Of a stretch of 64,000 nucleotides of DNA, positions 1 to 64,000 are shown piece by piece; position 1 is the first letter of the stretch, and every line of letters starts with the position of its first letter. This DNA is from Spirochaetales bacterium (GTDB lineage: Bacteria > Spirochaetota > Spirochaetia > SZUA-6 > DRHE01). The translations under genes and the position numbers were made by a program. The notes beneath the pieces were generated by a model, which saw only the letters and a program-made list of their open reading frames with translations, was not told the DNA's origin and made no database searches. Where the stretch lies: the NCBI GenBank assembly GCA_030615505.1, contig JAUWZD010000001.1:40150-104149 (forward strand), given 5' to 3'.

Positions 1-1
1 G

Positions 2-1210
2 CTAACAGGAGTTAAAGTCAAGCTGATTAAACCACCGGCACCCGAATACGATACAAAAATGACCGCCATGCTGGCAACGGGAGAGCCCCTTGATATTGTT
101 TATCTCCTGGACTCTCACTTCGATGCACTGTGGGATCAGCACTTGTTTGAGCCACTCACAGACAGGATTATGAGCTCAAAAGTATTGAGCGATCCGGAGA
201 TTATACCCATGTCCGAGTGGGACCGAATCAGAAGGGATGACGGTGACATCTATGCAGTATTCCAAAAATTTGAGCAGGGAACCCTTCCGATTGTGAGAGC
301 GGATTGGATGGAAAAACTTGGCTTTGCTCCTCCGGAGACTCTTGATGAGTATTATGAGCTTCTAAAAGCCTTTACCTTTCAGGATCCTGATGGAAACGGT
401 AAAGACGATACCTACGGTCTTGCCCTTGGCTTCACCATCTATGAAAGCTCAGGTTTTTTTGGGGCCTATGGTTTTATGAAGGGATTTGCAAAAGACGCTG
501 CAGGAAATCTGTACGCGCCTCATGCAACGGAAGAAGCAATACCTGTATATGAATGGCTGGCAAAGCTTTACAGAGAAGGCATTCTTGAGCCTAACTTCGT
601 TACCAATAAGTCTTCAAACTTTCGGGATTTATTCATGACGGACAAAGCAGGTATGACCTGCTATTGGGCTGCCTGGGTCGGTATGTTCAATCAGATGGTA
701 AAAACTAAAAATCCCGACAGTCCCTTCAAAGCAAGAGGACTGGTCCCTCCCAAAGGTCCAGGAGGAAGGCTGCTGCGGGCCGGCAGTGATGGTCTAATGG
801 TTATTCCAAAATGGTCTGAGCATAAGGATCTGGCCTTTAAAATACTCGAGTTCTGGCATACACATGAGGGCTGCGTTGTAAGCTGCTTTGGCGAGCTCGG
901 TCACGACTACAATATAGTTGATGGAAAGTATGTTATGACCGAAATCGGCGAAGCCTCTATGGGGCAGCACAGCGCTCCCCAGCCAAAATCTTTGAAGTGG
1001 AAGAATCCATTTGGTGAGTTGGAGGGATTCGATGAGGCTGCAGAAATAATAAGAAAATATGCCCGTCCGGAAATGGTAACACCGTATAGAGCGCAGTGGG
1101 AGACAATTGTAAGATCTGAAGCTGCCAAAATAATCCTCGGTGACATCTCAGCCGAGCAAGGCATTAAAAACATGCAGAGAAGGTTCAAGGAAGAGGGTAT
1201 CTACAAATAG
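2..1210 (+). CDS. ABC transporter extracellular solute-binding protein (family 1, sugar type), 5' truncated by window edge
   Basis: Reading frame stays open upstream of the listed ATG to the window edge (LTGVKVKLIKPPAPEYDTKMTAML...). SBP_bac_1-like sequence followed by two MalF/MalG-type permeases. Confidence 0.85.
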   Translation, partial: LTGVKVKLIKPPAPEYDTKMTAMLATGEPLDIVYLLDSHFDALWDQHLFEPLTDRIMSSKVLSDPEIIPMSEWDRIRRDDGDIYAVFQKFEQGTLPIVRADWMEKLGFAPPETLDEYYELLKAFTFQDPDGNGKDDTYGLALGFTIYESSGFFGAYGFMKGFAKDAAGNLYAPHATEEAIPVYEWLAKLYREGILEPNFVTNKSSNFRDLFMTDKAGMTCYWAAWVGMFNQMVKTKNPDSPFKARGLVPPKGPGGRLLRAGSDGLMVIPKWSEHKDLAFKILEFWHTHEGCVVSCFGELGHDYNIVDGKYVMTEIGEASMGQHSAPQPKSLKWKNPFGELEGFDEAAEIIRKYARPEMVTPYRAQWETIVRSEAAKIILGDISAEQGIKNMQRRFKEEGIYK

Positions 1211-1226
1211 TAGCTTCTGTGAAATC

Positions 1227-1257
1227 ATACCTGCCTCGCTTCTGCGGAGGCAGGTAT
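1227..1257 (+). terminator. GC-rich stem-loop followed by a T-run between SBP and permease genes (terminator/attenuator-like)
   Basis: ATACCTGCCTC-GCTTCTGCG-GAGGCAGGTAT followed by TTTTCTT; 11-bp perfect stem. Confidence 0.75.
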
Positions 1258-1273
1258 TTTTCTTAAAGGCGAT

Positions 1274-2164
1274 ATGAGGACTCGAAAAAATATACTCAAA
1301 CAGATCTTTAAGGTCAGGCTGCTCTATCTATTGATGCTTCCGACCCTGGTCTATTTCTTTATATTCGCCTATTTCCCGATTTTTGATGGGTTCAGAATCA
1401 GCTTTCAGGACTTTCGCTTTGTTGGGGAGAGCCGTTTTGTGGGATTTGACAATTATAGAGAAGCGGTTCAGACTCCCGGTTTCTGGCGGGCTTTCAGAAA
1501 CACGCTCATCCTGGGCTTCGGCAATGTCATGCTGACCGCGTTTATCCCCATGGTGCTCGCCCTGCTGCTCAACGAGCTGCGTATTGCAGCCTGGAAGCGA
1601 TTTACCCAGACTATAATCTACATGCCCCATCTCTTCTCCTGGGTGATAGTTGGCGGGATCTGGATATTCATGCTTTCACCGAATGCGGGGATCATCAACG
1701 TAATCAGGAATCTTTTTGGGCTGGATTCTATCTACTTTATGGCCAAAGAAACCTACGCCCAGCCCATCATGATCGGGGTGAATCTCTGGAAACAGGCCGG
1801 ATTTGTCTGCATCCTCTATTTGGCCACAATTGCGGGCATCAACCCTGAGCTCTACCAGGCCGCTATGATCGACGGCGCCGGGGCTTTCAAGCGAGTGTTC
1901 TACATTACCGTTCCGGAACTTCTCAGCACCTTAAGAGTGGTTTTGCTGCTCAACATCATGGGGGCCTTGAGGATGTTCAATCAGATCTGGGTCATGCGCA
2001 ATGAGGTTATTGCGCCGAAGGTGGATGTGCTCATGTACTACGTATACGAAAGAGGCCTGGTACAGTTCAAGATTGGCTACGCAGCGGCCATATCGGTGCT
2101 AATATTTGTATTGACTTTCATTATTACGGCAATATCGAATCGTTTCATCAAGTATACTGCCTAA
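1274..2164 (+). CDS. Carbohydrate ABC transporter permease (MalF/UgpA type)
   Basis: Six-TM pattern with EAA loop (YQAAMIDGAGAFKRVFYITVPEL). Confidence 0.9.
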   Translation: MRTRKNILKQIFKVRLLYLLMLPTLVYFFIFAYFPIFDGFRISFQDFRFVGESRFVGFDNYREAVQTPGFWRAFRNTLILGFGNVMLTAFIPMVLALLLNELRIAAWKRFTQTIIYMPHLFSWVIVGGIWIFMLSPNAGIINVIRNLFGLDSIYFMAKETYAQPIMIGVNLWKQAGFVCILYLATIAGINPELYQAAMIDGAGAFKRVFYITVPELLSTLRVVLLLNIMGALRMFNQIWVMRNEVIAPKVDVLMYYVYERGLVQFKIGYAAAISVLIFVLTFIITAISNRFIKYTA

Positions 2165-2179
2165 AGCAATGGGAGAGAG

Positions 2180-3037
2180 ATGATCAGAACAACCACTTTG
2201 AGAAAACTATTTGTCGTAGTAAACAACCTGATATTGATTTCCCTGGCATTGACCATGGTTGTACCCCTGGTTAATGTGCTGGCCGTATCCTTTACCACGG
2301 ACCTGGAATCCTACGAGAACGTAATAAAGCTCTTCCCCCGTGAACCCAGTCTTGAGGGATATAAGGCTCTTTTCCAACAGATAGCTATCTTGAGGCCCTT
2401 TCTGAATAACGTTTTTGTTACAGTCATTGGCACCTTTCTCCATGTCATATTATGCGCCATGGCGGGATACGTCCTGATCAGGGAAAAATTTCTCGGTAAG
2501 GCGATCCTTGTAATTCTCGTAACCATACCCATGATGATACCCTTCGAGATGATTATCATTCCGGTATATGTAACCGTAAAACGCCTGGGCCTGATGGATA
2601 CCCTCTGGTCTATCATTATTATCGGGGTTGTTTCGACCTTCAGTATCCTGCTGATGAAGAATTACTTCGAAGGAATCCCCAGGTCCCTGGAAGAATCCGC
2701 TTTCATGGACGGCGCCGGCGAACTGACCATTTTTTTCAGAATATATCTTCCCCTTGCTAAAGCCGGACTGGCCACCATCACTATCTTCCAGTTTGTCTAC
2801 AAATGGAACCATATCCTGCCTGCCGTCCTGTTCTTACATTCAGTTGAAAAATATACCCTGCAAATCGTCCTGAAGAGCCTGGTGGTAAGCCAGGAACTGA
2901 GCGGTACCACTCTGTCCGTAGCCAATAATGCCCGGATGGGTGGGATCGTATTCGCCATCATTCCCTTAATTGTGGTATATTTATTTGCCCAAAAATATTT
3001 CATCAAAGGCATTATGATCGGGGCGGTCAAGGAATGA
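2180..3037 (+). CDS. Carbohydrate ABC transporter permease (MalG/UgpE type)
   Basis: EAA loop (EESAFMDGAGELTIFFRIYLPLAKAG); follows the MalF-type gene. Confidence 0.9.
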   Translation: MIRTTTLRKLFVVVNNLILISLALTMVVPLVNVLAVSFTTDLESYENVIKLFPREPSLEGYKALFQQIAILRPFLNNVFVTVIGTFLHVILCAMAGYVLIREKFLGKAILVILVTIPMMIPFEMIIIPVYVTVKRLGLMDTLWSIIIIGVVSTFSILLMKNYFEGIPRSLEESAFMDGAGELTIFFRIYLPLAKAGLATITIFQFVYKWNHILPAVLFLHSVEKYTLQIVLKSLVVSQELSGTTLSVANNARMGGIVFAIIPLIVVYLFAQKYFIKGIMIGAVKE

Positions 3038-4122
3038 AGGCCAGAGAAAAAAAGTATTTAATAGTAAAAAAATTTATCCTGAAAGGCATCGAGGAAGACA
3101 TCTACAAACCCGGTGGTAAAATTCCAACAGAAGATGAAATCATGGGCACCCTGGGGTTCAGCCGGAGTCCGGTACGTCATGCCATAATGCAGCTCGAACA
3201 GGAAGGCTATATCTATAAGATCCACGGAAGCGGCAGCTTTGTGAAGCAGGCAATTACCGATGACCCGATTGATATATATGCCCTTCTTTATCCGAATTCC
3301 AAGGGAATAGAGAAAGATTTTATATACGGTATGCGGCAGGCTGTCAATAATTCACACATCAGAGACCTCCATTTAATTCTCAAAAAGCCCGGAAGAAATG
3401 CGAAAGAGATGATAGAGATTCTTCAGTCACTGGATACGAGCAAAAGGGGAGGGATCATTATCATTCCCTTCCTGGAGCGAACCCGGCAGGCTAATCGTCT
3501 GCTTGCCGCCAATCTTAGAAAAATTGAAAAAGAAAATTTCACTGTTGTGCAGCTGGATCGAATTGTTCCGGAATATGACGGCAGCTGCGTCATGTCCGAT
3601 CACCGCAAGAGCGCCTATGATATGATAAAATATCTCATCGATAAGGGTCATAAGAAAATAGCTATTATTTATGAACATCCTGAGAACAGCTCCATAAAAT
3701 TAAGACTCCAGGGTGTTAAGGACTGTCTGGACGATGAAGGATTTTCCCTTCCTGAATCTAATCAATTTCAATTCGCCATAGATGAGATTGCCGGGAATGG
3801 AAAAACTATTGTAGAACAGATCCGGAAAGAGAATATTTCAGCCGTATTCTGTTTTGAGAGTGAGATCGCCCTTGAAATCTATAAGGTCTTTGCAGATTAT
3901 AATATTGCCATACCGGAAGAGCTTTCCCTCTGTTCTTTTGATGATCATAGTTTTATTGGCTTTCGAGATGGTTTTATCACCGCGGTTATCCAGCCTCTGG
4001 AAGAGTTGGGGTATTTTGCTTTGGATCTGATTTTGAGAGGAGTGGGACAGAGAAGCCGAAAATCGATTAAAATGATCATGGAGCCTGTGATCATCGAAAG
4101 AAAGAGCGTTGCGGAAATATAA
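3034..4122 (+). CDS. GntR-family regulator with LacI/PBP1-type effector domain (AraR-like architecture)
   Basis: N-terminal GntR winged helix (GGKIPTEDEIMGTLGFSRSPVRHAIMQLEQEGYIYKIHGSGSFV) and C-terminal periplasmic-binding-like domain; 4-bp overlap with the permease. Confidence 0.88.
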   Translation: MKAREKKYLIVKKFILKGIEEDIYKPGGKIPTEDEIMGTLGFSRSPVRHAIMQLEQEGYIYKIHGSGSFVKQAITDDPIDIYALLYPNSKGIEKDFIYGMRQAVNNSHIRDLHLILKKPGRNAKEMIEILQSLDTSKRGGIIIIPFLERTRQANRLLAANLRKIEKENFTVVQLDRIVPEYDGSCVMSDHRKSAYDMIKYLIDKGHKKIAIIYEHPENSSIKLRLQGVKDCLDDEGFSLPESNQFQFAIDEIAGNGKTIVEQIRKENISAVFCFESEIALEIYKVFADYNIAIPEELSLCSFDDHSFIGFRDGFITAVIQPLEELGYFALDLILRGVGQRSRKSIKMIMEPVIIERKSVAEI

Positions 4123-5722
4123 ACTTTACTTTGCCGATCTCCATTTTCATACTCACTATTCAGATAACAGGGACAGAGCCTCCATCGAGAATATGATTCT
4201 CGAGGGAAGAAAATATGATATTACGATTTTTGGCATAGGGGATCACAATCACAACCTGGATATTAAGAAGTGGAAACAGCAGTTGAAGGAAGCGGAAGAT
4301 CTCAGGAAGAAATATCCTTCCTTCCTTATATATAATAATTGTGAAATAACCTTCCTTGTGGGGCATTTTCTGGTCCTTGAACCCGGCCTTATTACGGGAA
4401 CAATACAGGAGGGCTACAAGTTCCTCTATAATAACCATGATATTATTAAAATAATCAATCATCCCAATCCGGCGACTGATGAGTGGCATAAGCGGATTAT
4501 TCCTTCTGTGTCGGCTATTGAAGTGGTTAATGGAGCGGTTTTTCGTGAAGCGAAGAGAGCCGGTTATCGATTCACATCGGCAATGGATATTCCTCTCATT
4601 CAGATGTATGCAAAATACCTTAGCCTTGATTATCCCGTGGCGGCCATCGGGAACAGTGACGCCCATGAGCTGGCTGATATGGGCTCCGGAATGACCGGAT
4701 TATGGCTTCAGGATCCGCCGGATAATGCAGGGGTGCTTCAGGCTGTCCGGGATAGAAGGGCCTTTGCTACTACGGACCCCGGTATTTGCATCCGATGCGA
4801 GCTGGATCAGCAGCGGGGAGAATATTCATGGGAAGTTGAATGGAATCCCGTTAACCCGGCTGCAGCAAAAAAATTCCGGGTAGAGGTGTATAACAGGGAC
4901 AAGAAACTGGACACTACAGATGGCAGTGGACAAATTGATGCGCAGGAGGAAGGTCTGTACTGGGTCGCTGCTTTTAATGATGAAGCTATTGAAGTTTCAT
5001 CCCCGCTGTACAAATACGATGAAAAGGAAAAATCAGATTCATCTCGTAAAAAAATAATTAAGGCAGATGATCTGGTAAAGATGAGCTTAAAAGATATGCA
5101 GTGGCTCAGTCTTCATGAAAAAGCATCCCTCGATCTGTCCACTTTAAGAAGAGAGGGGGCTGCAGAAATCGAATTACTCTCATCAAAAAGTTCTCCCGAG
5201 ATCATTGATGCGGATGGCAACAGAGTGGGGTATAAGGTGGTTAATCCGGGGAAGGAGAGAATCGTTATAGATAAGAGATGTGATCCTCCCTGTTTTGATG
5301 AATTCTTCCTCTGGCTGGAACGGAATGAAATTCATGAGTGTATGTTTTGGGAAATCGATTATAAGAAGATCAACGATCTCTTCATTTTCGATGGAATCTT
5401 AGTACCAGCCAAAATGGTTTTTAGAAAGGGTTTCTGTAATCGGTATCGAAAAGAGCTGTCCCGGATTAAGGGACTTATAACTCCAAAAACGAAGTTCCGG
5501 CTCTATGTTAGAACACTCTTTAAAATGACCATACAGATTAATTTGGATGATCATCCCTTCCCCATGAAGATTGAAAATCATAACAATACAAATCTCAACA
5601 GCCTGCTGCTCTTTATAGATCAGGATGTAGATTATCCCGAGTTTTCACAATTTATTAATACAGAATCTATGGATAACACGGAATATGATAATAAACAAAA
5701 AATCTATCAGGTATTTTTATAG
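4109..5722 (+). CDS. PHP-domain metal-dependent phosphoesterase-like protein with long uncharacterised C-terminal region
   Basis: ADLHFHTHYSD, GDHNHN, NHPNP and GNSDAHE motifs; TTG start overlapping the upstream regulator. Confidence 0.8.
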   Translation: MRKYKLYFADLHFHTHYSDNRDRASIENMILEGRKYDITIFGIGDHNHNLDIKKWKQQLKEAEDLRKKYPSFLIYNNCEITFLVGHFLVLEPGLITGTIQEGYKFLYNNHDIIKIINHPNPATDEWHKRIIPSVSAIEVVNGAVFREAKRAGYRFTSAMDIPLIQMYAKYLSLDYPVAAIGNSDAHELADMGSGMTGLWLQDPPDNAGVLQAVRDRRAFATTDPGICIRCELDQQRGEYSWEVEWNPVNPAAAKKFRVEVYNRDKKLDTTDGSGQIDAQEEGLYWVAAFNDEAIEVSSPLYKYDEKEKSDSSRKKIIKADDLVKMSLKDMQWLSLHEKASLDLSTLRREGAAEIELLSSKSSPEIIDADGNRVGYKVVNPGKERIVIDKRCDPPCFDEFFLWLERNEIHECMFWEIDYKKINDLFIFDGILVPAKMVFRKGFCNRYRKELSRIKGLITPKTKFRLYVRTLFKMTIQINLDDHPFPMKIENHNNTNLNSLLLFIDQDVDYPEFSQFINTESMDNTEYDNKQKIYQVFL

Positions 5723-5831
5723 CTTTTTCTGTTTTTGAATTGAGGCTGTCCAACCTCAATTAGATGGCTTCTTAGCTGGGCGGTTATTTAGCCCGTGTTT
5801 TGGTTAGGAATTCTCATTTCAAGAGCAGCCC

Positions 5832-5987
5832 TTAAACCATTTGAAAATGAATATCCAGGCTATAGAGAGCCAGCCCCATTTGCATGGCCGAGGCAGCTAT
5901 CCAGATATCATTGGTTGGTATGGGACTCCCTTTTTTTCTCAAGTTCCAGTAAATCTGTGCGTAAAATTCAGCAGTAATATCATCCAT
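5832..5987 (-). pseudogene. C-terminal fragment of a VapC-like PIN-domain toxin
   Basis: Minus-strand translation MDDITAEFYAQIYWNLRKKGSPIPTNDIWIAASAMQMGLALYSLDIHFQMV* matches the conserved PIN C-terminus (YAEI..LR..G.PIP.ND.WIAA.A...G..L...D.HF). The N-terminal half is missing. Confidence 0.75.
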
Positions 5988-6037
5988 TTGAACCAATAAT
6001 AGTTTTGACAGTTTGCTTTAATGTATTGTAGAGTCAG

Positions 6038-7330
6038 ATGCTAATGGAAGAGTTTGATAATAATCTCCCCGGCACATTTTCTCTGCTTGTAAAGCCGGCG
6101 TCTGCGGACTGCAATCTCTGTTGCGATTACTGCTTCTATCTTGACCGAAGCTCTCTGTATCCGGAGACAAAGGTGCACCGTATGAGCGACAGTGTTTTAG
6201 AGCGCATGATTTCCAGCTATATGGCAACACGGCAGCACACATATTCATTCGGCTGGCAGGGCGGTGAGCCGACATTGATGGGAGTAGAGTTCCTTAAAAA
6301 GGTTACGGAACTTCAGAAAAAATACGGCCGGCAGGGTGCGATAGTGTCCAATGGGCTGCAGACCAATGCCACTCTGATCGATGATGAACTGGCGGCCCAT
6401 CTATCAAAATATCGCTTTTTAGTTGGGGTAAGCATTGACGGGCCTGCTGAAATACACAATAGGTACAGACAGTATGCAGACGGAAGGGGTTCGCATGCAG
6501 CGGTGCTTCGGGGTATCGAATGTCTGAACAGGCATAATGTGGAATTCAATGCCCTGGTGCTGGTCAGCTCTGCAAACATAAAGAAGGCTATAATAGTCTA
6601 TAATTATTTACGCAACCATGGAATTAATTATCATCAGTACATTCCATGTGTAGAATTTGATAATTTCGGGCAGCCGCTCCCCTATTCAATCGCTGCAAAG
6701 GAATGGGGAGATTTTCTCTGTGAAATATTTGATGAATGGATCATTAAGGATAGGCATAAGGTTTCTATCCGCCTATTCGATGCCATTCTGGGTTATATGG
6801 TTGATAGACGCTACAGTATGTGCACACAGGGAGGGAATTGCCGCCAGTATTTCTTGGTGGAGTATAATGGTGATGTATATCCCTGTGATTTTTTCGTGGA
6901 AAGACATACGAAATTGGGTAACATAATGAAGAATAACTGGAAAGAAGTGGGAGGCTCCTCCAGGTATCGCTCCTTTGGCAATAAGAAGGCGGATTGGAAC
7001 AGCCTCTGCTCATGCTGTGACTATCTGGAGTTCTGCTCGGGTGATTGCTTAAGACATCGTGTGTACCGGGGTGAGACGCCGAATACTCTGAGCTGGCTGT
7101 GCGAGGGATGGAAGAAATTCTACGCTCATAATATTCCCTCATTTCAAAAGATCGCTCTGTCCATTTTAAATGAAAGGCAGTTATCCCTGCCTTCGGCGCA
7201 GAGGAAATTTTATGATACGCTGCCACGGATTAGGATCGGCTGGAACGATCCCTGCTACTGCGGAAGCGGCCGGAAATACAGGCTCTGTCATGGAGCTGCA
7301 AAGGGGAAAAATAAGCAAGTATCAAGATAA
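6038..7330 (+). CDS. Anaerobic sulfatase-maturating enzyme-like radical SAM/SPASM protein with C-terminal SEC-C zinc motif
   Basis: CNLCCDYCFY radical SAM motif, GWQGGEPTLMG, SPASM cysteines, C-terminal DPCYCGSGRKYRLCHG. Confidence 0.85.
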   Translation: MLMEEFDNNLPGTFSLLVKPASADCNLCCDYCFYLDRSSLYPETKVHRMSDSVLERMISSYMATRQHTYSFGWQGGEPTLMGVEFLKKVTELQKKYGRQGAIVSNGLQTNATLIDDELAAHLSKYRFLVGVSIDGPAEIHNRYRQYADGRGSHAAVLRGIECLNRHNVEFNALVLVSSANIKKAIIVYNYLRNHGINYHQYIPCVEFDNFGQPLPYSIAAKEWGDFLCEIFDEWIIKDRHKVSIRLFDAILGYMVDRRYSMCTQGGNCRQYFLVEYNGDVYPCDFFVERHTKLGNIMKNNWKEVGGSSRYRSFGNKKADWNSLCSCCDYLEFCSGDCLRHRVYRGETPNTLSWLCEGWKKFYAHNIPSFQKIALSILNERQLSLPSAQRKFYDTLPRIRIGWNDPCYCGSGRKYRLCHGAAKGKNKQVSR

Positions 7331-7346
7331 TGCTCTAAAGGCTTAC

Positions 7347-9620
7347 TTATCGCAGCCATTCACTGAAGACATTCTTTTCTTTGATCAGCTTATAACGGAT
7401 AAACTCATTTAAACAGACCATCGCCCTTTCAGCCGTCAGGAAGGTAGGTACGCCACCGGAATCCATGACCTGTCCGAATTTATTGTAGGCTGCATCAGCA
7501 CCGGAAACGACATTGATGGATACCACTGTCGGCTTCCTGTGTTTATGCACTATATCAACAATACGCGCAGCAATGTTTTTTTTATAATGATTGATCTCTT
7601 CATCTGTGGTATGAAGGAGCTGGGCCTGAGGTACAATCGAAATACAAAGTGCATCCACACGACTTGAACATAAAAGAATGTCTATACACTCTTCGAAAAG
7701 CTCATCCGAGGCCATTGCAGTAAGGTCGAGGAGGGGATCCGCATTGACAAAGGGAGGAATTATTTCTTTCAGTTTATCTATCGTGTCTTTTTCGAGATCA
7801 GACAGGGATAAGTATCCAAGATTATCGGCGGCATAGGTCTTCTCATATCCTGCATTGGCAATTACAGCAACTCGATTTCCCGTTACCTCAAAATCATGAA
7901 GAAGGGCGAAGGTTTTTATAAAGTCCCCGTGGTCAATCATCGTGTCGGCGACAATAAGCCCAGCCTGTTTCATAGCAGCTTTGGCAACCGCATACTCTCC
8001 TGCTATGCTCGCCGTGTGAGACTGAGCGGCTATTTTCCCCGCCTCTGTTCTCCCGGCCTTATAAACAATAATGGGTTTCTTGCTCTTTGCTGTTATGGTG
8101 AAAAACTTTCTTCCGGCTCCCTTTTTAAATCCTTCTATATATAACCCGATGACATCCACCATGGGATCGTCCTCAAAGTACTGTGCAAGATCACATGGGT
8201 CTACATCTAGCTGATTACCATAACTCACAATTACTTTTGGAGAAATCGCATTTCTCAGATTATAAATTTCAGTAATGCCTAAAGCCCCACTCTGGCTGAG
8301 GATGGCCACATTCTTTTCTTTTTCAAGATTCAATCTGAACTTATCTTCCGGAATAAAAAAGGTGTTAATCCCTTTGTTTTCGATATCACCCGCATAAACG
8401 ATTCCGAGGCAGTTCGGTCCGATAATCCGGATGTTATTCTTTTGGGCCAGATTTAGTATTTCTTCTTCCAGTGTTTGGTTCTTTTTAATCTCGCTAAAAC
8501 CCCCGGGAATTAGCACGATAGCTTTCACTCCCTTTTTGGCAGATTCTCTAACCACGGGTATGGTTGCTTCTGCAGGTACTGTGATAATACTTAAGTCAAT
8601 TTTAGCTTCAATATCGAGTATTGATTTATAAAGCCGAATAGTTTTATCGGCTATAGTGACAGTGCCGCCCTTGATATTGATACAGTATATATCCTCTCTT
8701 TTCATATTGATGAGGTTCTTTACTATGATATTGCCTGCCTTGGTATAATCCGATGCACTTATTCCTACAATTGCTATGCCTTCAGGCTCAAAAAAAGGTT
8801 TGAGTGTTTGCTTGGGTTTAATATCTAAATCCATCCCTTCCGTTTGCTTTTCTTCAAATGAAGCGTAGCCGTCGATTGCGATAAAGTTGCCGTCGAAATC
8901 AAAAACAAAGGGATTAATTTCAAATTCAGTGAAAGCGAATCTGCTCTTATAATTAAAGAAATTTGAGAATCGAGTAGCCAGAGCGCTGAACTTTACTTCA
9001 GTATCAACGATCTTGGAAATATAGTCGGTTTTTCCCTCATCTATATACTTTTGTTGTATCTTTGTTGAGGCGAGCAGGGCTGTAGCCCATTCTTGATTGA
9101 TGGGCGGCAGTACAAGGTTGGGCGGTGAAAAATTGGAAGCAAAATGCTCGGCATCTGTTCCTCCTTTACTGAAGGAAATAACCGGCCCGAAGGCTTCGCT
9201 CTCACGGAAACCTAATAGGATTTCATTCCCAAGGTCCTTGGAATAATCGATATACTCAATCAGGAGTATTCCTTCAATTGGATGGCACTTTTTCTCAAAC
9301 AAGGATTTCATCTTGAGAAATGAATACCTGATGAAATCAAAATCCTTATATATAACCTTTACACCTCCTGCTTTCTGCTTGTGAGTAATTCTTTCAGATA
9401 CTACTTTTAATACAATCCTATCGGTTTTGAAGATCGAAAGTGTATTATTGGTGATATCTTCTGCATCCCTTATCAGAATATGAGTAGGAATGCTTATACC
9501 CAATTCATTAAGGATTTTATAAACCTCGTGTTCGAAAAGTCTCTTCCTCTTTTCTCTATGCGCGTTCTCTAAAATTGCTTCCACATTTTCTGCCCAGGAA
9601 TGACTCTCAAGCTGACTCAT
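7347..9620 (-). CDS. NDP-forming acyl-CoA synthetase (acetate--CoA ligase family), ATP-grasp domain N-terminal
   Basis: N-terminal ATP-grasp_5-like region, then CoA-binding (FFEPEGIAIVGIS) and succinyl-CoA ligase-like regions (IGPNCLGI, LSQSGALG, AQSHTASIAG). Confidence 0.82.
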   Translation of the reverse strand: MSQLESHSWAENVEAILENAHREKRKRLFEHEVYKILNELGISIPTHILIRDAEDITNNTLSIFKTDRIVLKVVSERITHKQKAGGVKVIYKDFDFIRYSFLKMKSLFEKKCHPIEGILLIEYIDYSKDLGNEILLGFRESEAFGPVISFSKGGTDAEHFASNFSPPNLVLPPINQEWATALLASTKIQQKYIDEGKTDYISKIVDTEVKFSALATRFSNFFNYKSRFAFTEFEINPFVFDFDGNFIAIDGYASFEEKQTEGMDLDIKPKQTLKPFFEPEGIAIVGISASDYTKAGNIIVKNLINMKREDIYCINIKGGTVTIADKTIRLYKSILDIEAKIDLSIITVPAEATIPVVRESAKKGVKAIVLIPGGFSEIKKNQTLEEEILNLAQKNNIRIIGPNCLGIVYAGDIENKGINTFFIPEDKFRLNLEKEKNVAILSQSGALGITEIYNLRNAISPKVIVSYGNQLDVDPCDLAQYFEDDPMVDVIGLYIEGFKKGAGRKFFTITAKSKKPIIVYKAGRTEAGKIAAQSHTASIAGEYAVAKAAMKQAGLIVADTMIDHGDFIKTFALLHDFEVTGNRVAVIANAGYEKTYAADNLGYLSLSDLEKDTIDKLKEIIPPFVNADPLLDLTAMASDELFEECIDILLCSSRVDALCISIVPQAQLLHTTDEEINHYKKNIAARIVDIVHKHRKPTVVSINVVSGADAAYNKFGQVMDSGGVPTFLTAERAMVCLNEFIRYKLIKEKNVFSEWLR

Positions 9621-9842
9621 CTCTGCCTCCCAATATATTCACAATTATGACATGTTTTTCAAGAAAAATAAATGATCTAAAAAATAGAAAATGAATAAAT
9701 TCTTCAAATATTCATAAATATGACAATCCTTTTATTATAAATTCTTTTTAAATTCTCTTATTTTAACCAATTTGAAGGGAAATTGACTCTAATAAAGCAT
9801 GTTGAATTGACAAAATTTAAAACAACACACACTCTTTGAATA

Positions 9843-11099
9843 GTGAGGAAGGATATGACAGATATTTTTGATAAATGCTACGGCAGTGAAGGATACTTCG
9901 GCTACTTTAGAGCGAAAAATGACATGTACTTTACTCAACCTGTACTGGAGGGAATTCCAGGTCCCCGAATGAAGTTCCAGGGCAAAAAGGTCATTATGTG
10001 GGCAATAAATAACTACACCGGACTTGCCGGAAATGAAGATGTAAAGAATGCGGTCCGAAAATCCTTAGAGTCGTGGGGCACATTTTCTCCAATGGGTTCA
10101 CGCATGCTTACGGGGAATACGGAAAAACACATTGACTTAGAAAAGAAACTGGCACAATTTTTACAGAAACCGGCAGCCGTGCTCTTCAATTATGGATACC
10201 TGGGTGTTATAGGCACCATATCAGCCCTGGTGGGAAGAGACGATCAAATTCTTATGGATAAACTCTCCCATGCTTCAATAGTGGATGGGACAATTCTTGC
10301 TTCAATGGGAAAGCGTTTCAGGCCTTTTAAACACAATGATATGGATAATCTTGAATTCCACCTAAAAGCAGCCAATAAAGAACGGAAGGGCGGTCTCCTG
10401 ATTGTTATCGAGGGCGTCTACGGCATGCGGGGAGACCTTGCCGACTTGAAGAGCATCTGTGCGTTAAAAGAAAAGTACGAAGCACGGCTCTTTGTTGATG
10501 ATGCCCATGGATTCGGTGTTATGGGTGAAAATGGACGGGGCGCCGGCGAACATTTCGGTGTCCAGGACAAAATCGATCTCTATTTCGGGACTTTTGCCAA
10601 AGCATTTGCCGCTATCGGTGGTGTAACTGCCGGAGAAGAGAAACCTGTGGATTATATCAGGTATAATGCACGAACCTATGTGTTTGCCAAAAGCCTGCCA
10701 ATGATCTTTGTTGATGCTATTAACGCCTCACTTGATGTAATGATCAAAAAGCCGGAGCTGCGACAGCGAGCCTGGACTGTAGCAAAGCAGCTCCAGCAGG
10801 GATTGGTGGACCTGGGTTATGATATCGGCGATACGCAGTCGCCTATCACGCCCGTCTATGTCCCTGCAGGAAGTGCAGAAACCGCAATGTCTATGATGAG
10901 AATGCTCAGAGAGGACTATGGCGTTTTTGTATCGGCGGTAATCTACCCGGTTGTTCCGCATGGAGTTGTGCTTTTCCGGATGATTCCCACAGCATCACAT
11001 TCGGATGAGGATGTGAAAGATACTCTATCTGCATTTAAGAATCTTCGTGACAGACTGAAACTTGATTTGACACAAAAGCCATCAAGGGCCAATAAGTAG
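9843..11099 (+). CDS. Alpha-oxoamine synthase family PLP enzyme (AONS/KBL/serine palmitoyltransferase-like)
   Basis: NNYTGL, GSRMLTGN, VDDAHGFGVMGENGRG and FGTFAKAFAAIGG motifs. Confidence 0.8.
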   Translation: MRKDMTDIFDKCYGSEGYFGYFRAKNDMYFTQPVLEGIPGPRMKFQGKKVIMWAINNYTGLAGNEDVKNAVRKSLESWGTFSPMGSRMLTGNTEKHIDLEKKLAQFLQKPAAVLFNYGYLGVIGTISALVGRDDQILMDKLSHASIVDGTILASMGKRFRPFKHNDMDNLEFHLKAANKERKGGLLIVIEGVYGMRGDLADLKSICALKEKYEARLFVDDAHGFGVMGENGRGAGEHFGVQDKIDLYFGTFAKAFAAIGGVTAGEEKPVDYIRYNARTYVFAKSLPMIFVDAINASLDVMIKKPELRQRAWTVAKQLQQGLVDLGYDIGDTQSPITPVYVPAGSAETAMSMMRMLREDYGVFVSAVIYPVVPHGVVLFRMIPTASHSDEDVKDTLSAFKNLRDRLKLDLTQKPSRANK

Positions 11100-11100
11100 T

Positions 11101-11805
11101 CTAACCTTTGAGAGGCCTCGTATGGATTCCGCATTCACCTCCGCATTTACTGGTACCTGACCAGCGACCCGCTCTCTCATCCGGATCTTTGGTTATACGA
11201 GTACACGGGGCGCAGCCCAAAGAGCGGTATCCTTCAGCATAAAGAGGATTTACATCTACCCGATTAAGAGCAAGATACTGCCATACTTCACGTTCTTTCC
11301 ATATAAGAATGGGGTTAAGTTTAATAAGACCTTCATCCCGTTCCTCTACCTCCTGAAAGTCTACACGGGTGCGTCCTTCAGTACATCGTAATCCCGTAAC
11401 CCAGCACCGCACATTCATCTCATCGATGGCCCAGCGTATTGGCTTTACTTTTAAGATATCACAGCATTGATCAGGATCCGTCTCATAAAGATTAGAAGGA
11501 ATTTCCTCAGTATTTTTATATACTTTCAATTCAGGGTATTTAGCAACTTCATCTTTCATGAATTGAACCGTTTCCGGAGGTTTAAAGCGGGTTGTTATAA
11601 TGAAACCGCGAATATTGGGGCTCACTCTTTTTGCAAGGTGCCAAACGGCAACAGAGTCTTTACCGAGGCTGTTGGCAACTACTAACGAATCACCAAAATT
11701 TTCATAGGCTCTTTCTATCAGCGAAAGGGAGTGATCTACTTTTTCTTTGAAATTCTTAGTCTCTACCAGTGATTGGATGTCTGTCTGTTTCACTAATTCG
11801 ATCAT
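11101..11805 (-). CDS. cysH: Phosphoadenylyl/adenylyl-sulfate reductase family protein with Fe-S type cysteine motifs
   Basis: SLGKDSVAVWHL PP-loop, CCDILKVKPI, LGCAPCTR, C-terminal ECGIHTRPLKG. Confidence 0.82.
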   Translation of the reverse strand: MIELVKQTDIQSLVETKNFKEKVDHSLSLIERAYENFGDSLVVANSLGKDSVAVWHLAKRVSPNIRGFIITTRFKPPETVQFMKDEVAKYPELKVYKNTEEIPSNLYETDPDQCCDILKVKPIRWAIDEMNVRCWVTGLRCTEGRTRVDFQEVEERDEGLIKLNPILIWKEREVWQYLALNRVDVNPLYAEGYRSLGCAPCTRITKDPDERAGRWSGTSKCGGECGIHTRPLKG

Positions 11806-12046
11806 AAATATTCCCCTTATATGAAGACATTATATTTAATATTAATTACTCCTATTATTTGGTCAATTCGTAATGCTCAAAACCCGATGAAATTCCTTTT
11901 ATAGGACTCAAATAAATCAAAATATGCAAAAAAAGTAGTTTATTTTGTAATTCTGTTGTGAATATTTGAAGATAATATTCATTTTATCGGGATATAATAC
12001 TTGTTCTTTAAACAATTATAGTATATTATTTTTATATTGTATAGTA

Positions 12047-12709
12047 ATGGAAAGTGATAAAAAAAAGACCATCCTGGAAGTCGGTAAACGGCTGTTTACC
12101 GATTATGGCTACAGAGATGTTAATATTGAACGAATATCCAAAGAAGCCGGTCTAAGCACGGGAAGCTTTTATAATTATTTTCCAGGCAAGGAGTCTTTTT
12201 ACGCAGAAATACTCGATACAATAGAAAAGCATGGAATACAGGAAGCAGAGCGTATCGTTTCGCGCCTCCGCTCACCCTTAAACCGATTAAAGGCTCTCTA
12301 CCGCTTTACAACCCTGGGAATAAAAAGAAGTAAGATTCTCCGCGGTATTTTGACAAATGATGAAAAATATATATTTCCCGGCTCAGAAGAACGGCATAAT
12401 CGTGCAGAGAGCCTGCGCACACATATTGAGAAGATGATCGGCGATATCATCAAGGACGGCGCTAAAAAGAGAGTCTTCCGTTCGGGACTTTTCAAAAATC
12501 CTAAACTCATGGTGATAGCCATTTACGACACCATTCTGATGCATTACGAGAATGAGAATATCGAAGAACTCATGGATGACATTCTTCTCCTTATCGAAAG
12601 GGGACTTAAGCGGCGCCTGCGTTTGAGACATCGGGACGAACGGATCGATAGGCGCATCGGGCGCATTGATAGAAACAGGTCTTCAGATAGGAGAATTAGC
12701 GGCCTTTAA
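12047..12709 (+). CDS. TetR/AcrR-family transcriptional regulator
   Basis: TILEVGKRLFTDYGYRDVNIERISKEAGLSTGSFYNYFPGKESF helix-turn-helix; internal ATG (M28 of the listed ORF) fits better than the upstream start. Confidence 0.85.
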   Translation: MESDKKKTILEVGKRLFTDYGYRDVNIERISKEAGLSTGSFYNYFPGKESFYAEILDTIEKHGIQEAERIVSRLRSPLNRLKALYRFTTLGIKRSKILRGILTNDEKYIFPGSEERHNRAESLRTHIEKMIGDIIKDGAKKRVFRSGLFKNPKLMVIAIYDTILMHYENENIEELMDDILLLIERGLKRRLRLRHRDERIDRRIGRIDRNRSSDRRISGL

Positions 12710-12714
12710 GGTCT

Positions 12715-13806
12715 CTAATCCTTAATCCGGCTCAAGAAAAGTGTCTTTAACATCCAGTTGGGAAGCGGCTTTTCCGGATTGCGTTTTTTCAGGTTCAAAT
12801 ATAAGCCCAACTTTTTTACTATCGGAATCTTATAGGTTTCAACAAATTCGATTAAGGTTCCATCAGGATCTTCAATGTAGCTGAAATGACCGGAAGCATC
12901 ACCCATATCAAATGAAGTAGAACTATCAACTGTAAAGGGAAAACCCTTTTCCTTACATTCCTCCTGTAGTAATTTCATTCCATGAATATCAAAACAGAGA
13001 TGAATAAATCCCAAATCTCCCCAATAGCGATCAGTAAATATTTTTTTAGGTTTTCTCTTTATTGATTGAATCAGTTCAATCCGGCTGGGACCAAGCCAGC
13101 GGCTGAGGCTGCCCTTTCTTTCCTGCTTATGAGTTAACAGTACTCTTCTTACTTTCTCCCCTCCGCCGTTCAAGGGCTTAAGATCTTGAAAGACTCCGGT
13201 TTCATCATAGATTGTTTCATTATAGCCAAGAATATCCGAATAGAGGGAGCGCGCTTTATCAATATCTGAGACACCGATCATGCAGCCGCAGGCCCCGCCA
13301 GTTTGATGCTTACCCTTAGAAAACCAATGGTCTCCTTTAACGATCTGAAAAATCATACCGAATGGATCTTTTATAAAAAAATGATCATTTCCACCGGGAT
13401 CTTTAGCTACTTCCCCTAAAATATCTACTCCTCTGCTCTTAAGGGTTTCAGAGGATATCTGCACATCGTGTGCCTTGACTCTTACCGCGAATAGACCCAA
13501 ATCACCAGGTTGAAGTGTAAATTTAGGCGCCTGTGGTTCTCGGCTGGTATATTGCCAGATCTCAAATGCGCTGCCGCCCTGAATATTACCTGCCAGTACG
13601 GCATGTCGTCTCTGCGATTTACCTCCCGTATAGGCAAGCATTAAATCGGCAACTCCAGAATCCTCAAAGATGGGTATGTCCATGCCAAAATTCAATCGAT
13701 ACCACCTGAAGGCATTTGCTAAATCAGGCACACCGATTCCGATCTGCTGTATTCCGCTGATAATTTTTGTTTCCACGGGTTTCACTTTAACTGTTTCAAT
13801 CCTCAA
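12715..13806 (-). CDS. VOC (glyoxalase/extradiol dioxygenase-like) family protein, two-domain
   Basis: Repeated VOC modules (IGVPDLANAFRWYRLNFG..., IGVSDIDKARSLYSDILGY..., SYIEDPDGTLIEFVE). Confidence 0.78.
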   Translation of the reverse strand: MRIETVKVKPVETKIISGIQQIGIGVPDLANAFRWYRLNFGMDIPIFEDSGVADLMLAYTGGKSQRRHAVLAGNIQGGSAFEIWQYTSREPQAPKFTLQPGDLGLFAVRVKAHDVQISSETLKSRGVDILGEVAKDPGGNDHFFIKDPFGMIFQIVKGDHWFSKGKHQTGGACGCMIGVSDIDKARSLYSDILGYNETIYDETGVFQDLKPLNGGGEKVRRVLLTHKQERKGSLSRWLGPSRIELIQSIKRKPKKIFTDRYWGDLGFIHLCFDIHGMKLLQEECKEKGFPFTVDSSTSFDMGDASGHFSYIEDPDGTLIEFVETYKIPIVKKLGLYLNLKKRNPEKPLPNWMLKTLFLSRIKD

Positions 13807-14458
13807 CTATTAAGTTAGCAAGTTCGTCAGTGTCATCAGGCTTTATGGGGAAATGATCTTTCAGTAATTCACCGCAGCGCTTAACCGCATTGCATATAGC
13901 CTGACTCTGACGATGTTCTTTTATGCCGGTAATCACCATATTCACAATTTCCTGCCACACAGAAGTATCAAGCTTGTCATTGATACCCTTATCCGCCAGA
14001 ATCCAGGCCTTTCGCTCAAACACGGAAATAAAAATCAGTATTCCCGTTTGATCTTTAGTCCTGTTGAGCCCCTTTTTGAAAAAAGAGGTTAAGGCTGCCT
14101 CTTCTACTTCTTCTTTCATTTCATCAGCGGAAATGAAGAGACGTTTTAAAGCAGGAATCCTCTTTATGATTTCATGGCAGATCAAAAAAGAGATACCGAA
14201 AATAGTAGGAAAGATCCATAAATCAAAGATAGTAAAACCTCCCCATCTTCTCTGTATGCTTATTACTGCCGTAATGATAATGGCGATTATAAAGCTGACC
14301 GTAATACCGCCTGTCATGTTTGAAAGGGGATAGTGATAACTCGATGAAACCACCATTGGCACAATTTCACCGGAGGTAATCTTTTCTACCCCTTGAACAC
14401 TCTGTATGATTTGCTTTCTCTCATCCTCTGATAGAAAGGATTCAGTCAGATTTTTCAT
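13796..14458 (-). CDS. TPM-domain protein
   Basis: ERKQIIQSVQGVEKITSGEIVPMVV...GILIFISVFERKAWILADKGI pattern; beside a second TPM gene. Confidence 0.7.
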   Translation of the reverse strand: MKNLTESFLSEDERKQIIQSVQGVEKITSGEIVPMVVSSSYHYPLSNMTGGITVSFIIAIIITAVISIQRRWGGFTIFDLWIFPTIFGISFLICHEIIKRIPALKRLFISADEMKEEVEEAALTSFFKKGLNRTKDQTGILIFISVFERKAWILADKGINDKLDTSVWQEIVNMVITGIKEHRQSQAICNAVKRCGELLKDHFPIKPDDTDELANLIVED

Positions 14459-14503
14459 AATATACTACCCTCAATTCATACTATATATGTGCGCTGTGTC
14501 AGG

Positions 14504-15373
14504 CTACCAGCCGCCCGAAGCGCCCCCGCCGCCGAAACCTCCTCCACCTCCGCTGAAGCCGCCGCTGCCGAATCCACCTCCGAAACCGCTTCTTCCGCTC
14601 CTGCGGCCGTATCCAATACCGGGAAAAAAATACATGCCCGGAAGGATTAAGCCCCCTAAAAATCCAAAGGGAATCATGACTAAAAGCATGGTAAGTCCCA
14701 GGGATAGAGAAAACCAGGCTACCAGCGGGAGAAGTATGGCGCCCGCCGCAGCCCCAATAATGCGCCTTTTGGATCCCAGCATAGAAATAACGATAAGCAG
14801 TATTATGAAGGGCATGAGACTGCCTCTTGAGAGTCTGCGAGTTGCTGTTACGGTGGTTTTCCCGCTGCCCTCATATTCGCCTTTCACCGCTTGAACAATT
14901 GCATCCACTCCCATAATGAATCCCTCATTAAAGCGGCCGGCTTCAAAGTTGGGACGGATTTCATAATCGATAATGCGTCCTGCCAGAAGGTCGGTCAAGC
15001 GGCCCTCAAGACCATATCCGACCTCTATTCTGACCTTACGGTCATTTTTAGAAACGAGCAGAAGCAATCCATTGTCGTATTCCTTCTGTCCGATTTCCCA
15101 CTCTTCCGCCACACGAATGGAGTACTCCTCCAGGGGCTCGCCTTCCAGGGAGGGTATAGTCAACACAACTAATTGAGTAGAATCCGACTCTTCTAAGGAT
15201 TTCAGTTTTGAATCAAGCTGGGACTCTGTGGATCCGGATATCATGTCGGCGTAATCGTTCACCCTGCCCCTGAGGCGAGGCACATCAAGGGCCAGGAGTA
15301 AGGGAGCTATGAGGAGCTGAATAAGGAAAAAAAACGTCCAGACCAGAAATTTATTCGATGTCTGCCGGTTCAT
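14504..15373 (-). CDS. TPM-domain (YgcG-like) membrane protein with glycine-rich C-terminus
   Basis: LVVLTIPSLEGEPLEEYSIRVAEEWEIGQKEYDNGLLLLVSKNDRKVRIEVGYGLEG; tail GGGFGSGGFSGGGGGFGGGGASGGW. Confidence 0.85.
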   Translation of the reverse strand: MNRQTSNKFLVWTFFFLIQLLIAPLLLALDVPRLRGRVNDYADMISGSTESQLDSKLKSLEESDSTQLVVLTIPSLEGEPLEEYSIRVAEEWEIGQKEYDNGLLLLVSKNDRKVRIEVGYGLEGRLTDLLAGRIIDYEIRPNFEAGRFNEGFIMGVDAIVQAVKGEYEGSGKTTVTATRRLSRGSLMPFIILLIVISMLGSKRRIIGAAAGAILLPLVAWFSLSLGLTMLLVMIPFGFLGGLILPGMYFFPGIGYGRRSGRSGFGGGFGSGGFSGGGGGFGGGGASGGW

Positions 15374-15972
15374 TAAAATTTCACTTCCGGTACGGTTTGT
15401 GCGGCTTCATCGGCCTTGAAATATTCCTTTCTCTCAAGATTTAACATGATGTTGTTAGTAATAGAGTTGGGAAATCTTCTGATTGAGAAATTGAACTTTT
15501 CAACAGCCGCATTATACCGCTGCCTGGCAACACTTATCCTGTTTTCCGTGCCCTCAAGTTGATGCTGCAAGTCTCTGAAATTCTGATTCGCCTTGAGGTC
15601 AGGATACCGCTCAACAACCACCATGAGGCGCGCCAGTGAAGAGGAAAGTGCTCCCTGGGCAGCCTGGAATTTCGCTATGGCATCGGGGTCACTCAGGCTC
15701 TCCGGAGACAACTGAATCGAGGTAGCCTTTGCCCTTGCCTCAATGACCGCCTGCAGAGTTTCCTTTTCATGCGCAGCATATCCCTTGACTACCTCCACCA
15801 GATTAGGAATCAGGTCCGCCCGCCGCTGAAGTTGGGATTCAAGGTCCCCCCAGGCCTTAAAAACGGCTTCGTCATTCCTCTGCATGGTATTGTAACCGCA
15901 TCCGGTAAAAAGCCCTACTGCGAATAAAATAATCAACCAATTAATCCATCGCCTGTACATATTTACCTCCAT
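15373..15972 (-). CDS. LemA family protein
   Basis: [49 protein letters not shown]; lipobox-like N-terminus. Confidence 0.9.
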
Positions 15973-16127
15973 ATTGAGAATGCTAATCGTATACTTTTTA
16001 AACTAAGGTTAATGTAAAGATTAAGAAGAGGATAGGCAAGAGTTTAACTTGAAAAAGCCCTTTAGAATGTTAAGGTTGAAATCGATGACAGCTTTTGTAT
16101 TTTGTACCCATCTGTTTTACACTAGTT

Positions 16128-18458
16128 TTAGACAGTGTTAATAGCTTTATGTATTACCTTGCTGAGCTCTTCAATTTCATAGGGTTTGGTAATAACATCC
16201 TTAAAACCATATTTCTTATAATCAGCCATTATAGGATCATTGGAATAACCGCTTGAAACAATTGTTATAATTTCAGGGTCTATTTTAAGCAATTCATTGA
16301 TTGTCTCCTTGCCGCCCATTCCTCCTGGAATGGTTAAATCCAGGATTACGACATCAAAGGGATTATTGGATTCCTTTGACTTTTTGTACAATTCTATGGC
16401 GTCGTTTCCATCTCTGACAACAGTTGCTTCATATCCAACTCTCTTAAGCATATCTGTTACAACCCTTCCTACTATCTCTTCATCCTCCATTACCAGAACT
16501 CTTCCCTGACCTGAAATGGGTTTCGCTTTCTTATCGTTTTTTATCAGGGCTTTTTTCCGTATAGATGGAAGATAAATATGAACGATAGTTCCCTTTCTCA
16601 CTTCAGAGTCAACTGCAATATATCCATCATGCTGTTTAATTATGGAGTAAGATGTAGCAAGCCCAAGGCCGCTTCCCTTCTGCTTTGTTGTAAAATATGG
16701 ATCAAATATCTTGGCAAGGTGGTTTTCGGGGATTCCAATTCCCTGATCTTTTATGGTGATTTTAACATATTTCCCATCTTTTAAGGGCAGATTGTCTTCT
16801 TTTTTAACGATAGTATTTTTTGCAGTTACCTGGCTATTTCCACCCTCAGGCATAGCATGCTTGGCATTAATGATTATATTGTGAATTACCTGACTTATCT
16901 GCCCTTCATCCACTTCAACAGGCCAGAGATTATCCGGTAAGAAAAAATCACACCTGACATTAGAACCACTGAGGGCAAAATTAACGGTATTCTTTATTAA
17001 TTCAACAATATAGGTTGTTTTTTTAATTGGCTCTCCACCTTTAGCAAAGGTAAGCAATTTATACGTAAGATCTTTTGCTCGCAGGGAGGCTTTCGCTGCC
17101 ATGGTTAGATTTTTAAATACTTCATCTCCAGGGGATACTACGAGCTTAGCAAGAGAGATATTACCCATAATAGCAGTTAGCAGATTATTAAAATCATGAG
17201 CTATACCACCTGCAAGAGTGCCAATTGATTCAAGTTTCCTAACTTTTAGAAGCTCCTGTTCCAGATGCTTCTGTTCAGTAACGTCTTTCGACATTAACAC
17301 AAATCCAATTAAATTATCTTCAGTATCCCATATACCGGATACTACAGATTCAATAAAGCGAGTTCCCTGTTTCTTTTTTTGTTCAAAAGAATATTTATAT
17401 TCATTTCGTTTTCTAACTCTTTCTATAGCCCTTTCAAAATGAACGGGATCTATTATCTTTATATCATAAAGGGTTCGACCAATGATATCTTCTGCTCTGT
17501 GTCTAAAAATCTTTTGAGCCATTGGATTATAATATCGAATATGAAAATCGAGATCTGTAGCAATAATGGCCATATCTATGGAGGACCGCAAGATATTGTC
17601 CAGGTATACTTTTTTCTCGCTTAGATTCTTTAGAGTCTCCTCCAGCATCCCCTCTTTTTCTCTTATAATTTGCTTTAAAGTTCCTATGTATGCGCTCTCC
17701 AATCCCTTGATGATATCGTACTGGGTAACCAGACCTGCGATTTTGCCTTCTTTATCAACAACGACCAATCTACGTATTTTTTCCTTATTCATAATCATTG
17801 CAGCATCATGAACAGGTGCGTCAGAGGATATAGTTCTTATCGGATGGCTCATTACTTCTTCGATTTTAATAGCCCCTGTATCGATTCCCCGATGCAATAA
17901 TCCGGTTACATCACGCTCGGTTAATACCCCGACAGGAGACTGATTTTCTTCAACGATTATACAACTGATCGAACGATCGACCATAGTTGAGATGGCTTTA
18001 TGAACCAAACACCCCTTTTTAACGGTTAGTACTATTTTTGTCATTATTTTGGCTATGTTCTTGATCTCTACAAAATATTCTAAACCGAGATTGTTAAGGA
18101 TATCAGTAAGAGTAACCACACCAATAAGCTCATCATTTGAATTTACTATTACAAGGTGCCGTATTCTGTTAACTGCCAGTAGATTGTATGCTTTATAGAT
18201 ATTGATATCGCTCTGTGCAGTAATAACCGGTTTGCTCATTAATTCCTTTATTTCACGTTTCTCCAAGTTGGCTGCCTGATTAATGGTCCGAACAATATCT
18301 CTCTCCGTAAATATTCCCAGCGGCTTTTTATCTCGGACCACCAAAAGGCAACTGATTATTTTTCTCTTCATGATTGAGACTGCTTCTGAAATGGGAATCT
18401 CAGGTGATACCGTAATGACTTTTGAGGTTAATATCTCCTGGATTGAGTTTTTGGTCAT
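16128..18458 (-). CDS. CBS(x4)-PAS-hybrid sensor histidine kinase with C-terminal receiver domain
   Basis: Four CBS-like repeats, PAS, GIAHDFNNLLTAIMGN H-box, GSGLGLATSYSI G2 box, receiver (RVLVMEDEE...VVILDLTIPGGMGG). Confidence 0.88.
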   Translation of the reverse strand: MTKNSIQEILTSKVITVSPEIPISEAVSIMKRKIISCLLVVRDKKPLGIFTERDIVRTINQAANLEKREIKELMSKPVITAQSDINIYKAYNLLAVNRIRHLVIVNSNDELIGVVTLTDILNNLGLEYFVEIKNIAKIMTKIVLTVKKGCLVHKAISTMVDRSISCIIVEENQSPVGVLTERDVTGLLHRGIDTGAIKIEEVMSHPIRTISSDAPVHDAAMIMNKEKIRRLVVVDKEGKIAGLVTQYDIIKGLESAYIGTLKQIIREKEGMLEETLKNLSEKKVYLDNILRSSIDMAIIATDLDFHIRYYNPMAQKIFRHRAEDIIGRTLYDIKIIDPVHFERAIERVRKRNEYKYSFEQKKKQGTRFIESVVSGIWDTEDNLIGFVLMSKDVTEQKHLEQELLKVRKLESIGTLAGGIAHDFNNLLTAIMGNISLAKLVVSPGDEVFKNLTMAAKASLRAKDLTYKLLTFAKGGEPIKKTTYIVELIKNTVNFALSGSNVRCDFFLPDNLWPVEVDEGQISQVIHNIIINAKHAMPEGGNSQVTAKNTIVKKEDNLPLKDGKYVKITIKDQGIGIPENHLAKIFDPYFTTKQKGSGLGLATSYSIIKQHDGYIAVDSEVRKGTIVHIYLPSIRKKALIKNDKKAKPISGQGRVLVMEDEEIVGRVVTDMLKRVGYEATVVRDGNDAIELYKKSKESNNPFDVVILDLTIPGGMGGKETINELLKIDPEIITIVSSGYSNDPIMADYKKYGFKDVITKPYEIEELSKVIHKAINTV

Positions 18459-18703
18459 AACCTTCCCGGCAATAATAATTTTACGATCAACCTGTTATAT
18501 AACATAATGAACTATAATATTATCAGATTTTTCGTTTACAAATTTAGCATTAAGCTGTCTTTCTTGCAAGAAGTTAATTTTTAATTAACCAATGCCGGAA
18601 CCACTCTTTTTTGATCTTCAATGCGCACCCAGTATTGACCTTTAAATCGAATCTCTTTAATGTAGACCACATTCGGAAAGAGGTCACAGCGCAGGAGGGC
18701 CGA

Positions 18704-20008
18704 ATGGGTTCGGTTGTATGCAAGTTTGGCGGAAGCTCAGTTGCAGATGCAGATCAGATTAAAAAGATCGGATCAATAATAAGGTCTGACACTAATAGAC
18801 GATTCATAGTGGTCTCCGCGCCCGGGAAGAGACATAAGGACGATCAGAAAATTACCGATCTGCTATATCTCTGCCATGAGCTTGCCGCCCAGGGGCTTGA
18901 TATATCCGAGCCTTTCCATATAGTCAGAGAACGCTACTTGGAGATCGCCTGCGGTCTTAAAAACAGTCTCGATATGCAGGCATTGCTAAAAAAGGTTGAG
19001 CAGAGAATAATCTCAGGCGCATCCATGGATTATGTCGCCTCCAGAGGGGAACACCTCTGTGCCCTTCTGTTAGCGGATTATTTGGGCGCCGCCTTTATCG
19101 ATGCGGCTGAGGTTATAAAATTTCTAAATAATAGTAGAGTCGATGACATTACCTACACATTACTTAAAGAGAGGCTTGGTGAGGAGGGTCTTTACGTAAT
19201 TCCCGGATTTTACGGTTCTACGGAAAAAAATGAAATCAGAACATTTTCCCGGGGAGGTTCGGATATCACCGGCGCAATCGTTGCTAAAGCGGTATCAGCT
19301 AAAGTTTATGAAAACTGGACCGACGTATCCGGGTTTCTAATGTCAGATCCGAGGATAGTCAGCAATCCAAAGCCAATGCGGGAAGTGACCTACAGGGAAA
19401 TTCGAGAGCTGGCCTATATGGGCGCCAATGTTTTCCATGAAGAGGCTATTTTTCCGGTTCACGGGTTAAACATACCAATAAATATCCGGAATACCAACTC
19501 TCCGGATGATCCGGGTACAATGATCGTTGATAAGCGGGATACCGGCGGCGGGATCGTGGTAGGCATTGTGGGCAAGACGAATTTCAGTCTTATTTTCATT
19601 GAGAAGCTGCTCATGAACAGAGAGCTGGGTTTTGGAAGGCGTCTGTTTGAAATTCTGGAAAGCCATGGAATCAGTTTTGAGCACGCTCCTTCAGGGATTG
19701 ACACCATGTCTGTTATAGTCAGGGATGATCAGCTTAAAGGCAAAAAACGAGTACTTATTGAAGACCTCAAGAAAATTTTAAATGCCGACCGGGTGGAGAT
19801 AGAGAATGGCTTTGCCCTGATTACCACAGTAGGAGAAGGCATGGCCTACAGGCCCGGAATTGCTGCACGCCTGTTCACTGCTTTAGCAGAGGTGAACGTA
19901 AATATAAGGATAATCGACCAGGGATCATCAGAGATCAATATCATTGTTGGTGTGGAAGCAAAAGATTATGAGAGGGCTCTGAATGCAATATACCAAGCCT
20001 TCTGCTGA
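18704..20008 (+). CDS. Aspartate kinase with C-terminal ACT domains
   Basis: MGSVVCKFGGSSVADADQ, FSRGGSDITGA, ACT-like C-terminus; probable start M32 of the listed ORF. Confidence 0.87.
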   Translation: MGSVVCKFGGSSVADADQIKKIGSIIRSDTNRRFIVVSAPGKRHKDDQKITDLLYLCHELAAQGLDISEPFHIVRERYLEIACGLKNSLDMQALLKKVEQRIISGASMDYVASRGEHLCALLLADYLGAAFIDAAEVIKFLNNSRVDDITYTLLKERLGEEGLYVIPGFYGSTEKNEIRTFSRGGSDITGAIVAKAVSAKVYENWTDVSGFLMSDPRIVSNPKPMREVTYREIRELAYMGANVFHEEAIFPVHGLNIPINIRNTNSPDDPGTMIVDKRDTGGGIVVGIVGKTNFSLIFIEKLLMNRELGFGRRLFEILESHGISFEHAPSGIDTMSVIVRDDQLKGKKRVLIEDLKKILNADRVEIENGFALITTVGEGMAYRPGIAARLFTALAEVNVNIRIIDQGSSEINIIVGVEAKDYERALNAIYQAFC

Positions 20009-20012
20009 AGTC

Positions 20013-20354
20013 ATGAAGAAACCATTCTCCTGGATTTATATTTTAGAGCTTGAAAACGGTTATTTATATACCGGGTACACGGAAGATCTGGCAGAACGCT
20101 ACAGGAAGCATATAGCCGGCAGGGCAGCGAAATACACGAGGAGTTTTAAACCTGCAAAAATCGCACAGTGCTGGAGGCTCTATGATACCCGGGCCACTGC
20201 CATGAAAGTGGAGGCATTGATCAAGCAGATAAAGAGGAAGGATAAGGAAATTTTAATAGAAAATCCTGAAAAGCTTAAAAATCTTATCCTGGACAAACTT
20301 AACCTTGATATTAAGATTCTAACGTTTAATCCCCAACTCATTGAAATTAAATAA
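20013..20354 (+). CDS. GIY-YIG nuclease-like protein
   Basis: SWIYILELENGYLYTGYTEDLAERYRKHIAGRAAKYTRSFKPAKI. Confidence 0.85.
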   Translation: MKKPFSWIYILELENGYLYTGYTEDLAERYRKHIAGRAAKYTRSFKPAKIAQCWRLYDTRATAMKVEALIKQIKRKDKEILIENPEKLKNLILDKLNLDIKILTFNPQLIEIK

Positions 20355-20471
20355 TAAGTAGCACTTCAGATCCCCTTCCCAAGCAGGGAGATGTCAGACT
20401 CTTCAGGCTGGATCCCTGTGCGCCCGGGTAATTTTAATAACACATCAATTGGACTTGTTATCCCTCGTCGA

Positions 20472-21215
20472 ATGATTTATGGTACAACAATGAAGGCCGA
20501 TCTTGAGGGGCAGGTAGCCTTAGTAACCGGAGCCGGACGGGGAATTGGGCGGAGTATCAGTCTGGCCCTGGCGAATGCCGGAGTTCATGTCGTACTGGCT
20601 GCACGGACAGTGTCACAGATAGAAGCAGTCGGCAGGGAAGTCAGGGCTTCAGGCGGAACGGCCGCGGCTGTTCCTACAGATCTTTCCAAAGAACAGGATA
20701 TTATCTCGCTGTTCAGCAGGGTACGGGATGTACATGGCAAGCTGGATATTCTTGTGAATAATGCAGGTATAGGGATTTTTGGGAAGCTTATCGAGTTTTC
20801 CCCGGCAGATTTTGATAAGATTATAGATGTAAACTTGAAAGCTGTATTTCTCTGCTGTCAGCAGGCGATGAAATTGATGGTAGGTGCCGGGAGCGGATAT
20901 ATTATTAATATATCGAGTGTCGTAGGCTTTAAGGGATATCCCAATCAGTCGGTGTATACGGCCAGTAAACACGGTGTGGTGGGACTTACAAAATCCCTGG
21001 CTGCAGAAGCGCAGGAACACAATATTCGAGTTTCTGTGATTCTTCCGGGAGGAGTGGACACCGATCTTGTGGGGAAAGCACGGCCGGATCTTGACCGTTC
21101 AGTGTTGATGCATCCTGCGGATATTGCCAATACGGTTCTCTATCTGCTTTCCCTTTCAGACAGGGCAGCCGTGGATCAGATATACGTACGGCGCAGAAAA
21201 AGTTCGCCCTTTTAA
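20472..21215 (+). CDS. SDR family oxidoreductase
   Basis: VALVTGAGRGIGRSISLAL, NNAG, YTASKHG motifs; exact start uncertain (20472 or 20490). Confidence 0.88.
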   Translation: MIYGTTMKADLEGQVALVTGAGRGIGRSISLALANAGVHVVLAARTVSQIEAVGREVRASGGTAAAVPTDLSKEQDIISLFSRVRDVHGKLDILVNNAGIGIFGKLIEFSPADFDKIIDVNLKAVFLCCQQAMKLMVGAGSGYIINISSVVGFKGYPNQSVYTASKHGVVGLTKSLAAEAQEHNIRVSVILPGGVDTDLVGKARPDLDRSVLMHPADIANTVLYLLSLSDRAAVDQIYVRRRKSSPF

Positions 21216-21230
21216 GGAGGTCTGGATCAA

Positions 21231-21398
21231 ATGAACACGATTAATATCAGAATAGACATCCGAATACCTGAAGACATGTATGATTTCTTATCGGAAGAAT
21301 CCAGGCTGAAAAAACTGAGCTTTGAAGGATTAATACTATTGTATATTAAGGATCGCATGGAAGCTATTAAAAGAACTAAAGACCGATTGACACAGTAA
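21231..21398 (+). CDS. Small 55-aa ribbon-helix-helix-like protein
   Basis: AAGGAGG RBS then MNTINIRIDIRIPEDMYDFLSEESRLKKLSFEGLILLYIKDRMEAIKRTKDRLTQ*; below the size cutoff of the ORF track. Confidence 0.5.
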   Translation: MNTINIRIDIRIPEDMYDFLSEESRLKKLSFEGLILLYIKDRMEAIKRTKDRLTQ

Positions 21399-21402
21399 AT
21401 CT

Positions 21403-23499
21403 TTAAATATCCTGGAACTGCATCTGGTAGAGATTAAAGTACATTCCTCTTTTCCTAATTAACTCCTCATGGCTGCCCGACTCCAGGAGTTCTCCCCTGT
21501 GCAGTACAATAATGCGGTCTGCATTCCTGATTGTGGAGAGCCTGTGAGCAATTACTAGGGATGTTCTTGCCTTAAGTAAATTTTTCAAAGCCTCCTGAAT
21601 AAGCTTTTCAGTTTCCGTATCAATATTACCTGTAGCTTCATCCAGTATAAGGATATCCGGATTGTGGGCCAGCACCCGTGCAAAAGAGATAAGTTGTCTC
21701 TGTCCCATGGATAGATTCGTTGCTCTTTCGTTGAGCTCTGTTTCAAGACCCTGGGGCAGCTTATTGATAAAGGTATCCGCCTTTACAAGCTTTATGGCCC
21801 GCTCGATTTCTTCGGGCGAAATACTGCATTCCAAACGGATATTGGACTCTATGGACCCGGAAAAAAGAAATACATCCTGTAAAACGGATTGTACTTTCCT
21901 GCGAAGCGAAGATGTAGGGATATCTCTTATATTGATGCCGTCTATTAAAATGGCACCTTCCTGAATATCCCACATCCTTGTCAGCAGGGAAGCGATAGTG
22001 GTTTTTCCGGCTCCAGTATATCCGACAATGGCTATAGTTTCACCCGGTTCCACACTGAATGAGAGATTTTTCAGTACAGTTTCCCCATCCTTATACTGAA
22101 ACGATACGTTATCAAAGACAATATTGCCTTTAGTTCTGTCAAGAAAAATCGGGGATGAAGGCTGACTGATTATGGATTTTTCATCCAGAAGTTCAAAAAC
22201 CCTCTCTGCCCCGGCCATGGCGGATTGAAGAATGTTGTACTTTTCAGATAAGTCCCTTACAGGTTCATAAAATTTTCGGATCAGATTGATAAAAGCGATC
22301 AGTATTCCTAGAGAAATCATATCCCTTACGAGAAAATTCGCTCCGAAATAGATAATTACAGCTATAGATACGCTTGAAAGCAGATCAATAAAAGGCCTGA
22401 AGGAGGCAAATACGTACATCTCACCCAGATTTGCCTTAAGCAGGCGCCTGTTTCGTTTATTGAACTCCTCTCTGCTCTGTTTCTCCTGAGCGAAGAGCTG
22501 CACGATGCGCATGCCTGAAATATGTTCTGAAAGAAAGGAGTTGATCTGTGATACAGCCTGTCTCACCCTGCGGAAGGCATCTCTTGCTTTAACCCTGAAA
22601 ATTAAAGCTAATACAATCACGGGCGGAAGAGATAAAAGCGTGATACAAGCAAGATGCGGGCTTAAGATGAATAGGACGGCCAAAACCCCCACCATGAGAC
22701 TGGCATCACGGAGAAGAGATGAGATCACCGTTGTAAAGAGCTCATTTATAGTTTCCACATCGTTGGTGATCCTTGTAACCAGGCGGCCGACAGGGTTTGC
22801 ATCTATAAATTTCAATGACAGTCCCAGGGTATGATCAAAGACATGAGTCCGCATATCCTTCATGAGCATCTGGCCCACATAGGCTAAGAGATATACCTGG
22901 CTGAAGGTAAAAATAAGCACTCCGATAAGAATGAACAGAAATTGAAGGCCTATAAATGACAGGCCGCGGTAGTGATCACCACGGATAATTCTCAGGGACT
23001 CCCTGTCAAATGAGCTTAAATCTTTTTCTTCTATGACTGCATTAAGCTGATTGGCTTTAAAAAAATCGGGATACCGGTTTAAAATGCTTTTAATCCGGGG
23101 TTTTCTGTTATAGTCCTTTACCACAATATAATTTTCGCTGGAAAGTATCCCCTTATCTTTCAGGTAATTTTTTTCGAGCACGCTCAGATCGGACAGCCTG
23201 GAAGTCGGAAAATAATAAATCCCATCAATTACAAAATCAGTCTGTACAGTATCCAGCTTGTTCAGGATTTCTCCGGGAGCGGAGTCAACCCGGATTGCAC
23301 GGTGATAGGGAAGTATGTGGTTATCGATGCTTCTCTGGATGAGAATGGGTATATATAACTCACCTGCAGTTGCAAGCAGAAGCGCGCCAATCGATAAGAG
23401 GAAAACAGCCAGATATGGCTTTAAATAGGCCAGAAGCCTCTTCATGAGGGCTGAATCGTAGCTTTTAAGGACCTCTTCCTGTCCGGTAGTGTCGGTCAT
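21403..23499 (-). CDS. ABC exporter (fused TMD-NBD), canonical catalytic Walker B
   Basis: GYTGAGKTTI Walker A, LSMGQRQL signature, ILILDEATGNID Walker B; TM1-TM2 insertion. Confidence 0.92.
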   Translation of the reverse strand: MTDTTGQEEVLKSYDSALMKRLLAYLKPYLAVFLLSIGALLLATAGELYIPILIQRSIDNHILPYHRAIRVDSAPGEILNKLDTVQTDFVIDGIYYFPTSRLSDLSVLEKNYLKDKGILSSENYIVVKDYNRKPRIKSILNRYPDFFKANQLNAVIEEKDLSSFDRESLRIIRGDHYRGLSFIGLQFLFILIGVLIFTFSQVYLLAYVGQMLMKDMRTHVFDHTLGLSLKFIDANPVGRLVTRITNDVETINELFTTVISSLLRDASLMVGVLAVLFILSPHLACITLLSLPPVIVLALIFRVKARDAFRRVRQAVSQINSFLSEHISGMRIVQLFAQEKQSREEFNKRNRRLLKANLGEMYVFASFRPFIDLLSSVSIAVIIYFGANFLVRDMISLGILIAFINLIRKFYEPVRDLSEKYNILQSAMAGAERVFELLDEKSIISQPSSPIFLDRTKGNIVFDNVSFQYKDGETVLKNLSFSVEPGETIAIVGYTGAGKTTIASLLTRMWDIQEGAILIDGINIRDIPTSSLRRKVQSVLQDVFLFSGSIESNIRLECSISPEEIERAIKLVKADTFINKLPQGLETELNERATNLSMGQRQLISFARVLAHNPDILILDEATGNIDTETEKLIQEALKNLLKARTSLVIAHRLSTIRNADRIIVLHRGELLESGSHEELIRKRGMYFNLYQMQFQDI

Positions 23500-25244
23500 T
23501 TTTTTCGCCTTATTGTTTCCTCGAGCTGCTGCAGCTTATAGATATCTGCATAGAAGCCTCTTACGGTAATCAGTTCATCGTGTCTGCCCTGCTGAATGAT
23601 TCTGCCTTTGTCCAAAACAATAATGTGGTCTGCCGCTTTCAGTGTGGAGATTCGATGGGAGATGAGGATCAGTGTTTTTCCACTAATAAATGGGAAGAGC
23701 TCCCGCAGTATGAAATCCTCAGTTTCCGTATCTACTGAAGATAATGAATCATCGAAAATGTAGATGGAAGCGTCCGAAGCTAAGGCCCTGGACATGGCAA
23801 CCCGCTGCTTCTGACCCCCGGAGAGCGTAACCCCCCGTTCTCCCACTATGGTATCCCAGCCGTCGGGAAAGGTATTGAAATCCCTGTCTATTGTGGATAT
23901 GCAGGCTACCTTTTTTAACAGATCCCCATTTCCGTTTTTACTGCCAAAGGCAATATTCTCCCGGATGGATGCGGAAAACAGAAAGCCGTCCTGCGGAACC
24001 ATGCCGATGGCTGAACGGAGTGTGCCCAGTTCATAGCTCTTTATATCTCTGTCGTCGATAAATAAAGTTCCGTCAGGCGGATCAAGTATCCTGGGCAGGA
24101 GTTGAACCAGTGAGCTTTTTCCGGAAGCGATTTTTCCCAGGATTCCTAAAATGCTTCCCCTGGGGATATCCAGCGAGATATCGGAAAGGACAGGCTCCTG
24201 ACTTTCAGGATAGGAAAAAGTAAGATTCCGGATGTTTATATTTCCATCTATCCTGTGCGTAATTGCGGCCGGAGGGCTGCTGATGTCCGGTACCTCATTC
24301 AGAATTTTATTAATACGTCCCAGGGATGCACCGGCTCGTTGAATCATATTTATGGTAAAACCGGCGCCCATCATAGGCCAGATCAGCATATGCAAATAAG
24401 ATAGAAAAGCTGTAAATTCTCCCGGAGAGAGGCTGCCCTCCATTACAGCCCTGCCGCCCAGAAGCAGAAAGATCAGGGTTGTAATACCTGCTAAAAAAGC
24501 AACCAGGGGAAAGAAGAGCCCCCAGATACGCACCAGGGCCATATTTCGCTCAGTGTAATCCTGATTTGTACGGGCAAAGCGCTTCACAAATGCTTTCTCC
24601 CGTACAAAGGTTTTCAATACGCGGATCCCGGAAATGGATTCCTGGGCCATTTCACTGAGGTTAGAGAATCCTTCCTGTATACGGCGGAAGCGTTCTCCGA
24701 TGATCCGGCCGAAGAAGATGACGCCGATGGTTATTATGGGCAGGGGGCTGATGGAGTAGAGTGTGAGCAGTGGATTCTGGCTGAATAGAATGACAAGGAT
24801 AGCTATAGTCATAAAGAAACCGTCTATAAATGCAACTAAAGCCATTGCAGAAGCCATGCGTATGGCTCTCATGTCATTGGTAAAACGCGCCATCAGATCG
24901 CCTGTTTTTGCTTTTCTGTAAAAAGTAGATGAGAGGGATTGAAGGTGGACGAAGAGTTTCTCTCTTAACTGCTGCTCGATGCGCCGGGAGGAACCGTGAA
25001 TGAAATACCGCCAGCTAAAGCGGCTGACAGCAATGATGAACGCGATCCCCACCATCTGGGCGGACAGAATCATGACATTGGAAAGCAAAAAGCTGCCCGA
25101 TGCGATCATATCTATGGCTCTTCTGATAAGCTGGGGAATGTAGAGCTGGCCTCCGTCCGTTAAGACCAGGAAAAAAAGACCGATTAAATAGCTGAGTGAA
25201 TATTTCTTAAAGTAGGGTAGAAGGGTCTTAAACTCTTTAAGCAT
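23496..25244 (-). CDS. ABC exporter (fused TMD-NBD), degenerate Walker B
   Basis: GKIASGKSSL Walker A, LSGGQKQR signature, IYIFDDSLSSVD Walker B; 4-bp overlap with partner. Confidence 0.92.
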   Translation of the reverse strand: MLKEFKTLLPYFKKYSLSYLIGLFFLVLTDGGQLYIPQLIRRAIDMIASGSFLLSNVMILSAQMVGIAFIIAVSRFSWRYFIHGSSRRIEQQLREKLFVHLQSLSSTFYRKAKTGDLMARFTNDMRAIRMASAMALVAFIDGFFMTIAILVILFSQNPLLTLYSISPLPIITIGVIFFGRIIGERFRRIQEGFSNLSEMAQESISGIRVLKTFVREKAFVKRFARTNQDYTERNMALVRIWGLFFPLVAFLAGITTLIFLLLGGRAVMEGSLSPGEFTAFLSYLHMLIWPMMGAGFTINMIQRAGASLGRINKILNEVPDISSPPAAITHRIDGNINIRNLTFSYPESQEPVLSDISLDIPRGSILGILGKIASGKSSLVQLLPRILDPPDGTLFIDDRDIKSYELGTLRSAIGMVPQDGFLFSASIRENIAFGSKNGNGDLLKKVACISTIDRDFNTFPDGWDTIVGERGVTLSGGQKQRVAMSRALASDASIYIFDDSLSSVDTETEDFILRELFPFISGKTLILISHRISTLKAADHIIVLDKGRIIQQGRHDELITVRGFYADIYKLQQLEETIRRKK

Positions 25245-25343
25245 TGCTATAAGTTATAAAAAATAACTGATTTGTTCAAATAATGCGAGTAGCTGTCAAA
25301 AATATGTTATCGTATCAATCAGCTATTTAGGTGTGGGATGTTC

Positions 25344-25757
25344 TTACCAAACTATTTTATTTTCGTTTAAAGTAAGTTCCTCTATTTGCCAATCAGAACC
25401 ATCTTCAGCCATTTTGAAATTTATAGTCTGATCCGGAAACGTTACCAGATTATTGCTTACAATTCTTGCATTAACAGTATCTCCGGAAATGTCCACATCA
25501 TAAATATCATAGGGTATTTCATTATTATCGGTTGGGAAATAAGCTTCCAAGTATGCAGGATCCTTAATATCATTATATTTTTCAGTTTTACTAGGATGGA
25601 AATTTTTATATAAGTTATTCCTGTCGTTATTAAGGTCGCTTTCAAAATTATCGATTCGTTCATCTTTGCTCGTCCCAGACAACTTGCAACTTTCAAAGGC
25701 AAATATTATTATGATCGAAATAACAATAATCAAAACAACTGTTTTAATTTTTATCAT
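25344..25757 (-). CDS. Putative lipoprotein of unknown function
   Basis: Signal peptide with possible lipobox (FAFESCKLSG). Confidence 0.5.
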   Translation of the reverse strand: MIKIKTVVLIIVISIIIIFAFESCKLSGTSKDERIDNFESDLNNDRNNLYKNFHPSKTEKYNDIKDPAYLEAYFPTDNNEIPYDIYDVDISGDTVNARIVSNNLVTFPDQTINFKMAEDGSDWQIEELTLNENKIVW

Positions 25758-25770
25758 AAGATCCTCCAGT

Positions 25771-26787
25771 TTATATATCGGCTTCTACCAATCTCGGAAC
25801 GATGGATTTTTCGAAGCTTAATAGTAGTTTATTATAGCTATCAAGGAAATCACGATATTTGATGTCGTTTAAATTGATTATATATTTGGTTTTAATGATC
25901 AAATATAGACGTCCTGCTACATACCGCCTCAAGGAAAGTGCCGCTAGAGTATAATATCGATAGTTAAGAACAAGATTTCCTGTATCAATGGTAAGAGGAA
26001 AAAGAACCTCGTTATAGAATTTTTTACTCGCATCTTCTCCCTGTTTTTTGGCAATTTCTATACTTTTTTTCCTTTCTTTAGACAATTCTTCACTGTATTC
26101 AAGGAATAGAGAATAATACTCTCCAATATTGCTAATATAAAAATCCAGTCTTTTCTTTAGTCTATCAACAGCTATTATCGGATCATCTAGCATGCTGCCA
26201 AGCTTTTCATCATTCCAGGTGCTGTAGTCAATTCTACCAGCCGGAACCTTAAACTTCTTCCCCGGAGGCTCCCCGGGATTAACCTCAACCCCTTCCTCCG
26301 CACTCAACTCCACTGTTTCCCCTTCGGATTCAACAGAAACCAGACCTGAATCCACAACAATTAAAGAGGAGCCGTCCACACCGGCGTACACGGAAAACTC
26401 AGTACCCCTTACGCCGGCTATACAGCTCCCGGTGGCGATTTTGGGCTCTTTTCCGGTGATTTTATCATAGCGGAATTTTATGGAGCCAAGAACCAGGGTA
26501 ATTACATCAGTCTTCTCCTTATTCTCCTCCCGTTCCAGCAGTGTAAATACCGTATCCGGGTTTATCTTCAATACGACTCCGTTCCGATCCAACTCCACAA
26601 AGCCGTCAACACCTGTTGTTACGGTATCACCGGTATCCACTATGTCGCCGATATCCGCCTCGAATTCATCACCGGTTTTATCCTTGATGTACGTTTCCCC
26701 CTCCGTATACACAACATCGCTGGGAACAGAGAAAACAGGCGAAAGAGCCAGGATAAACAGACTGCCTAAAATGATTAATCGCTTCAT
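25771..26787 (-). CDS. FecR-domain protein
   Basis: Signal peptide; DIVDTGDTVTTGVDGFVEL and RGTEFSVYAGVDGSSLIVVDSGLVSV are typical of FecR domains. Confidence 0.8.
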   Translation of the reverse strand: MKRLIILGSLFILALSPVFSVPSDVVYTEGETYIKDKTGDEFEADIGDIVDTGDTVTTGVDGFVELDRNGVVLKINPDTVFTLLEREENKEKTDVITLVLGSIKFRYDKITGKEPKIATGSCIAGVRGTEFSVYAGVDGSSLIVVDSGLVSVESEGETVELSAEEGVEVNPGEPPGKKFKVPAGRIDYSTWNDEKLGSMLDDPIIAVDRLKKRLDFYISNIGEYYSLFLEYSEELSKERKKSIEIAKKQGEDASKKFYNEVLFPLTIDTGNLVLNYRYYTLAALSLRRYVAGRLYLIIKTKYIINLNDIKYRDFLDSYNKLLLSFEKSIVPRLVEADI

Positions 26788-26788
26788 A

Positions 26789-27235
26789 TTAATAGGGTCC
26801 TTTAAAGCCATATATTTTTCTCAACCAGAGCTTTTCTTTTATCAAAAGCAAGATTCTCCGGCCTGTGCTGGTTTTAAGCTCAAGCATACGGGTTCCCTCT
26901 GGAAGATATTTCTTAAAAAAAGTCTTCACTTCCATCGAAGTATAAAACTCTTTATAACTTTCTTCATCGATAAATATTCCTCTTTCCAATTCCGGTTCGT
27001 TCACCTTGAACCCGGCATTCAGGATATCTTTCCAGAAACTGTTTATATCTTTTTCTAAAACAATAATTTCCTGGTCCAGGAGGAAGGGCATTTCACTCAT
27101 TATTATGAGTTCTTCATGATCACCGGAGTTGATAAGGCGTGATATACGCCTGATGTTGCGTTCGTCCTTTGTCTGGATTGATGCGCAGGAGGCCAGGATA
27201 AATGCTGCGGCCAGTAACATAATGGTTTTTTTCAT
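26789..27235 (-). CDS. Putative lipoprotein of unknown function
   Basis: MKKTIMLLAAAFILASCASI lipobox; precedes the FecR-domain gene. Confidence 0.55.
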   Translation of the reverse strand: MKKTIMLLAAAFILASCASIQTKDERNIRRISRLINSGDHEELIIMSEMPFLLDQEIIVLEKDINSFWKDILNAGFKVNEPELERGIFIDEESYKEFYTSMEVKTFFKKYLPEGTRMLELKTSTGRRILLLIKEKLWLRKIYGFKGPY

Positions 27236-27287
27236 TTTTAATACCTTGTATAAATATTGTATCCCTATTTGATTTTATTTCAAGCAA

Positions 27288-28271
27288 TTACCATCTATAA
27301 TGCACATCGTCTTTAATATATTTCTCATATATTTTGCTTACTTTATGCATCTGATCCTCTGAGAGCGGTGAAAGGTCTGAAGCTCTTACATTATCCTCTG
27401 CCTGAGAGGGCCTTTTGGAGCCTGGAATAGCGCACGATACCTCATCAAACATTAGTATCCAGCGCAGGGCGAATTGAGCAAGTGTCATTCCCTCAGGTAT
27501 GATGGTTTTTAATTTGTCCACTGCCGCCAGTCCTTTATAATAATCCGCTCCGGCAAAGGTTTCGCCCTTATCGAAGGCCTGTCCCTCCCGGTTGTAGTTG
27601 CGATGATCGTCTTTTTTGAACTGCGTATTTTCCGTCATCTTGCCCGTCAGTAAGCCGCTGGCCAGGGGAACTCGAACGATGATGCCAATGCCGCGGTGTT
27701 TTGCCTCCCGGAAGAAGAGCTCTGATGGGCGATGGCGAAACATGTTAAAGATAATCTGAACAGTTTTCACTCCGGGGTATTCGATAGCTTTCAATGCTTC
27801 TTCAACCTTTTCAACACTGACGCCATAATTCTTAATTTTGCCGGCCTTGACCTGGTTATCTAGAGCCTCAAAAAGTTCAGGACGGTAGTAGACTTCTGTG
27901 GGAGGGCAGTGAAGCTGTAAGAGGTCAAGTGCTTCCATCTCCAGGTTTTTCAGACTGTCTTCGATAAAACCGGTTATGTTTGCCGGGGTATACTTTTCTG
28001 CCACATGGGGGGATAAACGCCGACCCGCTTTTGTAGCTACAAAGATCGTTTCGGAGCGCTCCTTCCTTAATCTGGCAATCAACTTTTCACTGCGGCCCAT
28101 GCCGTATGCATCGGCTGTATCGATGAAATTGACTCCCAAATCTACTGCTTTATGCAGAGCGGCCATGGATTCACTATCATCTACTGTCCCCCAGTCAGCT
28201 CCGATGGCCCAGGCACCGAAACCGATCTCCGAAACCTCTATGCCGGTTTGACCAAGCTCGCGGTATTTCAC
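27288..28271 (-). CDS. Aldo/keto reductase
   Basis: MKYRELGQTGIEVSEIGFGAWAIG, NFIDTADAYGMGRSEKLI, AIPGSKRPSQAEDN. Confidence 0.92.
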   Translation of the reverse strand: MKYRELGQTGIEVSEIGFGAWAIGADWGTVDDSESMAALHKAVDLGVNFIDTADAYGMGRSEKLIARLRKERSETIFVATKAGRRLSPHVAEKYTPANITGFIEDSLKNLEMEALDLLQLHCPPTEVYYRPELFEALDNQVKAGKIKNYGVSVEKVEEALKAIEYPGVKTVQIIFNMFRHRPSELFFREAKHRGIGIIVRVPLASGLLTGKMTENTQFKKDDHRNYNREGQAFDKGETFAGADYYKGLAAVDKLKTIIPEGMTLAQFALRWILMFDEVSCAIPGSKRPSQAEDNVRASDLSPLSEDQMHKVSKIYEKYIKDDVHYRW

Positions 28272-28370
28272 GATATTTTCTCCTTCGAGTCCACTATAGA
28301 TTACTGCTAATAAAATTTCCAGCGGATTAAGCGGATTACAGGTCTGCAGGTTTAAGGTATGAAAATATTT

Positions 28371-29219
28371 CTATGCCTTTACGGAACCGGCAAGGAGTCC
28401 TCTTATGAAGAACTTTCCAAGCAGTATATAGAGAAGCAGGGTAGGAAGCGCAGCAATTAAGGCGCCGGCCATCTGAACATTCCATTCCACAATCTGGCTG
28501 CCCGCGAGGTTCTGGAGGGCAACCGTAATCGGCTGCAGGCTGGGTTTCTGTGTAATTGTAACGGCAAAGAGAAATTCGTTCCATATATTCGTAAACTGCC
28601 AGATAATAACAACGACAAATCCGGGAGCCGAGATTGGCAGCATAATTCTAAGATAAGATTGAAATATACCGCTTCCATCCATGAAGCCGGCCTCCAGAAT
28701 TTCATCCGGCACTTCGGTGTAATAATTCCTGAAGATAAGCGTGGTTATAGGAATTCCGTAAATTATATGAACAAGAATTAATCCTGCGAGTTTTCCATAT
28801 AATTTTATAAAGCTTAAGAACTGTACGAGGGGAATAAGGATACTCTGGTAGGGAATAAACATGCCGAAAAGTATAATCGGGAAAATAATATTCGCTCCTT
28901 TGAACTTCCATTTAGACAGAACATAGCCGTTAAGAGAACCAATAATGGCTGAGAACAGAGTCGCCGGAATGGCAATGAGCAGGCTGTTTTTAAGATTTGG
29001 AATAAGCTTAATAAAGGCTTTCACAAAGGAAGACAATGTAATTTTATCCGGAAGAGACCACATATGCGCTATATTCACGTCCTTAAAGCTCTTTAGCCCG
29101 GTTGCCAGAAGTACATATATCGGAATAAGGAAAGAAGCGGCGCATAACAATAAAATTGTATAGAGAATTCCTCTTGAGATTGCTCGATTTAGTCTGTAAG
29201 TCCCTGTGTTTACGTACAT
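28371..29219 (-). CDS. Carbohydrate ABC transporter permease (MalG type)
   Basis: EAA loop (EAGFMDGSGIFQSYLRIMLPISAPG). Confidence 0.9.
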   Translation of the reverse strand: MYVNTGTYRLNRAISRGILYTILLLCAASFLIPIYVLLATGLKSFKDVNIAHMWSLPDKITLSSFVKAFIKLIPNLKNSLLIAIPATLFSAIIGSLNGYVLSKWKFKGANIIFPIILFGMFIPYQSILIPLVQFLSFIKLYGKLAGLILVHIIYGIPITTLIFRNYYTEVPDEILEAGFMDGSGIFQSYLRIMLPISAPGFVVVIIWQFTNIWNEFLFAVTITQKPSLQPITVALQNLAGSQIVEWNVQMAGALIAALPTLLLYILLGKFFIRGLLAGSVKA

Positions 29220-30118
29220 TAAGATTGCTTTTCCTTCCTCAGGCTTGTATAAAGGTAGGGAATAATCACTAAGGCGACCATAAAGAACATGACTATGGAC
29301 ATGGCTGCGCCTTCAGCATAACGGTTTGCCCTGAAGGTCGTTTCAAACATATTGATACCGGGTACATCCGTTGCAAAAGCAGGCCCCCTGCCGGTCATCG
29401 TATATACCAAATCGAATATCTTAAGAGAAATATGTCCCAGCACGATCAGTGCGCTCAGGGTTATGGGCTTAAGCATGGGGAGTATCACCCGGGTGTAGGT
29501 CTGGAATTCAGTTGCTCCGTCAATGCGCGCCGCCTCCCTCACTTCTACCGGAATCCCCCTTAAGCCCGCCAGGTAAAGGGCCATGGTATATCCGGAAAGC
29601 TGCCAGGAAGCTGCGATCACTATCGGTATGAGGGCCACATGAAAGTTCAGATATTTTGCCGGATCAGTGAACCATCCCCAGGCCAGATGCTCAAGGCCGA
29701 TCGCTCTTAATATAGCATTCACACCAACAGATGGGCTGAAAATCCATTTCCATACAATCCCAGTAACAACAAATGATATGGCCATGGGAAAGAGAAATAT
29801 GTTGCGGAAAACACCCTCGCACTTTACCTTTCTATCCAGTAGTATGGAAAGCAGCAGTCCTATAAGAACACACAATCCAAGAAATAAAATTGTAAAGAAG
29901 AGGGTGTTCCACAGATCCGTTTGAAATCTGTAACTACTGAATATTTCAATGTAATTCCTTAAGCCCACAAAGGAAAAATCAGGAATTATTCCTTCCCAGG
30001 CAGAAAGAGATGTTCTGATCGACCAGGCAATAAATCCATAGACGAAGATTAATACTGCACAGAGGGAAGGAAGAATAATAAGAAATGCGATAAGATAATC
30101 CCTTCTTGAATGATACAT
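29219..30118 (-). CDS. Carbohydrate ABC transporter permease (MalF type)
   Basis: EAA loop (REAARIDGATEFQTYTRVILPMLKP). Confidence 0.9.
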   Translation of the reverse strand: MYHSRRDYLIAFLIILPSLCAVLIFVYGFIAWSIRTSLSAWEGIIPDFSFVGLRNYIEIFSSYRFQTDLWNTLFFTILFLGLCVLIGLLLSILLDRKVKCEGVFRNIFLFPMAISFVVTGIVWKWIFSPSVGVNAILRAIGLEHLAWGWFTDPAKYLNFHVALIPIVIAASWQLSGYTMALYLAGLRGIPVEVREAARIDGATEFQTYTRVILPMLKPITLSALIVLGHISLKIFDLVYTMTGRGPAFATDVPGINMFETTFRANRYAEGAAMSIVMFFMVALVIIPYLYTSLRKEKQS

Positions 30119-30140
30119 AAGAGCTCCGTAATAAAAATTA

Positions 30141-30168
30141 ACGGCTGCCCCCTTGCGCAGGCAGCCGT
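30141..30168 (-). terminator. Stem-loop followed by a U-rich tract between SBP and permease genes
   Basis: ACGGCTGCC...GGCAGCCGT 9-bp perfect stem; on the minus strand followed by TTAATTTTTATTA. Confidence 0.75.
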
Positions 30169-30188
30169 AAAGTGCACGGTATGAACAC

Positions 30189-31451
30189 TTATTTGAGATT
30201 CTTAGCCGCAGCCTTTAAAAACGCTTTAACGGCCTGGTCTACATTCTTTTCTACAATAAGAATCGTGATTATATTATTATAATCTTCCATCCAGCCTTCG
30301 GATGCCGCTGCACCATGCATGACACTGGGCACAATGGTGTTTGAGGTCCAATCGTCCATTGCTGATTTCAGATAGGCGTCATAGAGGCTCTTGTTTCCAT
30401 CGGTCCGGCTCGGAATTGAACCTTTTTTAGGATTAAAGGCATCCTGACCCTCTTTTGATCCGCAAACCGTAAGCCATTTAATTGCATTTTCCCTGTTAGG
30501 CGCGCCCCTGGGCAGGCCGAAGGAATCCGAAAGCATAAGGAAAGAACCGGCAGTTCCGGGAGACGGGGCCCAGCCGAATTCTTTACCCGGGGTCAATCCC
30601 TTTGATTTAAAGTATCCTTCAGCCCAATCACCCATGATATACATTGCTGCCTTGCCGTCGATTACGTACTGAGCCGCTGCCTCCCAGGCTAAGGCTGAAA
30701 AGTCCGAGTTCACATAGTCTAAAATATTTATAAACGCCTCCACAGCAGCTATTACGCCGGGGTCATCCCAGGCAGTGCCGCCGTTCCACAGGCCTTTGTA
30801 CTTACCGGGGCCCAGGGCTCCAAGCAGCACTGATTCGAACAGATGAGAATTTGTCCAAGCTTCTGCCAGGGCAAGGGGTATTATCCCTTTGCCTGAAAGC
30901 TTTTCCGCTGCTGCAAAGAATGATTCAAGGCTGTCAGGAGGTGTTATTCCCGCATCGGCAAAAATCTGCTTGTTGTACCATAATACGTTTGATCTGTGGA
31001 TGTTCACAGGCACACTGTATATTTCGCCCTTATAAGAGATAATATCGATTACATCCTTGGGATATGCATTAAGGAAATTATTTTCCTTAAAGATAAACGT
31101 AATGGGCTCCATTTTTCCTGCAACCACCCAGGTATCGATTAATTCATGTCCCGCATGAACCTGGAAAGAATCGGGTGGATCGCCGCCCTGCATCCTGGTT
31201 TTAAGAACGGCCTTGGCATTCACCCCTGCGCCGCCGGCTACCGTGGCATTGATAAACTCGACATCCGGATATTTGGCTTCAAAGATTTCTCTCATGGCCT
31301 CCAGGCCTTCCGCCTCACCTCCGGCCGTCCACCAGGAAAAGATTTCCAGCTCGTTTTTTACTTCTTCCTTCTTGCCTCCTGCAAACAGTATTGCCGGTGT
31401 AAGCAGCAGAACTGTTAAAACGAGAAGGATGCTTGTTTTGATGGATTTCAT
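30189..31451 (-). CDS. Carbohydrate ABC transporter substrate-binding protein
   Basis: MKSIKTSILLVLTVLLLTPAILFAGGKKEEVKNELEIFSWWTAGGEAEGL; AAGGAGG RBS upstream of M27 of the listed ORF. Confidence 0.9.
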   Translation of the reverse strand: MKSIKTSILLVLTVLLLTPAILFAGGKKEEVKNELEIFSWWTAGGEAEGLEAMREIFEAKYPDVEFINATVAGGAGVNAKAVLKTRMQGGDPPDSFQVHAGHELIDTWVVAGKMEPITFIFKENNFLNAYPKDVIDIISYKGEIYSVPVNIHRSNVLWYNKQIFADAGITPPDSLESFFAAAEKLSGKGIIPLALAEAWTNSHLFESVLLGALGPGKYKGLWNGGTAWDDPGVIAAVEAFINILDYVNSDFSALAWEAAAQYVIDGKAAMYIMGDWAEGYFKSKGLTPGKEFGWAPSPGTAGSFLMLSDSFGLPRGAPNRENAIKWLTVCGSKEGQDAFNPKKGSIPSRTDGNKSLYDAYLKSAMDDWTSNTIVPSVMHGAAASEGWMEDYNNIITILIVEKNVDQAVKAFLKAAAKNLK

Positions 31452-31513
31452 TGATTGTCCTCCTTTGTCTGGTTTTACGATTTGCCTATGCAAACCTGAT
31501 TTATTATAGATAG

Positions 31514-31528
31514 GCAAGTATTGTGCCA
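31514..31528 (-). promoter_or_regulatory. Sigma-54 (-24/-12) promoter upstream of sugar ABC operon
   Basis: Minus strand reads TTGGCACAATACTTGCCT: TGGCAC-N5-TTGC, matching the RpoN consensus, about 63 nt upstream of the SBP start codon. Confidence 0.85.
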
Positions 31529-31619
31529 AGCCAATGCGAAAAATTTTCTTTGCTAAATTCTTTTATGCCAATTAAATAGAGGGTGTAAAGCTTAAAGGCT
31601 GTTTTTAGACATCCACAAT

Positions 31620-31637
31620 TGTTTAGGCTGGTAAACA
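31620..31637. promoter_or_regulatory. Enhancer/UAS-like palindrome, copy 1
   Basis: TGTTTA-GGCTGG-TAAACA, perfect inverted repeat with 6-nt spacer. Confidence 0.75.
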
Positions 31638-31641
31638 GTTG

Positions 31642-31659
31642 TGTTTACCTATCTAAACA
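31642..31659. promoter_or_regulatory. Enhancer/UAS-like palindrome, copy 2
   Basis: TGTTTA-CCTATC-TAAACA, same inverted repeat, centre-to-centre 22 bp from copy 1. Confidence 0.75.
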
Positions 31660-33024
31660 CTAAAGATTATATTTCCGGATCTTTTCATACAGGGTCTTGC
31701 GCGTAATATCAAGCTCCCGGGCCGTTTTAGTAAGATTCCCGTTATTAGCCGAAAGGGCACGCGAGATAAGTTCACTTTCAACCTGGTTCAAACATCTTGA
31801 AGTAATCTTTTTCAAGCCATCTCTGAAATCAAGATTAAAGCGTACCCTGTTTTCCCTGGATTGAGCATCGAAGAGATCGATTTTCTCTATAGTATCACCC
31901 TGGTTCAGTATTACGGCATTTGTTATTGCATTCTTAAGCTGCCTGATATTTCCCGGCCATTGGTACTTTTTTAATATTTCCAGAATCTCTGGAGAGGCAG
32001 AGGTTACGTTTCTATTATATTCCCTGTTTGCCTGGTCTATGAATAACTGAATAAGCGGTTCAATATCACATTTCCTCTCACGCAGAGGAGGAAGCTGAAT
32101 GACAATCAGGCTCAGCCTGTAGTACAGGTCCTCTCTGAACTCTGCCCTGTCAATAAGCGCTTTGAGCTCCTTGTTCGAAGCTGCAATAATCCTGCAGTTT
32201 GTTCGAATACTTTTAGTGCCTCCAACCCGCTCGAATCGTCTCTCCTGCAGCACTCTTAAGAGCTTGGCCTGCATGGCCAGGCTCATGTCCCCCACCTCAT
32301 CGAGAAACAGGGTGCCGTCTCCGGCAAGCTCAAAGCGCCCGAGCTTTCTGGAAACAGCCCCTGTGAAAGAGCCCCTCTCATGCCCGAACAACTCGCTTTC
32401 CAGCAGGTTATCATTAAGGGCAGCGCAATTTACATCGATAAACGGTCTGTTCCTGTAAATACCTGAGTAATGGATTGATTTTGCTGTTAATTCTTTGCCC
32501 GTACCGCTTTCACCGAGGATTAGAACCGTAGCTTGAGAATCCTTTATTCTATTGATGATGAAGTCGATCTCATTCATCGTCGAATGGCTGCTCTTTAAGA
32601 AGGTAATTCTTGACCTGCCTTCCAGGGATTCTTTAAGACTGATATTTTCCTTTTTGATCCTGGATGATTCTATTTCTTTCCGGATAATAGAGAGAAGGAG
32701 TTCTTTATCTACCGGCTTGGTAATATAATTTATTGCTCCTTCCTTCATACACTCAACAGCGTTCTTTATGTTTCCGAATCCTGTAATTACAATGACAGGA
32801 ATCAGGGGTTCATCTGATTTTAAGTCTTTTAAGAATTGAAATCCGTCTTCCTTGCCAAGCTTAAGATCGAGGAGGACCAGATCAATATCATTTTCCTTGA
32901 TTATTTCTCTTGCTTTCAAGCATCCGGGAGCTTCAAAGACCTGGTAATCCTGTAAAGTTAGAATTTTATTTAAGCCCCTTCTCAAGCCGGGTTCATCATC
33001 AACAATAAGAATGTTCAGCTTCAT
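31660..33024 (-). CDS. NtrC-family sigma-54-dependent response regulator
   Basis: Receiver domain, GESGTGKE, GAFTGA, Fis-type HTH C-terminus. Confidence 0.95.
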   Translation of the reverse strand: MKLNILIVDDEPGLRRGLNKILTLQDYQVFEAPGCLKAREIIKENDIDLVLLDLKLGKEDGFQFLKDLKSDEPLIPVIVITGFGNIKNAVECMKEGAINYITKPVDKELLLSIIRKEIESSRIKKENISLKESLEGRSRITFLKSSHSTMNEIDFIINRIKDSQATVLILGESGTGKELTAKSIHYSGIYRNRPFIDVNCAALNDNLLESELFGHERGSFTGAVSRKLGRFELAGDGTLFLDEVGDMSLAMQAKLLRVLQERRFERVGGTKSIRTNCRIIAASNKELKALIDRAEFREDLYYRLSLIVIQLPPLRERKCDIEPLIQLFIDQANREYNRNVTSASPEILEILKKYQWPGNIRQLKNAITNAVILNQGDTIEKIDLFDAQSRENRVRFNLDFRDGLKKITSRCLNQVESELISRALSANNGNLTKTARELDITRKTLYEKIRKYNL

Positions 33025-35127
33025 CTATTTGTTGCCCTCAATAGGGATAAGAACATTCATAGTTGTTCCCCTTTCCGGTGTGCTCTGTACCTGTATATCT
33101 CCTCCCGCCCTGGTGATAATACTGTAACAGATAGACAGTCCCAGACCGGTTCCCGATTCTGATTTCTTGGTTGTGAAAAAGGGGTCAAATATGTAATTTA
33201 TGTCTTCCTTTGAAATTCCCGCCCCATTATCTTCTATTATAAATTCGATAAAATCTGATTGGTTTCTGGCAGAAATGCTTATTTTGCCATCTGTCTTTAC
33301 TGCCTGGATAGAGTTGATAAGCAGGTTCAGTATGACCTGTTTTAATCTGCCCTCACTCAAGGCTAGAGAGGGCAGTTCGGATTCAAGATCGCTTGTAATA
33401 GTTATATTTTTTCTGCTTAGCTCAAGTTTAAGAAGCTCGTTTATCTCCGAGACCACACTGTTTAAGCTGCAGCTCTCCTCTCCACCGTCATAGCTTTTAG
33501 CGAAGTTCAATAGCCTCTGAACAATATGGGCAATTCTACCTGTTTCGCTTTCGATCCAGGTAAGGGAGTCGAGCTTATCCGTATCTTTCTCAACAGCAGT
33601 AAGGTACTGGACATGGGAGAGGATTGAACCTAAAGGGTTGTTTATTTCATGTGCCATGCCTGCAGAAAGCAGACCCAAAGAGGTAATTTTCTCCGCCTGA
33701 ATTATTTTCTCCCAGGAGCTTTCCGCTTTTGTAATATCTTCAAGTACAATAAGTGTATTTTTTTTCTGGCCGGACTGCCAGAGAGGTAAAATCTTTGCTG
33801 TAAATTTCAGCTTTTCTTCATTTTCCTTCCTGAAAATAATATTCTCGATCTGTGTATTCTGCTTTACATTTATATGCTTAAGAACCTCAGCATCTTCAGT
33901 AAGCTTGAAATAGCTTGAAAAAAAATCATACACTCTCAATGAGAGTATCTTATCCGCACCGGTTTTTAAAAGCCGGCATATAAAGTCATTACAATACTCG
34001 ATGAAACCTCTGGAATTAACAACAAGTACCCCTGCCTGAAGGTTTTGCAGGATATTCTCATTATACTTATTGAGGAAGGATATCTTCTCCAGTTGTTCTT
34101 TTATCAAAGCTTCTTCTTTTATGAGCTTGGAAGCCAAAGTATGAAAAGTGCTTGTAAGAAAACCTATTTCATCTTTAGTATGAATTTTAAGTTCATCCAG
34201 TTTACCAGCTTTCATGTACCGGTCCATCCAATTTTGCAGTTTTACAAAGGGGGAGGTAAAGTAGGCGGTCATGGATATAGCAAGAACCGTGGATATTGAA
34301 AGGGTTATTAAAAAAGCAAGCAGAAAGGATTTGACCAGTTTCTCCGCATATATTGCACCCTCCAGGGTGGATTTCAGTACAACAAGGTAGATATTTTCAC
34401 TGGTGTTTGAGGCTATAACTCCGGATAAGAGATTATAACGCCCCGTGGTCGTATTTACGGGTTGAACGGTATTCGTAAAGGCTTTTTCCGGTAGCTTGAA
34501 ATACGGAATATTGGAACAGACGAAATTCTCACCTGCGAAAATGGCTAGATTAATTCCCAGGTACTCATAAGTTTTAGTTACTAAGGCCCTGTCAAACCTT
34601 TTGATCAGGAAAATTGAATGGTGCTTTGTTGACTCCTTCTCCCCGGATACCCGTGTTCCGGTGATCAAATAGAGTGACTTTCCCCCATTCTTTTTTCCAT
34701 TATAGAAGAACCTGCTGCTTGGATGGCTGAAGTGGTAAGATGTGATAATTTCTTTAAGATCGCGCATATCGTAGGAATTGTCAGAAGAGATATTAACAAT
34801 AATTCTGTATTTCTCATCAATAACAATAATCCGGTCAGCTTCCATGTTGGCTTTAAAGTATTCAATGGTTTTTATTATGGATTCTGAGTCAGCTAAGCTC
34901 GCCCGGTTATCCTTTAGATAGTGGCTTAAATTAACTAAATGAGTAAAGGAGTAATGCTTGAGTCTCTCAATATAGGAGCGAGCCCTGTGCCAGCTTACGA
35001 TTAACTCGTCGGTTGAAGACTTCTTTGACTGCCCTAGAAAAGTTATTATGGCAAAACTTCCGCTTATAATTACCTGCAGGAGAAGTGAAAATAGTACAAC
35101 TAGAAACAGTTTGTTTTTAAGCCGCAC
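33025..35127 (-). CDS. Membrane sensor histidine kinase (extracytoplasmic sensor, HAMP, PAS, HisKA/HATPase)
   Basis: GMAHEINNPLGSILSH, GTGLGLSICYSI, two TM segments; abuts the response regulator. Confidence 0.93.
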   Translation of the reverse strand: MRLKNKLFLVVLFSLLLQVIISGSFAIITFLGQSKKSSTDELIVSWHRARSYIERLKHYSFTHLVNLSHYLKDNRASLADSESIIKTIEYFKANMEADRIIVIDEKYRIIVNISSDNSYDMRDLKEIITSYHFSHPSSRFFYNGKKNGGKSLYLITGTRVSGEKESTKHHSIFLIKRFDRALVTKTYEYLGINLAIFAGENFVCSNIPYFKLPEKAFTNTVQPVNTTTGRYNLLSGVIASNTSENIYLVVLKSTLEGAIYAEKLVKSFLLAFLITLSISTVLAISMTAYFTSPFVKLQNWMDRYMKAGKLDELKIHTKDEIGFLTSTFHTLASKLIKEEALIKEQLEKISFLNKYNENILQNLQAGVLVVNSRGFIEYCNDFICRLLKTGADKILSLRVYDFFSSYFKLTEDAEVLKHINVKQNTQIENIIFRKENEEKLKFTAKILPLWQSGQKKNTLIVLEDITKAESSWEKIIQAEKITSLGLLSAGMAHEINNPLGSILSHVQYLTAVEKDTDKLDSLTWIESETGRIAHIVQRLLNFAKSYDGGEESCSLNSVVSEINELLKLELSRKNITITSDLESELPSLALSEGRLKQVILNLLINSIQAVKTDGKISISARNQSDFIEFIIEDNGAGISKEDINYIFDPFFTTKKSESGTGLGLSICYSIITRAGGDIQVQSTPERGTTMNVLIPIEGNK

Positions 35128-35233
35128 TTAAGGATAATTTCCTTTTTTTGATTGTTCCATCCATTCTGTACGATTAAATTAGATTGCACAAGTACCGATA
35201 TCCTGGTAGGTTGGTAGGAAGGAAGTTAGTTTA

Positions 35234-35644
35234 ATGAGGCTTTCCATGAAAAGCCAGTATGCTTGTCTGGCGCTTATAGATCTTGCTGAACATTATGAAA
35301 AAGGATTTCAGAGAATTTTAAAGATTGCAGAGAGGAAAAAGATCCCTAAGAGATTTTTAGAACAGATTCTCCTGACCTTAAAGCGAGGAGGATATGTAAC
35401 CAGCCATAAAGGAGTAGAGGGAGGGTATAAACTTGCAAAAAAGCCGGAAGAAATTAATCTAGCTGAAATAATACGTTTAATAGATGGCGCTCTTGCTCCT
35501 GTAGATTCCGTAAGCACATATTTCTATGATCATACGCCTATTGAGAAAAGCAAGAAACTGCTTGTACTTTTTAAAGAAATACGTGATTTTGTTGCCGGAA
35601 AGTTGGAAGAAGCAACATTAGATCAATTATTACCTTATAAATAG
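35234..35644 (+). CDS. Rrf2-family transcriptional regulator
   Basis: MRLSMKSQYACLALIDLA...IPKRFLEQILLTLKRGGYVTSHKGVEGGYKLAKKPEEI. Confidence 0.9.
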   Translation: MRLSMKSQYACLALIDLAEHYEKGFQRILKIAERKKIPKRFLEQILLTLKRGGYVTSHKGVEGGYKLAKKPEEINLAEIIRLIDGALAPVDSVSTYFYDHTPIEKSKKLLVLFKEIRDFVAGKLEEATLDQLLPYK

Positions 35645-35710
35645 GATTTTTTTAATAAAAATACGACAAAAACGATTGATTAAGTCGTTTATACCCGTTA
35701 ATCTTTTATT

Positions 35711-36565
35711 ATGATTTTCAACTTAAGTATAAGCCTTGGAATAGTTGTTTTTTTTGTAGCATTTTTTGCAGAGTATTTTGATTCAAGTTTGGGTATGGGA
35801 TATGGGACAACGCTCACTCCTGTTTTATTATTCATGGGTTACGAGCCTCTGCAGATTATTCCGGTAATTCTTTTATCAGAAATGATTACAGGGATTTTCG
35901 CAGGCTTTGCTCATCATCGTTTTGGAAATGTTGATTTCAAGCCAAAGACTAATTGCTTGATCTCTATAATAAAAAAGGATAAAAAAACCGATTTATTTTC
36001 CAGGTTAAGAAAAAATCTTTCAAGACATCTAAAAATATCTTTACTGATTGCATCATGCAGTATCATAGGTACAGTTGCTGCTGTTTTCCTGGCAATAAAC
36101 CTGCCCCGGATAGTTCTAAAAATCTATATAGGAATCCTGATATTGGTAATTGGCTTTTTTATACTATTGACCAGAACCAAAAACTATCAATTCTCTTGGA
36201 AAAAATTGGCTGCAATGGGCATTCTTGCAGCATTCAATAAGGGGATGAGTGGCGGTGGATACGGACCTGTAGTAACAGGAGGCCAGCTCCTTGCCGGTGT
36301 TGAAAGCAAAAGCGCTATAGCTATTACTTCTCTTGCTGAAGGGATAACCTGTCTTGTGGGCATTTCTGTATATATACTGTTGAAGCCTTCAATTGATTGG
36401 GTCTTAGCGCCTTACCTTATTGCAGGAGCTATATTATCTGTACCACTTTCGGCATTTACCGTTAAGTCAATAAATACCAGGAATCTGCAGCTTTTTATTG
36501 GCATCATGACCCTGGTTCTCGGTATCTTTTGTGTAGGCAAAATTGTTTTCTATGATTTACTTTAA
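35711..36565 (+). CDS. TauE/SafE-family (sulfite exporter-like) membrane protein
   Basis: Multiple TM segments; GMGYGTTLTPVLL and GMSGGGYGPVVTGGQLLAG repeats. Confidence 0.88.
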   Translation: MIFNLSISLGIVVFFVAFFAEYFDSSLGMGYGTTLTPVLLFMGYEPLQIIPVILLSEMITGIFAGFAHHRFGNVDFKPKTNCLISIIKKDKKTDLFSRLRKNLSRHLKISLLIASCSIIGTVAAVFLAINLPRIVLKIYIGILILVIGFFILLTRTKNYQFSWKKLAAMGILAAFNKGMSGGGYGPVVTGGQLLAGVESKSAIAITSLAEGITCLVGISVYILLKPSIDWVLAPYLIAGAILSVPLSAFTVKSINTRNLQLFIGIMTLVLGIFCVGKIVFYDLL

Positions 36566-36574
36566 GGAGTTCTA

Positions 36575-37663
36575 TCACGGAGCCAGTTCTGAAATCTCTT
36601 TCAAGCGCGCAATGATGGGCAGATGCTGTGTGCAGGCTTCTTCACACTCTCCGCATTCGCTGCATTTGCTCGCTTCCCCGGGAGAAATATTCCAGTGCCA
36701 CTTGAGCCGGTCCAGGAGAGCCTCATTTTTACCGTACAGCTTCTTGTGATTGTAGGCATCCATGAGCTTGGGAATGGGAATCTTTTCAGGACAATTATCG
36801 CAGTACTGGCATCCTGTGCAGAGGTCTTTAAACGTATCGGGAAGTGTATTTTTTATTCTTTCAACTTCTTTATTATCATATCCTGAATAGGACTCTACAG
36901 CTTTAATCGCCTCATGGACCTCTTTCAATTCTCCAAAGCCGACTATAGCAGTATTTATCCGCTCATGGGAAAATAGAAAGTGAAGAGCCGCTTCCACTAC
37001 AGACTCTTTTTTATTAAGCTTAAGGAAGCTGAATATGTCAGGATTCTCAGGTATGATTCCTCCACCCAGGGGGTTCATTACCGCACAGCCTAAGTCCTTC
37101 TCAGCAATAATTTCAAATGCTTTCTGCCTGAATGCAAAATTATAGGCCGAATATCCAAACAGCACACCTTCAAGGATCTCTTCTTTAAGGAGCTCCTTGA
37201 TCTGATCGCCGATAAGATGGCTGGAAACGCAGATATGCTGAATCAGTCCTTGCTCTTTAAGTTTTTTAAATGCTTCGATGACCCCTTTCTCTTTGCGCAT
37301 CCGCCATTCTTCCAGTTTGTCAATACACCAGATATGATAGAAATCTATAGAATCCAGATTCAACCTTTTGAGCTGGCCCTCTATTTCTCTTCGAATCACT
37401 GCCTCTGAGGCCTCAAAGGTCTTTGTGGCACAGTAAAAGGGAAATCCCAGGCGCCTTAATTCTAAAAATCCCTCTCCGAAGATCTCTTCGCTCTGTGTGC
37501 CAAAGTATTTGGGAGCCGTATCAAAATAATTAACTCCCGCTTTAGCGGCTTCAACCATCATTTCCACACACAGGTCCCTGTTCTTAATCTCCTTGAATCT
37601 CATGCCTCCGAAACCCAGGATCGACGGCTTTTTACCGGTTTTCCCATACATTCTATAGATCAA
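36575..37663 (-). CDS. Aldo/keto reductase with C-terminal ferredoxin-like cysteine clusters
   Basis: AKR N-terminus; CTGCQYCDNCPEKIPIP and CSECGECEEACTQHLPI. Confidence 0.9.
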   Translation of the reverse strand: MIYRMYGKTGKKPSILGFGGMRFKEIKNRDLCVEMMVEAAKAGVNYFDTAPKYFGTQSEEIFGEGFLELRRLGFPFYCATKTFEASEAVIRREIEGQLKRLNLDSIDFYHIWCIDKLEEWRMRKEKGVIEAFKKLKEQGLIQHICVSSHLIGDQIKELLKEEILEGVLFGYSAYNFAFRQKAFEIIAEKDLGCAVMNPLGGGIIPENPDIFSFLKLNKKESVVEAALHFLFSHERINTAIVGFGELKEVHEAIKAVESYSGYDNKEVERIKNTLPDTFKDLCTGCQYCDNCPEKIPIPKLMDAYNHKKLYGKNEALLDRLKWHWNISPGEASKCSECGECEEACTQHLPIIARLKEISELAP

Positions 37664-37775
37664 TAATAATCCTCTTTGCCTTCTGCTGTAAGTTTATCTT
37701 GCTTAAAATACTCAGAAAGTCAAGGAAAAAGTCGCTTTAGAAATCCATTACAGAACCGGGGCAAAATAAGTTTAT

Positions 37776-38846
37776 GTGAGGTCGACATCGAAGGACAGGA
37801 GGATTATTATCTTAGGAGTGTACAAAACAAAAAATGTGCGTGTAAATGCCTGCCTGTGCATTCTCTTGATTATCCTGGGAAGCCCTGTTTCGGCGCTTAC
37901 CATAAAACTCGGTAGCCTGGTACCGGCAGGCTCTCCCTGGCACAATGCCCTGAAAATGCTCGCTGTGGAATGGCGAAGCATTTCAGGGAATCGTGTAAAT
38001 ATCAAGATTTATCCCGGGGGGATCGCCGGAGATGAACCGGACATGCTCCGGAAGATGCGCATAAACCAGCTCCAGGCAGCGGCGTTAACAGGGGTCGGGC
38101 TGTTCCGGATCGTTCCGGATTTATTATCGATCCAGCTTCCTCTATTAATAGCAAACGATGAGGAGCTGGATTATATACTTAAGAAGATGAAACCCACCTT
38201 TGAGAGGGAAATGGAAAGGAAGGGTTTCAAGATGATCGTTTGGACCATGACCGGATGGGCCCACTTCTTTTCCAGGTATCCTGTAGTAACCCCCGAAGAT
38301 CTGAAGCGGCAGAAACTGAATGTACCGGCAGGTAATGAGAGGGAAATTCTGGCCATGAAAAAGATAGGCTTTCATGTGGTTCCCCTGCCGGTCCCGGATC
38401 TCCTTACAGGCCTGCAGAGCGGGATGGTCGATGCTTTCTTCGGCACGCCCTTAATCGCCGCTGCTTTCCAGTGGTTTGGCCCGGCTAAGAATATGTGCGC
38501 TCTTCGCTGGGCTCCGGTGATCGGCGGAATTGTGCTTTCGACCCGTACGTGGAATAAAATTCCTGACCATATAAAGCCCGGGCTTATGGAGGCAGCTTTG
38601 AAAGCGGAGAGATCCCTGCGCATCGAAACTAAGAAGGTGGAAGAGGAGGCTTTAGCCGTTATGAAGCAGCACGGCCTGGTTATTCATCCGGTCAGCCCGG
38701 CAGTGGAGAGGGAGTGGAAGCAGCTTATGGACCAGGGTCTGGATCTCATCATGGGTAAGAGTATCAGCCGGGAAATCTATGCTCAAGTCAGGGGCTACCT
38801 CAATGATTTCAGAAAAAGGCCTATAACCGGGAAAAATCCAGAGTAG
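37776..38846 (+). CDS. TRAP transporter solute-binding protein (DctP family), start uncertain
   Basis: LTIKLGSLVPAGSPWHNALKMLAVEWRSISGNRVNIKIYPGGIAGDEPDMLRKMRINQLQAAALTGVGL. Confidence 0.85.
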   Translation: MRSTSKDRRIIILGVYKTKNVRVNACLCILLIILGSPVSALTIKLGSLVPAGSPWHNALKMLAVEWRSISGNRVNIKIYPGGIAGDEPDMLRKMRINQLQAAALTGVGLFRIVPDLLSIQLPLLIANDEELDYILKKMKPTFEREMERKGFKMIVWTMTGWAHFFSRYPVVTPEDLKRQKLNVPAGNEREILAMKKIGFHVVPLPVPDLLTGLQSGMVDAFFGTPLIAAAFQWFGPAKNMCALRWAPVIGGIVLSTRTWNKIPDHIKPGLMEAALKAERSLRIETKKVEEEALAVMKQHGLVIHPVSPAVEREWKQLMDQGLDLIMGKSISREIYAQVRGYLNDFRKRPITGKNPE

Positions 38847-40071
38847 TAAAATAATCATCCACAGTTTCAGCTCTACGGATCAGCTCCACCTCGCCATCCG
38901 TTTTAAGCAGGAGCTCGGCAGAGCGTAATTTACCGTTATAGTTAAATCCCATAGCATGACCGTGAGCTCCGGTATCATGAATCACCAGGGTATCGCCGAT
39001 ATCAATCTCGGGCAGCTTACGATCTATGGCAAATTTATCATTATTCTCGCAGAGGGAACCGGTTACATCATAGATATGATCCGGCGGATCATCTTCTTTT
39101 CCCATGACGGTTATGTGATGATAGGCCCCATATACAGCGGGGCGCATCAGATTGGCCATGCAGGCATCCAGACCGATGTATTTTTTATAGGTGTCTTTTT
39201 TATGCAGCACACTGGTTACGAGATAGCCAAAGGGACCGGTAATCATTCTCCCTGTTTCCATATACAGGCTTAAGGGGTGCAGTCCATGGGCCCGGATCGT
39301 TGTATCGTAGGCCTTCCTGATACCGTAGGATATGATATTCAGATCCACAGGCTCCTGTTCCGGCTTATACGGAATGCCGACCCCTCCGCCGATATTGATA
39401 AAATCAAAGCGTATATCCAGGGATTTTGAAATTTCTATGACAAGGTCGAACAGCATCTTTGCCGTATCTACGAAATAATGGGGATCAAGCTCGTTTGAGG
39501 CAATCATTGTATGCAGTCCGAACCTTTTAACTCCCCTGTCCCGAACCGTTCTGTAAGCTTCAAAGAGCTGTTCCCGTGTAGATCCGTATTTTGCTTCTTC
39601 CGGCTTGCCGATTATGGCATTTCCATCCCTTAAGGGGCCGGGATTATAGCGAAAACAGAGAAGCTCAGGCAGACCGGTGTGCTTCTCTAAAAAGGGAATA
39701 TGGCTTATATCGTCAATATTGATAATCGCATCAAGCTGCCTGGCTTTTTTATACTCCCGGGCAGGAGTATCGTTTGAGCTGAACATGATATTTTCACCGG
39801 AAAGGCCTGCCTTTTCCGACAGTATCAATTCAGGCAGGGAGCTGCAGTCTGTTCCGAATCCTTCCTCCTTTAATATTTTGAGGATATAGGGGTTGGGGTT
39901 GGCTTTTACAGCAAAGAATTCCCTGAACACAGGGGCCCAGGAGAAAGTGGAAATCAATTTTCGGGCATTATTTCTTATGGCTTCTTCGTCGTAGATATGG
40001 AAAGGAGTAGAGTACTTTTCAATAATTTTTTCAAGCTGCGCCTTTGATAAAGGTACTTTCTTGGCCGGCAT
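38821..40071 (-). CDS. lysA: Diaminopimelate decarboxylase-like fold-III PLP decarboxylase
   Basis: FAVKANPNPYILKIL, INIGGGVGIPY, DVTGSLCENNDKFA motifs. Confidence 0.75.
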   Translation of the reverse strand: MPAKKVPLSKAQLEKIIEKYSTPFHIYDEEAIRNNARKLISTFSWAPVFREFFAVKANPNPYILKILKEEGFGTDCSSLPELILSEKAGLSGENIMFSSNDTPAREYKKARQLDAIINIDDISHIPFLEKHTGLPELLCFRYNPGPLRDGNAIIGKPEEAKYGSTREQLFEAYRTVRDRGVKRFGLHTMIASNELDPHYFVDTAKMLFDLVIEISKSLDIRFDFINIGGGVGIPYKPEQEPVDLNIISYGIRKAYDTTIRAHGLHPLSLYMETGRMITGPFGYLVTSVLHKKDTYKKYIGLDACMANLMRPAVYGAYHHITVMGKEDDPPDHIYDVTGSLCENNDKFAIDRKLPEIDIGDTLVIHDTGAHGHAMGFNYNGKLRSAELLLKTDGEVELIRRAETVDDYFTTLDFSRL

Positions 40072-40157
40072 GGGCTCTCCTCATTTGAAGAATAGAGATT
40101 GATTTATAAAATGTCAATATTGGGCATCAATATGATCGTATCAATATTTACTGTCAT

Positions 40158-40186
40158 TTGACAAATTCGTTTAAATATCTTATAGT
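40158..40186 (+). promoter_or_regulatory. Sigma-70-type promoter of the GRAS/partner-switch operon
   Basis: TTGACA-17 nt-TATAGT, 32 nt upstream of the first gene. Confidence 0.7.
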
Positions 40187-40217
40187 TTTTCGACGAGAAT
40201 TTGCATGAGGAGTCAGA

Positions 40218-49412: not shown

Positions 49413-50707
49413 AAAAGGTTTACGTTGCTTTAGCTGTTGATTTTATTCACCCCGGCCATCTGAATATTATCTCGGTTGCAAGGGAGCTGGGTGATGTTAC
49501 TATCGGCTTATTAACGGATAAAGCGATCGCCAGTTATAAACGGCTGCCCATATTAACCTATGAACAGAGAAAAACCATAGTTGAGAATATCAAGGGTGTA
49601 AAAGAGGTTGTTCCCCAGGAGACTGCGGAATATACGAAAAATCTCAAGCGAATAAAGCCAGATTATATTGTTCATGGCGACAACTGGCGCAGCGGTATTC
49701 TGAAGGAAATACGCGAAAATGTAATTTCTACTATCGCAGAATGGGGCGGAGAACTAATTGAGCCTGCATTCACTCCCGGTTTTTCGGCCAGAGAGATAAA
49801 TAAAAGTTTATTGGAAGTAGGCACGACTGCGGATATCAGGAGGGGCCGGTTAAATAGACTGCTCAATGCAAAAAAGCTGGTGCGAGTATTAGAAGCGCAC
49901 AATGGGCTTTCGGCTTTAGTCGTTGAAAAAACCCAGGTTAAAGAGAATGAAGTTGTGAGAGAATTCGATGGTCTGTGGATAAGCAGTCTGACCGATTCAA
50001 CGGCTAAGGGTAAGCCTGATATTGAGCTGGTGGATTTTACATCCAGGCTGAATACGATCAATGAGATCCTGGAGGTGACGGTCAAACCCCTGATAATCGA
50101 TGGGGATACAGGGGGTAGGCCTGAGCATTTTTCCTACATGGTCAGAACCTTTGAGAGGCTGGGAGTCTCTGCTGTGATTATAGAGGATAAAAAGGGCCCT
50201 AAGAAGAATTCCCTCTTCGGCACTGATGTCCGGCAGACCCGGGCATCTATCGAAGAGTTTACCCAAAAAATCAAAATTGGGAAAAAAGCTCAAGTAACCG
50301 ATGATTTTATGATTATTGCCAGGATCGAGAGCCTGATTCTCAAGACAGGCATGGATGATGCCCTCAAGCGAGCTGAAGCTTATATCAATGCCGGTGCGGA
50401 TGGCATTATGATTCACAGCAAGAGCAGGGAGCCTGATGAGATCCTGGAGTTCTGTAGAAAATACTCCGAATTTGATCGGAGGGTTCCATTGGTCGTTGTT
50501 CCTACCACGTATAACAGGATTACAGAGGAAGAGCTCCTTGAGAACGAGGTTAATCTGCTTATATACGCCAACCATCTGCTGCGCAGCGCCTATCCTGCCA
50601 TGGTTAAAACGGCTGAAAGCATACTTAAAAACCATCGCTCTTTTGAGGCTGGTGATCTGTGTATGCCGATCAAAGACATAATCACACTTATCCCCGGAGG
50701 AGAATAG
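49409..50707 (+). CDS. aepX: Phosphoenolpyruvate mutase fused to N-terminal cytidylyltransferase domain
   Basis: N-terminal [16 protein letters not shown]...[20 protein letters not shown] mutase signature [12 protein letters not shown] (EDK-x5-NS). ATGA overlap with the upstream gene. Confidence 0.93.
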
Positions 50708-51835
50708 ATGATAGACTGCGGTAATTTTTATCGTATTCTGAAAAAGAACGGAGTTGAGTTCTTCGCAGGTATTCCTGATTCTCTGCTTAAAGATTTCTGC
50801 GCTTATATCGCTGACAACGCATCAACAGGACATCATATTATCACGGCAAATGAGGGCAGCGCAGTGGCGCTTGCTTCAGGTTATCATCTTGCCACAGGAA
50901 AAATCGGCATGGTTTATATGCAGAATTCCGGATTAGGAAATGCCGTAAACACCCTGGTTTCCCTTAATGATCCGCTGGTATACGGAATACCCGTGCTCCT
51001 GCTAATCGGCTGGCGGGGTGAACCCGGAGTCAAAGACGAGCCCCAGCACCGCAAGCAGGGAGAGATTACTCTGAAAATGCTTGAGACTCTGGGCATACCC
51101 TATCATGTCATTTCTGCTGCAGAAGTTCAACTTGAGAAAATCCTGAAGCGGGCAATAGAAATTATGCAGAATGAAAAGAGGCCATATGCGTTAGTTGTTC
51201 GAAAGGGTTCCTTTGCGCCTTATAAACTGAAGGCTTCAGAATCTTTTGAGAGTGAAATGGAGAGAGAAGAGGCAATCAAAGCCGTGTGCATGGAACTTGA
51301 GAATGGTGCGGTTATTGTTTCCACCACGGGAAAGATTTCAAGAGAATTATATGAGTTCAGGGAAGAAAAAAATTTCCCCCATGACTCGGACTTCCTGATG
51401 ATAGGCTCCATGGGGCACTGCTCGCATATTGCCGCCGGCATTGCACTGGAAAAGCCGGAGAGGCAGGTTTTTTGCTTTGACGGCGACGGGGCGGTCATAA
51501 TGCACATGGGAAACCTGGCAATTAACGGATCATTATGTTTGAAGAATTTTAAGCATATCATATTCAATAACAGCTCTCATGATTCTGTAGGAGGACAGCC
51601 CACAGTGGGGAGCAGAATTAACTTTACTGCCATCGCATCTTCATGTGGATATAAGCATTCTTTCAGGATCGAAACACGCAGTCAAATTGCCAGGGCCGTG
51701 AAAAAGCTAAAGATCCTGGAGGGGCCGGCTCTATTGGAGATTCCGGTAAAAAAAGGCTCAAGGGCTGACCTGGGCAGGCCCAAACAGAGTCCTTCAGAGC
51801 TTAAAAGAAGTTTTATGAAGCATATAGCAACATAG
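50708..51835 (+). CDS. aepY: Phosphonopyruvate decarboxylase
   Basis: GIPDSLLKDFCAYI, NSGLGNAVNTLVSLNDPLVYGIPVLLLIGWRGEPGVKDEPQHRKQG. Confidence 0.93.
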   Translation: MIDCGNFYRILKKNGVEFFAGIPDSLLKDFCAYIADNASTGHHIITANEGSAVALASGYHLATGKIGMVYMQNSGLGNAVNTLVSLNDPLVYGIPVLLLIGWRGEPGVKDEPQHRKQGEITLKMLETLGIPYHVISAAEVQLEKILKRAIEIMQNEKRPYALVVRKGSFAPYKLKASESFESEMEREEAIKAVCMELENGAVIVSTTGKISRELYEFREEKNFPHDSDFLMIGSMGHCSHIAAGIALEKPERQVFCFDGDGAVIMHMGNLAINGSLCLKNFKHIIFNNSSHDSVGGQPTVGSRINFTAIASSCGYKHSFRIETRSQIARAVKKLKILEGPALLEIPVKKGSRADLGRPKQSPSELKRSFMKHIAT

Positions 51836-51844
51836 AGAGCCGGG

Positions 51845-52564
51845 ATGAAGGCGCTGATATTAAACTCAGGCAAGGGCAATCGCATGGGTGCATTGACCGA
51901 GCATAAACCCAAATGCCTGGTGGAAATAGGAGAGGGCAGGACCCTACTGTCCGGCCAGATAGAAATTCTTAAAAACAGCGGAATTAACAGCTTTATTATT
52001 ACCACCGGTCCATTTGCCGGTATGATTGAGGAATACCTGGGGGAAAGATTCCCTGGGCTTGAGTTTGAGTATATTTATAATCCCAAATATTCAGCGACTA
52101 ACTATATCTATTCCGTTTTTCTGGCTCAAGAGCATCTTCAGGAGGATATTTTCCTGCTCCATGGAGACCTGGTAACCGAACAGGAGGTCTGTGATAAGCT
52201 TTTAAAAACCCCCGATGAAAATGCAGTGGTTGTCTATGCTGATGTTCCTCTGCCCGAGAAGGATTTTAAGGCTAGCTTAAATAATAATGTAATTACGCAG
52301 ATCAGTGTTAGTATTTTTGATGAGGACTGTGTTTCTCTTCTGCCTTTTTATAAGCTTTCAAAGAAGGCCGTAAAAATCTGGCTTGAAGAAATTGCCGTCT
52401 TTATCGGGAAGGGAATTACGAATGTATATGCCGAGGAAGCCTTTAACAAAAGGTCTAAAGAGATTGGATTGAAGCCCGTATATATGGAGGATCAGCTATG
52501 CATGGAGATCGATACTCTTGAGGACCTTGAACTGGCCATAGAACGCCTCAAGAAACGGAGGTAA
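51845..52564 (+). CDS. Phosphocholine/phosphonate cytidylyltransferase-like NTP transferase
   Basis: MKALILNSGKGNRMGALTEHKPKCLVEIGEGRTLLSGQIEIL; single domain, no fused transaminase. Confidence 0.85.
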   Translation: MKALILNSGKGNRMGALTEHKPKCLVEIGEGRTLLSGQIEILKNSGINSFIITTGPFAGMIEEYLGERFPGLEFEYIYNPKYSATNYIYSVFLAQEHLQEDIFLLHGDLVTEQEVCDKLLKTPDENAVVVYADVPLPEKDFKASLNNNVITQISVSIFDEDCVSLLPFYKLSKKAVKIWLEEIAVFIGKGITNVYAEEAFNKRSKEIGLKPVYMEDQLCMEIDTLEDLELAIERLKKRR

Positions 52565-52565
52565 G

Positions 52566-53696
52566 GTGAATCAGGAAGTCATTTTCGGCTGCGGAAGCTT
52601 AAGCGAATTGAGCGATGTCTTGCAACAAAGGGAGATCGGCGTTGTTTTTCTGGTTACCGGGAAATCCTCTTATAAGCTGTGCGGCGCTGAAGAAGCCATG
52701 CAGACCATACTGGAGGGGAAGAGGGTAGTAAAGTACTCTGATTTTCAGATAAATCCACATATCGAAGATGTTGAGAGGGGTATATCGCGGTTCAGGCAGG
52801 ATGATTTTGATGCCGTAATTGCTGTAGGCGGCGGTACGGTCCTGGACATGGCCAAACTGATTAATTTATTAGCCCATCAGCCGGGCAGGTCCGTTGAGTA
52901 TATCAGGAAGGAAAAGAAGATATCCTGCAGTGGTAAGCCGTTAATAGCCGTTCCAACAACTGCAGGATCGGGCAGTGAGGCAACACACTTCGCGGTTGTG
53001 TATATAAATATGGAAAAATATTCTGTAGCCCATGAGAATTTGCTTCCCGATTTTGCAGTCATAGATCCCTCCTTATCCGGTACTATGCCGCAGGGTATTA
53101 CAGCATCCACCGGCATGGATGCCCTGTGCCAGGCCGTGGAATCCTACTGGTCGGTATACTCAACCGGAGAATCAAGGCTGTATGCCGGGAGAGCGGTTAA
53201 GCTTGTTATGAGTAACCTGAAAAGCGCCGTGCTTAAGCCGACCGGAGAAAACAGGCTGAAAATGGCTGAGGCGGCCCATCTGGCCGGAAAAGCAATAAAT
53301 ATATCGAAAACCACTGCGGCCCACGCATTATCCTATTTCTTTACTACCCGCTTTAATGTTCCTCACGGTCATGCTGCCGGATTAACACTGGGCAGGTTTT
53401 TTATATTTAACTTTGGAGTGAGTGAGCGGGATGCGGCCGATGAAAGAGGAGCTGATTATACTAAAGGGGTTATAAAAGAGCTGATGGAACTATTAGGTGC
53501 GGACAGCGCAGGGTCCGCCCGGAAAAAGATAGAGAAGCTCATGCGGGATATTGGTCTTGAAACGGATCTTGAAAAAATCGGCCTGAGAAGTGAAGATGAT
53601 ATAGACCGGCTTATAAATAGCATTAATGTGGAGCGGCTGGCTAATAATCCCCGGGTTGTGAACGAAGATGATATTAAGCGGTTGTTGTTTGGATAG
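52566..53696 (+). CDS. Iron-containing alcohol dehydrogenase family, putative phosphonoacetaldehyde reductase
   Basis: AVGGGTVLDMAKL, TTAGSGSEAT, GMDALCQAVESYWS, HALSYFFTTRFNVPHGHAAGLTLG; GTG start; in the phosphonate operon. Confidence 0.85.
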   Translation: MNQEVIFGCGSLSELSDVLQQREIGVVFLVTGKSSYKLCGAEEAMQTILEGKRVVKYSDFQINPHIEDVERGISRFRQDDFDAVIAVGGGTVLDMAKLINLLAHQPGRSVEYIRKEKKISCSGKPLIAVPTTAGSGSEATHFAVVYINMEKYSVAHENLLPDFAVIDPSLSGTMPQGITASTGMDALCQAVESYWSVYSTGESRLYAGRAVKLVMSNLKSAVLKPTGENRLKMAEAAHLAGKAINISKTTAAHALSYFFTTRFNVPHGHAAGLTLGRFFIFNFGVSERDAADERGADYTKGVIKELMELLGADSAGSARKKIEKLMRDIGLETDLEKIGLRSEDDIDRLINSINVERLANNPRVVNEDDIKRLLFG

Positions 53697-53767
53697 TGTT
53701 CATTAAAGAAACTTTCGCGGGTTCTTTCTGATCCAAAACGTGAATTAGGAAGAGAGATAAACTACTA

Positions 53768-54076
53768 TCAATCATTCAATATCTCTTCAAGAAAAGTTTC
53801 TCTTATATCTCTGATTTCTTCCTTTGTATAACCGCGTGCTTCTATTGGTTCAAAAACTCTTCCTGCAGCAAGGCCGAGCAGTTCAAGTCTTTCTCTAAGA
53901 TTCATTTTTTTTAAATCTTCAGAAATAACAATCAAGTCAATATCACTATCTTCTCTCGGATTGCCATTCTTATATGAACCATACAGTATAATTCTCTGAG
54001 GAGTTATGCCGAGTTTTTTGAGTTCCCGTTCATAGTTTTCAATTATTGTATCAATTTCTCGTTTTGTCTTAACCAT
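53768..54076 (-). CDS. MNT-type minimal nucleotidyltransferase
   Basis: IILYGSYKNGNPREDSDIDLIV. Confidence 0.87.
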   Translation of the reverse strand: MVKTKREIDTIIENYERELKKLGITPQRIILYGSYKNGNPREDSDIDLIVISEDLKKMNLRERLELLGLAAGRVFEPIEARGYTKEEIRDIRETFLEEILND

Positions 54077-54441
54077 CTAATTACCTCTTTTGTATTTTTA
54101 AGGTACCCCTTTGTTATGGTTTTGGGATAGTTCTTCAATAAATTCTTAAAGTCTTCGGGATATCTGGTAACTACACTCGCATTGTTTATCTTTGCTATAA
54201 AATCAAATATATTTTGAGGAATATTGAGATCAGCTAATTTTATAAGATAAATCAGATTGTGAGTTTTAGGAGCTGTTTTACCAGTCGTTTCAGCAACTAT
54301 TGCTTTTAACATTTTTTCAATAGTCATATGACACATAAAAACCACATACACATATCTCCCAGTTTTAAACATATATTTAGCAGTTGTTAAGTCATAATCT
54401 GAAGAAAGCAGAAAATTCAAAGTATCCTTTCTCATACTCAT
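54043..54441 (-). CDS. HEPN-domain protein
   Basis: CHMTIEKMLKAIVAETTGKTAPKTHNLIYLIKLA; overlaps the MNT gene; probable start at M22 of the listed ORF. Confidence 0.82.
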   Translation of the reverse strand: MSMRKDTLNFLLSSDYDLTTAKYMFKTGRYVYVVFMCHMTIEKMLKAIVAETTGKTAPKTHNLIYLIKLADLNIPQNIFDFIAKINNASVVTRYPEDFKNLLKNYPKTITKGYLKNTKEVIRWLRQNEKLIQ

Positions 54442-54538
54442 ATTATTATACAAAAGTACTAAATTAATCAAAGCAATACATTCATTGACAACCCTTGAAC
54501 TCACAGTTATCTATCGACAATTTTAAACACCGGCAATC

Positions 54539-54975
54539 GTGCTACAGTCTCTTCCTAACAGCCGCTTCTACATGACCGGGGGAGCGGCCAGGCTTCTCAA
54601 CCGAAGACAGTTTGATCTTTTTAGCCTGAAGGAGCGTTTTTCCGATAAAGAGGTGGAAAAGGCTGTTTTTTTTGGCCCTGGAAAAGCAGAAGAGGATCAC
54701 AGAGCTCAGGCAGGAGGACTTTCAGTCCGGTTCCTGTACAGCATTGCTTCTGCAAAAAGCTCATGAAGATGTCAGGGAAATTACACGGAAAATGGCGAAG
54801 CGAATCAAGGGCAAAATCGAAACCGGGACACGGATCAGAAAAGCCTGCGTATTCCTTCACACCGGGCCGCATCCCCTATATTGTGCGCCATATATTTGAA
54901 TTTCTAAAGATAGCTTCGAAAAAGTATGTAGAATTTGTAGAGGAATTGATATATCATTTAAAAGGAGGAATCGGA
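54539..54975 (+). pseudogene. Decayed coding region split over three frames, family unknown
   Basis: Coding-like segments pass from frame to frame (FYMTGGAARLLNRRQFDLFSLKERFSDKEVEKAVFF / LALEKQKRITELRQEDF...GTRIR / SEKPAYSFTPGRIPYIVRHIFEFLK). Confidence 0.4.
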
Positions 54976-55725
54976 TTGAAGATAAGGTTTTTAGGCACCG
55001 GGGCGGCTGAAGGCATCCCCAGTTTCGGCTGCACCTGTCCGCGGTGCACGCTGGCAAGAGAAAAGAAAGGCCCCAACGTTCGAGGGCGCTCCAGTCTACT
55101 GATAGAAGCGGAAGATCAGCGCATCTTGGTTGATACGCCGCCTGAGATCAGCCTGCAAATGAACCAGGCCGACATTTTCGACCTGACGGCGATTCTCTTA
55201 AGCCACGAGCATTTCGACCACATCGGCGGCCTGACTGAGTTTGAGTACTGGAACCAGGTACTTCCGATCTTCACAGGCTACGATGTGCTGCCCAAGCTCC
55301 GGCTAACCCCGCGTCTTAAAAGTCGTGCTCTACTCTCCGATTTCCATTCTCACAGCCGGCTGCACTTCGGCGGCCTGACGGTAATGCCCTTCAAAGTGAT
55401 TCACCACGTTCCCTGTTACGGGTTTGAATTTGAGGCCGGTGGAGCGCGGATCGTTCATTTCGCCGACTCTGATTCTGCCTTGAGCAATCTACACCGTCAC
55501 CTGGCACAGGAGGCCGATGCAGTCATCTTTCATACCCCGACCTTTGACGCCAAACGCCATCATCTCTGTGTTCAGGATGTCCTGGCTCTGGTACAGGATT
55601 GGTCCCTGAAACACGCGGTGATTACACATATCAACCACAACAATATAAACCACGAAGAACTTATGGCGAGAGTTTCTTCTATGGGAGTCACGGTGGCCTA
55701 CGACAGTTTGATTTTGGAAATATAA
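54976..55725 (+). CDS. MBL-fold hydrolase resembling PhnP (phosphoribosyl cyclic phosphodiesterase-like)
   Basis: IRFLGTGAAEGIPSFGCTCPRCTLA, LSHEHFDHIGGL, FADSDSALS, VITHINH; TTG start. Confidence 0.75.
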   Translation: MKIRFLGTGAAEGIPSFGCTCPRCTLAREKKGPNVRGRSSLLIEAEDQRILVDTPPEISLQMNQADIFDLTAILLSHEHFDHIGGLTEFEYWNQVLPIFTGYDVLPKLRLTPRLKSRALLSDFHSHSRLHFGGLTVMPFKVIHHVPCYGFEFEAGGARIVHFADSDSALSNLHRHLAQEADAVIFHTPTFDAKRHHLCVQDVLALVQDWSLKHAVITHINHNNINHEELMARVSSMGVTVAYDSLILEI

Positions 55726-55859
55726 AGTATATTTTGATCTGAATAATGAGATCTATTTCTTGTCATTATCTGTCTAATAGATCATATTCGGCAGCTAGCT
55801 CACCATCTTATGCACATTTTTCAACTTGAAGTATGATTTTTCCCTTTCCAGTACCTGGT

Positions 55860-56168
55860 CTAAAATGGGTATTCCTTCACAGCCTTTTTTCTCCACTCGA
55901 ATGAGGCGGCGACGCAGGCGAATTGGGCTGATCTGACAGGATCACGCGTTTCATAATACTTGATTAAAAAAGCGGAGCCGAATACATCTCCTGCCCCGGT
56001 GGGTTCTATTTCATTGGTAGGAAAAGCGCTGATACGATATCCTTCGGCCCCAAAGTACAGGGAACAACCCCTCTCTCCTCGAGTGAGGATAAGAATCTTT
56101 GTTATTGGAAGGTAATCCCTGATGATCTCTTCACCAAAACCGGATATGTCTTCTTCGCTGAAGACCAC
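55860..56168 (-). pseudogene. C-terminal fragment of PfkB-family sugar kinase
   Basis: ILILTRGERGCSLYF...EIEPTGAGDVFGSAFLIKY anion hole; N-terminal two thirds absent. Confidence 0.8.
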
Positions 56169-56297
56169 TGAGAATCATAAAGAAAAACGTTTAGTCGCAT
56201 AGTAATTCATTCCCCAGTACAGATAAAAAAATAAAATAAATGTCCTCCGGGTATTGAAAAAACTAAACATAGTGTTATAATGTTCAATTGGTGAACA

Positions 56298-56840
56298 ATG
56301 AACCATGTTGAAGCGGCAGATCGCGAAATAGATATATTAGAAAGTATCTACCATAACAAGGATGCCATCAGACAGCGCGACCTGGCAAAGATTGTCGGGC
56401 TTTCCCTGGGCATGACCAATGCCATAGTCAAACGTCTTGCCCAGAAGGGATGGCTTAAAATCCGCAAGGTAAACAATCGCAATATCCACTATATCGTCTC
56501 ACCTGCGGGTGTTGAGGCTATAGCCAGGAAGAGTTACAGATACTTTAAGCGGACTATTAAGAACGTGGTGCTCTATAAAGAGGCGATCAATAAGCTTATT
56601 AACCAGGTAAAACAAGATAATTATTCAAGTATCGTTCTGGTTGGAAAGAGTGATCTGGACTTCCTTGTGGAGCACTCCTGCATGAAGCATCATATTGATT
56701 TTCTTAAGAATGAAGAGATAGGTGTAGAAGATAAGCTTTTCTATCTTTATGGAGAAGAGTACAGCCCAAAGAATATAAATGTAGAAGAGGCAGGCAAGAG
56801 GAATATTGCCTATCTTCGTGATATTTTTATAAATAGTTAA
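56298..56840 (+). CDS. Winged-helix (MarR-like) DNA-binding protein
   Basis: RQRDLAKIVGLSLGMTNAIVKRLAQKGWLKIRKVNNRNIHYIVSPAGVEAIARKSY. Confidence 0.82.
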   Translation: MNHVEAADREIDILESIYHNKDAIRQRDLAKIVGLSLGMTNAIVKRLAQKGWLKIRKVNNRNIHYIVSPAGVEAIARKSYRYFKRTIKNVVLYKEAINKLINQVKQDNYSSIVLVGKSDLDFLVEHSCMKHHIDFLKNEEIGVEDKLFYLYGEEYSPKNINVEEAGKRNIAYLRDIFINS

Positions 56841-57635
56841 GGGCAGCCTGTTTCGGCGGCGTCCTTTGACAATTGTAATAAGTCTTATTTTACAGCCACC
56901 AAGATGGTGGAAAGAGCTAAATTTATCTTCACATATATCTTATTGCACTAATATGAAAAAATGTAATTGGTTAAAGGCACAAAAAGGTAGTTGCTCCCGC
57001 AAAATAGGGGTGTATAGGCTATTTCCTATTGTATATCGATACCCTGTAGTTATTATAGTGCTCTAATTTATTATACACTTACATATGTAATCAACTTGGT
57101 CATGGCTGAATATGGCACTTTAGCATGTTTATTGTGTATATTCAGAAGTAGGTGAATTATTGCTGATATAATTGCTTTTTCGGAGGATTTTTTCCAATAT
57201 ACAAGCAAAAGAGGGCTGTATATGGGTGTTTATCCAGCAGATTTGCGACATAGCATCCGCAATAGCTTGAATATATTGCAAATCTTCATTTTTCTGGTCT
57301 CATATACTCTATATTTGCAGTATATTCACTAGCCTGGATTCCCATGGTGATGTGTCGGCCTAACGGCCACTGATTTTCTCAAATTCTTTAGGCCCCCCTT
57401 ACACGTAGCTCCCGGTTATGCTCTCAGTATTTGTTAGGAATGGCTGTATCCACTGCTATCCCTGAGCACAAGAGTGAAGTGGATTTGGTGGCTGACCGTC
57501 AGTATGTTATGTAAAACATGAATGTATAATCATAACCCCACTAAGTTAACCACAGCTTTTCTTATCCATATAATAGTAATATTGGCACTTATATGCATAT
57601 TTTGAGGGAGTTACATTTACTCTTGCATAATAAAA

Positions 57636-57672
57636 TGGACTGTGATATAGTGGAACTATGTTTAACAGTCCA
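57636..57672 (+). promoter_or_regulatory. Hairpin enclosing the transposase start codon
   Basis: TGGACTGT...ACAGTCCA outer stem and ATAGT-GGA-ACTAT inner stem; ATG at 57658-57660. Confidence 0.6.
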
Positions 57673-59406
57673 AGGAATAATATAACGGATATGGAGCGGG
57701 TATTCCTCGAGCCCTCCAACTCAACTCATCGACAATACGAGGCGCTGCGAGCCTACTTCATCGATAGGCTGCCTTCCGCCGAGACAGCAGCCCGCTTCGG
57801 CTACTCTCCCGGAAGCTTCCGCGTTCTCTGCCATCAACTACGGCAGAATCCTGATCGCCAGTTTTTCTTACCTCCCCAGAAGGGACCTCGCATCGCCACC
57901 AAGAAGGAGAATCTACGGGAGAAGGTCGTTGCGCTGCGCAAGAAGAACCTCTCGATCTACGACATCAACGAAGCCCTTGCCAGTGAGGGGAAGAGACTCA
58001 GCCCGGCTGCCATCTCCATCATCCTCAAAGAGGAAGGGTTCGCCCGGCTGTCGCGGCGGGCTGATGAGGAGCGACCCAGGCGCCCTGGCCCTCATAAGGC
58101 CGAGGTCGCAGACGTAAGAAGGTTTGATCTCTCACCGCGCAGCTTCCGCACCCAGTTCGGCGGCCTGTTTCTCTTTCTGCCTTCTCTGGTGCAGATTGGT
58201 TTCGACCGCATCATCAGCAGCGTCGACCTGCCTGGCTCGAAGATGATACCCGCAGCCTGCGCGATGCGCTCGCTTCTTGCTTTAAAGCTCTTTGGCCGTA
58301 GGCGCCACAGTCACGTGATGAGCTACGTGATGGACGAAGGTCTGGCCCTTAAGGCCGGATTGAATGTAATCCCCAAACGCTCATTCCTCACAGAGTACAG
58401 CTGCCGAATCGATCCTGCCTGCTACCCCAAGCTCATGCGAGCCTGGTTCGACGCTGTGACAGAGATAGGTCTCGAGTGGGGGGTCTCTTTCAACCTTGAT
58501 TTTCACACCATCCCCTTCCATGGCGAAGATGCTCTTGTAGAGAAGCATTACGTCACTAAACGAAGTCGCCGTCAGAAGGGGATTCTGGCATTTGTGGTCG
58601 AGGACTCAGATAAGCGCGTCTTCTGCTACGGCAACGCCGATTTGCGCAAGGATGAGCAGGCAGATGAGATCCTCAGATTCGTCGAGTTCTGGAAGAACAG
58701 AACCGGAAAGCTTCCCGAGGAGCTTGTCTTCGACTCCAAGCTCACAACCTATGCCAATCTCCACAGACTTAACAAGATGGGAATTCGCTTCATTACCTTG
58801 AGGACGCGGTCGCAGAAGATGTTAGAACAGATCTACCAAACGCCTGTCTCAGCGTGGAGGCGGATCGAGCTTAAAGGGGTCACTCGCGCCTACCGCACCC
58901 CCCGTATTCTGGATACCAGAGTATCGCTCGCGAACTACGAGAGGCCCATACGGCAGATCTCTGTCATGGATCTCGGTCACAAGGAACCCACCCTGCTTCT
59001 GACTAATCAGCTGCGCCGCTCGCCCTCTAAGCTCATCAGCCGCTACGCCCAGAGAATGATCATCGAGAACTCTATCGCCGATGGTATCGAGTTCTTCCAC
59101 ATGGACGCTCTCTCATCGGCTGTTGCGATGAAAGTCAATTGTGATCTCCAACTCACCCTGATGGCCAGCAGCCTCTATCGACTGCTCGGGGCCAGGATCG
59201 GTCGTGGCTATCAAACAGCGAAGTCACAACACATCTTCCGTGACTTCATCGATGCTACTGCATCGGTACACATCACCGAAGATGAAATCCTGGTGCGCTT
59301 TCAGAAACGCGCCCACAATCCCCTGCTCATCGCCGCAGGTTTCCACAAAACCGATATTCGTGTACCATGGCTGGGAGGCAAGCGACTGCGCCTCATCTTA
59401 GGATAA
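57658..59406 (+). CDS. Transposase (DDE superfamily, IS4/IS1380-like fold) with N-terminal HTH
   Basis: 582 aa; LVFDSKLTTYANLHRLNKMGIRFITLR, RMIIENSIADGIEFFHMDALSS; lies within TIRs; visibly more GC-rich than flanks. Confidence 0.85.
   Translation: MFNSPRNNITDMERVFLEPSNSTHRQYEALRAYFIDRLPSAETAARFGYSPGSFRVLCHQLRQNPDRQFFLPPQKGPRIATKKENLREKVVALRKKNLSIYDINEALASEGKRLSPAAISIILKEEGFARLSRRADEERPRRPGPHKAEVADVRRFDLSPRSFRTQFGGLFLFLPSLVQIGFDRIISSVDLPGSKMIPAACAMRSLLALKLFGRRRHSHVMSYVMDEGLALKAGLNVIPKRSFLTEYSCRIDPACYPKLMRAWFDAVTEIGLEWGVSFNLDFHTIPFHGEDALVEKHYVTKRSRRQKGILAFVVEDSDKRVFCYGNADLRKDEQADEILRFVEFWKNRTGKLPEELVFDSKLTTYANLHRLNKMGIRFITLRTRSQKMLEQIYQTPVSAWRRIELKGVTRAYRTPRILDTRVSLANYERPIRQISVMDLGHKEPTLLLTNQLRRSPSKLISRYAQRMIIENSIADGIEFFHMDALSSAVAMKVNCDLQLTLMASSLYRLLGARIGRGYQTAKSQHIFRDFIDATASVHITEDEILVRFQKRAHNPLLIAAGFHKTDIRVPWLGGKRLRLILG

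Positions 59407-64000: not shown

Follow-up and report, generated by a model that had tools for sequence, protein, structure and literature searches.

The window analysed here, a 64-kb stretch of DNA from a Spirochaetales bacterium, carries on its minus strand a gene cassette that we read, with a probability of roughly 0.9, as a two-component, sigma-54-dependent switch that acts locally on an ABC importer of the glucose type. This reading draws on gene content, sites, spacing, conservation, co-occurrence and covariation, all of which were taken from the sequence itself. In the mechanism that we infer, a periplasmic sugar signal would cause the sensor kinase to phosphorylate the adjacent NtrC-type regulator, dimers of which would bind two palindromes and nucleate an AAA+ oligomer. 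The oligomer would then loop to RNA polymerase-sigma-54 at a -24/-12 element, approximately 115–137 bp downstream of the palindromes, and open the promoter of the SBP-permease-permease genes. Such a switch would join two themes that are usually found apart, namely two-component control of glucose-type ABC importers and sigma-54 promoters that open only when a signal arrives.

A sigma-54 promoter element and two tandem palindromes precede the SBP gene

An earlier, sequence-only reading of this region had claimed a consensus RpoN promoter upstream of the SBP gene, two perfect copies of TGTTTA-N6-TAAACA some 92–131 bp upstream of that promoter with centres 22 bp apart, and the location of these copies immediately past the stop codon at which a gene for an NtrC-type regulator ends. 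We could confirm all three. Read along the minus strand, the 3' end of the regulator gene is followed by TGTTTAGATAGGTAAACA, TGTTTACCAGCCTAAACA, TGGCACAATACTTGC, a GGAGG that resembles a Shine-Dalgarno sequence and the start codon (ATG) of the SBP gene, and the distal palindrome abuts the regulator stop codon (31660-31662). When the window was searched for TGGCAC-N5-TTGC at zero mismatches, TGGCACAATACTTGC was the single match, and it also contains the GG-N10-GC core without mismatch.

Table 1. Features of the cassette and its control region (positions within the window).
Feature	Position	Strand	Basis
Sigma-54 -24/-12 promoter element TGGCACAATACTTGC	31514-31528	minus	consensus match, TGGCAC-N5-TTGC at 31528-31514
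Distal palindrome TGTTTAGATAGGTAAACA, proposed regulator binding site 1	31642-31659	minus	sequence pattern, conservation
Proximal palindrome TGTTTACCAGCCTAAACA, proposed regulator binding site 2	31620-31637	minus	sequence pattern, conservation
Sensor histidine kinase, 700 aa	33025..35127	minus	domain search, structure prediction
NtrC-type response regulator, 454 aa	31660..33024	minus	domain search
SBP, 420 aa	30189..31451	minus	closest solved relative Thermus glucose-binding protein 2b3b
Terminator-like hairpin between SBP and first permease	30141..30168	minus	pattern only
ABC permease 1 (BPD_transp_1)	29219..30118	minus	domain search
ABC permease 2 (BPD_transp_1)	28371..29219	minus	domain search

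A genome scan for further copies of the palindrome, which had been suggested as a check, returned no perfect copy besides these two, either in the window or anywhere else in the 4,436,925-base (4.44-Mb) genome. Single palindromes with one mismatch occur 25 times genome-wide versus 24 for the control, and since they are thus as frequent as the control, a single site means little. It is the tandem pair that carries the significance. Of the 395 genomes sampled from the class, two contain a strict double pattern (gap 3–7), the window genome and G005, at orthologous positions in both, and the reversed control pattern gave no match in the same 395 genomes. When at most three mismatches were allowed, the double pattern hit only the window locus in the source genome (control, 0). 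We therefore rejected a genome-wide regulon for the palindrome, because one-mismatch sites stay at control level and no second tandem pair was found; judged from these scans, the regulon appears to be local and limited to the SBP-permease-permease promoter.

Gene content of the cassette

The kinase has two TM helices around a predicted double-Cache periplasmic domain, followed by PAS, HisKA (with a HEINNPL box) and HATPase domains. In the regulator, the REC (PF00072), AAA+ sigma-54 interaction (PF00158, Sigma54_activat) and Fis-type HTH (PF02954) domains all score above cut-off, and its closest full-length solved relatives belong to the NtrC family. Its sigma-54 contact loop reads GSFTGA, a conservative change from the GAFTGA found in 13 of the 13 other orthologues, but one that weighs against the proposed switch. 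Sigma-54 is encoded by one gene in the genome (PF04552 at G000:C59, E 3.3e-55).

We set the start of the SBP at the ATG at 31451 instead of the TTG at 31529 of the mechanical ORF. The hairpin that follows the SBP gene consists of 10 pairs, 7 of them G-C, and has a T-rich tail; judging by its sequence, it might possibly raise SBP over permease expression. The domain search found no ATPase gene in the cluster. Five OB_MalK-type candidates matched elsewhere in the source genome, and the importer presumably draws its ATPase from this MalK-type set.

The control layout is conserved among spirochaete genomes

Orthologous kinase-regulator pairs, with approximately 50–57% identity between the regulators (paralogues of the regulator reach up to about 48% and lie in other gene contexts), were present in 14 of the 395 genomes of the class sample. 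When the search was widened to 198 genomes spread evenly over the phylum, a set that overlaps with that of the class, no orthologue turned up beyond the class, and a plasmid search with the regulator returned generic relatives only, the best of them about 42% identical. In ten genomes (the window genome, G034, G005, G007, G020, G032, G057, G064, G041 and G154) the order is kinase-regulator-[sites]-SBP-permease-permease, which we call architecture A; the kinase open frame of G005, which lies close to the end of its contig, is not complete. Five of these genomes correspond to the named records L039, L042, L051, L054 and L057, labelled Spirochaetes, Spirochaetales, Spirochaetia or Spirochaetaceae.

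A tandem palindrome pair together with GG-N10-GC lies before the transporter genes in all 14 orthologous regions, the promoter of G041 being weak (3 mismatches to the strict form). From the centre of the proximal palindrome to the -12 element the distance is 74.5–155.5 bp. The claim of enhancer geometry thus holds in part: upstream tandem sites are kept in every orthologue, but the strict spacing of two helical turns had to be rejected, because the centre-to-centre offset, 22 bp in the window, ranges from 19 to 23 across the regions and follows no single helical phase. In a shuffle test based on the consensus, the observed pair was reached in 0 of 2000 shuffles in each of the 14 regions. Because this consensus derives from the same loci, the test was redone without it, and the pair was then reached in 0–11 of 1000 shuffles per region. 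On this comparison of sequences, promoter and palindromes are a conserved device and go beyond a pattern match. The record of G154 (L147) has, in addition, a GC-rich repeat tract of GGGGCTCGTACCGTCCGC-like units, which comes after the stop codon of the regulator and ahead of the palindromes.

The remaining four genomes, G083, G107, G136 and G085 (records L141, L142, L143 and L144), show a different arrangement, architecture B. Here, the regulator gene overlaps the start of an added SBP gene of the window SBP's family (46–50%), the Thermus-GBP-like product of which carries a membrane segment at its N-terminus and lacks a cysteine lipobox. A second SBP (31–36%), which differs from the first and is closest to 4r2b and GltB, is encoded downstream and is followed by two permeases where the contig extends far enough; the contig of G107 ends within the second SBP, and in G083 the downstream set also includes a ROK-family protein. 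The tandem palindromes and the promoter lie directly before the second SBP, away from the end of the regulator gene, from which they are also separated in G136 by a further gene on the opposite strand. Because pair and promoter stay before the second SBP, the sites belong to the transporter promoter.

This position also bears on whether the palindromes are RNA hairpins, a terminator or attenuator ending the kinase-regulator transcript, as one might suppose from most architecture A loci, in which they overlap the stop codon of the regulator gene or come after it. We rejected this explanation as extremely improbable, given that the architecture B sites lie beyond an extra gene and directly upstream of the transporter promoter, and that the palindromes are absent from the output of the terminator scan; moreover, their arms in the window are mostly A+T-rich and no T-run follows.

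The palindromes follow the regulator

Among 80 named loci with related SBPs, the five that carry the regulator all have a tandem pair (0–2 mismatches) and a promoter-like element. None of the 75 SBP relatives without the regulator has a pair, their best candidates showing at least 5 mismatches, and a weak promoter-like match was seen in two of these 75. The sequence of the sites varies with the regulator as well: four loci (window, G005, G007 and G020) combine the HTH motif ITRKTLY with mostly TGTTTA-type arms, G007 having one half-site of the other arm type, and ten combine (I/V)SRKTLY with arms mostly ending in C, such as TGTTAC or TGTTTC. The palindrome sequence thus tracks one HTH residue of the regulator. 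In the tree, the HTH and palindrome types amount to one change, and since the four ITRKTLY loci may form one clade (support 58/79), the covariation may represent one evolutionary event and not four.

These patterns matter for the question of which protein uses the sites. Many factors use palindromes of such size, and the genome is rich in other regulators, with approximately 40 NtrC-like matches among them, so that an unlinked factor of LacI, CRP/FNR or ROK type could repress or co-activate the importer through the palindromes while the neighbouring regulator acts elsewhere. We consider this very unlikely: the sites are tied to the presence of the regulator (5/5 versus 0/75), their arms follow its HTH, perfect copies are lacking elsewhere in the genome, and their positions are those of sigma-54 enhancers. 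The sequence-only reading, which had predicted that a sigma-54 promoter and tandem enhancer sites control the importer, is accordingly supported by the presence of rpoN, by conservation in 14 of 14 regions and by the co-occurrence and covariation of the sites with the regulator, and it is very probably right because 13 further spirochaete genomes share this control layout. With the regulator and its proposed 6-N6-6 site both defined, and with variants from 14 genomes to compare, the system would be a resource for tests of specificity and spacing.

Cargo and signal input

The SBP matched the Thermus glucose-binding protein (2b3b) with an E-value of 1.3e-133 and Pseudomonas GltB (5dvf) with 7.6e-55. 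We took the glucose-contact residues of GltB from PMC7927077 and read the SBP alignment by eye. Nine contacts are kept in the SBP (W40, W41, E46, Q97, W256, W276, D309, K343 and H379), and in place of GltB K92 and N301 the SBP has H99 and L307, in agreement with 2b3b. Because of these matches and the kept contact residues, the cargo is likely glucose or a similar monosaccharide. With an SBP of the Thermus GBP/GltB family and two BPD_transp_1 permeases, the transporter shows features of CUT1-type sugar ABC importers of the glucose-binding subgroup.

For the kinase sensor, a model built from 12 sequences (pLDDT 81.9) matched double-Cache domains, including those of LuxQ and DctB, equally well, with query TM-scores mostly between 0.35 and 0.5. 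LuxQ works through the SBP LuxP, whereas DctB binds succinate itself. The sensor is thus predicted to be a LuxQ/DctB-like double Cache, a fold that does not decide between the two sensing modes. Since glucose-loaded GltB activates the kinase GtrS in P. aeruginosa (PMC7927077), sensing mediated by the SBP is a reasonable first hypothesis, and at just under even odds we tentatively prefer the sugar-loaded SBP as the trigger of the kinase over direct binding of the sugar to the Cache domain. It is possible, but somewhat less likely, that the switch operates as described while the double Cache senses the sugar directly, in the manner of DctB, and the SBP has no role. The predicted fold indeed matches DctB and many direct-binding Cache domains. 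Indirect signs speak against this alternative: LuxQ matched equally well, polar residues of the sensor are hardly conserved among the orthologues, unlike those of the SBP, and four genomes keep a second, anchored SBP, the gene of which overlaps the regulator gene.

By analogy with CuaD, the sensor of CuaSR (PMC10384115), this anchored SBP may well serve as a sensor itself. Returning to SBP-mediated sensing, we tentatively extend it, at somewhat short of even odds, to a three-component sigma-54 switch in which a glucose-type SBP, either free or present as a membrane-anchored duplicate, provides the sensor input of the kinase. If so, the transporter's own receptor would drive its sigma-54 promoter, and the duplicate SBP of architecture B would be a pure sensor controlling a different glucose-type importer. 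The four genomes with an anchored SBP would then offer a natural experiment on a transporter receptor turning into a sensor.

Comparison with known systems

GltR of P. aeruginosa is an OmpR-type regulator. Like the switch proposed for the window, the GltB-GtrS-GltR system is a two-component system that activates a glucose ABC importer operon with an SBP of the same family (PMC7927077). GltR, however, protects two adjacent sites at the promoter itself, from -44 to +15 (PMC7927077), whereas the NtrC-type regulator described here would act on a sigma-54 promoter from sites that lie 74.5–155.5 bp upstream of it, and the window operon lacks an ATPase and a porin of its own. Because regulator class and promoter layout differ, with the sites in the window distant from the promoter instead of overlapping or adjoining it, the system is not a member of GltB-GtrS-GltR and shares only an analogous logic. 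The suggestion of a distinct carbohydrate-sensing system is supported only in part: two-component control of this SBP family is known from Pseudomonas (PMC7927077), and it is the promoter type and site layout that set the system in the window apart.

The gene logic of architecture B is also that of CuaD-CuaS-CuaR from Ruminiclostridium cellulolyticum, in which an extra SBP encoded next to the kinase-regulator pair does the sensing on behalf of another importer; its sugar is cellobiose, and sigma-54 goes unmentioned in the abstract (PMC10384115). Firmicutes sugar PTS under sigma-54, for example with MptR, likewise link sugar uptake to this sigma factor, although through PTS transporters with LevR-like activators and not through an ABC importer (PMC8262876, PMC12316311). 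The part of a cross-phylum sigma-54 survey considered here gives PTS genes for carbohydrate transport under sigma-54 and no sugar ABC importer (PMC12316311). Nothing direct on sigma-54 control of a sugar ABC importer, be it in spirochaetes or in other organisms, turned up in the open-access literature, an absence that is weak evidence.

Judged by its sequence features, the window system would work like an NtrC-class sigma-54 promoter, with a logic like that of GltB-GtrS-GltR and an NtrC/sigma-54 output. Systems of the DctB-DctD type combine a periplasmic Cache kinase, an NtrC-type regulator, tandem upstream sites and a -24/-12 promoter driving a transporter; the system in the window shares this predicted layout, but DctBD governs a C4-dicarboxylate carrier and not a sugar ABC importer. 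Involvement of sigma-54/CbrB has reportedly been described for a xylose ABC operon of Pseudomonas. SBP relatives in Firmicutes and Halanaerobiales (L095, L102 and L098) adjoin REC-AraC response regulators and not the NtrC type, and control by differing two-component regulators therefore seems recurrent. These AraC-type neighbours in other phyla suggest that the type of regulator has been exchanged more than once.

Neighbouring genes

Aldo/keto reductase genes flank the cassette (27288-28271 and 36575-37663, minus strand), one product having a C-terminal 4Fe-4S domain; no homologue of either was matched in the orthologous loci examined. Further along the minus strand, at 21403-27235, two adjoining genes encode half-transporters of the ABC exporter kind, and upstream of them are the genes of two unassigned small proteins and of one FecR-domain protein. 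The gene at 16128-18458 (minus strand) encodes a 776-aa hybrid kinase in which four CBS stretches, PAS, HisKA/HATPase and a C-terminal REC domain form an uncommon combination.
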